From a virus: DNA of 41,537 nucleotides. The notes beneath the pieces were generated by a model. It was not told where the DNA came from. It did no database searches and was given only the letters and a program-made list of their open reading frames with translations. Below are positions 1-41,537 of the stretch, one piece after another (position 1 is the first letter of the stretch; every line of letters starts with the position of its first letter). Both the position numbers and the translations under genes were made by a program. The stretch spans positions 1 to 41,537 of the IMG/VR virus record IMGVR_UViG_3300035666_000054. One strand, written 5' to 3'.

Positions 1-3000
1 CCGGAATTTTGTCATCTCGACCTGATCCGGGGCCATCCACATACCGCCCGCCTGCGGCCAAACCGCCCTGCGCATAACGAGGCTCACTTTCCGGATTGAC
101 TACGCCAGAATCAGGTCCTTTAGACGGCTCGACCTGAGTCATTTTGTCCTCAAAGAACAAAGCCTCGGGGCCGTAGCCATACTTGTAGTAGTCAATATCC
201 GGCTTAAGCGCAGTTCGCTTAATCTCATACTTCGGTAACGCGCCGCCAAAACTAGTTGGCAATTTGCCCGTTGTCGGAGGACCGCCTTTTCCTGAAGACG
301 CCGCAGCGGTAAGACCGCCCAGCAACTTAAGAAGTTTTTGGAAATCTTGAAAATTTTCAAGAAGTGCTTTGATTTGATCAAGCGGAGATTTCTTAACCTC
401 AGTTGGCTTGTAATCTTTAAGAATGTCCTCTGGTTTAACTTCAATTAGAGGAGGTTCAGGAACAAACAAAGGAGGTTTAGCCTCCGGCTGAGTCGGCTTA
501 GTAGTCTCAATAACTACTTCTTCCAGCGGACCTTCCGGAGCAGGAGTGGAAGGTGTTCCCGGAGGAACAACAACCGGCGGAACTTCGGGCTTAGTTGGCT
601 TCGTAGTTTCAATAACTACTTCTTCTAAAGGCCCTTCCGGAGTCGTTGGAGGAGTTACCTCAACAGGTGGCGGCGAAAGGGGAGGCGGAAAAGCCTCTGG
701 TTGAGTTGGCTTCGTAGTCTCAATGACCACTTCTTCTAGCGGACCTTCCGGTGTAGTCGGAGGCGCTGCTTCAACAGGTGGTGCAAGAGGCGGTGCAACA
801 ACCTCTGGTTGAGTTGGTTTAGTCGTTTCAATGACCACTTCTTCCAGCGGTGGCTGTGAAGAAACTGGAGGAGTTGCTTCAACAGGCGGTGGCGCAAGTG
901 GAGGTGCAACAGCTTCCGGTTGGGTTGGTTTGGTCGTTTCAATGACCACCTCTTCAAGTGGTTCAACTGGAGGCTTAACAGGAGGCTCAACAAATTCAGG
1001 AGCTGCTGCAACAGCCCCGGTTAACGGGCCAGCAGTTGCTACAGGCTTCGTTCCTGTAACAACAACTTCCTCAAGAGGAGAAGGCTCCGTAGGTGCTGGT
1101 TGCGTTGGCGCAGCTGTCGTCGTTCCGGCACCGCCTGTTAAAGCGCCTGTTGCAGCGCCAGCTCCAATCGCGGCCAGTTCAGCTGCTGTTAATCCACCAC
1201 CAGCGGTAACTGTAAACGTTGGTAATGCCCCCGCAGCCGCGCCAGCAGCCCCCGCTCCAGCCCCAGCTCCGGCTGCTCCAGCGCCTGCCCCTGCTCCACC
1301 CGCAGCACCGCCCGCAGTAGCCCCGCCAGCAGGTGCTCCGCCAAGTAACCCCGGCGCTAAACCAGCGGTCAGCATGGCAGCGCCCGCAATCTTGGCAAGG
1401 TTCTCAACGGTCTTGTCTTCCTTTGCCATAAAGGCAGAACTGACAAGCGGGAATCCTGTTTCACCGCGCCACTGACCTACGCTGTACTCAACGCCTTTCT
1501 GCGGATCAAAGTTAAATTTCTCGTCTTGCAACCCGGGCGGCGCAAAGAGAGGCTTCAAATCATCAGGCATGGACGAGAAGAATTTACCTAACTCATCCTT
1601 TGTAAAAGAGCCGCGAAGATTTTTAAGCTCAGCCGGGTTGGTAATAAGTTCCGTTACACCGTTGTCAGCCGCATATTTAAATGCTTCAGAAAACTTTCCT
1701 TGCTTAAGAAGGCTAGACAACGCCCGACGCTGCGGAAGCGTAGCAAGATACTTTTCTTCTTCAGAAGAAATTTCTCTCTTAGCCTCAGCCTGCATTGCTT
1801 CCGCTGCCTTCTTAAGATCAGCAGCACCCGGCATTTCTCCTGCCTTTGAAGTAACGAAGGCTTCTCGCTGCTTCTGCAATTCCTTGCCACGCTCTATCGA
1901 CGGACTGCTAAGCGGCGAGTACAGGCTTCCCGTTTCTAAGTCAGCGCCTCCGGTGCCTTCGGTAAAAAGCGCCTGCGGACTTAAGGAGTAAGTGCCGCCA
2001 AAACCAGCGCCACTAAAGTTCAAAGCCAGAGGGCTTTCCTTAAGCGGGCTTCCACGAGCCATTCCCGCCATATCCGCATCAAGCAACGCTTGGCGATCTT
2101 CAGCGGAAAGAGAGTTAATGAACTCAGCAGTTGCTTTTTCGGAAAGCGCGGTCCAATCGGCCATGCTTGGCGCAGCCGCTGCTGTATCAGCAAGCGGTGA
2201 GGATGGAGCCTGAGGCTGCTCACCAAGTTGATTTTTAATAAAGTCAACTGTTGGAGAAAGCGGTGCTATCGGAGTGTCTTCTCCACGCGGAGTAAAAACA
2301 GGCTCTTCAGGCGATGGAGTAAGCGGAGCTGCCGAAACATCTTCTCCACGCGGAACATAAGCCCGATCTTCTTCAGCAGCCGCTGCAAGAGGAGAAGATG
2401 GCGATACCGAAGCCGGGGGGGCTTCAGGAATCAAAGGAGTTCTAGCAGGTTCCTGAGTAGGAGCTTCTTCCACAGGGGGCTGCGAAGTAATGCCTACCGT
2501 TTCCTGAGGCGTCGGAATTTTTGCACGCTCAGCAGCTTCAGCCTCTGCCTGTCTACGAGCATCTTCACGACGCTGCAAATCAGCCAGATCTTTTTGGCGC
2601 TGAACCTCAGCCTGACGTTGCGCTTCAGCAACTCTTTCTTGCTCTAGTCGTGCTTGCTCAGCAGCAACGCGCTCGGCTTCTTGTCTCGCGGCTTCGGCTT
2701 GACGACGGGTGGTTGCTTCTTCTTCCGCTATACGAGCAGCCTCTGCTTCTCGCGCTAATTGCGCTTCACGAGCAATACGAACTTGCTCAGCACGGCGAGT
2801 TTCCTCAGCAATACGCTGCTGTTCGGCACGCCTTAAATCTTCAGCACGGCGAGCCTCTTCCGCTTTTCTTACCTGTTCCTCTCTACGATTTACTTCTGCC
2901 CTGCGAGCTTCCTCAGCGCGTCTTGCTTGTTCAGCGCGACGAGCCTCTTCAGCACGACGAGCCTCTTCAGCTTTACGCGCAGCCTCTTGGCGAGCAATTT

Positions 3001-3367
3001 CAGCCTGACGCGCAATTTCCGCTTGTCGTCTTGTTTCAGCCTGACGCGCTTCTTCAGCCCTACGCACAGCTTCTCGTTGCTGCTCAATACGATCAATTTC
3101 TGCTTGTCTTTGAATTTCAAGATCACGAACGCGCTGGGCTTCGGCAATTCTAGCCAAATCAGCTTGACGAGCATTTTCTTGCTGACGAGCTATTTCTACT
3201 GCCCGATTCTGCTCGGCAATTCTTAAAGCATCAGACTCGTCAAGGTTAGCAGATGGAACTGCCCCATACGTATAGTAAGAAGGCTTCGGCTGATCGACCT
3301 TTAAACCGGGTTTAAAACTAAGATCAGCTTCATCTTCAACAGAACGTTTTGGTTTTCTGGTAGCCAT
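1..3367 (-). CDS. very long coiled-coil / low-complexity virion protein, C-terminus beyond window
   Basis: An uninterrupted frame of 1122 codons starts at 3367 and is still open at base 1. Residues about 55-280 are a charged coiled coil built on repeats such as EEARRAEEARR. About 660-710 is almost pure Ala/Gly/Pro. About 785-960 holds five copies of EEVVIETTKPTQPE plus a diverged one (EEVVVTGTKP), separated by proline-rich linkers. The last visible residues (GGRYVDGPGSGRDDKIP) match the start of a C-terminal domain common in phage tail or structural proteins that usually continues with an SDGEFV-type motif. The start overlaps the previous stop as TAATG. Its place at the end of the late block after the tail genes suggests a tail-associated or internal (ejected) virion protein. 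That role is inferred; an elongated shape follows from the sequence. Confidence 0.8.
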   Translation of the reverse strand, partial: MATRKPKRSVEDEADLSFKPGLKVDQPKPSYYTYGAVPSANLDESDALRIAEQNRAVEIARQQENARQADLARIAEAQRVRDLEIQRQAEIDRIEQQREAVRRAEEARQAETRRQAEIARQAEIARQEAARKAEEARRAEEARRAEQARRAEEARRAEVNRREEQVRKAEEARRAEDLRRAEQQRIAEETRRAEQVRIAREAQLAREAEAARIAEEEATTRRQAEAARQEAERVAAEQARLEQERVAEAQRQAEVQRQKDLADLQRREDARRQAEAEAAERAKIPTPQETVGITSQPPVEEAPTQEPARTPLIPEAPPASVSPSSPLAAAAEEDRAYVPRGEDVSAAPLTPSPEEPVFTPRGEDTPIAPLSPTVDFIKNQLGEQPQAPSSPLADTAAAAPSMADWTALSEKATAEFINSLSAEDRQALLDADMAGMARGSPLKESPLALNFSGAGFGGTYSLSPQALFTEGTGGADLETGSLYSPLSSPSIERGKELQKQREAFVTSKAGEMPGAADLKKAAEAMQAEAKREISSEEEKYLATLPQRRALSSLLKQGKFSEAFKYAADNGVTELITNPAELKNLRGSFTKDELGKFFSSMPDDLKPLFAPPGLQDEKFNFDPQKGVEYSVGQWRGETGFPLVSSAFMAKEDKTVENLAKIAGAAMLTAGLAPGLLGGAPAGGATAGGAAGGAGAGAGAAGAGAGAGAAGAAAGALPTFTVTAGGGLTAAELAAIGAGAATGALTGGAGTTTAAPTQPAPTEPSPLEEVVVTGTKPVATAGPLTGAVAAAPEFVEPPVKPPVEPLEEVVIETTKPTQPEAVAPPLAPPPVEATPPVSSQPPLEEVVIETTKPTQPEVVAPPLAPPVEAAPPTTPEGPLEEVVIETTKPTQPEAFPPPLSPPPVEVTPPTTPEGPLEEVVIETTKPTKPEVPPVVVPPGTPSTPAPEGPLEEVVIETTKPTQPEAKPPLFVPEPPLIEVKPEDILKDYKPTEVKKSPLDQIKALLENFQDFQKLLKLLGGLTAAASSGKGGPPTTGKLPTSFGGALPKYEIKRTALKPDIDYYKYGYGPEALFFEDKMTQVEPSKGPDSGVVNPESEPRYAQGGLAAGGRYVDGPGSGRDDKIP

Positions 3368-3600
3368 TAGTCGAGCACCTGATAAAAGCGGTAAGCCCAT
3401 TCCTGCCAATCATCGTAATCATACGGCGAAGGAGGATTTTGTTGCGATATTCCGTTAATGCTAATCAAGCCTGCACCCCAATTCTGCCATTCTTTTTCAG
3501 AGACAAGCTGCGGAATTGGACCATAGTTTTCCAAGTCAAACACGGTGTAGTCAGCCCAGTCTTTTAGACTGTGATAGCGCGGGTCAGTTAACAGGCTCAT
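3367..3600 (-). CDS. small acidic aromatic-rich phage protein
   Basis: This 77-residue protein is rich in Trp, Tyr and Asp and has no membrane segment or recognised domain. It begins inside the end of the upstream gp10-like gene (ATGA overlap near 3597) and its stop overlaps the start of the long coiled-coil gene (TAATG at 3367). It is therefore translationally coupled to two virion genes. A minor tail component or an assembly factor is plausible from context only. Confidence 0.7.
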   Translation of the reverse strand: MSLLTDPRYHSLKDWADYTVFDLENYGPIPQLVSEKEWQNWGAGLISINGISQQNPPSPYDYDDWQEWAYRFYQVLD

Positions 3601-5207
3601 GGGTTTTCCCCAAGTATTGTGCCCGTAGCCGGTTCAACGTGAGCAATAATTTGACCCATTTGATAGTTACCATTAATGGTATTGCTTTCAAATTTAAAGC
3701 GCAGTTCGCGTCGAATTTCTCTGAAATACACAAGCTGCTGCTGTTTGTCTTGAGGCGTTTCGTAAACAATTTGTGGATTACTAGACACTTCTCCTGCCTT
3801 GGCATTAGCGCGTCCGGTAATTTCAACAGTCATGTTTCCAGACTGAATAAAGTCCGGCTCAATCATCTCTACGCGCAACGCCATGTTTTTTGGCTCTTCC
3901 GAAGCCACGAGAGAAAAATCTGACGTTTCAAAGTATGACCTTATGGGACGAATTTGATCGCCATTGATTTCGTTAACACCATATTCGTGCTGCCATACCA
4001 CGTAGCCTTTGGGGTCATTGATAATACGTGGCTGACCATCTTCGGTTACACGACGCTCTGTGTCTTGTGTACCACGAAACTGCACCGTTTCGGTATCAAT
4101 GATACCTGTCATCAATGGTGAGTTAAAAACCTGAGCATAAGCGCCAATAGATCTTCCCCCACCCGGAAGCTCTGTGTCATACCACGTATTCTCACGAACG
4201 TTATAAATAACGGCGTGACTGCATTCTGTTGCATTACCACGCGGGTAACACCACCAAATTTCACCCCAACGAGGAATCTTTACTGCAAAAACTTTTTGGC
4301 GTTGAGCGTAGTTTAAATTGTCATAGAACCAGTTTAAGTTCAGGCTGTTTGGAACTTCACGTACCACACCGTTAAACATCAAGAAACGGTCTACACCACA
4401 CCAAAAATAAATGCCGTCATACTCAACAACGCTTTTTGCAGACAGAATGCTTGACTGCGAGGTAATGGTGTCAAACTGAAAAACCGCAGGTCCACCTACG
4501 TATGTGGCACGAACAACCGAATCCAATGACCAGAAAAGTCCAGCAGGCGCATTACCGGCACCGGCTCTAAGCGGCAAACCTTTTACAATCTTTTGACTTG
4601 TAACACGGGCAGCACCTGAGTCACCGCCGCTCCAGTCGTCCGTATATCCGGCTCTACTCCACTGAACAAAGCCGTCCGAACCATAAGCAAACACATAAGG
4701 AGCTAACGCTACAATTCCGCCAGAAACGGTAACCGCCGAAACAAGATCAAGCGGAGCCGTTCCGTTATCGTAGCCTCGGTACAAAGAACCATTGGCATCG
4801 GATGAGATGTCTTCGATGTCTCGCGCTACATGCGCCAAAATTTCATTTTGGTTTGTTGTGGTGTTATACGCTACATCAAATCCCCAGTTAGCATTAATGT
4901 TGCTTATATATCCGCCATTGGTGCGGTTATCAACAATGCTGCTACTGCCGTTTTGACTTAAGCGAAAACGGAATACACCGTCAGATGTACCGATGTGTAC
5001 ATACGTATAACCATTGTGATTGTGAATGTGCATGCCACGGGCAATGCCATCCAAGCGATCCTGTAGCGCACGAAACCCGCCAATCTTACGAGGCAGTCCA
5101 CGTTGAAAACGAACCCACTGTCCGTCAACATAGTTACTACCTTCAAACTTCGTTCCGTCCCGCTTGATACCGGGTTCAGAGCGAACGATGATCGGCTGAA
5201 GAGGCAT
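3597..5207 (-). CDS. gp10-like tail stabilisation / tail hub protein
   Basis: The 536-residue protein opens with MPLQPI...PGIKRDGTKFEG followed by YVDGQWVRFQRGLPRKIGGF. This resembles the N-terminus of P22 gp10-type packaged-DNA stabilisation or tail hub proteins found in many environmental podovirus-like genomes. The body is rich in aromatic and glycine-containing beta strands (for example YTYVHIGTSDGVFRF), consistent with a beta-propeller-like virion protein. Its length is in the range of the gp10 family. It sits directly downstream of a fibre gene (stop and start overlap at 5207) and close to adaptor 2. The N-terminal similarity is visible by eye; the exact position in the tail is inferred. 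Confidence 0.65.
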   Translation of the reverse strand: MPLQPIIVRSEPGIKRDGTKFEGSNYVDGQWVRFQRGLPRKIGGFRALQDRLDGIARGMHIHNHNGYTYVHIGTSDGVFRFRLSQNGSSSIVDNRTNGGYISNINANWGFDVAYNTTTNQNEILAHVARDIEDISSDANGSLYRGYDNGTAPLDLVSAVTVSGGIVALAPYVFAYGSDGFVQWSRAGYTDDWSGGDSGAARVTSQKIVKGLPLRAGAGNAPAGLFWSLDSVVRATYVGGPAVFQFDTITSQSSILSAKSVVEYDGIYFWCGVDRFLMFNGVVREVPNSLNLNWFYDNLNYAQRQKVFAVKIPRWGEIWWCYPRGNATECSHAVIYNVRENTWYDTELPGGGRSIGAYAQVFNSPLMTGIIDTETVQFRGTQDTERRVTEDGQPRIINDPKGYVVWQHEYGVNEINGDQIRPIRSYFETSDFSLVASEEPKNMALRVEMIEPDFIQSGNMTVEITGRANAKAGEVSSNPQIVYETPQDKQQQLVYFREIRRELRFKFESNTINGNYQMGQIIAHVEPATGTILGENP

Positions 5208-6403
5208 TAGTACGTGCCACCCTTAATTGGGTCTAAATCCAAGGCAACCTGCGCGGCAGCGGCGTTTACCGCCGTAAATACGGCGTTACCTACAGTCGTT
5301 GCGCCAAGATTAGTTCTTGCGCCAGAAGCCGTTGTCGCCCCGGTACCGCCTTGAGCAACAGAAAGCGGAATACCAATAGTTGATGTGTCCGCATCTACAA
5401 CGTCTGTTCCGTCGCAATACAAGATCGCTCTTGCGTTTTGAGAAACCGTTACACCCGGAGAAGCCTGTCCGGCAGTGCGAATTCCAAGGGTATAAGAACC
5501 TGAAGTCTGGTTACTTATCCAGTACTGCTGAGTTGTCGTCGGGACAATAACATCACGATTACCAGTTAGTGTTCCGGTAAATATGTATGCTGTTTTGTTA
5601 AGTTCAGCAATGGAAAGCGTGTAATTGCCACTGCCAGAAATATCAATCTGAAGTACGCTAAAGGCATAAATCGCAGATTGACCAAAGCCAATCGTCCAAA
5701 ACTCTATGCCATCGGTAATCAGAATGCACGAATCACCGGGCGAAAGAACAAGCGTTGTAGCGCCATTAATTAGTTCAGAGCTATTTGGATCAATCGTAAG
5801 ATCGCCCGTTCCGCCATTACGAACCTGCAAGAACCAATCGTTCCCTAGCGTTGGCGCTGCCGTCAAAGAGAGCGTACCCGCGCCGCCTGTCCACACATAC
5901 GCTTTTGCGCGATCACTTACACCGGCTGTGTAATTCCCGCTAAAGGACGATACCGGCATTGATTGGTTAAGCGTTGTTGAAATCGCTTTAAGACCCAACC
6001 CGGCAAGCGCCGCTGCGTTCGCTGCCGAAGCCGATGCACCATATTGGAACGACCGCCAAGTGCCCGACTGCGTGCTGTTATCCGTCAGGTAAATCTGAAA
6101 CGTGCTGCCCGAAGTCGGTGCGCAAATCTGCACGCCCGTGCTGGTCTTGACCGTAAAGGTGTTAGAGCCAACGTTATTGAATAACACCGTTTGCCCGTTG
6201 CTGCCATCGCGAGCATCCGGCATCGTGATGACAAGGCTCGTCGTAGTCGGATTAACATCCATAATGGATGCCACGACATCATTTGACGGCGCGGTTTCTA
6301 ACGGCCAGTCCAATACCTGATCAATCGTCAGGGACACATAACGGTACGAGACATCGCTTGGATAGATGTTCGTTCCGCCGAAAGTTTGAGTAAAAGTGGG
6401 CAC
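5207..6403 (-). CDS. tail fibre / structural protein
   Basis: The 398-residue protein is dominated by Ser, Thr, Gly and Ala in beta-rich repeats. It ends with the block AQGGTGATTASGARTNLGAT, a motif typical of phage tail fibres and also present in the 732-residue fibre at 11589-13787. The N-terminal part (FTQTFGGTNIYPSDVSYRYV) may be a virion-attachment region. It lies between adaptor 2 and the gp10-like gene, with a two-base gap to the former and an overlapping junction to the latter. No enzymatic motif is visible. It may be a neck or side fibre. Confidence 0.7.
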   Translation of the reverse strand: MPTFTQTFGGTNIYPSDVSYRYVSLTIDQVLDWPLETAPSNDVVASIMDVNPTTTSLVITMPDARDGSNGQTVLFNNVGSNTFTVKTSTGVQICAPTSGSTFQIYLTDNSTQSGTWRSFQYGASASAANAAALAGLGLKAISTTLNQSMPVSSFSGNYTAGVSDRAKAYVWTGGAGTLSLTAAPTLGNDWFLQVRNGGTGDLTIDPNSSELINGATTLVLSPGDSCILITDGIEFWTIGFGQSAIYAFSVLQIDISGSGNYTLSIAELNKTAYIFTGTLTGNRDVIVPTTTQQYWISNQTSGSYTLGIRTAGQASPGVTVSQNARAILYCDGTDVVDADTSTIGIPLSVAQGGTGATTASGARTNLGATTVGNAVFTAVNAAAAQVALDLDPIKGGTY

Positions 6404-6405
6404 TG

Positions 6406-7053
6406 TTAAGCCTCCCGACGATTCGTAGTCCGGTCAACAATCTTCTGCAAGTCTTCGCCATTCAACGCCGCCAAAGCGCGGTCGTAGTAGGACTGCCACA
6501 ACTGCACTCGCTCATCGTCTTTAACAAATGGAGTTGCTTCAACAAGGCATCCGTACAACAACAAGTTTGGCGCGTACTCCGACAGCCAGTTGGTTTGATT
6601 GGCATCATCCAATAGCGGCGGGAGTTCGTAATACAGAATCTCTACCGGGTACGCCGCATTGGGCGTCGGGGCAAAGATCCAGTAGTTGTAATTGTAATCT
6701 GAGTAAAACTTTGGCCGGTCGGTTTCGGTTTCGTTGGGCCAATACTCACGCAGATATTCATACGATCTGGGGTAAATCTGAACCCGAGTATTGTTACCCG
6801 TTCCGGTGCCGATGTTGATGCTGATGGTATCGCGCCACCGATCCGGCTTGACGTATACAGCAACGTCAGACTGCATGGTCATCGTGACCACATTTTGAAA
6901 GCCTTGAATCTTTAGCTCACGCGCAATCCGCCGCTCAGCCAGCGTAATAAGGCGTGGAATCTGTTCAAAGACAATCGGGTCCGTCGCCCCACCACGCTCA
7001 AGGTAGTTGCGGATGTCCGACTGCAAACTGGTAAAGGTCATTGCGGCTGGCAT
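6406..7053 (-). CDS. neck adaptor protein 2 (SU10-type phage adaptor family)
   Basis: The 215-residue protein has the pattern of the phage adaptor family that joins portal to tail: a helical N-terminus (LQSDIRNYLERGG...IPRLITLAERRIARELK), a beta-rich middle (FAPTPNAAYPVEILYYELPP) and a C-terminal helix (YGCLVEATPFVKDDERVQLW). It is smaller than adaptor 1 at 14685-15680. It lies just after the lysis genes, so the block carries two adaptor-like genes about 8 kb apart. Its start codon is embedded in the palindrome ATTTAAAT (7052-7059). Confidence 0.75.
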   Translation of the reverse strand: MPAAMTFTSLQSDIRNYLERGGATDPIVFEQIPRLITLAERRIARELKIQGFQNVVTMTMQSDVAVYVKPDRWRDTISINIGTGTGNNTRVQIYPRSYEYLREYWPNETETDRPKFYSDYNYNYWIFAPTPNAAYPVEILYYELPPLLDDANQTNWLSEYAPNLLLYGCLVEATPFVKDDERVQLWQSYYDRALAALNGEDLQKIVDRTTNRREA

Positions 7054-7065
7054 TTAAATCTCCAA

Positions 7066-7431
7066 TTAAGTAACGCGCCGCCATTCCGGCTTACCAATGC
7101 CACGGCTGAAGTGGGGAGTATCGACCAAGCGAACTCCATTCCCACCCCACGAATTAAGCGGGTGCAAACTTTCCCAATAAGCACCAAGCGGGGCAAGCTC
7201 AGCCTTGTCGTAGCACAACTTGCCATCTTTAAAAAAGTTCAAATCTACTGCTCGACGGCTTAGATGCAGGCTATTCATAGTCTTGCTACGACCGGCACGA
7301 ACATGAATCTGTTGCTGCTCGGGAGTACGGTACAACTCGCCACCCGTCACTACAAAGCCGAGTTCCGTCGCCTTATTAACCAACTTGGCAACGTCTAAAA
7401 GAAACGCAGCTTGCTCAGCAACAAGACTCAT
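7066..7431 (-). CDS. endolysin, M15-type D-Ala-D-Ala / L-Ala-D-Glu peptidase
   Basis: This 121-residue protein has the zinc peptidase signature of the M15 (VanY / T5 endolysin-like) family: SLHLSRRAVDLNFF with His56 and Asp63, and VDTPHF with Asp104 and His107. HPLNSWGGNG between them is also typical. The family cuts peptide cross-links of peptidoglycan, so this is the cell-wall hydrolase of the lysis cassette. There is no signal peptide, so release across the membrane should depend on the holin encoded just upstream, whose stop overlaps this start (ATGA, 7428-7431). Length fits single-domain M15 endolysins. Confidence 0.9.
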   Translation of the reverse strand: MSLVAEQAAFLLDVAKLVNKATELGFVVTGGELYRTPEQQQIHVRAGRSKTMNSLHLSRRAVDLNFFKDGKLCYDKAELAPLGAYWESLHPLNSWGGNGVRLVDTPHFSRGIGKPEWRRVT

Positions 7432-7973
7432 TTAAGCGCCTCCTTGAGCTGATCCGCCTTGTCCTTACTACCCTGCGAGGAACCGAAGTAGTACGACACA
7501 ATCTGTGTAGAGATTGCAGACAAAACCCCAAGAATGTAGATCAGAATATCTTTGCGACTGGACTCAACCGGAGTGTTGTCGAACATCACAACACCAAACA
7601 GAATGAAGGTCAGCAGCAGGATGGAAAGGGCAAGGACTGGGGTGACGATCTTGTTGAGCAGCGGTGCTTTGTCCGAGGTAGCGATTGCTGCTTCACGATC
7701 CCGAGCCGAGTCTACGTCCTTGAGAAAAAGTTCCGTCTTGGCCAAATCCAACTTGTCCTCTTCAATCCGCAGCCGCATGAGTTCTTCCTCATGTTCCATC
7801 TGCGCGATCTGAACCTTGGCCAAGTCTTCAGAGGACATATCCGGCTTTAACTCAACGCCGAGTTTATTCTCAACCCATTGCTTGCCCTTCGCGGAAACGG
7901 CGTTCGCCACGAGATTTAAACCGTTCGCAAGAAGCGGCTTTATCAAAGGCAGAAGTGCAGCAGGGAGGGGCAT
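7428..7973 (-). CDS. holin, GTA_holin_3TM-like
   Basis: The 181-residue protein has a hydrophobic N-terminal stretch, a charged coiled coil (about 48-100) and two clear transmembrane segments (about 109-131 and 142-163). After these comes YYFGSSQGSKDKADQL. This architecture and the C-terminal motif match the holin family first named from gene transfer agents (GTA_holin_3TM). It would form inner-membrane lesions that release the M15 endolysin encoded immediately downstream. The gene belongs to a run of five membrane or small lysis-region genes at 7066-8655. Confidence 0.8.
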   Translation of the reverse strand: MPLPAALLPLIKPLLANGLNLVANAVSAKGKQWVENKLGVELKPDMSSEDLAKVQIAQMEHEEELMRLRIEEDKLDLAKTELFLKDVDSARDREAAIATSDKAPLLNKIVTPVLALSILLLTFILFGVVMFDNTPVESSRKDILIYILGVLSAISTQIVSYYFGSSQGSKDKADQLKEALK

Positions 7974-7976
7974 CGG

Positions 7977-8204
7977 TTACTCCTTATCCGCCTTGGCATC
8001 GAGCTTGTCATTAATGCGGTTCAGCATCGCTTTGATTTCTTCAATGTCAGCGCGGTAATCCACACGGGTCACGTAGGTCAGCGGCATCGCACGAACGTCT
8101 TTGTCCAGACGCTCAATAGAACGGGAGATGTTATTCAGAATCCAACCGCCGAAAAGCCCCGCGATTCCGATAATAATGTTGAATAAAATCTGCCCGTCTT
8201 CCAT
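7977..8204 (-). CDS. small membrane-anchored coiled-coil protein of the lysis region
   Basis: From the ATG at 8204 the product has 75 residues: an N-terminal transmembrane helix (about 7-26) followed by an amphipathic coiled coil (RSIERLDKDV, then IEEIKAMLNRINDKLDAK). The ATG at 8204 is preferred over an upstream in-frame start because it is preceded by GAGGAG at a good distance and forms a TGATG overlap with the upstream gene. Similar proteins are common next to holins. A spanin-like or holin-accessory role is possible but not shown. Confidence 0.7.
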   Translation of the reverse strand: MEDGQILFNIIIGIAGLFGGWILNNISRSIERLDKDVRAMPLTYVTRVDYRADIEEIKAMLNRINDKLDAKADKE

Positions 8205-8383
8205 CACACACTCCTCAAAACTATCGACACCAACCAACTAATCACGGCTCCCGCCGATAACCACAATAACTTCTCAATCCAATCAACCCGTTTCTCAAGA
8301 CCTCGGACCCTTGCCTCAACCGCTTTGATCTTGTGACCGTAGTCGGTCTTAATCAGGCGTAGGTCTTTTGTCTCGACCGTCAT
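8204..8383 (-). CDS. XhlA-like haemolysin/holin-accessory peptide
   Basis: This 59-residue reading frame begins with ATG at 8383, overlapping the upstream stop (ATGA), and ends by overlapping the next start (TGATG at 8202-8206). It contains a coiled coil (KAVEARVRGLEKRVDWIEK) followed by one C-terminal transmembrane helix (LLWLSAGAVISWLVSIVL). That is the layout of XhlA-type phage proteins, which cooperate with a holin in cell lysis. Both overlaps and the unbroken frame support it as a real gene. The XhlA assignment rests on architecture and position. Confidence 0.7.
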   Translation of the reverse strand: MTVETKDLRLIKTDYGHKIKAVEARVRGLEKRVDWIEKLLWLSAGAVISWLVSIVLRSV

Positions 8384-8655
8384 TTCTGCAACTTCTTAAC
8401 CACAGCCAAGTTTTGATCTACCACGTACAAGTACACCGCGCACATGATGCCGGTCAGGACGTACATATCTAACCACCACAGCGCCCAGACCCCGGCTAAC
8501 TTGACCGCGACCATCGTGGTGAGTGGGTCGTATCTCTCAAACAACTTCGCCAATATCGGATTAACCTCACGGCCTCCCAACCTCAACGCGGTCAACGTAG
8601 ACCAAATATCGGCGGCTTGAAGCCCGATAAAGATGAAGAGGAAGGCCGTGTTCAT
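8380..8655 (-). CDS. multi-helix membrane protein, DUF5658-like
   Basis: The 91-residue protein has three hydrophobic helices: about 3-23, 46-62 and 65-80. The segment LQAADIWSTLTALRLGGREV followed by NPILAKLF resembles DUF5658-type integral membrane proteins. It overlaps the downstream XhlA-like gene (ATGA) and lies inside the lysis region, so a holin-like or anti-holin role should be considered. The family resemblance is from memory. Confidence 0.65.
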   Translation of the reverse strand: MNTAFLFIFIGLQAADIWSTLTALRLGGREVNPILAKLFERYDPLTTMVAVKLAGVWALWWLDMYVLTGIMCAVYLYVVDQNLAVVKKLQK

Positions 8656-8665
8656 TGGGTTGCCC

Positions 8666-8827
8666 CTACTGCTTGGTCTCTTCGCTCGGCTTCGGCATCT
8701 GCGCCTCCACCTGCGCCTTCAGTTTCTGCCAGAGCGGGAACCCGCCTTGTGAGGTCGGGAGGCTACCCAGCAGATTCACGATGGCGACGGCTTCTTCAAG
8801 CGTCATTTCTAACTTTGCTTCGGACAT
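8666..8827 (-). CDS. 53-residue small protein between fibre and lysis genes
   Basis: The frame starts with ATG at 8827, overlapping the stop of the 920-residue fibre (TAATG), and ends with TAG at 8666-8668. The product is soluble and mostly helical (KLEMTLEEAVAIVNLLGSL at the N-terminus, LWQKLKAQVEAQM later). There is no signal peptide or membrane helix. Tight coupling to the fibre gene suggests co-production; a fibre-assembly helper is conceivable but unproven. Confidence 0.6.
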   Translation of the reverse strand: MSEAKLEMTLEEAVAIVNLLGSLPTSQGGFPLWQKLKAQVEAQMPKPSEETKQ

Positions 8828-11589
8828 TACTTACTCTCCAATGCGGCGACTTTGGTTTCCAACTGTTCAATACGGGCCATGGCTTCTTGCAGGGCTTTGA
8901 TGGCGGCGAAATAAATGTCCTTGGTGTAGACCGTTTTTAACGGCACGCCATCTTCCGGCGTTTCACCAAAGCCATCCGTATCCACCCACACCGGCTCAAC
9001 GGCTTCCACCTGCTGCGCGATCACACCGACGTTGACATCATCATGCGTCTGGTCGTTGTACTTGTACGTAACAATTTCCAATGCGCCGATCTTGTCCCAC
9101 ATAGACGCAACAGGATTGATTTCTTTCTTTGTGCGAGCATCGGACAGGTCTACGTTGTTGGCTTGGTAGTTAGCCAAACCGCCGTTAGTGCGAATTTCAG
9201 CACGGACAGCCGTGCTATCCGTAAAATTAATAAACAACTGAGTTGTGGTATTTGGCGATTTATTTGGAATCTGGAAGTACGCCATTGAACCCGCAACCCA
9301 TGCGGCGTTATCACAAACAAATTGCGCTGCATACCCGCCAGTAGCCGTAGTTCTTCCGTAAATTGCCGGAGAATTTGCATTTCCAGAAACAACGCCAAAT
9401 TTTTCTCCGTTACTTGCTGATGTTTGTCCAACCAGCAAATCCCCCCCGCTCGTGATGGTGGCGCGTTGGGTGTCGCCATCTGCCCCGTCGTTTCCAAAGC
9501 ACAAGGCACCGGATGAGTTTTCCCAAATTGCCGCAGCGCCAGCGCCTTCGTAGACGAACTGAATTCCAGAGCCGTAAGTAGCGGTTCCTTGGCTAATTTG
9601 AATGCGGTAATTGTTTGCGTCAGATGTCGTGCGGCCAATTAAAAGACGACCGCCACTATCCAGCGTCATCGCCTGCGTGAACGAGATGGTGTTGCCTGCG
9701 GTGCCGGAGGGGGCGGTGTACCATTGGTGCTGCCCGGTTATCATGTCGTAGCGGGCCGCTTCGGCAGTGGTTTTATAAATGTAATTTGAGCCGTTCCAGT
9801 AACTGTTATAAGCAACCTGCAAACGATTGGTTGCTGATGCAAAAGACGATATGGTGTTTACATCAATCGCCTTAAAACCACTCCACGCACTCGGCGTGAC
9901 GCCCAGACCGAGGTTGCCGGAGGTGTCGAGCGACATAGCGTTTGCGGTAGAGCCGTTAACCCAAAAGTTGATACCTCGTCCAGTGCCCGCAGCAAGATAC
10001 AAGTTGTCAGAGTCGTTAGTCGTGCCAAAAATTCTAGTTTTTCCGTTGGTAAGACCAGAAAAACCAACAGTCACATAAGGCGAAGAATAAGTACCGTCAG
10101 TGCTTATAAGAACTCCGTTTAATCGCGAAGTCCCGTTTACATCCAACTTTTGAGTAGGCGAACTCGTCCCGATGCCGAGGTTGCCGGAGGAGTCAATTAC
10201 TAATCTATTGACGCTGTTTGTTACGTCACGGATTGCAAATCCATCATTAGCAACGCCCGGAATTTGACTGTTAATGCTGTACGCAATGTTAGACGCGGTT
10301 TGCAACTTGATTGCAGCAGTTCCGGCAGCAGAATAAACATCTAACTTTTCCGCGGGCGAACTCGTCCCGATGCCGAGGTTGCCGGTGTCGGTGATTCGCA
10401 TACGCTCACTAGCAGATGTCGCTCCTGTTGCAAAAACAATGGGAGTTGCCGTTGAACTTCTCGGTTGCAGAATCAATGTGCCGTTTGTATAACCAGTAAA
10501 ACCTGATGCCCAGCCAATTGCAGCATTTGCGCTATTGGACAAAAACCCAGACATCTCTCCAATTTCAAGGGCATTTAGTAACGAATTGCCATTTACATGT
10601 AACTTATACGCAGGCGAACTCGTCCCGATGCCGAGGTTGCCGGAGGAGTCAAGGCGCATTTTTTCTGTGCCTGCTGTAAATCCTCTGACTGCTTGATTAG
10701 TTCCGTCTAACAGCCAGCCTGCTCTAACACCAGAACCACCATTACTTGAATATACATAAGCGTCATTAGTTAAAAGAACATCATTTCCAAATGTTGCTTC
10801 TCCAGTAATTCTACTAGTTCCTGTTACGTCTAGTTTTTTCGCAGGCGAACTCGTCCCGATGCCGAGGCCCGTGGAGGTGAGGCGCATGCCTTCGGTGCCG
10901 TTTCCTGCCTCAAAAGCAATGTACGACGTAGGCGAATTACGCAGCATTTGGATAGTTGCGGTTCCATCGCCATTGCTAAGCACTACACCGCCGCCGGTAG
11001 ATTTACCAGCGAAATACGTATAATCGTTTGAGGTTAGTCGGAACATTCCTCCATTTGCAGGAGCAGAGGCAACCGTCCCGTCAATTACAAATCGCCCATT
11101 AACGCCTAAGTTTGTTCCGTCAAATGTGATTGCACTCCCACTCGTCGCCACCTTCGACCCGTTCAGATACAGCACGCCGTTGGCGGTGCCGCCCGTCAGA
11201 GTCAGCGCACTGCTAATCGTGGCGGAGGTAGAGGTCAGATTCGTAATCGTTGCCGATCCGAACGTAGCATTGCTGAGCGAAAGACTGCTGATGGTCAAGC
11301 TGCTGATACGAGCAACCGTAGCCGACAGATCCGACACCGTAGCCGTCGTAGCAATCAGATTCGTAATTGTTGCGCTGCCCGCACGAAGCACCGTAGCCGA
11401 AACGTCCGCACAGGTTAGACTGGCCGGATTTGTACCCAGCTCCACGACCTGACTGCCGGAGGTAATCGTAAAGAGCCGCTTATCTGCGGTATTAACCGCA
11501 AGCTCCGCACCGCCTGCCGCGTTGGTCAGATTAGCCGTTGCCGGGATTGCGCCCGGGGTATCACTCTTTTTCGTCAGAATAGTAGGCAT
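8827..11589 (-). CDS. tail fibre with C-terminal S74 intramolecular chaperone
   Basis: The 920-residue fibre begins with SATITNLxSTSAT-type beta repeats shared with the preceding 732-residue fibre. It continues with several modules of 50-90 residues, each carrying GNLGIGTSSPAxKLDV. From about residue 815 it ends with a Peptidase_S74 chaperone domain: LSDARTKKEI with the Ser-Lys pair, then VGVIAQQVEAVEPVWV, and a final coiled coil. Known S74 domains drive trimer folding and then cleave themselves just before the conserved Ser, so the mature fibre should lose roughly its last 105 residues. Likely role: receptor-binding side or tail fibre. Confidence 0.85.
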   Translation of the reverse strand: MPTILTKKSDTPGAIPATANLTNAAGGAELAVNTADKRLFTITSGSQVVELGTNPASLTCADVSATVLRAGSATITNLIATTATVSDLSATVARISSLTISSLSLSNATFGSATITNLTSTSATISSALTLTGGTANGVLYLNGSKVATSGSAITFDGTNLGVNGRFVIDGTVASAPANGGMFRLTSNDYTYFAGKSTGGGVVLSNGDGTATIQMLRNSPTSYIAFEAGNGTEGMRLTSTGLGIGTSSPAKKLDVTGTSRITGEATFGNDVLLTNDAYVYSSNGGSGVRAGWLLDGTNQAVRGFTAGTEKMRLDSSGNLGIGTSSPAYKLHVNGNSLLNALEIGEMSGFLSNSANAAIGWASGFTGYTNGTLILQPRSSTATPIVFATGATSASERMRITDTGNLGIGTSSPAEKLDVYSAAGTAAIKLQTASNIAYSINSQIPGVANDGFAIRDVTNSVNRLVIDSSGNLGIGTSSPTQKLDVNGTSRLNGVLISTDGTYSSPYVTVGFSGLTNGKTRIFGTTNDSDNLYLAAGTGRGINFWVNGSTANAMSLDTSGNLGLGVTPSAWSGFKAIDVNTISSFASATNRLQVAYNSYWNGSNYIYKTTAEAARYDMITGQHQWYTAPSGTAGNTISFTQAMTLDSGGRLLIGRTTSDANNYRIQISQGTATYGSGIQFVYEGAGAAAIWENSSGALCFGNDGADGDTQRATITSGGDLLVGQTSASNGEKFGVVSGNANSPAIYGRTTATGGYAAQFVCDNAAWVAGSMAYFQIPNKSPNTTTQLFINFTDSTAVRAEIRTNGGLANYQANNVDLSDARTKKEINPVASMWDKIGALEIVTYKYNDQTHDDVNVGVIAQQVEAVEPVWVDTDGFGETPEDGVPLKTVYTKDIYFAAIKALQEAMARIEQLETKVAALESK
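10157..10867 (-). repeat. near-identical DNA blocks inside the fibre gene
   Basis: Four copies of a block beginning ggcgaactcgtcccgatgcc lie at 10157-10187, 10355-10385, 10613-10643 and 10844-10867. The first three are identical over 31 bp and the fourth over its first 24-27 bp. They encode the LGIGTSSPA part of successive fibre modules. The DNA between copies is diverged, so these islands could allow in-register recombination and gain or loss of fibre modules. Confidence 0.85.
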
Positions 11590-13787
11590 TAGTATGCTCC
11601 CCCGCTCAGGGTTCCTGTGGCATTAGCCAGATCCAAATAATAACTTCCCGTTTGCCCATCCAGCAAATCAGCATTCAGGTTGGTGACCAGCGTCGTCGAA
11701 CTAATCACAAGGCTTCCCAAGGACAGATTCGTAATAGACGAACTGCCATACGACAGCGTGGTTCCCGAAAGGGTCGTAATCGCAGCCGAGGTAGAAGTCA
11801 GCGTCGTAATTGTAGCGGACGTAAAGGTCGCATTGGCGAGCGACAGGCTCGATACCGTCAGGCTCGTAACCGACAAATTGGTAATCGCCGCCGAGGTCGA
11901 AGCCAGTGTGGTGACCGTGCCGCTGGTTGCCGTCAGATTAGTCGCCGTCAGCGACCCGCTCGACAGGGTGGTAATACCCGCAGAGGTCGAAGTCAGCGTC
12001 GTAACCGTCCCGCTGGTCGAAGTCAGATTCGTCGCCGTCAAAGACCCGCTCGTCAGGGTCGTAATGTCCGCACTGCCATACCGGAGTGACGTACCCGAGG
12101 CGGTCGTAATCCCTGCACTCGTGCTGGTCAGCGTCGTAATGGTCGCGCTGGTAAAGGTCGCATTCACCAGCGACAGGCTGCTCACGGTCAGGCTCGTAAC
12201 AGACAGGTTAGTGACCGCTGCCGAAGTCGCCGCCAACGTGGTTACCGTGCCGCTCGTAGCCGTCAAGTTCGTAGCAGTCAGCGACCCGCTAGAAAGCGTG
12301 GTAATCCCCGCACTAGCCGCGCTCAGCGTCGTCAAACTAGCCGAGCCGTAGCCTAAGGTCGTGCCCGTAATGGTCGGGGCGTTGAGCGTTGTAATTGTGG
12401 CCGAGCCGCCCGTCAGCGTCGTAATGCTGGCCGAGATCGCGGTCAGATTCGTAACCGTAGACGAAGTGAACGTAAAGTTGTCAATTGTGGCGCTGGTTGC
12501 GCGGAAGTTGTTAACCGTCCAACTGTCGCCGGTCAGCGTCGTAATGTTGCCACTCGTCGCGCCAATCGTTGTGATTTGTGCGCTAGACCCGCTAAGCGTC
12601 GTAATACCCGCGCTGCCAATGCTTGCCGTCGTGATGCTGGCAGATTGGACTCCCAACTGACTAATGCTGGCGCTGGTTGCCGATAGCCGAGTAACCGTAG
12701 CCGACGTAAAGGTAAAGTTATCAATCGTCGCGCTAGTCGCTTTGAGATTGGTAACCGTCGCACTCGTCGCCGTCAGATTCGTAATTGCGCTGCTAGTCGC
12801 TACGAGCGTAGCAACTGTGATGCTACCACCCGAAATAATGACATCACTAGCGTCTTGAGTTGCAATCGTGCCAAGACCCAAGTTAGTCCGTGCACCCGAA
12901 GCCGTGCCTGCTCCCGTACCGCCATGGGTAACAGCAAGCGTTCCAGACATCGTAATTGTGCCCGCCGCCGTAACCGGACCACCCGTAAACGCCAGTCCAC
13001 TTACCGTGCTGCTGACATCAATACTGGTAACGGTGCCCGCGCCCGTAATCGTCAACCAAGTCGGTGCACCCGTACCGTTAGACGATAACACCTGACCGGG
13101 GCTACCTTGATTGCTCAGCGCAAAGTTCGTGCCATCGCTGTACACCACGGCACCAGCTACAGGAGATATTGCCGATCCCGTACCGCCACGACCTAAAGGC
13201 AACACACCCGTTGTCTTGGCCGTATCCGAAAGATCTACTGCCGGGTGAACGTGATCGCCACGCGCAATCTTTGATGACGTACCCACCGAAGCCACACCGC
13301 CAGCAACCGGAGCAACCGTCGCATAGTCAATTGAGAACGAAATGTCCTGAGCAAGATTACCGCCGCCAATGATTCCGCTGCCTGCGGTAACTTGACGCGA
13401 TGTTGGAACCAATCCCGCCTGTGCCACGGAAACCGTCGATACGTTCGTTACACGACCCTTGCTGCTGACAGTGATGACCGGAATCAGTTGTCCCGTTCCA
13501 TACGTACCCGCCGCAACGCCCGTCGTATCAAGCTGCGTATCACCGATGCCGCCGTTAGCTACAGCAATCGTAATGTCGTGCGAGAGCGTACCGCCGCCCG
13601 TCAATCCAGTTCCCGCATTAATCGCACGCGACGGCGGAACAGTCAGATTCTGATTGATCTGACTAAACTGAACCTTATAGGTCGTGCCCGCAATAACAAT
13701 TGGAAAATAACCAGCCGGGTCCGCAACCGGAGCTTCCGGAAGGGATGTTATGCGGGCGGGGATGAGGTTGCTGGGTACCGTAGCCAT
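11589..13787 (-). CDS. highly repetitive tail fibre protein
   Basis: The 732-residue protein has an N-terminal region with GGTLSHDITIAV and GGNLAQDISFSI motifs. A GGTGAGTASGARTNLGLG block follows, and then about 350 residues of a near 10-residue Ser/Thr/Ala repeat (xSAxITTLxx, for example SGSLTATNLTATSGTVTTLT). It ends with VTNLNADLLDGQTGSYYLDL, a common fibre C-terminal motif. The repeat predicts a long trimeric beta-structured shaft. It lies directly before the S74 fibre (stop/start overlap at 11589), and the two share repeat style, so they may form successive parts of one fibre. The long open plus-strand frames opposite it are antisense shadows. Confidence 0.85.
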   Translation of the reverse strand: MATVPSNLIPARITSLPEAPVADPAGYFPIVIAGTTYKVQFSQINQNLTVPPSRAINAGTGLTGGGTLSHDITIAVANGGIGDTQLDTTGVAAGTYGTGQLIPVITVSSKGRVTNVSTVSVAQAGLVPTSRQVTAGSGIIGGGNLAQDISFSIDYATVAPVAGGVASVGTSSKIARGDHVHPAVDLSDTAKTTGVLPLGRGGTGSAISPVAGAVVYSDGTNFALSNQGSPGQVLSSNGTGAPTWLTITGAGTVTSIDVSSTVSGLAFTGGPVTAAGTITMSGTLAVTHGGTGAGTASGARTNLGLGTIATQDASDVIISGGSITVATLVATSSAITNLTATSATVTNLKATSATIDNFTFTSATVTRLSATSASISQLGVQSASITTASIGSAGITTLSGSSAQITTIGATSGNITTLTGDSWTVNNFRATSATIDNFTFTSSTVTNLTAISASITTLTGGSATITTLNAPTITGTTLGYGSASLTTLSAASAGITTLSSGSLTATNLTATSGTVTTLAATSAAVTNLSVTSLTVSSLSLVNATFTSATITTLTSTSAGITTASGTSLRYGSADITTLTSGSLTATNLTSTSGTVTTLTSTSAGITTLSSGSLTATNLTATSGTVTTLASTSAAITNLSVTSLTVSSLSLANATFTSATITTLTSTSAAITTLSGTTLSYGSSSITNLSLGSLVISSTTLVTNLNADLLDGQTGSYYLDLANATGTLSGGAY

Positions 13788-14101
13788 CAGGGCACCTGCT
13801 GCGGTTCAAGGTATTCATCACCTTGTTCGTCAATCAAGAACGTGTTGCCGTCTTCACTAATGACACCATACGGCGCACTCGTAAGCGGCGCATCCGGGCG
13901 AACAAAAGGCAGCGTAATTCTTTCAGTCTGACGAGCGGGTAAACGATACGGGTCAAGTTGATCAGTGCATCCTTCGCAAACGCGCAATCCGGGAGCATTA
14001 GGATCTGGTCCAAGTGCCCCTAATGGATATTTAATTTTGCAGCGGTCACAACAACCAATTGCAGCATAAGTCAGACCGCGTGTATCAAGAAAAAGCGGCA
14101 T
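13787..14101 (-). CDS. small Cys-rich (zinc-ribbon-like) structural protein
   Basis: The 104-residue protein has two cysteine clusters (CCDRC at about 17-21 and CEGC at about 42-45) that could bind zinc. After these come a basic Pro-rich stretch (LPARQTERITLPF) and a short C-terminal region (EDGNTFLIDEQGDEYL). Its start lies inside the end of the homing endonuclease gene upstream, and its GGAGG ribosome-binding site lies within that gene. Its stop overlaps the start of the 732-residue fibre (TGATG). Proteins of this kind recur next to adaptor and fibre genes in environmental phages; the function is unknown. Confidence 0.7.
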   Translation of the reverse strand: MPLFLDTRGLTYAAIGCCDRCKIKYPLGALGPDPNAPGLRVCEGCTDQLDPYRLPARQTERITLPFVRPDAPLTSAPYGVISEDGNTFLIDEQGDEYLEPQQVP

Positions 14102-14681
14102 TTATTTGAGCCTCCTTTCTTGATCTTTTGTTAGCCCAACCAATTTTTGCAGCATTTGCTCTTTGAGAAGAAATTTTTAATCTGTACTCTTCGTTGTTCA
14201 TACGCTCACGAAAAGTATCTGAAGCTCTTTTTCTGCAATCTTTATACCAATCAGGATTAGCTTCTTCTTTTTTCATTCTTGCACGAGCAGCTTTTCCTCT
14301 AAGAGCGCGATACTTTTTATCAAACTCAGGGTCAGCTTCTCTTTTATTTTTAAGAATAGATTCTCTTTTATAAGCCCCTTCAGAAGAGCCTCCAAATTCT
14401 GAACCTACGTTGTAACCATTTGGCCAACGAGTGTTCAAAAGTTCCATTGTTTCTCTTTCTGCAACAGGTAAAAACTCTTCTGAAACTTCTTTAAAAATTT
14501 CAAATTTAAAGTTTTCAATTCCATCACGCACAATAGCTTTGTGTAATTCTTGGCAAAGCCTTCTTTTAGATCTTGCTTCGTACTTATGAAGCGCCCATCT
14601 TTGATTGCAATTAGAAGAACGACCAACATACTTCATGCCGTTCTTTAGGTTTGTAATGATATAAATGCCGCAAACTTTCAT
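14085..14681 (-). CDS. GIY-YIG homing endonuclease (free-standing, AT-rich)
   Basis: The 198-residue protein has an N-terminal GIY-YIG nuclease domain: GIYIIT at 5-10, YVGR at 18-21, Arg28, a catalytic Glu near 76-80 and GYNVG at 89-93. Its basic tail resembles NUMOD-type DNA-binding repeats. It sits between adaptor 1 (3 bases away) and the Cys-rich gene, running 17 bases into the latter. Its DNA is visibly richer in A and T than its neighbours, a sign of recent insertion. Such enzymes nick or cut the allele lacking them and spread by repair. It is not placed inside an interrupted gene, so it looks free-standing rather than intron-encoded. Confidence 0.85.
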   Translation of the reverse strand: MKVCGIYIITNLKNGMKYVGRSSNCNQRWALHKYEARSKRRLCQELHKAIVRDGIENFKFEIFKEVSEEFLPVAERETMELLNTRWPNGYNVGSEFGGSSEGAYKRESILKNKREADPEFDKKYRALRGKAARARMKKEEANPDWYKDCRKRASDTFRERMNNEEYRLKISSQRANAAKIGWANKRSRKEAQINAAFS

Positions 14682-14684
14682 ACG

Positions 14685-15680
14685 TCACTTCGTATACGGC
14701 GCAATCATGGGTGCCCAGTAAATCGGAGAATTATCACGCTCTTCATTCTCGGCCTGAGCCAACGCCTTATCCGCCTTCGCTTCCAAGATTGGCATCAATT
14801 GCGCATCCACTTCCGGAGTCTCTTCCGCAAGCTTGCTCGCCAGCAACGCAACAATCGCATCAAACCAACGCTGCGGAACTTCTAGTTCTTGCGTCATCGT
14901 GCCGACATCCATGATGTAGCGATGCCGCCATACCACAATCTGCTGCGTTTCCGCTGCCTGATTGGGAATCGGCCACAGACGCATATACGGTCGGTTGATC
15001 TGACGATCAAACCAGAACTGCAAAGGACGACCTTCAAATGATTTATTGGGCAGCGCCGTATAGTCATCGCGATTTAAACGCGCTATAGGGATTTCTGTAG
15101 GCGTGTTCCCGAAGAAAACATCTGAGGTCGAGAGGGTTCCGCTCGTCACACGAACGCGGAAATAGTCAGCAGTCTGCGGAGTCTCGGTATCTACCCAACT
15201 CCACTCACCCGCAATCTGAGTCGGCGCAGTCGTATCTTCAATCGTCTCAACAATTGTCCAGACCAACCCATCGCTCGACTTTTCAACCACATAAGGCTGC
15301 GCTACCGCTGCCCACTTGATGCCTACCGTCGTAACGGTCAAGCCCTCATCATTGTAATTTTGATACGTCGTTGAAGTCGAAGACACCGTGCCCGTTGCTT
15401 CTTGCAGCGTACGCAGATTGGTGTTGAGAAGATCTACGGTTCCCAACGGTAGCGGAACAGATCCCTGCCCTTCATAAAGCGGCAGCACCGTGCGCTCAAT
15501 ACACCAAAGCTGCACACCACGGTTCGCAAGATTGGAAAGAATCAGGTAAAGCTGGTCGTTCGCAATGTCGATCATCTCAGAGGTGATCTGTTGCGCACCA
15601 AGACGACAACGCCTGTAGGCATGGTCAATGACCTGCCTAGTTGTAAATTGAGTTGTCGAAACTGTACCGGAAGTTGCCAT
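14685..15680 (-). CDS. neck adaptor protein 1 (P22 gp4-like head completion / tail accessory)
   Basis: The 331-residue protein starts with a helical segment typical of gp4-like adaptors (VIDHAYRRCRLGAQQI, then QLYLILSNLANRGVQLWCIE). It continues with the beta-region VLPLYEGQGSVPLPLGTVDL and the motif LPNKSFEGRPLQFWFDRQI followed by MRLWPIPN. A middle insert of about 100 residues (YVVEKSSDGLVWTIVET...) looks like an inserted fibronectin- or Ig-like domain. The protein should attach below the portal and seal the DNA-filled head. It is the first clear tail-connecting gene after the head genes. Confidence 0.75.
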   Translation of the reverse strand: MATSGTVSTTQFTTRQVIDHAYRRCRLGAQQITSEMIDIANDQLYLILSNLANRGVQLWCIERTVLPLYEGQGSVPLPLGTVDLLNTNLRTLQEATGTVSSTSTTYQNYNDEGLTVTTVGIKWAAVAQPYVVEKSSDGLVWTIVETIEDTTAPTQIAGEWSWVDTETPQTADYFRVRVTSGTLSTSDVFFGNTPTEIPIARLNRDDYTALPNKSFEGRPLQFWFDRQINRPYMRLWPIPNQAAETQQIVVWRHRYIMDVGTMTQELEVPQRWFDAIVALLASKLAEETPEVDAQLMPILEAKADKALAQAENEERDNSPIYWAPMIAPYTK

Positions 15681-15744
15681 CAGGGTCCCTCTTGCGCCTT
15701 GGTCCGCTGCACCGAGCAGACCCTAATGACTGACAGACGTTATT

Positions 15745-16623
15745 TTAGCACTTGCCGCCGCCGTACATGGCCTTGCGACGCATCGGCATGCCACCGTGCG
15801 CTTTACGATCCGGCATATCAAGGCTCTTACCCGGCGCGTACTTTTCCGCACGCTCCATGGCTTCGCGAGCACGACGATCCTGACGACCGAGCATCTTGGC
15901 TTTCTTCGGGCTACCGCGATACGGACCCTTCTTATTTCCATAGGCAAGGTACTCGTCGCTAAACACTTCGCCGCCCTTGGCTTTCTTCATACTACGGGCT
16001 TCAGACAGCGCAATCGCCATGGCTTGCTTCGGGTTTTTTACAACAGGTCCCTTTTTAGAACCCGAGTGCAACTTGCCTTCCTTGTACTCGCGCATCACTT
16101 TGGCAACCTTGCCACCTTTGGCGTAAGCCGCCATTTTTGGCTTGCCGTAAGAAGACTTGGCATAAGTTACTTCTGGAACCATAACAATTTCCATGTTCGT
16201 GTTCGGCTTGCTTACGCTTTTTGGCGATGTTACCGAAGTCGGTGCCATGGCAGGTCCTAGCCCGGGCTTGCTTACGCTTTTGGGTGATGTTACCGAAGTC
16301 AGAGGTATGACAGGTCCTAGCCCGGGCTTGCTTACACTTTTGGGCGACGGCTTACCAACAGATCCCGGTCTGCCAATTGCTATTGCAGTTTTAGCAGGAG
16401 CCTTTTGGCCGCGAGCTTTTGTAACGCTGCCGCCAGAAGCGTAACCCTGACCCTTACCCATCTTGGGCTTGGACTCCATTCTTGCAGCGCCACGCGCCGG
16501 AGCATTCGGCATCGCACGAGCAGGCATACCCTTAGCAGAAGCCCCTGCGCGGCTCGGCATGCTCTTGTTGTGGAACCCGCCCGAAGCCGGGAAATCAAAA
16601 TCTTTTACGTACTTAACAGCCAT
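15745..16623 (-). CDS. basic low-complexity protein with DUF6496-like domain
   Basis: The 292-residue protein is very rich in Lys, Gly, Ala and Pro. Residues about 88-145 hold a 20-residue tandem repeat (SPKSVSKPGLGPxxxxTSVT). Residues about 175-215 match the DUF6496 pattern (KVAKVMREYKEGKLHSGSKK, then PKQAMAIALSEARSMK), which recurs in aquatic phage genomes. The tail (GGMPMRRKAMYGGGKC) is again basic. Position among structural genes and high positive charge suggest a DNA- or virion-associated protein; the function is unknown. Confidence 0.75.
   Translation of the reverse strand: MAVKYVKDFDFPASGGFHNKSMPSRAGASAKGMPARAMPNAPARGAARMESKPKMGKGQGYASGGSVTKARGQKAPAKTAIAIGRPGSVGKPSPKSVSKPGLGPVIPLTSVTSPKSVSKPGLGPAMAPTSVTSPKSVSKPNTNMEIVMVPEVTYAKSSYGKPKMAAYAKGGKVAKVMREYKEGKLHSGSKKGPVVKNPKQAMAIALSEARSMKKAKGGEVFSDEYLAYGNKKGPYRGSPKKAKMLGRQDRRAREAMERAEKYAPGKSLDMPDRKAHGGMPMRRKAMYGGGKC
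16201..16350. repeat. 60-bp in-frame tandem repeat
   Basis: Two and a half copies with an exact 60-bp period start at 16201, 16261 and 16321, each containing ggcttgcttac. They encode the 20-residue SPKSVSKPGLGP repeat of the DUF6496-like protein. Near identity of the first two copies indicates recent duplication by slippage or recombination. Confidence 0.9.
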
Positions 16624-16635
16624 GGATTTACCCTC

Positions 16636-16791
16636 TCAAGAGATGCGCGCTTTGAGCGCCGCAAGTACCCCTCGCAGTCGCGCCTTTAGCACAATGAGTT
16701 TAATCATCAACCGCTCACGACGAGTCGGTGCGACCGGCTCCGGCAACGGATTTACTTTCACTTTACGCTTACGAACCACTTTCTTTTTCAT
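16636..16791 (-). CDS. 51-residue highly basic peptide
   Basis: The frame starts with ATG at 16791, overlapping the stop of the upstream DUF6321-like gene (TGATG), and ends with TGA at 16636-16638, twelve bases before the DUF6496-like gene. The N-terminus is KKKVVRKRKVKVNPLPEPV and the rest is a basic amphipathic helix (MIKLIVLKARLRGVLAALKA). Coupling and the clean fit between neighbours support it. It could bind nucleic acid or membrane; no family is recognised. Confidence 0.6.
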   Translation of the reverse strand: MKKKVVRKRKVKVNPLPEPVAPTRRERLMIKLIVLKARLRGVLAALKARIS

Positions 16792-17105
16792 CAGCAATCC
16801 CACTTACGTAGCGACAGCGCCTTGCGAGTCGGACGACCTTTGTCGTCTTTCATCGGTCCCGGCATTCCCGACATCCGGGCGCAGAATGATCGACGCCGTG
16901 CCGCTGCCTTAGGGGATTTCTTTGCCTGCCCAGCACTAACCGGCGGCTTGAGATTCATCCCTTCTCGCTTCGCACTGCGACGACCGGCTTCGTTCAAACC
17001 CCCCTCAGGATTTTTCCCAGCCTTACGCTGCCAAGCCGGACTCTTAAACGCGCCACCGCCCTTGGCAAACTGTTTCCATTCTGACCAGTCGCCTTTGCAG
17101 TTCAT
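16791..17105 (-). CDS. DUF6321-like small basic phage protein
   Basis: The 104-residue protein contains GGLNEAGRRSAKREGMNLKP, RRRSFCARMSGMPGPM and a C-terminal ALSLRKWDC. This is a well-conserved pattern in many tailed phages (DUF6321-like). The family has no known biochemical function. The protein is basic and soluble, and its start overlaps the end of the C1q-like fibre gene region (17105). Confidence 0.75.
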   Translation of the reverse strand: MNCKGDWSEWKQFAKGGGAFKSPAWQRKAGKNPEGGLNEAGRRSAKREGMNLKPPVSAGQAKKSPKAAARRRSFCARMSGMPGPMKDDKGRPTRKALSLRKWDC

Positions 17106-17800
17106 TACTTAACTCTCTGTATGTTAAAAATAACAGAGGGAACCTCAGGGGCTGTTACAGTCGCAGAAGAGTAATCCAAAGTAATATTGGTATTACTTAC
17201 GGACCAAATCAACTGTATGTAGCTGCTGACGGTTATTGAGTCTAAGATAGTCACTTGACCCAATGTTTTACCTCCGTCCGCCACTTTCGGAACCGAAATG
17301 ATCGACGCAGAGTTGGGAATGTTAGTCCCATTCTTTCTGAACCAGAAAGTCGAGGTGTGGTTGGTGGTGTCTGCGTTTGCAAATTGAAGACTGGCATTGA
17401 TTAAGTAAATGCCTGTTGCAGCTACCGTGATGTTTGTACTGGAAGCAATCGTAATTCCAGAGTTAAATCCCGCTGCATTATTCATTTGAACAATGGTAGC
17501 GACGTTAGCTGATGCGGCCGTTTGATCAACGTGAGATTCAAATTGGCCAACAGAAAGGTTAGTAATCGTGTTAAACGGAACCGCGCCCGCCGTCACCGTA
17601 ATCGAATCAAACTCACCGACCGCATTGTTGATCGTGACCGAGTTGATTACGCCGCCAGTGAGATTCAGCGAATCGCCTACGAAATTTTTGATCTGCGTAG
17701 CCGACGCCTTGACCGAAGTCGAAGACTGCACGCACTCAAAAAGCTCGCTTCCCCCGAGAGCCGTAGCCGCCGTAAGATCTGTAATCTTAACGTTAGCCAT
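17105..17800 (-). CDS. fibre head protein with C1q/TNF-like jelly-roll domain
   Basis: The 231-residue protein begins with VKITDLTAATALGGSELFEC, a common phage structural N-terminus. From about residue 100 it shows the strand pattern of a C1q-like trimeric head: GIYLINASLQFANAD, STFWFRKNGTNIPNS, SYIQLIWSVSN, and final SVIFNIQRVK. Domains of this type are used for receptor binding at fibre tips or on capsid surfaces. Its place between capsid and neck genes could mean a head fibre. The fold is assigned by pattern, not by search. Confidence 0.7.
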   Translation of the reverse strand: MANVKITDLTAATALGGSELFECVQSSTSVKASATQIKNFVGDSLNLTGGVINSVTINNAVGEFDSITVTAGAVPFNTITNLSVGQFESHVDQTAASANVATIVQMNNAAGFNSGITIASSTNITVAATGIYLINASLQFANADTTNHTSTFWFRKNGTNIPNSASIISVPKVADGGKTLGQVTILDSITVSSYIQLIWSVSNTNITLDYSSATVTAPEVPSVIFNIQRVK

Positions 17801-17803
17801 GGC

Positions 17804-18433
17804 TTACTTCGTGGACTGTTGGACAACGGTAAAGCGAACCGAACCCGAGCCGCTATTAATCCTCAGTCGAACCGCACGCATCAGCGTCGTCGTGAACTGA
17901 GTCTCGTCACCGGACGCTGCCGTCAAGCTGGCATTCGGATGTGCAACCGCAAGTTGCTGAATGCTGCGATCAAACGGATCTTCGTTGGTGTACTGCACCG
18001 AATAATTCACCGTGCCACTCGTCTTGGCAGAAATCGTGGTCACCTGATTCGGCGTGTAAATATCAAGCGGAATCCAGTCGGTGTAACCCGTAATCGCGTT
18101 ACCAACGCTAATCGTTGCGCTCGTTGGCGCTGAAGCTAACACATTAGTCACCGTCGCAAACGCCAACGAACCCGTCACCGTGCCCGATGCCGTTACCGCA
18201 AGCGTTTCGATCTGTTCTCCACCGCCCGGGCGTGTGCCCGTGACAATGAAATTAACAGTGGCCGACTTTTCGCTAAATACCGTGAGATACGCCGGAACCG
18301 TTAGCGTGGCAACGCCGCCCGCTGCCAACGATCCATTGAGCGTAATCGCTCCGGACGCATTCAAAAGTTGCACTGCCGCTACGCTGTCCGCATCCGCCGC
18401 AGGCTGTGATCTTGTAAAACTAATAGGACGCAT
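17804..18433 (-). CDS. beta-rich structural protein
   Basis: The 209-residue protein is rich in Ala, Ser, Thr and Val and predicted to be mainly beta strand, without membrane segments. Strand-like segments include GVATLTVPAYLTVF and RAVRLRINSGSGSVRFTVVQ. It follows a terminator hairpin and ends four bases before the C1q-like gene. It is probably a head or neck decoration or fibre component; no named family is recognised. Confidence 0.65.
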   Translation of the reverse strand: MRPISFTRSQPAADADSVAAVQLLNASGAITLNGSLAAGGVATLTVPAYLTVFSEKSATVNFIVTGTRPGGGEQIETLAVTASGTVTGSLAFATVTNVLASAPTSATISVGNAITGYTDWIPLDIYTPNQVTTISAKTSGTVNYSVQYTNEDPFDRSIQQLAVAHPNASLTAASGDETQFTTTLMRAVRLRINSGSGSVRFTVVQQSTK

Positions 18434-18462
18434 GGTTGCTTTCCCTCACAATCACAAGCGAA

Positions 18463-18480
18463 AGGGGGCCGAAGCCCCCT
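18463..18480 (-). terminator. GC-rich UUCG-loop hairpin terminator
   Basis: On the minus strand AGGGGGC-TTCG-GCCCCCT forms a 7-bp stem with the very stable cUUCGg loop, followed by TTTCG. It lies just after the stop of the 82-residue gene (18487) and before the start of the next gene at 18433, so it may lower transcription from capsid genes into tail genes. The U-run is short, so it may be a partial terminator or an RNA-stabilising hairpin. Confidence 0.65.
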
Positions 18481-18486
18481 CACAAT

Positions 18487-18735
18487 TTACGGCACGAGGC
18501 TGGAGTACAAACCGATGTAGAAAGTTGAGCTTCCTACCAAAACCGGAATGCGACCAACTTGAACAGACACGGTGCCAGAAGGCGAAGCCGTGGTCAGCTT
18601 GGTGCTGCCAATCGTCAGCGTGGTGCAGAGCAGGTTGGTGATAACACCGGAAGCGCTGCTGATCGTTCCGGAAACCATGTTGCCTTCAAAACCATTTTCG
18701 GATCGTACCGGACCCGAGAAAGTTGTTCTTGCCAT
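18487..18735 (-). CDS. small structural protein (MARTTFSGPV family)
   Basis: The 82-residue protein starts MARTTFSGPVRSENGF, a recurrent opening in small phage structural proteins encoded near the capsid gene. The rest is beta-rich (NLLCTTLTIGSTKLTTA, then IPVLVGSSTFYIGLY). It is preceded by GAGG at a good distance from the ATG and followed by a hairpin terminator. A decoration or head-surface role is likely from context. Confidence 0.65.
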   Translation of the reverse strand: MARTTFSGPVRSENGFEGNMVSGTISSASGVITNLLCTTLTIGSTKLTTASPSGTVSVQVGRIPVLVGSSTFYIGLYSSLVP

Positions 18736-18748
18736 TGCAAATTACCTC

Positions 18749-18802
18749 ATGCACAAGTTGCCCATTAGTCTGTGCATCGTCCGCTAGGCCGGTCTAATGG
18801 GC
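18749..18802. repeat. inverted repeats in leader between endonuclease and structural gene
   Basis: GCCCATTAG (18760-18768) pairs with CTAATGGGC (18794-18802). ATGCAC (18749-18754) can pair with GTGCAT (18772-18777). The two pairings overlap, so the RNA could switch between them. The region lies directly downstream of the second homing endonuclease, at its boundary with a structural gene. Confidence 0.7.
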
Positions 18803-18818
18803 TGGTTACACCTAGAAC

Positions 18819-19754
18819 TCAAACTCCTTGCGCTTTGGCCTTTCTCTTCGCGAGCATCTTTGCTCTAAACTCAGGGTCAGCCCAACGCGCCTTCAACAAC
18901 TCTGCCTTCGCTGCCCGAACCTCAGGCGTGTTGTACGCCCTTGAATACTCCCCTGCTTGCTTACGAGCTTCTTCACTCTCGTAATATGCTTTGGACTTTT
19001 TAGAAGCCTCAGCACGGCGCTCCGGAGTCGATTTCGCGGCCTTAATCGCTAATCTAATACTATCTCCTTTCTGTGTCCATAGTCTTTTTGTGGCTTCGCT
19101 TTTGCGTTTCTTTTCCTCCGGCCTAGCGTGTGCTTCAGCACGAGACGCAGCCTGTTTAGCCCGGTATTCCTCAGACTCCCAGTTCTCACGCATCACTACG
19201 CTAATCCGGTTGCGTACCTCTTCGGTGCGGCTTTTAAGAATGGCTGCGCGAAGACGGGCGCGATAGGCCGGATCGTTTCTAAGTCGATTTTGAGATTCTA
19301 AAATCCTTTGCCTATGCTCTGGATTTTGCCAAGCTTTCTTGATGATTTTTGTCATCATCTCTCGCCACTCAGGCGTAGAGCATTGTTCTCGTTTTTTACG
19401 TAACCGTTCTTCGCTGTACTTTAATCCTGCGGTACCTTGTCCGCCTCCGGTTAAATTACAAAGTGATCCTGTGCGCAAATCCCGTCGCCCGTATTGCGCA
19501 ATTAAATCCCGCTCCATGGCAAAAGCGTCTTCTTCTTCGTCCATATACGCAGCCACGGTAATTTGCGGAACAAGACCCGCTGCCCGGATCTTATCCAGCA
19601 CACTTTGCAAAAAAGGATTAACGCACCGACGTTCCCAGTGATAACTGGCGCGGTCTAAATCTACGGTGCCTTTGCCAACGTAGATGGGTTGAAGCCCTTT
19701 CCCCGGACGGGGATCAAGATAAACGTACACATAAAACTTGCCCGGCTTCTGCAT
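18819..19754 (-). CDS. GIY-YIG homing endonuclease with NUMOD3-like repeats
   Basis: The 311-residue protein has a GIY-YIG domain (FYVYVYLDP at 7-15, IYVGKG at 24-29, Glu81 and NLTGGGQGT at 100-108). Multiple basic repeats typical of NUMOD3-type DNA-binding segments follow (for example KKAWQNPEHRQRI, RENWESEEYRAKQA, KARWADPEFRAKM). It lies between the major capsid gene and a small structural gene, flanked on both sides by hairpin-forming spacers. It appears intact and is not AT-rich like the other endonuclease, so the two were probably acquired separately. Confidence 0.85.
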   Translation of the reverse strand: MQKPGKFYVYVYLDPRPGKGLQPIYVGKGTVDLDRASYHWERRCVNPFLQSVLDKIRAAGLVPQITVAAYMDEEEDAFAMERDLIAQYGRRDLRTGSLCNLTGGGQGTAGLKYSEERLRKKREQCSTPEWREMMTKIIKKAWQNPEHRQRILESQNRLRNDPAYRARLRAAILKSRTEEVRNRISVVMRENWESEEYRAKQAASRAEAHARPEEKKRKSEATKRLWTQKGDSIRLAIKAAKSTPERRAEASKKSKAYYESEEARKQAGEYSRAYNTPEVRAAKAELLKARWADPEFRAKMLAKRKAKAQGV

Positions 19755-19804
19755 GACTGCCTTCCTGTTTCCAAGTTGGCTAACATCATACAGAGCCGGG
19801 CAAG

Positions 19805-19836
19805 GATTTGTCTAGGAGAATAACTCCTTACAAATC
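19805..19836 (-). terminator. hairpin downstream of the major capsid gene
   Basis: GATTTGT (19805-19811) pairs with ACAAATC (19830-19836). Inside it AGGAG (19814-19818) pairs with CTCCT (19824-19828) around a five-base loop. On the minus strand this follows the capsid stop (19843-19845) by six bases. There is no U-run, so it may protect the 3' end of capsid mRNA rather than terminate. It could also mark the insertion edge of the endonuclease. Confidence 0.5.
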
Positions 19837-19842
19837 AGAGAC

Positions 19843-20757
19843 TTACAGACCAGCCGTACCGTATACGGTGCGGGGGTCAGTGAATCCCACAGCGTAACGT
19901 TCGGTCGATTTAAAGCGGGTGCTGTCAGTCTCGAAGTCGCCTTCCATTGACTTCTCAAGGCCGCGACGCATCATCAGCTTCAAGCCTTCCGGCGCGTCCG
20001 TCTTCACCCACCAAGCGGTGGTGGAGGTCAAACGCGAGAGGTTAGCCTGACCGCCAGCGAGGAGGCCCATCGACTTCACCGGGTTGATGTCGTTGTCGGC
20101 GGTGCCCGTACGGAGGACGCTCTTGAGGAGCACTTCCGCTTGGAACACGTTGGACGGCGACACAACGAGCTTCTCCGGGTTCAAACGGATGCGCTTGCCG
20201 TTGTTGTCAACAGCGTTGCGGATCTGAATGAGGAGCTGCTCAAGTGAGGTCTGCGAGAGAGCCGCCGGAGTCGTGAGCTGGTTGCTGAACGTTCCGTTGG
20301 CAATCGGGTGGCTGGTCGAAACCAGAGGCACGCCGTCGCCGCCGTTGAAGCCAGCGGTGAACGCACGGTTGAGGACGTTGGCGCAGAGGGTTTCCTTCGT
20401 CTCAATCAGCGACTGCGCCAAGTGCTTGGCATAGGTCTGACCGATACGGATGTGGTCACCATCTTCCACGAGCACCTTCGTGAGCGCGAAGGCAAGGCCA
20501 TAGACCTTGTACACATAGCGCTGCAAGAAGAGCACGCCACCGGCCTGATACGTGACCGGCATACCGTCCGGAAGTTCCGGAGCAGCGCCGAACCCGTAGA
20601 GCACCGGCTCTTCGTGGTAGTTGCGGGGAATGCCCTGCTGCTGGACGAAGACTTGCTTCCACTCGTCAGCACGCTGGTCATAAACGCCATCGAAAGCCTC
20701 GTTAAGAATAGGCTCAACAATGGAACGAAAATCAGTACTGCGCATTGGGACTGCCAT
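19843..20757 (-). CDS. major capsid protein (HK97-fold, Mu gpT-like)
   Basis: The 304-residue protein has features of Mu gpT-type major head subunits: an N-terminal helix (FRSIVEPILNEAFDGVYDQR), central ALTKVLVEDGDHIRIGQTYA, FTAGFNGGDGVPLVSTSHPI and the C-terminal VKTDAPEGLKLMMRRGLE with YAVGFTDPRTVYG. It forms the icosahedral shell. It is preceded by a strong GGAGGG site and follows scaffold and head-associated genes in canonical order. No N-terminal maturation protease domain is seen; the scaffold is encoded separately at 21921-22910. Confidence 0.9.
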   Translation of the reverse strand: MAVPMRSTDFRSIVEPILNEAFDGVYDQRADEWKQVFVQQQGIPRNYHEEPVLYGFGAAPELPDGMPVTYQAGGVLFLQRYVYKVYGLAFALTKVLVEDGDHIRIGQTYAKHLAQSLIETKETLCANVLNRAFTAGFNGGDGVPLVSTSHPIANGTFSNQLTTPAALSQTSLEQLLIQIRNAVDNNGKRIRLNPEKLVVSPSNVFQAEVLLKSVLRTGTADNDINPVKSMGLLAGGQANLSRLTSTTAWWVKTDAPEGLKLMMRRGLEKSMEGDFETDSTRFKSTERYAVGFTDPRTVYGTAGL

Positions 20758-20770
20758 TTTCTAGCCCTCC

Positions 20771-21331
20771 TTAAAATGCAGCCACATTAGCGACGTACTG
20801 GTGCTCGCTAATCTGGACTTGAACGATGGTGAAGGAGTCGCCAGCGGCGTTCCCAACTTCCGGCGCAATAGCAATGACGCGCATGACCTTGTTGCCCGAA
20901 GTGACGAAGCCCGAACGGTCGAGCTGCGCGAGCGAAAGGCCAGTCGTGACGTTGCCAGAGTCAGCATTGGCGAAGTCCGCCTGATTGCTGATGTTCGTGA
21001 CCGAAACCGAGCCGTTGGCCTGAATTTCGTACACGATGGCCGGGTCAAGCGTCACGTAGGCAACAATATCCGTGGCGGCGGTTGAGGCCGTCCACTTGTT
21101 GCTCACGCGGCGACGACCGTCAGCGTCGGTAAACTCGACGCCCATGAACGTACCGATGATGGGATCAGAATTTCCAGCAGCTTCAATGAAACCATCCGTG
21201 TCGAGTTTGACCGGCTGGAACTGGAAGATGTTGGAGGTGTAGCCCGTCTCAATCGTCATAGCGGTGGGTCGAATGATACCGCTAGGATGATAGGCAGGCC
21301 GAAGACCAAATGGAGCACTGGTCGCAGACAT
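20771..21331 (-). CDS. head decoration-like structural protein
   Basis: The 186-residue protein starts SATSAPFGLRPAYHPSGIIR, a conserved opening of structural proteins found directly upstream of gpT-like capsid genes in environmental phages. Its body is beta-rich (NIFQFQPVKLDTDGFIEAA, YVTLDPAIVYEIQANGSV). Position between scaffold and major capsid suggests a capsid decoration or cement protein. No experimental function is known to me for the family. Confidence 0.7.
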   Translation of the reverse strand: MSATSAPFGLRPAYHPSGIIRPTAMTIETGYTSNIFQFQPVKLDTDGFIEAAGNSDPIIGTFMGVEFTDADGRRRVSNKWTASTAATDIVAYVTLDPAIVYEIQANGSVSVTNISNQADFANADSGNVTTGLSLAQLDRSGFVTSGNKVMRVIAIAPEVGNAAGDSFTIVQVQISEHQYVANVAAF

Positions 21332-21366
21332 GCGTTAATCCTCACAAAAAAGATGTATGGCTAACA

Positions 21367-21903
21367 TCATTCCCACACTTGTGGGGCACGACGACTAGCC
21401 GATTCCCGCATTGCCTCCATGCCGTCACCTTCGATCACATTTGAACCGGACTTCTGAGCCTGCTCACGCAGGAACTCGGCTGTCTCGGCCAGTCGGCTTT
21501 CTTCCCGAGCGGGCGCATCGTAATGCGCTTCCTGCATGTACTTTTTGTACAGCGACAGGGGAATCTTAAAAGCCAACATCTCGTTGACGCCAATAAACCC
21601 AATGTACTCGCCAGTTTTCAGCGTGGCATATTCCCAACCGGGAACATCCTCCGGCTTAATCGGCTCATATCCAAGCCGAATCCTGCCCTGTATCGAGTCC
21701 CTTGGATTCGTGGTTGTCAACCAGCAAGTGTGATAACCCGGAATCTTCGGCAAATCAGGCAACGCGGCCTGAAAAAATTGCTGTCGAAACATCTCAACGC
21801 GGTCATCATCGGAGATGGCTCTCTCCTCTACCACTGCGCGATCATACGCAGCACGACTTTCACGACCTTCGCCAAGAACCTTCTTCAGTCTTTCATCGCT
21901 CAT
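21367..21903 (-). CDS. conserved head-region protein
   Basis: The 178-residue soluble protein has an acidic helical N-terminus, a central segment PDLPKIPGYHTCWLTTTNPR followed by GYEPIKPEDVPGWEYATL, and an alpha-helical C-terminus. It resembles uncharacterised proteins encoded between scaffold and capsid genes in related genomes. A minor head protein is the most likely role, by position. Confidence 0.65.
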   Translation of the reverse strand: MSDERLKKVLGEGRESRAAYDRAVVEERAISDDDRVEMFRQQFFQAALPDLPKIPGYHTCWLTTTNPRDSIQGRIRLGYEPIKPEDVPGWEYATLKTGEYIGFIGVNEMLAFKIPLSLYKKYMQEAHYDAPAREESRLAETAEFLREQAQKSGSNVIEGDGMEAMRESASRRAPQVWE

Positions 21904-21920
21904 ATAACTCGCTCCCTTGT

Positions 21921-22910
21921 TTAGCGAGAAGAATTGTTACGATCATATTCAGCATAACGCTTAATGTACTTCTGACGCAACTCTGGGTTATCCCAGACCC
22001 CTGCGTCAACAAGTGCTTGCTTGCGTTCAGGGCTGATATAGATCTCTTTTCGGGTAGACGGCGCAGCATATTCGCGCTTACCACCGACTGGGGGACCACC
22101 GCGTTTTGGGGCGGCCTTTGCTTTGCGGGCCTCGTTTTCCACGGTGTCTTCTCCGTATCGGTGGGGTAGGCGTTTGGCTACACGGTTATCCAACTCAATC
22201 CAATAATCTTCCGTTGCCGGGTTAAACCCTTCGGAAGCAAGGCGCTTATCAATGGCCTGAACAATGGCTGAGTCCTCGTCGTTGCCCTTGGGGTCATACC
22301 AATCGTTGGCACCGATCCATTCCTTGGCATACGCCGCCACACGCGGGTCTGGGCCTTCTTTTTTCGGCTCCAGTTTGGTTTGGCTTTTAAGGGCTTCGAG
22401 TTGCTTGCGGCGTTCCATGAGCTGATCACGGATGGCAAGCGCCTTGGCCACATCCTCGCCCTGCCCCTGTTCAATGGCCTTGGCAATAATGCGGTCTACG
22501 GTATGGATTTCAGCACTCGTTTCGTTGAGTCGCTGATCCGCAGCCTGTTGGTCAAACTCAGTCGTGCGACGTTCAACGGCATTCAACCGACGCTTAAACT
22601 CTTCGTTCTCTGCACGCAAGAATGCCAACTCGCGTTCTTTGTGCTCAATCGCCGCACGGCGACGGAACTTACGCTGCTGGCGCTGCGCACGCTTTTCTTC
22701 GGGGGTCTGAGCGCGACGTTTACCTTTGTCGTCTTCATCCGCCTCATCAGCGTCCGCAAGGCGCTCATCGCCCTCGTCTTCTTCCTCTGTCGAAACCTCT
22801 GCTTCAGCAAGCGCTTCCTCTTGAGCAGGCTCCTCGGGAGGAGTTTCGGTAACGACGTATTCCTCTTGGGAACTCTCGTCGTCTTCTTTTAGTACTTCGT
22901 CCTTAGCCAT
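21921..22910 (-). CDS. head scaffolding protein
   Basis: The 329-residue protein is extremely acidic in its first 60 residues. It then has a long basic and charged coiled coil (RAQRQQRKFRRRAAIEHKER and following, about 75-185) and a basic C-terminal part (YISPERKQALVDAGVWDNPE). Such acidic, helical, extended proteins upstream of the capsid gene are typical scaffolds that guide procapsid assembly and leave before packaging. No protease domain is visible, so exit rather than self-cleavage is likely. Confidence 0.75.
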   Translation of the reverse strand: MAKDEVLKEDDESSQEEYVVTETPPEEPAQEEALAEAEVSTEEEDEGDERLADADEADEDDKGKRRAQTPEEKRAQRQQRKFRRRAAIEHKERELAFLRAENEEFKRRLNAVERRTTEFDQQAADQRLNETSAEIHTVDRIIAKAIEQGQGEDVAKALAIRDQLMERRKQLEALKSQTKLEPKKEGPDPRVAAYAKEWIGANDWYDPKGNDEDSAIVQAIDKRLASEGFNPATEDYWIELDNRVAKRLPHRYGEDTVENEARKAKAAPKRGGPPVGGKREYAAPSTRKEIYISPERKQALVDAGVWDNPELRQKYIKRYAEYDRNNSSR

Positions 22911-22920
22911 GTGTTAGCCC

Positions 22921-23313
22921 TCAGATAAATGCTTTGATGGCAAGCGGGTCGCCGCTTACGCCACCTACGATGTCTAGATCGTTGAAGATCACAAACAACG
23001 CCTCTTCGTCGTTGCCGTAAGGAACCTTCCACCGATCTCCGCCGTACTTGGGAACCCGGACATAATCACCCGGTTTACACCAAGCGCCTTCCGGCCAAGA
23101 CTCCATCGTGTTGCGATTCTTGAAGGCCAAAGGTCCAAGACTGTGAACCTTTGCGATCTGGGTATTCCAGACCTCTGTCTCCCGCGTTTCGCTGTGCAAA
23201 ATAATACCCCCTGAAGAAGTTTTCTTCGGGCTACGAATTTGCACCAAAACACGCGAACCAAATGGAATCAAACCCGGCTCTACACTAGGAAAAGCCTCAT
23301 CCAACGTTGTCAT
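22921..23313 (-). CDS. GroES-like co-chaperonin
   Basis: The 130-residue protein has the layout of the GroES/Cpn10 fold: FGSRVLVQI at 18-26, the mobile-loop-like KKTSSGGIIL at 30-39, TQIAKVHSLGPLAF at 51-64, then WCKPGDYVRVPKYGG at 78-92 and a C-terminal FVIFNDLDIVG. The SGGIIL loop is the element by which GroES binds GroEL. Phage homologues (T4 gp31, RB49 CocO) replace host GroES for folding the capsid protein. Location between portal and scaffold fits a role in capsid folding with host GroEL. Confidence 0.8.
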   Translation of the reverse strand: MTTLDEAFPSVEPGLIPFGSRVLVQIRSPKKTSSGGIILHSETRETEVWNTQIAKVHSLGPLAFKNRNTMESWPEGAWCKPGDYVRVPKYGGDRWKVPYGNDEEALFVIFNDLDIVGGVSGDPLAIKAFI

Positions 23314-23507
23314 TAGAAATCCTCTCCGTCTTCTTCTTCTCTCAGAAGACGATCAATGTAAGTTAACGCGGCCTGCAACCCGGCGTAAGTGCCCACTGCC
23401 TTGCCATATTCAAACGAAGCATCCTTACCTTCCAGCTGCCGTTTCATCGCGTCGTGTGCGACACGAGCCTTGGCCCGCTCCAATTCGTCAATGATGCGTT
23501 CAATCAT
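23313..23507 (-). CDS. small helical protein
   Basis: The 64-residue protein is a charged helical peptide (RIIDELERAKARVAHDAMKR) ending in an acidic tail (REEEDGEDF). Its start overlaps the upstream stop (ATGA at 23504-23507), and its end abuts the GroES-like gene. It could be a small assembly factor; no family is recognised. Confidence 0.65.
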   Translation of the reverse strand: MIERIIDELERAKARVAHDAMKRQLEGKDASFEYGKAVGTYAGLQAALTYIDRLLREEEDGEDF

Positions 23508-23677
23508 GCGTTTTGTTTACCTTTGCTAATAATGGCGGGCGTTGCTTTCGGGTCGCCCTTGACACCCTTCGACTGGTCAACCATGCCCTTCTTCGGACCA
23601 CCATTGACCATTTTCTGTCCACTGACAGCCATACCCATGGCCATCATCTTGTGTTGGTTCATGTAATTGTCAGCCAT
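23504..23677 (-). CDS. 57-residue Met/Gly/Lys-rich peptide
   Basis: The frame starts at 23677, preceded by GGGGTG, and ends by overlapping the next start (ATGA). The sequence is rich in Met and Lys (KMMAMGMAVSGQKM, KKGMVDQSKGVKGDPKATP) and likely disordered. Its place between portal and the next small gene, with no spare bases, supports translation. Function is unknown. Confidence 0.6.
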   Translation of the reverse strand: MADNYMNQHKMMAMGMAVSGQKMVNGGPKKGMVDQSKGVKGDPKATPAIISKGKQNA

Positions 23678-23686
23678 AAATCACCC

Positions 23687-26209
23687 CTATGGATTGATAC
23701 CCGTACCTGTTGAAACACCGACCTTCTCACCCGTAATGGCTTCCATCGCAGCAATCTGCTTAGCCGTGTCGTTATCTTCGCGGTTCGTAACCAACTTGAC
23801 GTTAAGTTCCGCCGCTTGACGCTTATCAAGTCGCTCCTGTTTGAGCATCTCACGCTGCAAGTTGTCTTGCTGACGCTGCTGAGTTTGAAGTTCTTCGCGC
23901 TGAAGCTTGGCCTGCGCCAATTGCAACTCGGCCTGCTTGACTTGAATGTTGGCCTGATCCGCCGCCGTCTTGCGCTGTACCTCGGCCATTTGAGCAGCGG
24001 CCTTCGGATCTTGCGGCGCGTTCATGCCCTGCATCTGCTGGAGTATGCCAATAGCCTGCTGAACGATCTGCGGAATCGCGCCAAAAGCTTGTGATGCGTC
24101 AGGCACCACACGTTGAGATGCCGCTGCCAACATTTGGTCAAATGATTTTTTGACCTCTTTATCGTTCACTTTCTGGAACTCTGTAATGCTACGCCCCGCA
24201 GCATCCGAGGCCACTTCAAATATATGGTTCGCGTACCAAAGAGCGATATGCTCCTTGATGTGATTAAGAATCGTGGGGATAAACGTTCCCGACATGAGCA
24301 TAGAAGAACCCAGAACGGGGCTCGTGAGATAATCCAAGTGAACTTGAATATGCGCAAGATGATCTTGTTCTGGGAACGCCGATATTGGACGCCCAAGCGT
24401 TGCAGCCACGTTTTCATTGACGGCATTTAACTCCTTGGGCGTTGGAGCGGGCACCAACAATTCTTTTGCGTTGGGCACACGCAGTTGTTTCAGAATGCGC
24501 TCTTCAACCTTGCGAATGTCATAAACCTGCGGCAAAGCAATCGCACGCTGAGCAATCGCCTGAACCTGAGCATAACGCTGGGCTTCGGAGAAAATGTTGG
24601 GGTCCGAAACCGGCACCACATCCATCGGGCCGTCAAAGTCAGATCGCTTAACGAGCAACTCGCCCGTCTCGTCCTTGACCTCCTCGTCCTCAAGATACAT
24701 CTGGTTAAGTCGGTGCAGCACTTTAAGCGTTCGGCCCATCGCATCATGCAATCGCGCATGAATCGCAGAGAACACCGCCATGCCCTGCTCAATACGGGCG
24801 AGCTGAGTCCCGACCGGCATGTTGCCTTGGTTTTCAGAAATATCTTCTAACGTTGTACGAACAACACCCTTACCGGCTTCGACCAAGAAGCCAAGGAGCG
24901 CCATCAAAGTTTGCGAGGGCTGGTTAAACGGAATCGGCATCGCTATCTTGCGAATGTCATCGCTAAATGCGCCGCCTTCAATCTCCTTTACTTCCGTTGG
25001 ATCAATGCGCTCGGACTGACCGCCTTCGCGACCGCCCTTGAGCTTGAGCATGCCGGGGAAGTTGGCAATGTGCGCAGAATCAAGCAATGCACGCAACGCA
25101 CCCGTCGCCGCTGCCGAAATACCGCCAATCATCTGCGGGATGCCGATGGGGTACGCACCACGCCACGGGACGAAGGGGAACTCAATGATCCACTGCATCT
25201 CCTCCAGCGTTTCGTCTTCTTCGCGCCAGTTGCGATAGATGCTCAAAACTTTGCCGGTGATCTTATCGACCGACACGATGTACGGCGCTAAACCGTACTC
25301 GTCTTCCAAGTCGGCAATGACGTAAATCTCAAAGATCGTACGCAGCCCATCGTCGTTGTAGGCGTTGGAGTTGCGGCCTTCGATCTTGTTGTTGGCCGTC
25401 TCAGACTTGGAGTATTCCGGCTCAACCGATGCCAGCGGAAGATCGACATCGCGATACATCCCCGAACGCACGCGCTGGAGATACTCAATCTCCGTCACGT
25501 ATTGAACGTGCGTCTTGCGCTCAGCGGAGTAAAAGTTCGTCGCCGCAAAGGGGAGGTAAATATCGTCAATCGCAATAAAAAGCGGCGTCGGACGCTTCTT
25601 GTTGGAATCCCAACTGAGCTTCAAATACTGAGCGCCACCGAGCGGCACTTGCGTCAGAAGCTGCTCCAACTCCGCCCGGAACTCGGGCATCTGCTGCGTC
25701 AACTGCCAATTGAGATACTTGGTCTTACGCTCCGCCTTCGCTACCTTTTCAGCGGTTGGCGTGCCAAAGATGTAATCCTTTGCAGGACCCTCAGGAGGGA
25801 AAAGCTCTTTGACGGCTCGGGCGGAGAAGTCCACGCAGACTTCTGTGAGCATCGGGTGCACGACTTTACTTGCGCCCTGAAACGAAGCGCCGCCCGGTGC
25901 ATCATCTCCAAGTCCCGTCCGTCGTAGTCCCTCTTCATACTGCTCATCACGCTTCGACCGCGCTTCCTTATCCTTGGCAATCTGACCCAGCAAATCCTGC
26001 GCAATCTGATCCATTTCCCGCTCGGGCATGGACTCGGCAAGGTTCGCGTAAAACTCAGAATCCGCAGCCGGGGCAGATTCCTCTTCCAGACGCACAATCG
26101 CGCCGCCGTCTTCGGTGTCCTCTACCTCGGCAATCTCATCCTCAGGTAGTTCCAACATCTCCCCAAGTTCTTCTTGGGCTTCGTCAAGCGGCTCGTTCTC
26201 AGACGCCAT
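23687..26209 (-). CDS. portal protein
   Basis: The 840-residue protein has an acidic N-terminus and then portal motifs: GASFQGASKVVHPMLTEVCV, KELFPPEGPAKDYIFG, a large mixed core with FPFVPWRGAYPIGIPQMIGG, and a long C-terminal coiled coil rich in Gln (QAELQLAQAKLQREELQTQ). It forms the dodecameric channel for DNA packaging at one capsid vertex. It overlaps the end of TerL by 11 bases, the normal order. The length is that of large podovirus-type portals with a barrel-like C-terminus. Confidence 0.85.
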   Translation of the reverse strand: MASENEPLDEAQEELGEMLELPEDEIAEVEDTEDGGAIVRLEEESAPAADSEFYANLAESMPEREMDQIAQDLLGQIAKDKEARSKRDEQYEEGLRRTGLGDDAPGGASFQGASKVVHPMLTEVCVDFSARAVKELFPPEGPAKDYIFGTPTAEKVAKAERKTKYLNWQLTQQMPEFRAELEQLLTQVPLGGAQYLKLSWDSNKKRPTPLFIAIDDIYLPFAATNFYSAERKTHVQYVTEIEYLQRVRSGMYRDVDLPLASVEPEYSKSETANNKIEGRNSNAYNDDGLRTIFEIYVIADLEDEYGLAPYIVSVDKITGKVLSIYRNWREEDETLEEMQWIIEFPFVPWRGAYPIGIPQMIGGISAAATGALRALLDSAHIANFPGMLKLKGGREGGQSERIDPTEVKEIEGGAFSDDIRKIAMPIPFNQPSQTLMALLGFLVEAGKGVVRTTLEDISENQGNMPVGTQLARIEQGMAVFSAIHARLHDAMGRTLKVLHRLNQMYLEDEEVKDETGELLVKRSDFDGPMDVVPVSDPNIFSEAQRYAQVQAIAQRAIALPQVYDIRKVEERILKQLRVPNAKELLVPAPTPKELNAVNENVAATLGRPISAFPEQDHLAHIQVHLDYLTSPVLGSSMLMSGTFIPTILNHIKEHIALWYANHIFEVASDAAGRSITEFQKVNDKEVKKSFDQMLAAASQRVVPDASQAFGAIPQIVQQAIGILQQMQGMNAPQDPKAAAQMAEVQRKTAADQANIQVKQAELQLAQAKLQREELQTQQRQQDNLQREMLKQERLDKRQAAELNVKLVTNREDNDTAKQIAAMEAITGEKVGVSTGTGINP

Positions 26210-27725
26210 AGGGGTTCATCCTCGGACGGGAATTAACAATGAGCCTCGGCTGCAACGGCTTAGGCTTACTCACGCTTATCATATCTTTATCCGCAAGGAA
26301 ACGTAAACCTTGGGTGCAAGCGTCCATCAAGTCATCGTGCCGGATGCTGCCTTCGCCGCTAAAAGCGCAGAGTTGATAGAGCAACGGCTCCGCCCACGAG
26401 CGAATCTGACCCTTGCGCTTCTCGGACTCTACAAACCACACCATCCCACCGGCAAACAAGTGCGAAACCATGTGAAGACGGGTGAGTTTCGACGCTTTGC
26501 CCGGGTTGTACGCATGCGCCAAGATATTTTCCCGCGCCAGCATCTGCCGGAGTGAGATTCCGCTGCCCTTGTCTTCAATCACGATGGTGTCGGGCTTACG
26601 GCCTGTTCCCATCTGCCGAGACGGACCAATCATCGGCTTAATCATCGGCCTCTGACTGTCGTCGCCGTAATAAACTTCCCGCTCTTTGTGCACGCGCTTG
26701 ATCAAATCCGGCATTCCGAGCCGGTCTTCCCAACAATCAAGCAGCATAATGTTCGGTTTGTCCTCGTTATAGAACAAACCCAACACCACACACGCACTCG
26801 GGTCGGCATCGGAGGTCTTCTTATCCCGCGTCTGCTCGGTAAAGGCGGTATCCATGCTCATTACGATGTGCTCAAACACCGGCAAGGGCTTTTTCGCAGG
26901 CCACAACTTGATCCAGTTGCGCTTAATGATCCCCTGCTCTTCGGGATTAAGCACTTCGGCGTGAATTTCCTGCCGTCCAAGCGTCGTGCCTTCAAATTTG
27001 AGCAGCTGTTGCTGAAAAGTCGGGGCCAAATTCGCAATATTTTCGTACGTAGACGCCCGAACGACCGCCACATCGTCGCCGTCGCGCTCAATGAGCTCGC
27101 GAATCAACGCTTTGGGCTTCGGCGTCGTCGTCGCCACGATTCTTGGGTGCTTTCCAAGACGCAAGGCAAACATAATCATGTCCCACGCCTCTTGGTCGTA
27201 CTGCCACGCAGCCAATTCGTCGCACCACGCGCCATGCCACTGACCACCGCGAAGCCGATCTGGCGTTTCGGCGCTGATTCCTTTGATGAGCGAGCCGTTC
27301 TTGAGCACAATTTCCGAAAGCGAACGGTTGTATTCCTTCACCACACGCTCTGGAATCACACTCATCAGCCCCGAGTCACCCTCAAAACACGTATCACGTA
27401 CGTCCGCAGAGGTCGGCGCACTCACGAGCCACCGGCTTTCGGGCTTTTGGTACGCCTGAAACCACAGCCACTCCGCTGCCGCACGGGTTTTACCTGCGCC
27501 ACGACCAGCCAACATAAGCCAAATGGTCCACTTACCCGGCGGCGGGGCCTGATGCTTGTGTCTTTTACCCACCCACTCCGTATGCGCATTTAGCGCAATC
27601 AACTCCTCGGTCGTGAGTTTGTTCAGATCCTCAAGGATCTTCTTGCGTTTCGGGCTGATTGGCTCTTGTTGAGGCGCAGCCGTAGCCGGCGCAGTAGGGG
27701 AGGGCGGGGGTCCCTGAGCAGCCAT
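26199..27725 (-). CDS. terL: terminase large subunit
   Basis: The 508-residue motor protein has Walker A GRGAGKT at 74-80 and Walker B WCDE ending at about 170. The coupling motif is VATTTP at 197-202. The C-terminal nuclease has its acidic residues at Asp292 (SMDTAF), Asp385 (IEDKGSG) and Asp464/465 (HDDLMDA). It cuts concatemeric DNA and drives it through the portal. All catalytic residues expected for a working enzyme are present. The small-subunit-like gene is not adjacent but lies 2.5 kb upstream at 30283-30831. Confidence 0.95.
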   Translation of the reverse strand: MAAQGPPPSPTAPATAAPQQEPISPKRKKILEDLNKLTTEELIALNAHTEWVGKRHKHQAPPPGKWTIWLMLAGRGAGKTRAAAEWLWFQAYQKPESRWLVSAPTSADVRDTCFEGDSGLMSVIPERVVKEYNRSLSEIVLKNGSLIKGISAETPDRLRGGQWHGAWCDELAAWQYDQEAWDMIMFALRLGKHPRIVATTTPKPKALIRELIERDGDDVAVVRASTYENIANLAPTFQQQLLKFEGTTLGRQEIHAEVLNPEEQGIIKRNWIKLWPAKKPLPVFEHIVMSMDTAFTEQTRDKKTSDADPSACVVLGLFYNEDKPNIMLLDCWEDRLGMPDLIKRVHKEREVYYGDDSQRPMIKPMIGPSRQMGTGRKPDTIVIEDKGSGISLRQMLARENILAHAYNPGKASKLTRLHMVSHLFAGGMVWFVESEKRKGQIRSWAEPLLYQLCAFSGEGSIRHDDLMDACTQGLRFLADKDMISVSKPKPLQPRLIVNSRPRMNPYGV

Positions 27726-27726
27726 G

Positions 27727-27960
27727 TTAGCGATAACGCGAGGTCTTCTTCGCTATCTTGGAAGGCTGCTTCACAAACTGCTGGCCCTTTGCCTTGCCCT
27801 CGCGCTTAGCCCTTGTCGTGGCTGCGTATTCCTGCGGGGTCAGCGACTTAATCGCAGCAGCGGGCAGATACCGCTCGCCCGTTTTAGACGAAGGTTTACC
27901 AGACTTTGTGCGCCAATCTTGCGCGGTCCAGTCCTTCAAAGATTTCTGAGGTGCACGCAT
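27727..27960 (-). CDS. DUF5872-like small basic protein
   Basis: The 77-residue protein matches the pattern SLKDWTAQDWRTKSGKPSS, GERYLPAAAIKSLTPQEYAA and TTRAKREGKAKGQQFVKQPS seen in DUF5872, widespread in phages of aquatic bacteria. It is strongly basic, which suggests nucleic-acid contact, but the family has no proven function. It abuts TerL. Confidence 0.8.
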   Translation of the reverse strand: MRAPQKSLKDWTAQDWRTKSGKPSSKTGERYLPAAAIKSLTPQEYAATTRAKREGKAKGQQFVKQPSKIAKKTSRYR

Positions 27961-27963
27961 GGC

Positions 27964-28146
27964 TTAGTCCCTGTATCCGCCGCCTTTTTCTTTATAACGC
28001 TTGGCCAATAGCTGAGCTTTGCGGGCTGACCATTGACCTGCGGCGGTGCCTTGTGTGGCCGATGCCTTGATCTGATTGAAGAGCTTCTTGCGCATCTCGG
28101 GCTTTGTGTAATTGCCCGCTGCGTTAACTTTGGATTTCGTTGCCAT
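27964..28146 (-). CDS. conserved 60-residue basic phage protein
   Basis: Starting at the ATG at 28146, the product reads MATKSKVNAAGNYTKPEMRK and later QWSARKAQLLAKRYKEKGGG. This pattern is seen widely in marine and freshwater phages, usually near DUF5872-like genes. An upstream in-frame GTG is possible but has a poor ribosome-binding site. It overlaps the previous gene by 23 bases. The high basic content suggests a DNA-associated role; function is unknown. Confidence 0.7.
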   Translation of the reverse strand: MATKSKVNAAGNYTKPEMRKKLFNQIKASATQGTAAGQWSARKAQLLAKRYKEKGGGYRD

Positions 28147-28765
28147 GTCCGTCCACACTCCACGTTTCTGTCTGACGTTTTAGCCTCGGCCAATCCGAAG
28201 CCGTAATAAACGATTTGTCTTGGACTAACAAATGATTCGTAGGTTGCGCCGTAAAGCGCCCGTTGTCCAGTTTGATGAAGTAAAACTCTTTGCTCTGCTC
28301 TGGTTCCGCGCTAAAGCCATCGAGCATTGGGATCGCTGTGAACATGTAGGTTCCTGCGCATTCCAGCTTAGACCGCAGCCGGGTCTTGATACGGGTCCCT
28401 TCAAGAAAGGGATACTCCAGCACGCTGAATTGAATGCCATAACAATCCCAAGTCTGTGCGTCGGCGGGGTCCCAGCGTGTTTGTGTGGGGAAATGCGCGA
28501 GTCGGTGCAACGGCACGTTCCGGTATACCGCCCCGCATTCAAGCATCACATGACAGCCCCAAGTGCGACCGGGGTGGCTCACGATGCCAAACCATGCAAC
28601 CCGCAGCCAGTCGGGGGTCCCTAGAGCATTCGGCTCAACATACGCATACGTGTGGCGGGGGAGGGGGGCGGCGCCTGTGTAGAGCATGTGCAGAAGGTAC
28701 CACAAGGGGGTTGCGTCCGAAAGTGGGAGTAGTGCGCGGGGGTGATATGTGCAGATGGGACCCAT
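28124..28765 (-). CDS. uncharacterised 213-residue protein leading the late block
   Basis: The ATG at 28765 is chosen because GGTGGGG lies just upstream; an earlier in-frame start at 28804 would add only a low-complexity extension. The protein has aromatic-rich segments (TPLWYLLHMLYTGAAPLP, DWLRVAWFGIVSHPGRTW, WDCYGIQFSVLEYPF) and a beta-like C-terminal half (GRFTAQPTNHLLVQDKSFIT). No signal peptide or known motif is seen. As the first gene of the packaging block it could take part in packaging, but I do not recognise its family. Confidence 0.6.
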   Translation of the reverse strand: MGPICTYHPRALLPLSDATPLWYLLHMLYTGAAPLPRHTYAYVEPNALGTPDWLRVAWFGIVSHPGRTWGCHVMLECGAVYRNVPLHRLAHFPTQTRWDPADAQTWDCYGIQFSVLEYPFLEGTRIKTRLRSKLECAGTYMFTAIPMLDGFSAEPEQSKEFYFIKLDNGRFTAQPTNHLLVQDKSFITASDWPRLKRQTETWSVDGHGNEIQS

Positions 28766-29036
28766 GACCCCACCGGCCAAAATCCGCGCCCGCCCGCCCG
28801 CCACCGCCCGCCGATTCGCTACCCGTTGCGACTACCCGCGAGGGACCCATGACCTACGCGCCCATTCGCGCACATTGTCGCGCCGATAGCGGTACGGATT
28901 GCAGCGGTACAGATTGCAGCGGGAACTACTGGTCAAAATTGCATAGCAACGGAGTACATCATCTGACTATTGACAACGCAACCGGCTAGCGTCAATCTAC
29001 GCGCGTCCGATAACTAATAACTTAGGAAATAGCACA
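28766..29036. promoter_or_regulatory. divergent intergenic region between late block and GP88 cassette
   Basis: The left part (to about 28860) is GC-rich with runs of CCCGCCC. The right part carries a 15-bp tandem repeat and TTGACA at 28970-28975, with a weak -10 candidate (CAATCT, 28993-28998) 17 bases on. Both flanking transcription units start here, so promoters for each are expected, though only weak matches are visible. Confidence 0.45.
28888..28922. repeat. 15-bp tandem direct repeat
   Basis: AGCGGTACGGATTGC (28888-28902) is followed at once by AGCGGTACAGATTGC (28903-28917) and a third partial AGCGG. Head-to-tail repeats of this size between divergent operons are typical of operators or iterons, but no protein can be assigned. 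Confidence 0.8.
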
Positions 29037-29807
29037 ATGAAAACTAATCTTTTGAATATTGACGCAAACCCAAAAACGATAAAGGGTCAAAAGCGCGGAT
29101 ACGTAACCGGGGTTTTATACCTTGCGCCATCCGATAGTTCCGGCACTAACGTATGCGGGCTTGAGCACATTGCAGAATGTGTAGTCGATTGTTTGAACTA
29201 TGCGGGTCGTGGTGGCATGTCTCCCGGCAATGCGAGCTTCGATTCTAATGGACACGACATGCCAGACAACGCAATCCAGAGAGCGCGACTGCGCCGGACG
29301 CATTTTTATTTGTCTGATCGTGCCGGATTTATGGCGCAATTGGTTTCCGAAATTGAAAGCGCAAAAAAGTATGCGCGAAATAAGCGCAAAAAATTAGCCA
29401 TCCGATTAAATGGGACATCCGATATTAGATGGGAAACCGTGCCATGTGTTCGCAATGGTCGCGACTATCCGCACATTTTCGCCGCATTCCCGGAATTGCA
29501 ATTCTACGACTACACCAAACTCCCGAACCGTCGCATTGCGGATATTGCGAACTATGCGCTCACGTTTAGCTACTCACATGCGAAAGCTTTCGCGCCTATC
29601 GTGGTCCGCGCTTTGCGCCACTATGGTTCGCGGGTCAATTTCGCCGCTGTATTTAAGGGTACATTCCCGGCGACGTTTTTAGGTCGCACAGTCGAGAATG
29701 GCGATTCTACTGACCTAAGATTTTTGGATAAGCCCGGTATCGTGGTGGCATTGCGCGCAAAGGGTCGCGCTCGCCGTAGCCTGTCGAATTTCGCCGTACC
29801 CGCCTAA
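29037..29807 (+). CDS. GP88-like conserved phage protein
   Basis: The 256-residue protein follows the pattern of the Gene product 88 (GP88 / DUF7227-like) family: NPKTIKGQKRGYVTGVLYLA, SGTNVCGLEHIAECVVDC, LNYAGRGGM, KLAIRLNGTSDIRWE, FYDYTKLPNR and NYALTFSYS. Conserved cysteines (CGLEHIAECVVDC) are kept. The family occurs in phages and plasmids and its biochemical role is not established. It leads a three-gene plus-strand cassette with its own terminator, set between the late block and the small-terminase-like gene. Confidence 0.75.
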   Translation: MKTNLLNIDANPKTIKGQKRGYVTGVLYLAPSDSSGTNVCGLEHIAECVVDCLNYAGRGGMSPGNASFDSNGHDMPDNAIQRARLRRTHFYLSDRAGFMAQLVSEIESAKKYARNKRKKLAIRLNGTSDIRWETVPCVRNGRDYPHIFAAFPELQFYDYTKLPNRRIADIANYALTFSYSHAKAFAPIVVRALRHYGSRVNFAAVFKGTFPATFLGRTVENGDSTDLRFLDKPGIVVALRAKGRARRSLSNFAVPA

Positions 29808-29820
29808 TAGGGAGAATCAC

Positions 29821-30051
29821 ATGGGAATCACCATACGCAAAGTACGCGCCGGTAGCTGGTACACGTTCGCGCCGGTAGGCATGGACCTATACGACCCAAA
29901 AACCACGCTAACGTCCGGCGATATCGTGCAAGTAAAACGTGCGCCGGGATGTCCGCCACCGAACACGATGGGACATTGTCACGTTTATGACGCAGCCGGA
30001 AAGCTTCGCGGATTAGTTTTAACCAATAGCCTACAGAGGGAAAGCACATGA
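29821..30051 (+). CDS. small protein following GP88-like gene
   Basis: The 76-residue soluble protein (ITIRKVRAGSWYTFAPVGMD, later GDIVQVKRAPGCPPPNTMGH) looks like a small beta-barrel. GGGAG precedes its ATG. Its stop overlaps the next start (ATGA at 30048-30051). It belongs to the GP88-like cassette and probably acts with it; no function is known. Confidence 0.7.
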   Translation: MGITIRKVRAGSWYTFAPVGMDLYDPKTTLTSGDIVQVKRAPGCPPPNTMGHCHVYDAAGKLRGLVLTNSLQREST

Positions 30052-30251
30052 TCACTTTTCGACAATTCCGTAGCCTAGTAAATGCCGAAGTATCGCGCCT
30101 GTCTGGCCTGTCGCTGGCCTGTCTCCCGGATGTGGACCTATGGAGTTATTACGACGAGGAGTACACGCTAGCCGAAGCGCAGGATGCTGCAAAAGAAATC
30201 GCGCACATGGTCCTACTTGACGAGGGATTCCCGGCGGATCTACTGACCTAG
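30048..30251 (+). CDS. small acidic helical protein, end of GP88-like cassette
   Basis: The 67-residue protein is acidic and helical (TFRQFRSLVNAEVSRLSGLS, YDEEYTLAEAQDAAKEIAHM). It overlaps the preceding gene by four bases and is followed by a strong terminator. No family is recognised. Confidence 0.65.
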   Translation: MITFRQFRSLVNAEVSRLSGLSLACLPDVDLWSYYDEEYTLAEAQDAAKEIAHMVLLDEGFPADLLT

Positions 30252-30275
30252 CCGGATATAACAGGGTGCTATTTT

Positions 30276-30302
30276 GGGGGTGCTAGTCGCCCCCTTTTTT
30301 TT
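30276..30302 (+). terminator. intrinsic terminator of the GP88-like cassette
   Basis: GGGGGTG (30276-30282) pairs with CGCCCCC (30288-30294) around CTAGT, followed by eight T residues. It ends the plus-strand unit 29037-30251 and overlaps the 3' end of the convergent HTH gene. Confidence 0.9.
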
Positions 30303-30831
30303 CGTCCTCAAGCTCGCCGTCTATCGTGATTCCCTTTTCCAGCGCACCGGCTAGGCCGGTCAGAATCGCGGCGCGGTGTTCGATTTCAATCGGGCCGCCG
30401 TCTTTGCCGGTTAGCTCAACCTGTTGTCGGTCGCTCCAGCCTAGCCGCGCCTTAGCGAGAAATATCGCCGCCGTGTCGCTCCCACCGATTGCGCGTTGCG
30501 CGAGAGACTGGACCACCTGCGTCATCATGTTGGTGCGCCCGTGCTTCATTTCGTGGTCGTAATGGTCGGTGATCGTTTCGGGCGATACCTTCAACGCCTC
30601 GCACACTTGGCGCACCGTGAATCCTGCAAGCGACATGGTGGCGATGGTCTGGGCGATGGTCGGGTTGGGATGCGTCCCCTTGGGTCGCCTTCCGTCTTTT
30701 GTATCCGTTACGTTATTTAGTAACGCTTTGTCGCCTTCCGCATTTAAATCACTTCTGAGCGGCTCAATCGCCACCCCGCTACCTACCCCGCGCCCCTGTG
30801 CTTCCGTCGCCTCTCTCGCCTTCTCCGTCAT
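30283..30831 (-). CDS. terminase small subunit-like HTH protein
   Basis: The 182-residue protein has a helix-turn-helix at about 63-100 (AGFTVRQVCEALKVSPETIT). A helical region ends in AIFLAKARLGWSDRQQVELT and GKDGGPIEIE, a pattern seen in many small-terminase-like proteins. The N-terminal 50 residues are low-complexity. It would bind the packaging initiation site and recruit TerL. It has the orientation of TerL but is separated from it by the plus-strand GP88-like cassette. A role as a general regulator cannot be excluded. Confidence 0.65.
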   Translation of the reverse strand: MTEKAREATEAQGRGVGSGVAIEPLRSDLNAEGDKALLNNVTDTKDGRRPKGTHPNPTIAQTIATMSLAGFTVRQVCEALKVSPETITDHYDHEMKHGRTNMMTQVVQSLAQRAIGGSDTAAIFLAKARLGWSDRQQVELTGKDGGPIEIEHRAAILTGLAGALEKGITIDGELEDEKKGGD

Positions 30832-30960
30832 CTTTACGCGCTCCTGCTTAACAGCCCGTAGCCTTTGGGTGATCGCTCGCCCGATTCCGATATCTGAATG
30901 ATAGCATACAACGCAAAAAAGGCCGCGAGCAATTAATTCTAGGGGGTTAGAAAGAATTCA

Positions 30961-30976
30961 AATGATGCACATCATT
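30961..30976. promoter_or_regulatory. 16-bp perfect inverted repeat, operator-like
   Basis: AATGATG and CATCATT flank a two-base centre. The size and symmetry fit a dimeric repressor site upstream of the small-terminase-like gene. Confidence 0.6.
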
Positions 30977-31027
30977 CGGAAGCCTCGTAACCCCTTGATC
31001 TCAAAATCGGAAAGGTCTTATAAAAAG

Positions 31028-31045
31028 ATATATTAATTAATATAT
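31028..31045. repeat. 18-bp perfect AT palindrome
   Basis: ATATATTAATTAATATAT is a perfect palindrome within an AT-rich tract. It could be a DNA-unwinding element or a protein-binding site; it is too weak thermodynamically to be a terminator. Confidence 0.75.
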
Positions 31046-31250
31046 TTCTTTCTGTAAGACGCTCTCCCTGTCTGTATATCCGTACAGTGCTTTTCTTGCC
31101 AGAATGTCTAAGGGGCCTAAAATTTAATAAATATATGCATTAATTCCCCAATTACTCAAAATTGCTTGAGAGATCAAGCGGCTACGGATGCTCTGTAACG
31201 GCGGTACAACGTCAATTAATGCTTAAGTTCATATTTCCCCCATACCCACG

Positions 31251-31280
31251 TTGCTAAACCAAGAGACTGCTTGGTATGAT
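31251..31280 (+). promoter_or_regulatory. sigma-70-type promoter with inverted repeat in spacer
   Basis: TTGCTA (31251-31256) and TATGAT (31275-31280) are 18 bases apart. Between them ACCAAG (31258-31263) and CTTGGT (31270-31275) form an inverted repeat that overlaps the -10 box, as expected for a repressor operator. It lies 70 bases before the first gene of the long plus-strand block. Confidence 0.65.
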
Positions 31281-31350
31281 TTTACAGGTGCATGACGTAC
31301 TATCGCTTCATGTACTATCGTGGCGATTTCACTATCAGAGGATTAATATC

Positions 31351-31668
31351 ATGGCGAACAAAGGACACTATCTGGAAGCTCTTTTAGATCTAGGCCAAGC
31401 GGCAACGGTGCGCGAGGTTCACGCTCACGCGCTGAAGTTGTTCGGCCCCGAAGTGGTACAGGGCGACCGTTCAAGTTGCCGTCTTTCTCTTGAGAGGCAT
31501 CGTGCAAGCGGCAGGGTCACCAAACAGGCAGGAAAGTACGAACTGACCGAAGCCGGTCGGGATCCCGTGTCGTATTTAAACGCTCGCATTTGGAAATTGG
31601 AGGCCGAGGTAGGCCGGTTGCAGGAAGAAAACTACGTCCTGCGGCTGAAGATCGGAGGTGGATCGTGA
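31351..31668 (+). CDS. winged-helix-like regulator with C-terminal coiled coil
   Basis: From the ATG at 31351 (after AGAGGA) the product has 105 residues. It shows a winged-helix-like pattern (LLDLGQAATVREVHAHALKL, LSLERHRASGRVTKQAGKYE, LTEAGRD) and a C-terminal coiled coil (ARIWKLEAEVGRLQEENYVL). An earlier in-frame ATG at 31276 lies in the promoter -10 box and is rejected. As the first gene of the plus-strand block, with an operator-like repeat in its promoter, it may be an autoregulated early transcription factor. That role is inferred. Confidence 0.65.
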   Translation: MANKGHYLEALLDLGQAATVREVHAHALKLFGPEVVQGDRSSCRLSLERHRASGRVTKQAGKYELTEAGRDPVSYLNARIWKLEAEVGRLQEENYVLRLKIGGGS

Positions 31669-32066
31669 GTAAGCCTGTCAACTACATCCGATTGCTGAAA
31701 GGTCTGGGCGACAAGGCATCGCCCGAAAAGATGTACACCTACGGCATCGAAAACGGGTTAGTGGATAGCGACTTTGAGCAATTTAAATCAACGCTGACCG
31801 CCAGTATTCGGCGCGGTCATTTGATTGAGACGCGAGATAACGAAGTCATGCGCCCGTATGCAAAAGCCAAGGCCCCGCATCCTGTGTCGCGTAAAGAAGC
31901 CAAGAACTTGAGCGACATGATCGACGTATTGATTAGACGCTTAAACGGGCAAATAGATTTCACCTTTGAGGTTGATGCCCGTGAAAGCGAGAACAACCTT
32001 CAAGTCGTTCGGCAACTCATGGAGTTTGAAAAGCGACTGGAAGCCCTCGAAAAGAAACTTTCTTAA
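31665..32066 (+). CDS. helical protein, possible DNA-binding partner of the regulator
   Basis: The GTG start at 31665 follows GGAGG and overlaps the upstream stop (GTGA). The 133-residue product has an N-terminal helical part with possible winged-helix character (YIRLLKGLGDKASPEKMYTY, then SIRRGHLIETRDNEVMRPYA) and a long C-terminal coiled coil (LQVVRQLMEFEKRLEALEKK). Its coupling to the upstream HTH-like gene suggests joint function. No family is recognised. Confidence 0.65.
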   Translation: MSKPVNYIRLLKGLGDKASPEKMYTYGIENGLVDSDFEQFKSTLTASIRRGHLIETRDNEVMRPYAKAKAPHPVSRKEAKNLSDMIDVLIRRLNGQIDFTFEVDARESENNLQVVRQLMEFEKRLEALEKKLS

Positions 32067-32092
32067 CCATCCACCACGCGGTCGCTTGTGTG

Positions 32093-32122
32093 TTGACACC
32101 ATGCAAGCGGCTTGCGTAATCT
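32093..32122 (+). promoter_or_regulatory. consensus-like promoter with inverted repeat in spacer
   Basis: TTGACA (32093-32098) and TAATCT (32117-32122) are 18 bases apart. GCAAG-CGG-CTTGC (32103-32115) lies in the spacer, giving a second promoter in this arm with a CAAG/CTTG inverted repeat between the boxes. It precedes the small-gene run starting at 32151. Confidence 0.65.
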
Positions 32123-32150
32123 ATCGATAACAACAACGGAGATAGCACGA

Positions 32151-32327
32151 ATGTACAAATGCTCCAACTGCTCCAAGGAATTCGACGAGCCAAAGCACAT
32201 TGTCGAGAGAGAAATCATCGACTACGGCATCGGCAGACAATGGGTAACGCTCTTTGAGGGCAACGTCTGTCCCTATTGCGAAAACACCAACTACGCCGAG
32301 GTCGATGAGAACGAGGAGGAGATTTAA
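32151..32327 (+). CDS. small double-CxxC zinc-ribbon-like protein
   Basis: From ATG 32151 (after GGAG) the 58-residue product has CSNC at residues 4-7 and CPYC near 41-44. These four cysteines suit a rubredoxin-like or zinc-ribbon knuckle. The C-terminus is acidic. It could bind nucleic acid or another protein such as host RNA polymerase; no family is recognised. Its stop and the next start share the motif ATTTAAATG. Confidence 0.7.
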   Translation: MYKCSNCSKEFDEPKHIVEREIIDYGIGRQWVTLFEGNVCPYCENTNYAEVDENEEEI

Positions 32328-32510
32328 ATGGAACTCATCCCCCCGCCGCGCTTCCCAAAGCGCAAGCCGACCAAGGACGAGGCCAAGCTCGTCAAGCGGT
32401 TGTCTGACCTCATCAATTACTGCAACGACACACGCCGTCCGCTCACCGAAGGGGCAACGGTTGAACCGATACCGGCTACGGAGCCGACATTTAAACAACA
32501 GGAGACATGA
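32328..32510 (+). CDS. 60-residue hypothetical protein
   Basis: The product starts MELIPPPRFPKRKPTKDEAK and contains a short basic helix (LVKRLSDLINYCND). It begins directly after the previous stop with GAGGAGGA upstream as ribosome-binding site. No domain is recognised. Its reading frame fits exactly between neighbours. Confidence 0.65.
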   Translation: MELIPPPRFPKRKPTKDEAKLVKRLSDLINYCNDTRRPLTEGATVEPIPATEPTFKQQET

Positions 32511-32511
32511 G

Positions 32512-32706
32512 ATGCACTACCAATACGAGATTGGACAACGAGTCATGTGGTCTGGAGGTTGGGGCACCCGCCCACCTGTCGCGGCCACCATTACCGGCAA
32601 CGGCGAGAAGAACGGCAAGCCTGTTTATGACTTGAACAATGGGCATTGGGCTTACGAGTACCAACTGCAAACGATTGACGCGGATTTCCCGCAAGAGGCC
32701 GCATGA
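32512..32706 (+). CDS. 64-residue small beta-barrel-like protein
   Basis: The ATG at 32512 follows GGAG. The product has an SH3- or KOW-like alternation of strands (YEIGQRVMWSGGWGTRPPVA, ATITGNGEKNGKPVYDLNNG). It overlaps the next gene by ATGA. Function is unknown. Confidence 0.65.
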   Translation: MHYQYEIGQRVMWSGGWGTRPPVAATITGNGEKNGKPVYDLNNGHWAYEYQLQTIDADFPQEAA

Positions 32707-32873
32707 AAGCCTACAACGTAACGATTCGGGCGACGGTGGTAAAGACTTTGCGCGTCGAAGCGGAGGATGAGGATATGGCTTATGTATTAGCGCACGAAGA
32801 TTTCACCGTCGATCTGACTGATGACCTTGAAGATTACGAAGAAGAAACCCTGCGCGTGGAGGAGGCCGCATGA
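32703..32873 (+). CDS. 56-residue acidic protein
   Basis: The frame starts at 32703, overlapping the previous stop, and ends at 32871-32873, overlapping the next start. The N-terminus is a likely beta hairpin (AYNVTIRATVVKTLRVEAED) and the C-terminus is very acidic (DDLEDYEEETLRVEEAA). A DNA mimic is conceivable from the charge, but this is only a suggestion. Confidence 0.65.
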   Translation: MKAYNVTIRATVVKTLRVEAEDEDMAYVLAHEDFTVDLTDDLEDYEEETLRVEEAA

Positions 32874-33142
32874 AAAAGCGCAAAGTCACCGACCGCAAAC
32901 CCGCCCCCGATGTTCTCTCGCTTGACAATGACATCAAAGTGGCTGCGTTGCTCACCACGGCTGCGATTGTCACCAACCGTGACGATGCCTCTTTCTTTCT
33001 GACTTCACTTGCCGAGTCGATCATTCGCGCACTTCCGAAGCCTTTGCAAACTGGCGCGGAGAAGCTCATCAAGAAGGACGCGCTTAAGTTGCTGGAAACG
33101 ATTGACGGCAGCGCGAAGCCCCGCAAGAGGACCAAAGCATGA
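32870..33142 (+). CDS. 90-residue basic helical protein
   Basis: The protein has basic ends (MKKRKVTDRKPAPD and AKPRKRTKA) around a helical core (KVAALLTTAAIVTNRDDASF, LAESIIRALPKPLQTGAEKL). It overlaps both neighbours by four bases. No family is recognised. Confidence 0.65.
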   Translation: MKKRKVTDRKPAPDVLSLDNDIKVAALLTTAAIVTNRDDASFFLTSLAESIIRALPKPLQTGAEKLIKKDALKLLETIDGSAKPRKRTKA

Positions 33143-33231
33143 CCCCCACCGACTACGAAATTGCCGCAAACGTGGCGTTCCTGCTCATCCTCTTTGCCGC
33201 TCTGGTCTTTATCTTTCGGAGGCACTTGTGA
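33139..33231 (+). CDS. 30-residue single-helix membrane peptide
   Basis: The frame starts with ATG at 33139 (overlapping the upstream stop) and ends with TGA at 33229-33231, overlapping the GTG start of the methyltransferase. The peptide is a transmembrane helix (NVAFLLILFAALVFIF) with a basic C-terminus (RRHL). The CGGAGG for the next gene lies inside it. Both overlaps support translation. Confidence 0.55.
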   Translation: MTPTDYEIAANVAFLLILFAALVFIFRRHL

Positions 33232-33944
33232 ACCCGCTCAATTTAAACCGACAGGCTCTATCGCAACTGATCTGGCAGCGCATCTTTGAGAACGCGCAGA
33301 TGGTGGAGTACGTCCGTCCCGAGATTACGGCGATGGCGCACGATCTGGGGCGGCTTGAATCAAAAGCCAGTAACCCCACGGGCAGTATCTCTGTCTCGTC
33401 CATTTGGGCTTTGACGGCTACGGCGTACTACTTCAAGCCCAAGACGGTGGTTGAGGTGGGAACGTATATCGGTCGCTCCACCTACGCGCTCTCCGAGGGC
33501 ATGACCCTTGCCAATGTAGAGGAGCCAGAGATCTACACCTGCGATTGGAACAACGATATTGCGGTGGAGAACGACCCTGCCTTTACCACATCGCCTACGG
33601 TGGTCTACCGCTACCCCCGCCAGAGCAGCACCGAAATGTTTGAGGATTTGGTTGAGAAAAAACCCCCCATTGATTTGTTCTTTCTAGACGGTCGGCTCTC
33701 CGAAGGCGACGTTGAACTCATCAAGACGCTGAAGCACCGCGATACGTTCTTTGCGTTGGATGACTTTGAGGGGCTGGAAAAGGGCGTTGCGAATTATTCT
33801 CTTTTGCAAAAGCTCACGCCGCACTTCTCGCACATTCTGGTCTACCCGCCAGATCGGGAGACGCTCGCCCGCTTTGGGCTGCGGGATCAATGCACGACCG
33901 CGCTCATCCTTCCGAACACTCTCTTTCGACTAACGGCGCAATAG
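33228..33944 (+). CDS. class I SAM-dependent methyltransferase (Methyltransf_24-like)
   Basis: The GTG at 33228 is chosen because GGAGG stands five bases before it and it overlaps the previous stop. The 238-residue product carries the SAM-binding motif I VVEVGTYIGRSTYAL, the acidic DLFFLDGRLSEGDVELI and the post-motif FFALDDFEGL. This pattern fits Methyltransf_24 / TylF-like enzymes, often acting on sugars. It is cytoplasmic. Three glycosyltransferase-like genes and a second methyltransferase follow within 6 kb. Confidence 0.8.
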   Translation: MNPLNLNRQALSQLIWQRIFENAQMVEYVRPEITAMAHDLGRLESKASNPTGSISVSSIWALTATAYYFKPKTVVEVGTYIGRSTYALSEGMTLANVEEPEIYTCDWNNDIAVENDPAFTTSPTVVYRYPRQSSTEMFEDLVEKKPPIDLFFLDGRLSEGDVELIKTLKHRDTFFALDDFEGLEKGVANYSLLQKLTPHFSHILVYPPDRETLARFGLRDQCTTALILPNTLFRLTAQ

Positions 33945-33953
33945 CCTTCTACC

Positions 33954-34322
33954 TTACGACAGGTGCTTGAGCTTGTATAAGGCACTCAAGTAATGAGAAA
34001 CGATCTCGTCGATGATGTTTTGGATGGCGGTTTCTTCTGGGTCACAGAACTCGAAGCGGCCCTTGCCGATTTGCTCGACTTGATCTTCCAGAAACTCTAC
34101 GAGGTCGCGGTTCTTGTCGGCAGACATCAAGGTAACCGGCCCCATGAGGCCGTGCCGTCCTTGCCAAGCCTCTGCGAACGAGTCGGCAAGGTCTGGAAGC
34201 CCCTCGTAGAACTTCTGGGTCGCTTTGTGAACGGCATACGAGGGCGTATTTAAATGCACCGAGTGGGCAACATCCCGTGCCAGAAAGAGGAGGCCAACGA
34301 AATCGGCGGCTTTCATGCTCAT
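33954..34322 (-). CDS. DUF5856-like protein, opposite to surrounding genes
   Basis: From the ATG at 34322 the 122-residue product reads AADFVGLLFLARDVAHSVHL, NTPSYAVHKATQKFYEGLPD and LADSFAEAWQGRHGL. This resembles DUF5856, a helical, possibly ferritin-like family in T4-like and aquatic phages. A longer frame from 34412 would lack support. It is the only minus-strand gene in the plus-strand block and converges with the methyltransferase. The family name is from memory; function is unknown. Confidence 0.65.
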   Translation of the reverse strand: MSMKAADFVGLLFLARDVAHSVHLNTPSYAVHKATQKFYEGLPDLADSFAEAWQGRHGLMGPVTLMSADKNRDLVEFLEDQVEQIGKGRFEFCDPEETAIQNIIDEIVSHYLSALYKLKHLS

Positions 34323-34401
34323 GGTTCTAGCGTACCCCCACGGCTGCGGATTTTCAATGAGGGGCTTGCGTTGCCCTATGTAGCGGCATAGACTCAAGCG
34401 G

Positions 34402-34413
34402 ATTGTTAACAAT
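34402..34413. promoter_or_regulatory. 12-bp palindrome in divergent promoter region
   Basis: ATTGTTAACAAT is a perfect palindrome 18 bases before the ATG at 34432, between divergent genes. It may be an operator. A weak promoter candidate (TTGCGT-N17-TAGACT) lies just upstream on the plus strand. Confidence 0.5.
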
Positions 34414-34431
34414 AAGCATTAGGAGAAGCAC

Positions 34432-34626
34432 ATGACACACGAAGAAATGCCCGATTTGACCGACGAGCAGATTCAAGAACTGGATGCGGCGATGTCTGAG
34501 TTTGTGGAGTACGAGAAGCAGATGGCGCGGCAGGAGATGGAGCAGGAACTTGCCAAGGCCGCGCAGAGAACGACCCTGCAATATGCGGCGGCGTTCGATC
34601 ACTTTGCGAGACTGATATTTAAATGA
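34432..34626 (+). CDS. 64-residue acidic helical protein
   Basis: The protein is a charged helix (LTDEQIQELDAAMSEFVEYE, KQMARQEMEQELAKAAQ) ending in FARLIFK. AGGAGA precedes the ATG. Its last codons and the next start lie in the motif ATTTAAATG. No family is recognised. Confidence 0.65.
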   Translation: MTHEEMPDLTDEQIQELDAAMSEFVEYEKQMARQEMEQELAKAAQRTTLQYAAAFDHFARLIFK

Positions 34627-34841
34627 ACTTCCGCGAGCAGTACGGCCTTGCTCCGAAAGCCTCGCCCCGTTGCCCCGATTGTGGGGTGGAACATCGTGGT
34701 CGGTGCTTCTTTCTGAGGAGTCAGAACTACCGCTCGAAGGTGACGCCCGAGCAGATGGAGCGATACCGCCGAAGCTTTGTGATGCGGAAGCTGATTAAGC
34801 GATTGGGAGAGTTTGTCGATGAAGCAAGACGTACCGATTGA
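34623..34841 (+). CDS. small zinc-knuckle-like basic protein
   Basis: The 72-residue product has CPDC (17-20) followed by HRGRC (24-28), a possible zinc knuckle, and a basic helical C-terminal half (KVTPEQMERYRRSFVMRKLI). It overlaps its upstream neighbour by four bases. Possible nucleic-acid binding is inferred. Confidence 0.65.
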   Translation: MNFREQYGLAPKASPRCPDCGVEHRGRCFFLRSQNYRSKVTPEQMERYRRSFVMRKLIKRLGEFVDEARRTD

Positions 34842-35004
34842 CTTTGACGAGCGGGTTGCCAATGCCGCGTTGCCGAAGACCGACCGGCAGCGATTGGTTG
34901 AGCAGATCGTAGCGTTGCAACGACAGATTTACTTACTGGAGCGAAAACTCAGTGAAATGGATTATCAAGAAACTTTTAATTTTAACCGGCCACCATCTCG
35001 CTGA
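34819..35004 (+). CDS. 61-residue coiled-coil protein
   Basis: From ATG 34819, preceded by GGGAG, the product contains a coiled coil (RQRLVEQIVALQRQIYLLER). It begins 23 bases inside the upstream gene. A TTG at 34813 is in frame but less likely. It overlaps the next gene (34952) in another frame for 53 bases. Confidence 0.6.
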   Translation: MKQDVPIDFDERVANAALPKTDRQRLVEQIVALQRQIYLLERKLSEMDYQETFNFNRPPSR

Positions 35005-35089
35005 AGCGGATTGGCGATGGGTTCCGCCGCCCAATTGCCGCTGCTCGCGTGGCAAGCAGACCAATGCCAAGTATGGAGATTACTGGTGA
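34952..35089 (+). CDS. 45-residue basic, Trp/Cys-containing peptide in overlapping frame
   Basis: A GTG at 34952, with GGAG ten bases before it, opens a frame ending with TGA at 35087-35089 that overlaps the next GTG start. The product begins VKWIIKKLLILTGHHLAEAD and continues WRWVPPPNCRCSRGKQ. Its first third is read inside the preceding gene in a second frame. The stop/start overlap and spacing support it, but a short frame like this could still be chance. Confidence 0.5.
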   Translation: MKWIIKKLLILTGHHLAEADWRWVPPPNCRCSRGKQTNAKYGDYW

Positions 35090-35265
35090 ATCACAAAGAG
35101 TACATGGTGGATCGTTTAAACGATCAAATTGAACTGCTGCGGCAGGAGAAGGAGCGCATGCGCTTGGAGTTTGAGCATCAAGAAGGCGAACGCACCATTG
35201 GTGAGATCATCCTGTGCATCATCATGTTTGCAGCGGGGTGGGCATTGGCGGTGGCACTTGCATGA
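35086..35265 (+). CDS. coiled-coil protein with C-terminal membrane anchor
   Basis: The GTG at 35086 follows GGAG. The 59-residue product has a coiled coil (RLNDQIELLRQEKERMRLEF) and a C-terminal transmembrane helix (EIILCIIMFAAGWALAVALA). A perfect 16-bp palindrome (GATCGTTTAAACGATC, 35110-35125) lies in its coding sequence. It overlaps the next gene by four bases. A tail-anchored inner-membrane protein is predicted. Confidence 0.6.
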   Translation: MNHKEYMVDRLNDQIELLRQEKERMRLEFEHQEGERTIGEIILCIIMFAAGWALAVALA

Positions 35266-35474
35266 AAATTGAAATCGACGCCGACATCACAGAGCAAGTG
35301 ACGCTCGCTCAGTTGCAGCACGCTTTGAAGGGACTTGACCTGTCTTACAAGCAGCGCAAGAAGAACAACAAGATCATGTTCTTTCACACCAACAGGGCAA
35401 CGGATCTTGCCGAGATCAAGCGACACATGGACGCATTTAAATTGGTCATCAGTTACTACAAGGTGCCGGTGTGA
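35262..35474 (+). CDS. 70-residue alpha/beta small protein
   Basis: The ATG at 35262 overlaps the preceding stop. The product has an acidic N-terminus (KIEIDADITEQVTLAQLQHA) and a basic central part (LSYKQRKKNNKIMFFHTNRA), and ends in YYKVPV. It overlaps the next GTG start. No family is recognised. Confidence 0.65.
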   Translation: MKIEIDADITEQVTLAQLQHALKGLDLSYKQRKKNNKIMFFHTNRATDLAEIKRHMDAFKLVISYYKVPV

Positions 35475-35623
35475 CCCGAAACTTTTGGAAACGAGTCGCA
35501 GCCGTTCTAATCATCGTGACTTCGCCAATATGGATTCTGCCGTACATGATTGGCGTTATGTTTTTTCTTTGGTTTGGGATTGCTTATTACGATTTATGCA
35601 AATCACTAGGAGTAAAAAAATGA
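35471..35623 (+). CDS. 50-residue two-helix membrane peptide
   Basis: A GTG at 35471 overlaps the upstream stop and the frame ends with TGA at 35621-35623, overlapping the next ATG. The peptide is very hydrophobic (VAAVLIIVTSPIWILPYMIG, then VMFFLWFGIAYY) with basic N- and C-termini. It is likely an inner-membrane protein acting on the host. Confidence 0.6.
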   Translation: MTRNFWKRVAAVLIIVTSPIWILPYMIGVMFFLWFGIAYYDLCKSLGVKK

Positions 35624-35823
35624 CCCGCGACGATATAACAATGCCGATGAATGGAATGATCATCAAACAGCCGGAGTACGACTGTCCTACACACGGCACC
35701 GTGGTTAGCACTATTACATTCAACCGCGCTGATACTGGAACCGTGCGACGGTTCTGCATAGAGTGTCTCTTTGACAAGATGATTGAAATTGGCGTGTGTG
35801 AAGTGACGGAGAAAAAGACATGA
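35620..35823 (+). CDS. 67-residue zinc-ribbon-like protein
   Basis: The product contains CPTHG and CIEC, four possible zinc ligands at about residues 22-25 and 46-49, with beta strands between (TVVSTITFNRADTGTVRRF). GGAG precedes the ATG. It overlaps both neighbours. The function is unknown. Confidence 0.65.
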   Translation: MTRDDITMPMNGMIIKQPEYDCPTHGTVVSTITFNRADTGTVRRFCIECLFDKMIEIGVCEVTEKKT

Positions 35824-36035
35824 CCGACGAAGAATTAGGCCAACTGATGCAACAGTCTTGGAACGAATACCCCAACGAGTGGAAGTTTGACACGTTTAAG
35901 TTTGGGCGACTCGTTGCCGCAGCCGAGCGGGAGGCGTGTGCGAAGGTGTGTGAGAAAGCCGTGGAATACAATCCAGACGATGCCGACGTAGCCTTTGCAT
36001 TTGCCGCCGCCATCCGTGCGAGGGGAGACAAATGA
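35820..36035 (+). CDS. conserved small phage protein (EREACAKVCE family)
   Basis: The 71-residue product carries FGRLVAAAEREACAKVCEKA and ends AAAIRARGDK. This pattern is common in small proteins of phages infecting beta- and gammaproteobacteria, usually in early or accessory regions. No biochemical role is known to me. Confidence 0.75.
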   Translation: MTDEELGQLMQQSWNEYPNEWKFDTFKFGRLVAAAEREACAKVCEKAVEYNPDDADVAFAFAAAIRARGDK

Positions 36036-36802
36036 CCCTCCCCGTGGCCGCCTTCTTGAACAAGGACTACCAGCTTCTCTTTGATTCTGAGCAGCGGTTT
36101 AAATCCTTTGCGGCTGCGGTAAGTCATATCGCCAAGGACTTGCAGATCAATACCGCCCACGGTCACGCGACCTTCCACGATGACTTGTTGGTGTGGTTTC
36201 GCAATCTGTTCTTTCTGACTGACGAGCGGTTTCAAGCAGCGTTCAGCGAGTTCAACGAGGACACGACCCTCCGCGCTCGCATGTGGCGTATTTATAACCT
36301 GTGCTGGGCGTTGAACCAAGGTTTAAACGTCGCGGGTGATGTGGTGGACATTGGTTGTTACGATGGCAAAACCACCAAGGTTTTCTGTAACTACAATAAT
36401 CCCGAGGTACTGGGGCGTAACCTGTACGTCTTTGACTTCTTTGATCACGCGCCCGAGGAATCCCGCAAGGCATCGCACGGCCCCGACTTGGCAGCGGTAG
36501 TCGAGAAGCGATTGAAGGCATACCGCCCTGTCGTGGTGGCGGGGAATGTGACTCAGACTATTCCGGCTGCGTTGCCGGATCGGATTTGCTTTGCGCACAT
36601 TGATTTAAATTACGCCGAAGCCGAGGCGCATGTATTCCCCGAGGTGTACGCACGGATGGAGCGTGGCGCGGTTGCGGTGTTTGATGACTTTGGATTTCGG
36701 CGTTATCGGCAATCGGCTGAAGCGCATCGGGAATTCTTGTCGGACAAGCCGGAGAAGATTCTGGAACTCCCGACCGGCCAAGGACTTTTTCTGAAGGTGT
36801 AA
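36032..36802 (+). CDS. TylF-like class I methyltransferase
   Basis: The 256-residue enzyme has motif I DVVDIGCYDGKTTKVF, an acidic second strand (NLYVFDFFDHAP), and the TylF-type segment FAHIDLNYAEAEAHVFPEVY with GAVAVFDDFGF. TylF-family enzymes O-methylate sugars. It is directly followed by a glycosyltransferase (TAATG overlap at 36802), which supports action on a glycan such as a modified surface sugar or a glycosylated phage component. The substrate is not known. Confidence 0.8.
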   Translation: MTLPVAAFLNKDYQLLFDSEQRFKSFAAAVSHIAKDLQINTAHGHATFHDDLLVWFRNLFFLTDERFQAAFSEFNEDTTLRARMWRIYNLCWALNQGLNVAGDVVDIGCYDGKTTKVFCNYNNPEVLGRNLYVFDFFDHAPEESRKASHGPDLAAVVEKRLKAYRPVVVAGNVTQTIPAALPDRICFAHIDLNYAEAEAHVFPEVYARMERGAVAVFDDFGFRRYRQSAEAHREFLSDKPEKILELPTGQGLFLKV

Positions 36803-37479
36803 TGATGAATCTATTTGTGTTCTTTCATGTGGGCGCGGACCTGTCGATGCCGACCAAGATGGTGCATTCGCTGAAGTCTGTGATGCCGGGTGCGGAAGTC
36901 GTGATGTGTACCGACGAGGCGACGCCCGATGTTGAGGGTGTGAACGAGGTCAAGCGCAGCAAGGGTGACGCATCGGAGATGATGTACTGGCGCACACGGG
37001 CGTTTGCCGAGGCCAAGATCACGCGCCCTGCGATGTACATTGATACGGACATGCTGTTCTTGTTGCCTGTGAACCCGGCTGCGTTATTGGCAGAGCGCGA
37101 GGTGATCTTCTGCCGCCGCTCGTTTGATCGGGACGCGGGGTTCAACGGCAAGCAGCGCGATGGGATGTTCAAGCAGTACGACGGGATACCGCTTGGGGTG
37201 TTGTACCCCTACCTTGGCTGCGCGACTGTGACCAAGAACTACCATGCGTGGAAAGCCATGACGCTTTTGATGGGGCTAATGAACCGGAACTTGCGGTCAT
37301 GGTACGGCGATCAAGAAGCCCTCAAGGTGTATTCGCAGATCCTGTACCCCGAACAGGTGGGCGAGATGCAGGAGCTCGACTATGCTTGCCTGCCCGACAA
37401 GGCTCCCGAGGGGCATGTCCCCCACATCATGCACTTCAAGGGCGCGGCCCGTAAGCAAGCTTTTTTGAATTCGTTTTAG
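36802..37479 (+). CDS. glycosyltransferase-like protein (DxD, GT-A type)
   Basis: The 225-residue protein has an N-terminal Rossmann-like part (LFVFFHVGADLSMPTKMVHS), a DxD motif in MYIDTDMLFLLPV and a C-terminal HIMHFKGAAR of the type found in GT8-like transferases. It would use a nucleotide sugar with a divalent metal in the cytoplasm. It overlaps the upstream methyltransferase stop (TAATG). Whether it modifies host polysaccharide or phage product cannot be told. Confidence 0.75.
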   Translation: MMNLFVFFHVGADLSMPTKMVHSLKSVMPGAEVVMCTDEATPDVEGVNEVKRSKGDASEMMYWRTRAFAEAKITRPAMYIDTDMLFLLPVNPAALLAEREVIFCRRSFDRDAGFNGKQRDGMFKQYDGIPLGVLYPYLGCATVTKNYHAWKAMTLLMGLMNRNLRSWYGDQEALKVYSQILYPEQVGEMQELDYACLPDKAPEGHVPHIMHFKGAARKQAFLNSF

Positions 37480-37488
37480 GAGACAAGG

Positions 37489-37794
37489 ATGAGCGAAGAA
37501 TTTGATTATTTGAAGCTGCCCGAAGCCAAGCAGGAGGAGGAGGTTTGGTGCACGATTGGTGAGTCGGGCAAGCTCGACGTATTTAAATGGGACTTCGTGG
37601 AGCGACAGGCTGCGGCGTACGACCGGCATCCGGCGAATCTGCCGAGAGATAACGCGCAGATCATTTGCAAGTTAGCGGTGCTGATTCGTGAGCAGACCAT
37701 TGAAAACTGCATGCGGGTGCTTGGCAAGTACAAGGAGCACGCCGTTGATAGCAGCGTGATCTTTCTGAAGGAGCCAGAGGTTGATAATGAGTGA
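37489..37794 (+). CDS. hypothetical protein within glycosyltransferase cluster
   Basis: The 101-residue soluble protein (SEEFDYLKLPEAKQEEEVWC; FKWDFVERQAAAYDRHPANL; KLAVLIREQTIENCMRVLGK) shows no known motif. AGGAGA precedes its ATG, and its end overlaps the next gene. It may assist the flanking transferases. Confidence 0.65.
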   Translation: MSEEFDYLKLPEAKQEEEVWCTIGESGKLDVFKWDFVERQAAAYDRHPANLPRDNAQIICKLAVLIREQTIENCMRVLGKYKEHAVDSSVIFLKEPEVDNE

Positions 37795-38470
37795 CGAAGG
37801 CTTGCGGATCTTTGTCGGCTGGGACAGCCGCGAGGATATTGCGTATCAAGTCTGCAAGCGCAGCATTGAGAAGCATGCGTCGATCTTGACGGATGTACGT
37901 CCGATTAAGCAGTACGAGTTGCGTGGGCAGCGGGTGTATACGCGGCCTGTGGATACGATGTCATCGACTGAGTTTTCATTCAGCCGTTTCTTGACTCCAT
38001 ATCTCGCGGGGTACACCGGCTGGGCGGTCTTTGTAGACTGCGATTTTTTGTTTCGCGGGGACGTTGCGGGATTGCTTGATCACGCCGACCGGACAAAAGC
38101 GTGCATGCTTGTAAAGCACGACTATCGGCCTACCGAGGCCGTCAAAATGGACAACAAGCCGCAACATCAATATCCCCGAAAGAACTGGTCTTCGATGATG
38201 CTTATCAACTGTGCGCACCCACAAGTCAAGGCGTTGACTCCGGAGGTCGTGAACAGGGAAACTGGTATGTTCCTGCATCGGTTCCAATGGCTGACCGACG
38301 ATGTGATTGGCGACCTGCCGATTACTTGGAATTACCTAGAAGGTTGGTACACGAGTAACGACTGCCCGAATCCACAGGCGGTGCACTTCACCCGTGGGGG
38401 TCCGTGGTTCATGGACTATAAGAACGTGGAATACGCCAACGAATGGAACCGCATTGCGGCAACGATATGA
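37787..38470 (+). CDS. glycosyltransferase-like protein (GT8-like)
   Basis: From ATG 37787 the 227-residue product reads LRIFVGWDSREDIAYQVCKR, a pattern of GT8-like transferases. VFVDCDFLF carries the DxD metal site, and the final VHFTRGGPWFMDYK fits the C-terminal catalytic His region. It is probably a second nucleotide-sugar transferase of the cluster. Its start overlaps the hypothetical gene before it by eight bases, and its stop overlaps the next start. Confidence 0.8.
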   Translation: MSDEGLRIFVGWDSREDIAYQVCKRSIEKHASILTDVRPIKQYELRGQRVYTRPVDTMSSTEFSFSRFLTPYLAGYTGWAVFVDCDFLFRGDVAGLLDHADRTKACMLVKHDYRPTEAVKMDNKPQHQYPRKNWSSMMLINCAHPQVKALTPEVVNRETGMFLHRFQWLTDDVIGDLPITWNYLEGWYTSNDCPNPQAVHFTRGGPWFMDYKNVEYANEWNRIAATI

Positions 38471-39852
38471 AACTGACCAAGAAAGAAATCATTGTGGAAG
38501 TTGAGAAACGCTTTCAGGCCAAGCGGTATGACGATGCGTTGGATTTGTGTAACTACGGCATCGCCAAGCACCCGACGAGTGGGATTCTGCACCGTGCCAA
38601 GGCGAAGCTCCTTCAAACGATGGGTCGGTTTCGCGAGGCGATTAAGTCTTACACGCTCTTGACCGAAGCCAATAACACGTTAGCGGAAGACTTTTACAAC
38701 CGGGGCATGTGTCATAACGAACTGCAAAAGTACGAAGAAGCGATTGCGGATCAGACCGCTGCCCTCAAGGTTGACCCGAAGTACCACATGTCGCACATGC
38801 AGCGTGGGGCGGCGTACTGGGAACTGCGGCAATGGGATAAGGCGTTGGAAGACTTCAAGGCTGCGAAAGAACTTAGACCCGACGACCCGAACTCCAACTG
38901 GATCTTGGGGTTGCTTGCGCTACAGATGGGCGACTTCAAGACGGGGTGGCCGAACTATCACACTCGGTGGCAGAGCGAGCGATTTAAATCACCGCGACTG
39001 ACGACGAACAAGCCCGAGTGGACGAAGACAAGCGGAGCCAAGAGCGTCCTTGTCTGGGGGGAGCAGGGCATCGGGGATCAAGTGATCTATGCGTCGTTGC
39101 TCCCGGCTGTTCGTGCTTTGTCCGAGCAGGTAACAGCGATGGTCGAGCCGCGATTGATCCCGCTTTTCTCACGCTCAATGCCGGACATTGAGTTCATCCC
39201 GAACAACTCGCAGGTCCCGGCGGACAAGCACGATGCGCAGATTCCCTTTGCGAGTCTTGGGGCATCGCTGATTGGTGAGCTGCGGGACATCCCGACCTAT
39301 GCCAAGCGCAACTTTCTGAAGCCCGACCCGGAACGGGTAATCAAGCTGCGCGAGGAACTCGGGATCAAGAACGGCGAGTTTGTGGTCGGTATTTCTTGGG
39401 TCAGCGCGGCCATCAAGATTGGTCCGCACAAGAGCATGACTTTGACGGACATGCTGCCGATCTTGTCGATGGAGGGTGTCCGCTTTGTCAATCTGCAATA
39501 CGGTCATGTGAAGCAGGACATTGCAGACTTTGAGGAGAAGTCGGGTATCAAGATCCTTCAGTCAAGTGTAGACAATTGGAAGGACTTGGATGGTCTTGCC
39601 GCGCTTTGTAGCGTTTGTGATGTCATCGTGTCGATCAGCAGTTCTACGGTTCACATGGCCGGAGGTATCGGCGTACCCGTTATGCTGATGGATGCTAATA
39701 AACTCTGGTACTGGGGCAACAAGGACTCAGAGGGTCATAGCCTTTGGTATCCGTCTGTGAAGATCTTCCCCCGAGGCAATGTTATTGCACCGTGGAAGCC
39801 GCAGATTGAAGCTGTAGCCTATGAGATACACACGATGAAGAACAGGTCGTGA
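38467..39852 (+). CDS. TPR-repeat protein with GT9/GT41-like glycosyltransferase domain
   Basis: The 461-residue protein has four or more TPR units in its first 165 residues (RFQAKRYDDALDLCNYGIAK, DFYNRGMCHNELQKYEEAIA, YWELRQWDKALEDFKAAKEL). A GT-B domain follows (VLVWGEQGIGDQVIYASLLP; EFVVGISWVSAAIKIGPHKS; VIVSISSSTVHMAGGIGVPV). TPR-GT fusions resemble O-GlcNAc-transferase-like or heptosyltransferase-like enzymes that glycosylate proteins or LPS. It is the largest enzyme of the plus-strand block. Confidence 0.8.
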   Translation: MKLTKKEIIVEVEKRFQAKRYDDALDLCNYGIAKHPTSGILHRAKAKLLQTMGRFREAIKSYTLLTEANNTLAEDFYNRGMCHNELQKYEEAIADQTAALKVDPKYHMSHMQRGAAYWELRQWDKALEDFKAAKELRPDDPNSNWILGLLALQMGDFKTGWPNYHTRWQSERFKSPRLTTNKPEWTKTSGAKSVLVWGEQGIGDQVIYASLLPAVRALSEQVTAMVEPRLIPLFSRSMPDIEFIPNNSQVPADKHDAQIPFASLGASLIGELRDIPTYAKRNFLKPDPERVIKLREELGIKNGEFVVGISWVSAAIKIGPHKSMTLTDMLPILSMEGVRFVNLQYGHVKQDIADFEEKSGIKILQSSVDNWKDLDGLAALCSVCDVIVSISSSTVHMAGGIGVPVMLMDANKLWYWGNKDSEGHSLWYPSVKIFPRGNVIAPWKPQIEAVAYEIHTMKNRS

Positions 39853-39971
39853 GTTGGTTCCCGACTATTGCGCTTGCTGCCGGGTGCATTGCCGCATCAT
39901 GGCTATTGGGCGGTGAATTGATTGATGCCGTTTTGTTGTACTTGCTTTTGATACTGATTGACAGAGAATAA
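39849..39971 (+). CDS. 40-residue hydrophobic membrane peptide
   Basis: A GTG at 39849 overlaps the upstream stop (GTGA) and the frame ends with TAA at 39969-39971. The peptide is nearly all hydrophobic (TIALAAGCIAASWLLGG; AVLLYLLLILI) and should form one or two membrane helices. Coupling to the TPR-glycosyltransferase supports expression. Confidence 0.55.
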   Translation: MSWFPTIALAAGCIAASWLLGGELIDAVLLYLLLILIDRE

Positions 39972-39995
39972 AACTTAACACAAGAGGGTTGCTTT

Positions 39996-40220
39996 ATGTA
40001 CGATAACATATCCCCTCCGGGGGCGTGGAAAGAGGAAATGGAACGGGCACCTTGGGGCTACGGGCAGGAACAGAATAAGCGGGTGCAGGACGCATTGGCT
40101 ACGATGCGCTTAAGAAGTATGTGGACCGAGGCGTCGATACTTGAGCAAGAGATTACGACGCTCAAGGCGCAGGTCAAAATGATGCAAGAGTTAGCCGATG
40201 AAGCTCAGAGATCTCGTTGA
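39996..40220 (+). CDS. 74-residue coiled-coil protein
   Basis: The product (YDNISPPGAWKEEMERAPWG, then coiled-coil EASILEQEITTLKAQVKMMQ) is preceded by GAGG. It overlaps the next gene by 23 bases. No family is recognised. Confidence 0.65.
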   Translation: MYDNISPPGAWKEEMERAPWGYGQEQNKRVQDALATMRLRSMWTEASILEQEITTLKAQVKMMQELADEAQRSR

Positions 40221-40377
40221 CGACCTGCGGCTGATCGACAGGGAATGCCAGATCATCATTCACGAGAATGAGTTCTTGCCGTTTGGGCAGATTGCGAACG
40301 ACGCAGCCGATGAGATTGAACGGCTACGAAAAGAATTGTTAGAAGTAAAGGGAAAGTTGAATGCAAAGTCAGATTAA
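40198..40377 (+). CDS. 59-residue charged helical protein
   Basis: The ATG at 40198 opens a frame ending with TAA at 40375-40377. The product (KLRDLVDDLRLIDRECQIII; ANDAADEIERLRKELLEVKG) resembles the small ERLR-type coiled coils common in phage early regions. It overlaps both neighbours, which supports it as a real gene. Confidence 0.6.
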   Translation: MKLRDLVDDLRLIDRECQIIIHENEFLPFGQIANDAADEIERLRKELLEVKGKLNAKSD

Positions 40378-40516
40378 AGAATACCTCGCTGAGATTGGCC
40401 GCAAGGGCGGCAAGGCAGCGAAAGGTGAAAAGAAACGACGTAGCCCCGAGCACTACAAGAAGATGGTCGAGGCGCGGCGGAAGAAGCGTAAGAAGAAGGC
40501 GAAGGCCGATGAGTGA
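40361..40516 (+). CDS. 51-residue very basic protein
   Basis: The ATG at 40361 starts a product with IKEYLAEIGRKGGKAAKGEK, SPEHYKKMVEARRKKRKKK and an acidic last few residues. The GRKGGKAA pattern is common in small phage proteins thought to bind nucleic acid. It overlaps both neighbours, ending at 40514-40516 inside the DUF3310 gene start. Confidence 0.65.
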   Translation: MQSQIKEYLAEIGRKGGKAAKGEKKRRSPEHYKKMVEARRKKRKKKAKADE

Positions 40517-40727
40517 TCCGGTCAATCATCCTGCTCATTACCAGCAGGAAGGGATTGAAACGATTGACTACATCCGTGCGGCTCTTGGCAAAGAAGGTTT
40601 CGTCGCCTATTGCGCGGGGAACATCATCAAGTACGCGAGCCGCCCGAAGAAGGGTAAGTACGCACAGGACTTGCGTAAGGCGGCGTGGTATGCCAATCGG
40701 GCAGCGGAGGAACTTGAGAAACTGTAG
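40509..40727 (+). CDS. DUF3310 protein (T7 gp1.7-related nucleotide metabolism)
   Basis: The 72-residue protein has the DUF3310 pattern: DPVNHPAHYQQEGIETIDYI, YCAGNIIKYASRPKKGK and DLRKAAWYANRAAEELEKL. DUF3310 includes T7 gp1.7, a nucleotide kinase, and is very common in phages of diverse bacteria. This compact form has only the core domain. It is the last gene of the plus-strand block, followed by a terminator. Confidence 0.85.
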   Translation: MSDPVNHPAHYQQEGIETIDYIRAALGKEGFVAYCAGNIIKYASRPKKGKYAQDLRKAAWYANRAAEELEKL

Positions 40728-40772
40728 CCGTTCGGATACAGTCTGATTGTGCTATCTCCTGTTAGGGAGTTC

Positions 40773-40809
40773 GCCCCGGGTTGAGATTTTCTCCTCGGGG
40801 CATTTTTTT
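40773..40809 (+). terminator. intrinsic terminator of the plus-strand block
   Basis: GCCCCG (40773-40778) pairs with CGGGGC (40796-40801) around a loop with an additional small GAG/CTC stem, followed by seven T residues (40803-40809). It lies between the convergent DUF3310 and replication genes. Confidence 0.8.
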
Positions 40810-41537
40810 ATCTCCGACTTTTGTATACGCGGCGGTCACGCCCGGGGCCATTGGCCTTGATGATTTCTTCTACGATGTCGCCGGACTCCAATAGCGTCTG
40901 AAGGTACTCGCTCCGATCCCGTGCCTTCAATCCTTGGCACGCCTTGGCAAGCTGAGTGCTGCTCATGCCGTCATTCCCTGAATCGCGGATAAGTTTCAAG
41001 ATTCTCTTGTGCGCGGCTTCAATATCGTTCTCCGCGACTTCCTTGTGGAGTAACTCTGCCGTGAAGTTAAACGACCAACGTGCCAACTCTGCACTCATCT
41101 TGAGGATGTCGAAGCTCACGACGGGGCTAACAGGGTTACGGGCAATGGCTTCAATCATGGCGATCTTGAGTGCGATTTCTGAGAAGCGTACCCAGAGATA
41201 GTCTTTGCGACGGGCGCACTCAATCTGCCATTCCTTGAGCTTGTTGTATTCGTCAAAAGCGGTGTCTTCCCATTTGATCATTACGGGCACGACGGCTGAT
41301 GAGGCAACGTGCTGAAGGTTAGTGAGATTGCCAATGCCTGCTGGGACGACCGAGGCTGCGTCGGTTACGTCGTTGAGAATTTCCTCGGGTGGGTTTTCCC
41401 CCGCTTCGGGGATCTGGCTGTCGGGGTATTCTTCAAAGGGCGGCACAAGCAAGATGCGGCTCATGGTGCCGTTGTCGAGCATCTCAAAGTTAAGAGCCTT
41501 GGTCAGCGACGAAGGGGTCGTAGTGCCGAAGAAGTTG
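40808..41537 (-). CDS. DUF3987-like helicase/primase-associated protein, N-terminus beyond window
   Basis: The frame is open at the right edge and ends with TAA at 40808. The visible 242 residues begin NFFGTTTPSSLTKALNF and EMLDNGTMSRILLVPPF, which fits the end of the DUF3987 (primase/helicase-like ATPase) domain, where a transition to the C-terminal domain carries DNG.xSRIL. A C-terminal winged-helix-like segment follows (RDSGNDGMSSTQLAKACQGL, YLQTLLESGDIVEEII). It is probably a replication protein of the next module; the ATP-binding motifs lie outside the window. Confidence 0.65.
   Translation of the reverse strand, partial: NFFGTTTPSSLTKALNFEMLDNGTMSRILLVPPFEEYPDSQIPEAGENPPEEILNDVTDAASVVPAGIGNLTNLQHVASSAVVPVMIKWEDTAFDEYNKLKEWQIECARRKDYLWVRFSEIALKIAMIEAIARNPVSPVVSFDILKMSAELARWSFNFTAELLHKEVAENDIEAAHKRILKLIRDSGNDGMSSTQLAKACQGLKARDRSEYLQTLLESGDIVEEIIKANGPGRDRRVYKSRR

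Follow-up and report, generated by a model that had tools for sequence, protein, structure and literature searches.

A GroES-type co-chaperonin gene in a phage head operon, with a longer mobile loop and a probable role as a lid for host GroEL

The window examined here (the whole 41,537-nucleotide stretch taken from IMG/VR virus record IMGVR_UViG_3300035666_000054) encodes a Cpn10/GroES protein at positions 22921-23313 on the minus strand, which confirms the observation made in the initial annotation. We put at roughly three chances in four the reading that this protein is a late-expressed phage co-chaperonin, acting as a lid for host GroEL and folding a head protein, most likely the major capsid protein (MCP). 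The gene is largely an ordinary phage GroES, apart from a consistently longer GroEL-gripping arm. As far as our literature search reached, what is new is the near-invariable pairing of GroES with this MCP in the absence of a phage GroEL, together with a four-residue lengthening of the mobile loop on the limb opposite to that lengthened in T4 gp31.

Identification of the gene and its predicted fold

The initial annotation had the ORF exactly right, and Pfam, PHROG and fold matches agree with its GroES-like assignment. The reading frame starts with ATG, while the plus strand across the same interval is closed by stops. The 130-aa product scores 34.3 bits with Pfam Cpn10 (PF00166; E 2.4e-08; cut-off 21.1) and also matches the PHROG family 'co-chaperonin GroES' (E 4.2e-09), and all 61 aligned relatives independently match Cpn10 above the Pfam cut-off. 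A phmmer search of the PDB with the window protein returned weak matches to Cpn20/23 and Hsp10 chains; a profile of the 61 relatives reached GroES and Cpn10 chains with E values as low as 1e-12 to 1e-21, with E. coli GroES at E 6.5e-06.

The single-chain AF2 model (mean pLDDT 92.1, pTM 0.86) has the beta-barrel fold of GroES. Foldseek against the PDB matched it to 4pj1 (E 2.2e-06, TM 0.65 on the target), and the best matches were lids from chaperonin complexes of humans, bacteria and Thermus; T4 gp31 ranks 23rd. VIA-align gave its best Z, 10.0, to 8wuc (94 residues aligned, rmsd 2.9), and Cpn10-type chains fill the first 16 rows (Z 10.0 to 7.2). When the model is compared with a library of viral structures, the leading entries bear the name co-chaperonin GroES, the best with a TM of 0.90.

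Dehydrogenases also appear in the VIA-align list, below the Cpn10 chains at Z 6.4 and lower, as would be expected if the product were a GroES-like barrel of some other family, such as a dehydrogenase domain; a chance ORF would be the other form of false identification. However, Cpn10 entries head both fold lists, the Pfam match recurs in every aligned relative, and the dN/dS ratio is low (211 pairs of close relatives, which share ancestry and are not independent, have a median of 0.07, and none exceeds 0.15). Pairs that include the window sequence and give a ratio range from 0.05 to 0.14 (Nei-Gojobori); of the 11 pairs with the window sequence, 4 are saturated at synonymous sites and give none, and in one more, that with relative L088, the synonymous distance is 4.19. 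Judged by these ratios, the ORF is under strong purifying selection as a protein, which excludes a chance ORF, and we regard false identification as refuted, with a probability that is close to nil.

The head operon and its conservation among relatives

In the order of transcription on the minus strand, the genes run terminase, portal, a 64-aa ORF, GroES, a scaffold-like gene, two genes (178 and 186 aa) and finally the MCP. The terminase large subunit (26199-27725, minus) matches Pfam Terminase_6N and Terminase_6C above cut-off, the portal protein (23687-26209, minus; 840 aa, 93.5 kDa) matches portal family phrog_1216, and the MCP (19843-20757, minus; 304 aa, 33.4 kDa), which is the proposed client, matches Pfam Phage_capsid_4 and Mu-like gpT above cut-off. 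A position of the gene between portal and scaffold had been proposed; the portal does lie upstream and the order is correct, but the second neighbor belongs to no named family and its identity as a scaffold is only plausible. This acidic protein (21921-22910, minus; 329 aa, pI 5.0) is modeled with long helices and has no PDB fold match at E < 0.5. Its relatives fall in a nameless PHROG family in 27 of 45 cases, the window's own protein falls in none, and weak coiled-coil Pfam matches occur in 3 of the 45.

The 64-aa ORF (23313-23507, minus) overlaps the GroES start in the sequence TAATG, and only 10 bases separate the GroES stop from the start of the scaffold-like gene, so these three genes are probably co-expressed. 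An ORF of 45-110 aa occupies the same place in 91 of 101 loci from relatives, a few of which are probably spurious. This conserved companion has no match in Pfam or PHROG, carries the conserved pattern FEYG..VG..AG..AA, and is a possible partner of GroES.

Other features of the window include a homing endonuclease (PHROG) at 14085-14681 (minus) and, at 18819-19754 (minus), a short way downstream of the MCP gene, a gene that we take to resemble a GIY-YIG endonuclease, an assignment without Pfam support. At 36032-39852 (plus), a methyltransferase and a TPR protein, both above the Pfam cut-off, lie in a row with a weak glycosyltransferase-8 match, and the group looks like a sugar-modification cassette.

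Relatives of the GroES gene were found by tblastn in 14 phage records, with identities of 64% in four Caulobacter phages, 52% in a spring-water phage, and 30-36% in pelagiphages, roseophages, a gammaproteobacterial phage and cyanophages; in several records the close relative is already annotated as GroES. The earlier view that phage co-chaperonins are known mainly from T4-like phages was thus too narrow, since GroES can be found, by annotation or by search, in pelagiphages, roseophages, cyanophages, Caulobacter phages, siphoviruses and jumbo phages. The suggestion that the window comes from a podovirus gains support through relatives alone (HTVC023P-type phages are described as Podoviridae; PMC9599517), but the labels on other relatives read Siphoviridae or Myoviridae. 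Among the relatives the series again runs from portal through small ORF(s), GroES, a scaffold-size gene and two further genes to the MCP, in a shorter form in some and with extra genes separating GroES from the MCP in one. Portal, GroES, scaffold-like gene, two further genes and MCP still follow one another at 25-39% GroES identity, in a pelagiphage, a roseophage and a gammaproteobacterial phage.

Searching with the MCP instead gave 22 phage records, several of them near-duplicates, of which 21 carry a Cpn10 gene (14 from the tblastn search, 4 from annotation and confirmed, 2 displaced genes from a whole-record search, and 1 twin record). The one record with no Cpn10 match, MT836833, is a 10.8-kb fragment and cannot decide the matter. 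Displacement of GroES from the head cluster is seen in three records, yet the gene is present elsewhere in each genome. Two phages (L170 and L171) seemed on a first count to carry this MCP without GroES, a reading that was dropped when the whole-record search found the gene elsewhere in both. In vir526 (BK063670), which bears a Methanomicrobiales host label and no Cpn60, groS (L277:2827-3183) lies beside the terminase gene and away from the head genes.

Among 180 unique contigs selected by their MCP, GroES is present in all 115 that have at least 4 kb upstream. The 65 with less than 4 kb upstream were left out of that count; GroES occurs in 21 of them, and the 44 without it have 0 to 2304 upstream bases, the usual gap between GroES and MCP being 1919 to 3331 bases. 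It should be noted that part of the MCP contigs share 83-100% MCP identity and, as close relatives, are not independent, all contigs together forming 43 MCP clusters at 90%. Across these 43 clusters GroES and MCP distances are correlated (Mantel rho 0.71, reached in 0 of 999 permutations). Co-occurrence and correlated distances would also follow from the shared descent of linked genes, and this counts against the proposed role. Host labels of MAG contigs with this MCP come from many phyla, which suggests unreliable binning.

No Cpn60 (a phage GroEL) was found in the window or in any of 14 phage records. With E. coli GroES as the query, a match was detected in 89 of 50,697 phage records; the true number must be at least this, since lids as divergent as those of the window's family escape the query.

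Mobile loop, roof and C-terminal tail

The SGGIIL motif had been singled out as resembling a mobile loop, and it holds up well. It occupies residues 34-39 (23197-23214, minus) within SSGGIIL (residues 33-39), aligns with GGIVL of GroES, and forms a conserved, GroEL-binding-like tip, in which IIL is the putative binding tripeptide; the tripeptide is wholly hydrophobic in 56 of the 61 relatives. On sequence grounds, the protein thus has the mobile loop with a hydrophobic tripeptide tip that is expected of Cpn10/GroES.

Loop lengths were measured with three glycine anchors, and the control set comprised 46 cellular GroES, mostly from Alphaproteobacteria and MAGs (60 loci, 54 of which gave a domain, with 8 at 80 bits or less dropped as phage-like or partial). 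From the tip glycine (Gly36) to the invariant Gly60, 24 residues are found in 59 of the 61 phage relatives, the two exceptions having 25 and 32, against 20 in all 46 cellular sequences and in E. coli GroES. The ascending limb before the tip measures 15 residues in 54 of 61 phage relatives and in 45 of 46 cellular sequences. The total between anchors is 39 residues in the window's family, 40 in T4 gp31 and 35 in cellular GroES. The lengthened descending limb lies at 23164-23193 (minus), where the AF2 model predicts a helix over residues 41-50. The 61 sequences share descent, and the extension therefore represents one event or a few. In a tree of phage and cellular GroES, the cellular sequences form one clade with a support of only 0.54, and we draw no evidence from it. 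No published description of an extension on this limb was found in our literature search, a main viral-chaperonin survey lying outside its scope.

More distant members keep a similar descending stretch (24 residues in ct2G2228, 25 in ct2os315), and two displaced GroES are unlike the family in loop length (20 in vir526, 28 in ct7ZZ929). An Alcaligenes phage has a descending stretch of 25 residues and also a lengthened ascending limb. Its GroES (QDWS535; L166:3348-3689) has 47 residues between anchors against 35-39 in the others, and its tip region is disrupted, without a KTKGGI-type tip. This disrupted tip and the aberrant loop lengths of the two displaced GroES weigh against the proposed role as a GroEL lid.

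The roof segment (residues 61-81; 23071-23133, minus) is retained and ends with the family motif WCK.GD, W78 being present in 90% of the 61 relatives; between anchors it measures 22 residues in the window, 19 in some relatives, 18 in E. coli GroES and 11 in gp31. A C-terminal extension containing DPLAIKAFI (residues 118-130; 22924-22962, minus) follows, with P123 in 82% of the 61. The tail is conserved in the pattern [D/N]P..I..F/I and is not seen in cellular GroES.

These features bear on two alternatives. The Cpn10 fold could have been co-opted for head assembly or a structural role and have lost GroEL binding; in its favor, the gene directly precedes the scaffold-like gene, its tail is conserved and foreign to E. 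coli GroES, and tips are altered in some members. A hydrophobic tip tripeptide kept in 56 of 61 sequences would, however, be needless for a purely structural use, and we consider such a recruitment improbable. The gene may also be a plain GroES supplement, which provides more lid or replaces limiting host GroES with neither an adapted chamber nor a dedicated client. The retained roof and tip fit this explanation, as does an MCP whose size suits the ordinary chamber, but two things speak against it, namely that the gene keeps its place next to the head genes even in distant relatives and that the loop extension runs through the family yet occurs in none of the 46 cellular GroES. We judge it unlikely while granting it some weight.

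Proposed role and comparison with known systems

The simplest reading of the conserved hydrophobic tip, the lack of a detectable phage GroEL and the tie to the MCP remains a lid that caps host GroEL for the benefit of a head protein. GroES would be made together with the late head genes and assemble as a ring, presumably a heptamer, which, given the conservation of its hydrophobic loop tip, would dock on host GroEL by that tip. It would then shut a head protein, most likely the MCP, into the chamber to fold there, with the phage supplying the lid and the host the chamber. The four added residues of the descending limb may raise the lid or alter its affinity.

The GroEL chamber holds about 60 kDa. 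The MCP of 33.4 kDa fits an ordinary chamber, so the 'bigger client' reason known from T4 does not carry over; neither the MCP nor the 93.5-kDa portal calls for a gp31-like enlargement in any obvious way. The proposal of a phage-adapted GroEL chamber gains some support from the mobile loop, longer by four residues in 59 of 61 relatives, while the small size of the MCP tells against its T4 rationale. The need for a phage lid may instead lie in amount, timing or chamber chemistry. A bolder and rather doubtful version holds that the longer GroEL-binding loop was reached independently of T4, with four residues added on the opposite limb and the roof kept, and that the small MCP cannot fold without a dedicated lid adapted to chamber chemistry or timing and not to client size. 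If the MCP does depend on the lid, a widespread lineage of freshwater and marine phages would stand alongside T4 in having a dedicated co-chaperonin, here with a small client, and a direct test would become possible of whether phage lids serve cage size or some other reason. For the specialist the gene itself is expected, and more is to be learned from the geometry of the loop and from the near-absolute tie to the capsid gene.

The gene is indeed no surprise, as GroES is already known from related HTVC023P-type podoviruses, of which it is a core gene (PMC9599517). It is also labelled in the genome figure of CRP-901 (PMC10149686), and a siphovirus GroES was reported in 2015 in a paper that cites earlier myovirus and podovirus cases (PMC4294664). 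The closest likeness is to Caulobacter phages RW and KcrB (Caudoviricetes, about 62 kb), whose GroES is 64% identical over 98% of the protein and occupies the same site, among a portal-size gene, a 64-aa ORF and a scaffold-like gene; no difference of substance is seen, the N-terminus in RW being longer (143 aa). The HTVC023P-like head module (portal, small ORF(s), GroES, scaffold-like gene, two genes and a Phage_capsid_4/gpT MCP) is found in the window, and HTVC023P-type pelagiphages and CRP-901-type roseophages share with it both this gene order and the four-residue loop extension. Their GroES differ in having about 30% identity and longer N-terminal extensions, and HTVC023P has a shorter roof (19 against 22). 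E. coli GroES has in common with the window protein the Cpn10 family, the GGI.L tip and the roof segment, but its descending limb is shorter (20 against 24 residues) and it lacks the C-terminal extension.

T4 gp31, a phage lid for host GroEL to which we liken the window GroES by analogy, also matches the Cpn10 fold, and its total loop is close in length (40 against 39). The limbs are apportioned differently, with 19 ascending and 21 descending residues in gp31 against 15 and 24 in the window; the window protein thus keeps the ascending limb of GroES, and its roof of 22 residues shows none of the loss seen in gp31. The gp31 gene lies outside the T4 head cluster, whereas the window gene lies inside the head operon. 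Finally, gp31 substitutes for GroES on host GroEL to fold gp23, a client of about 56 kDa, in a slightly larger chamber (PMC6318259), as compared with the 33.4-kDa MCP of the window.
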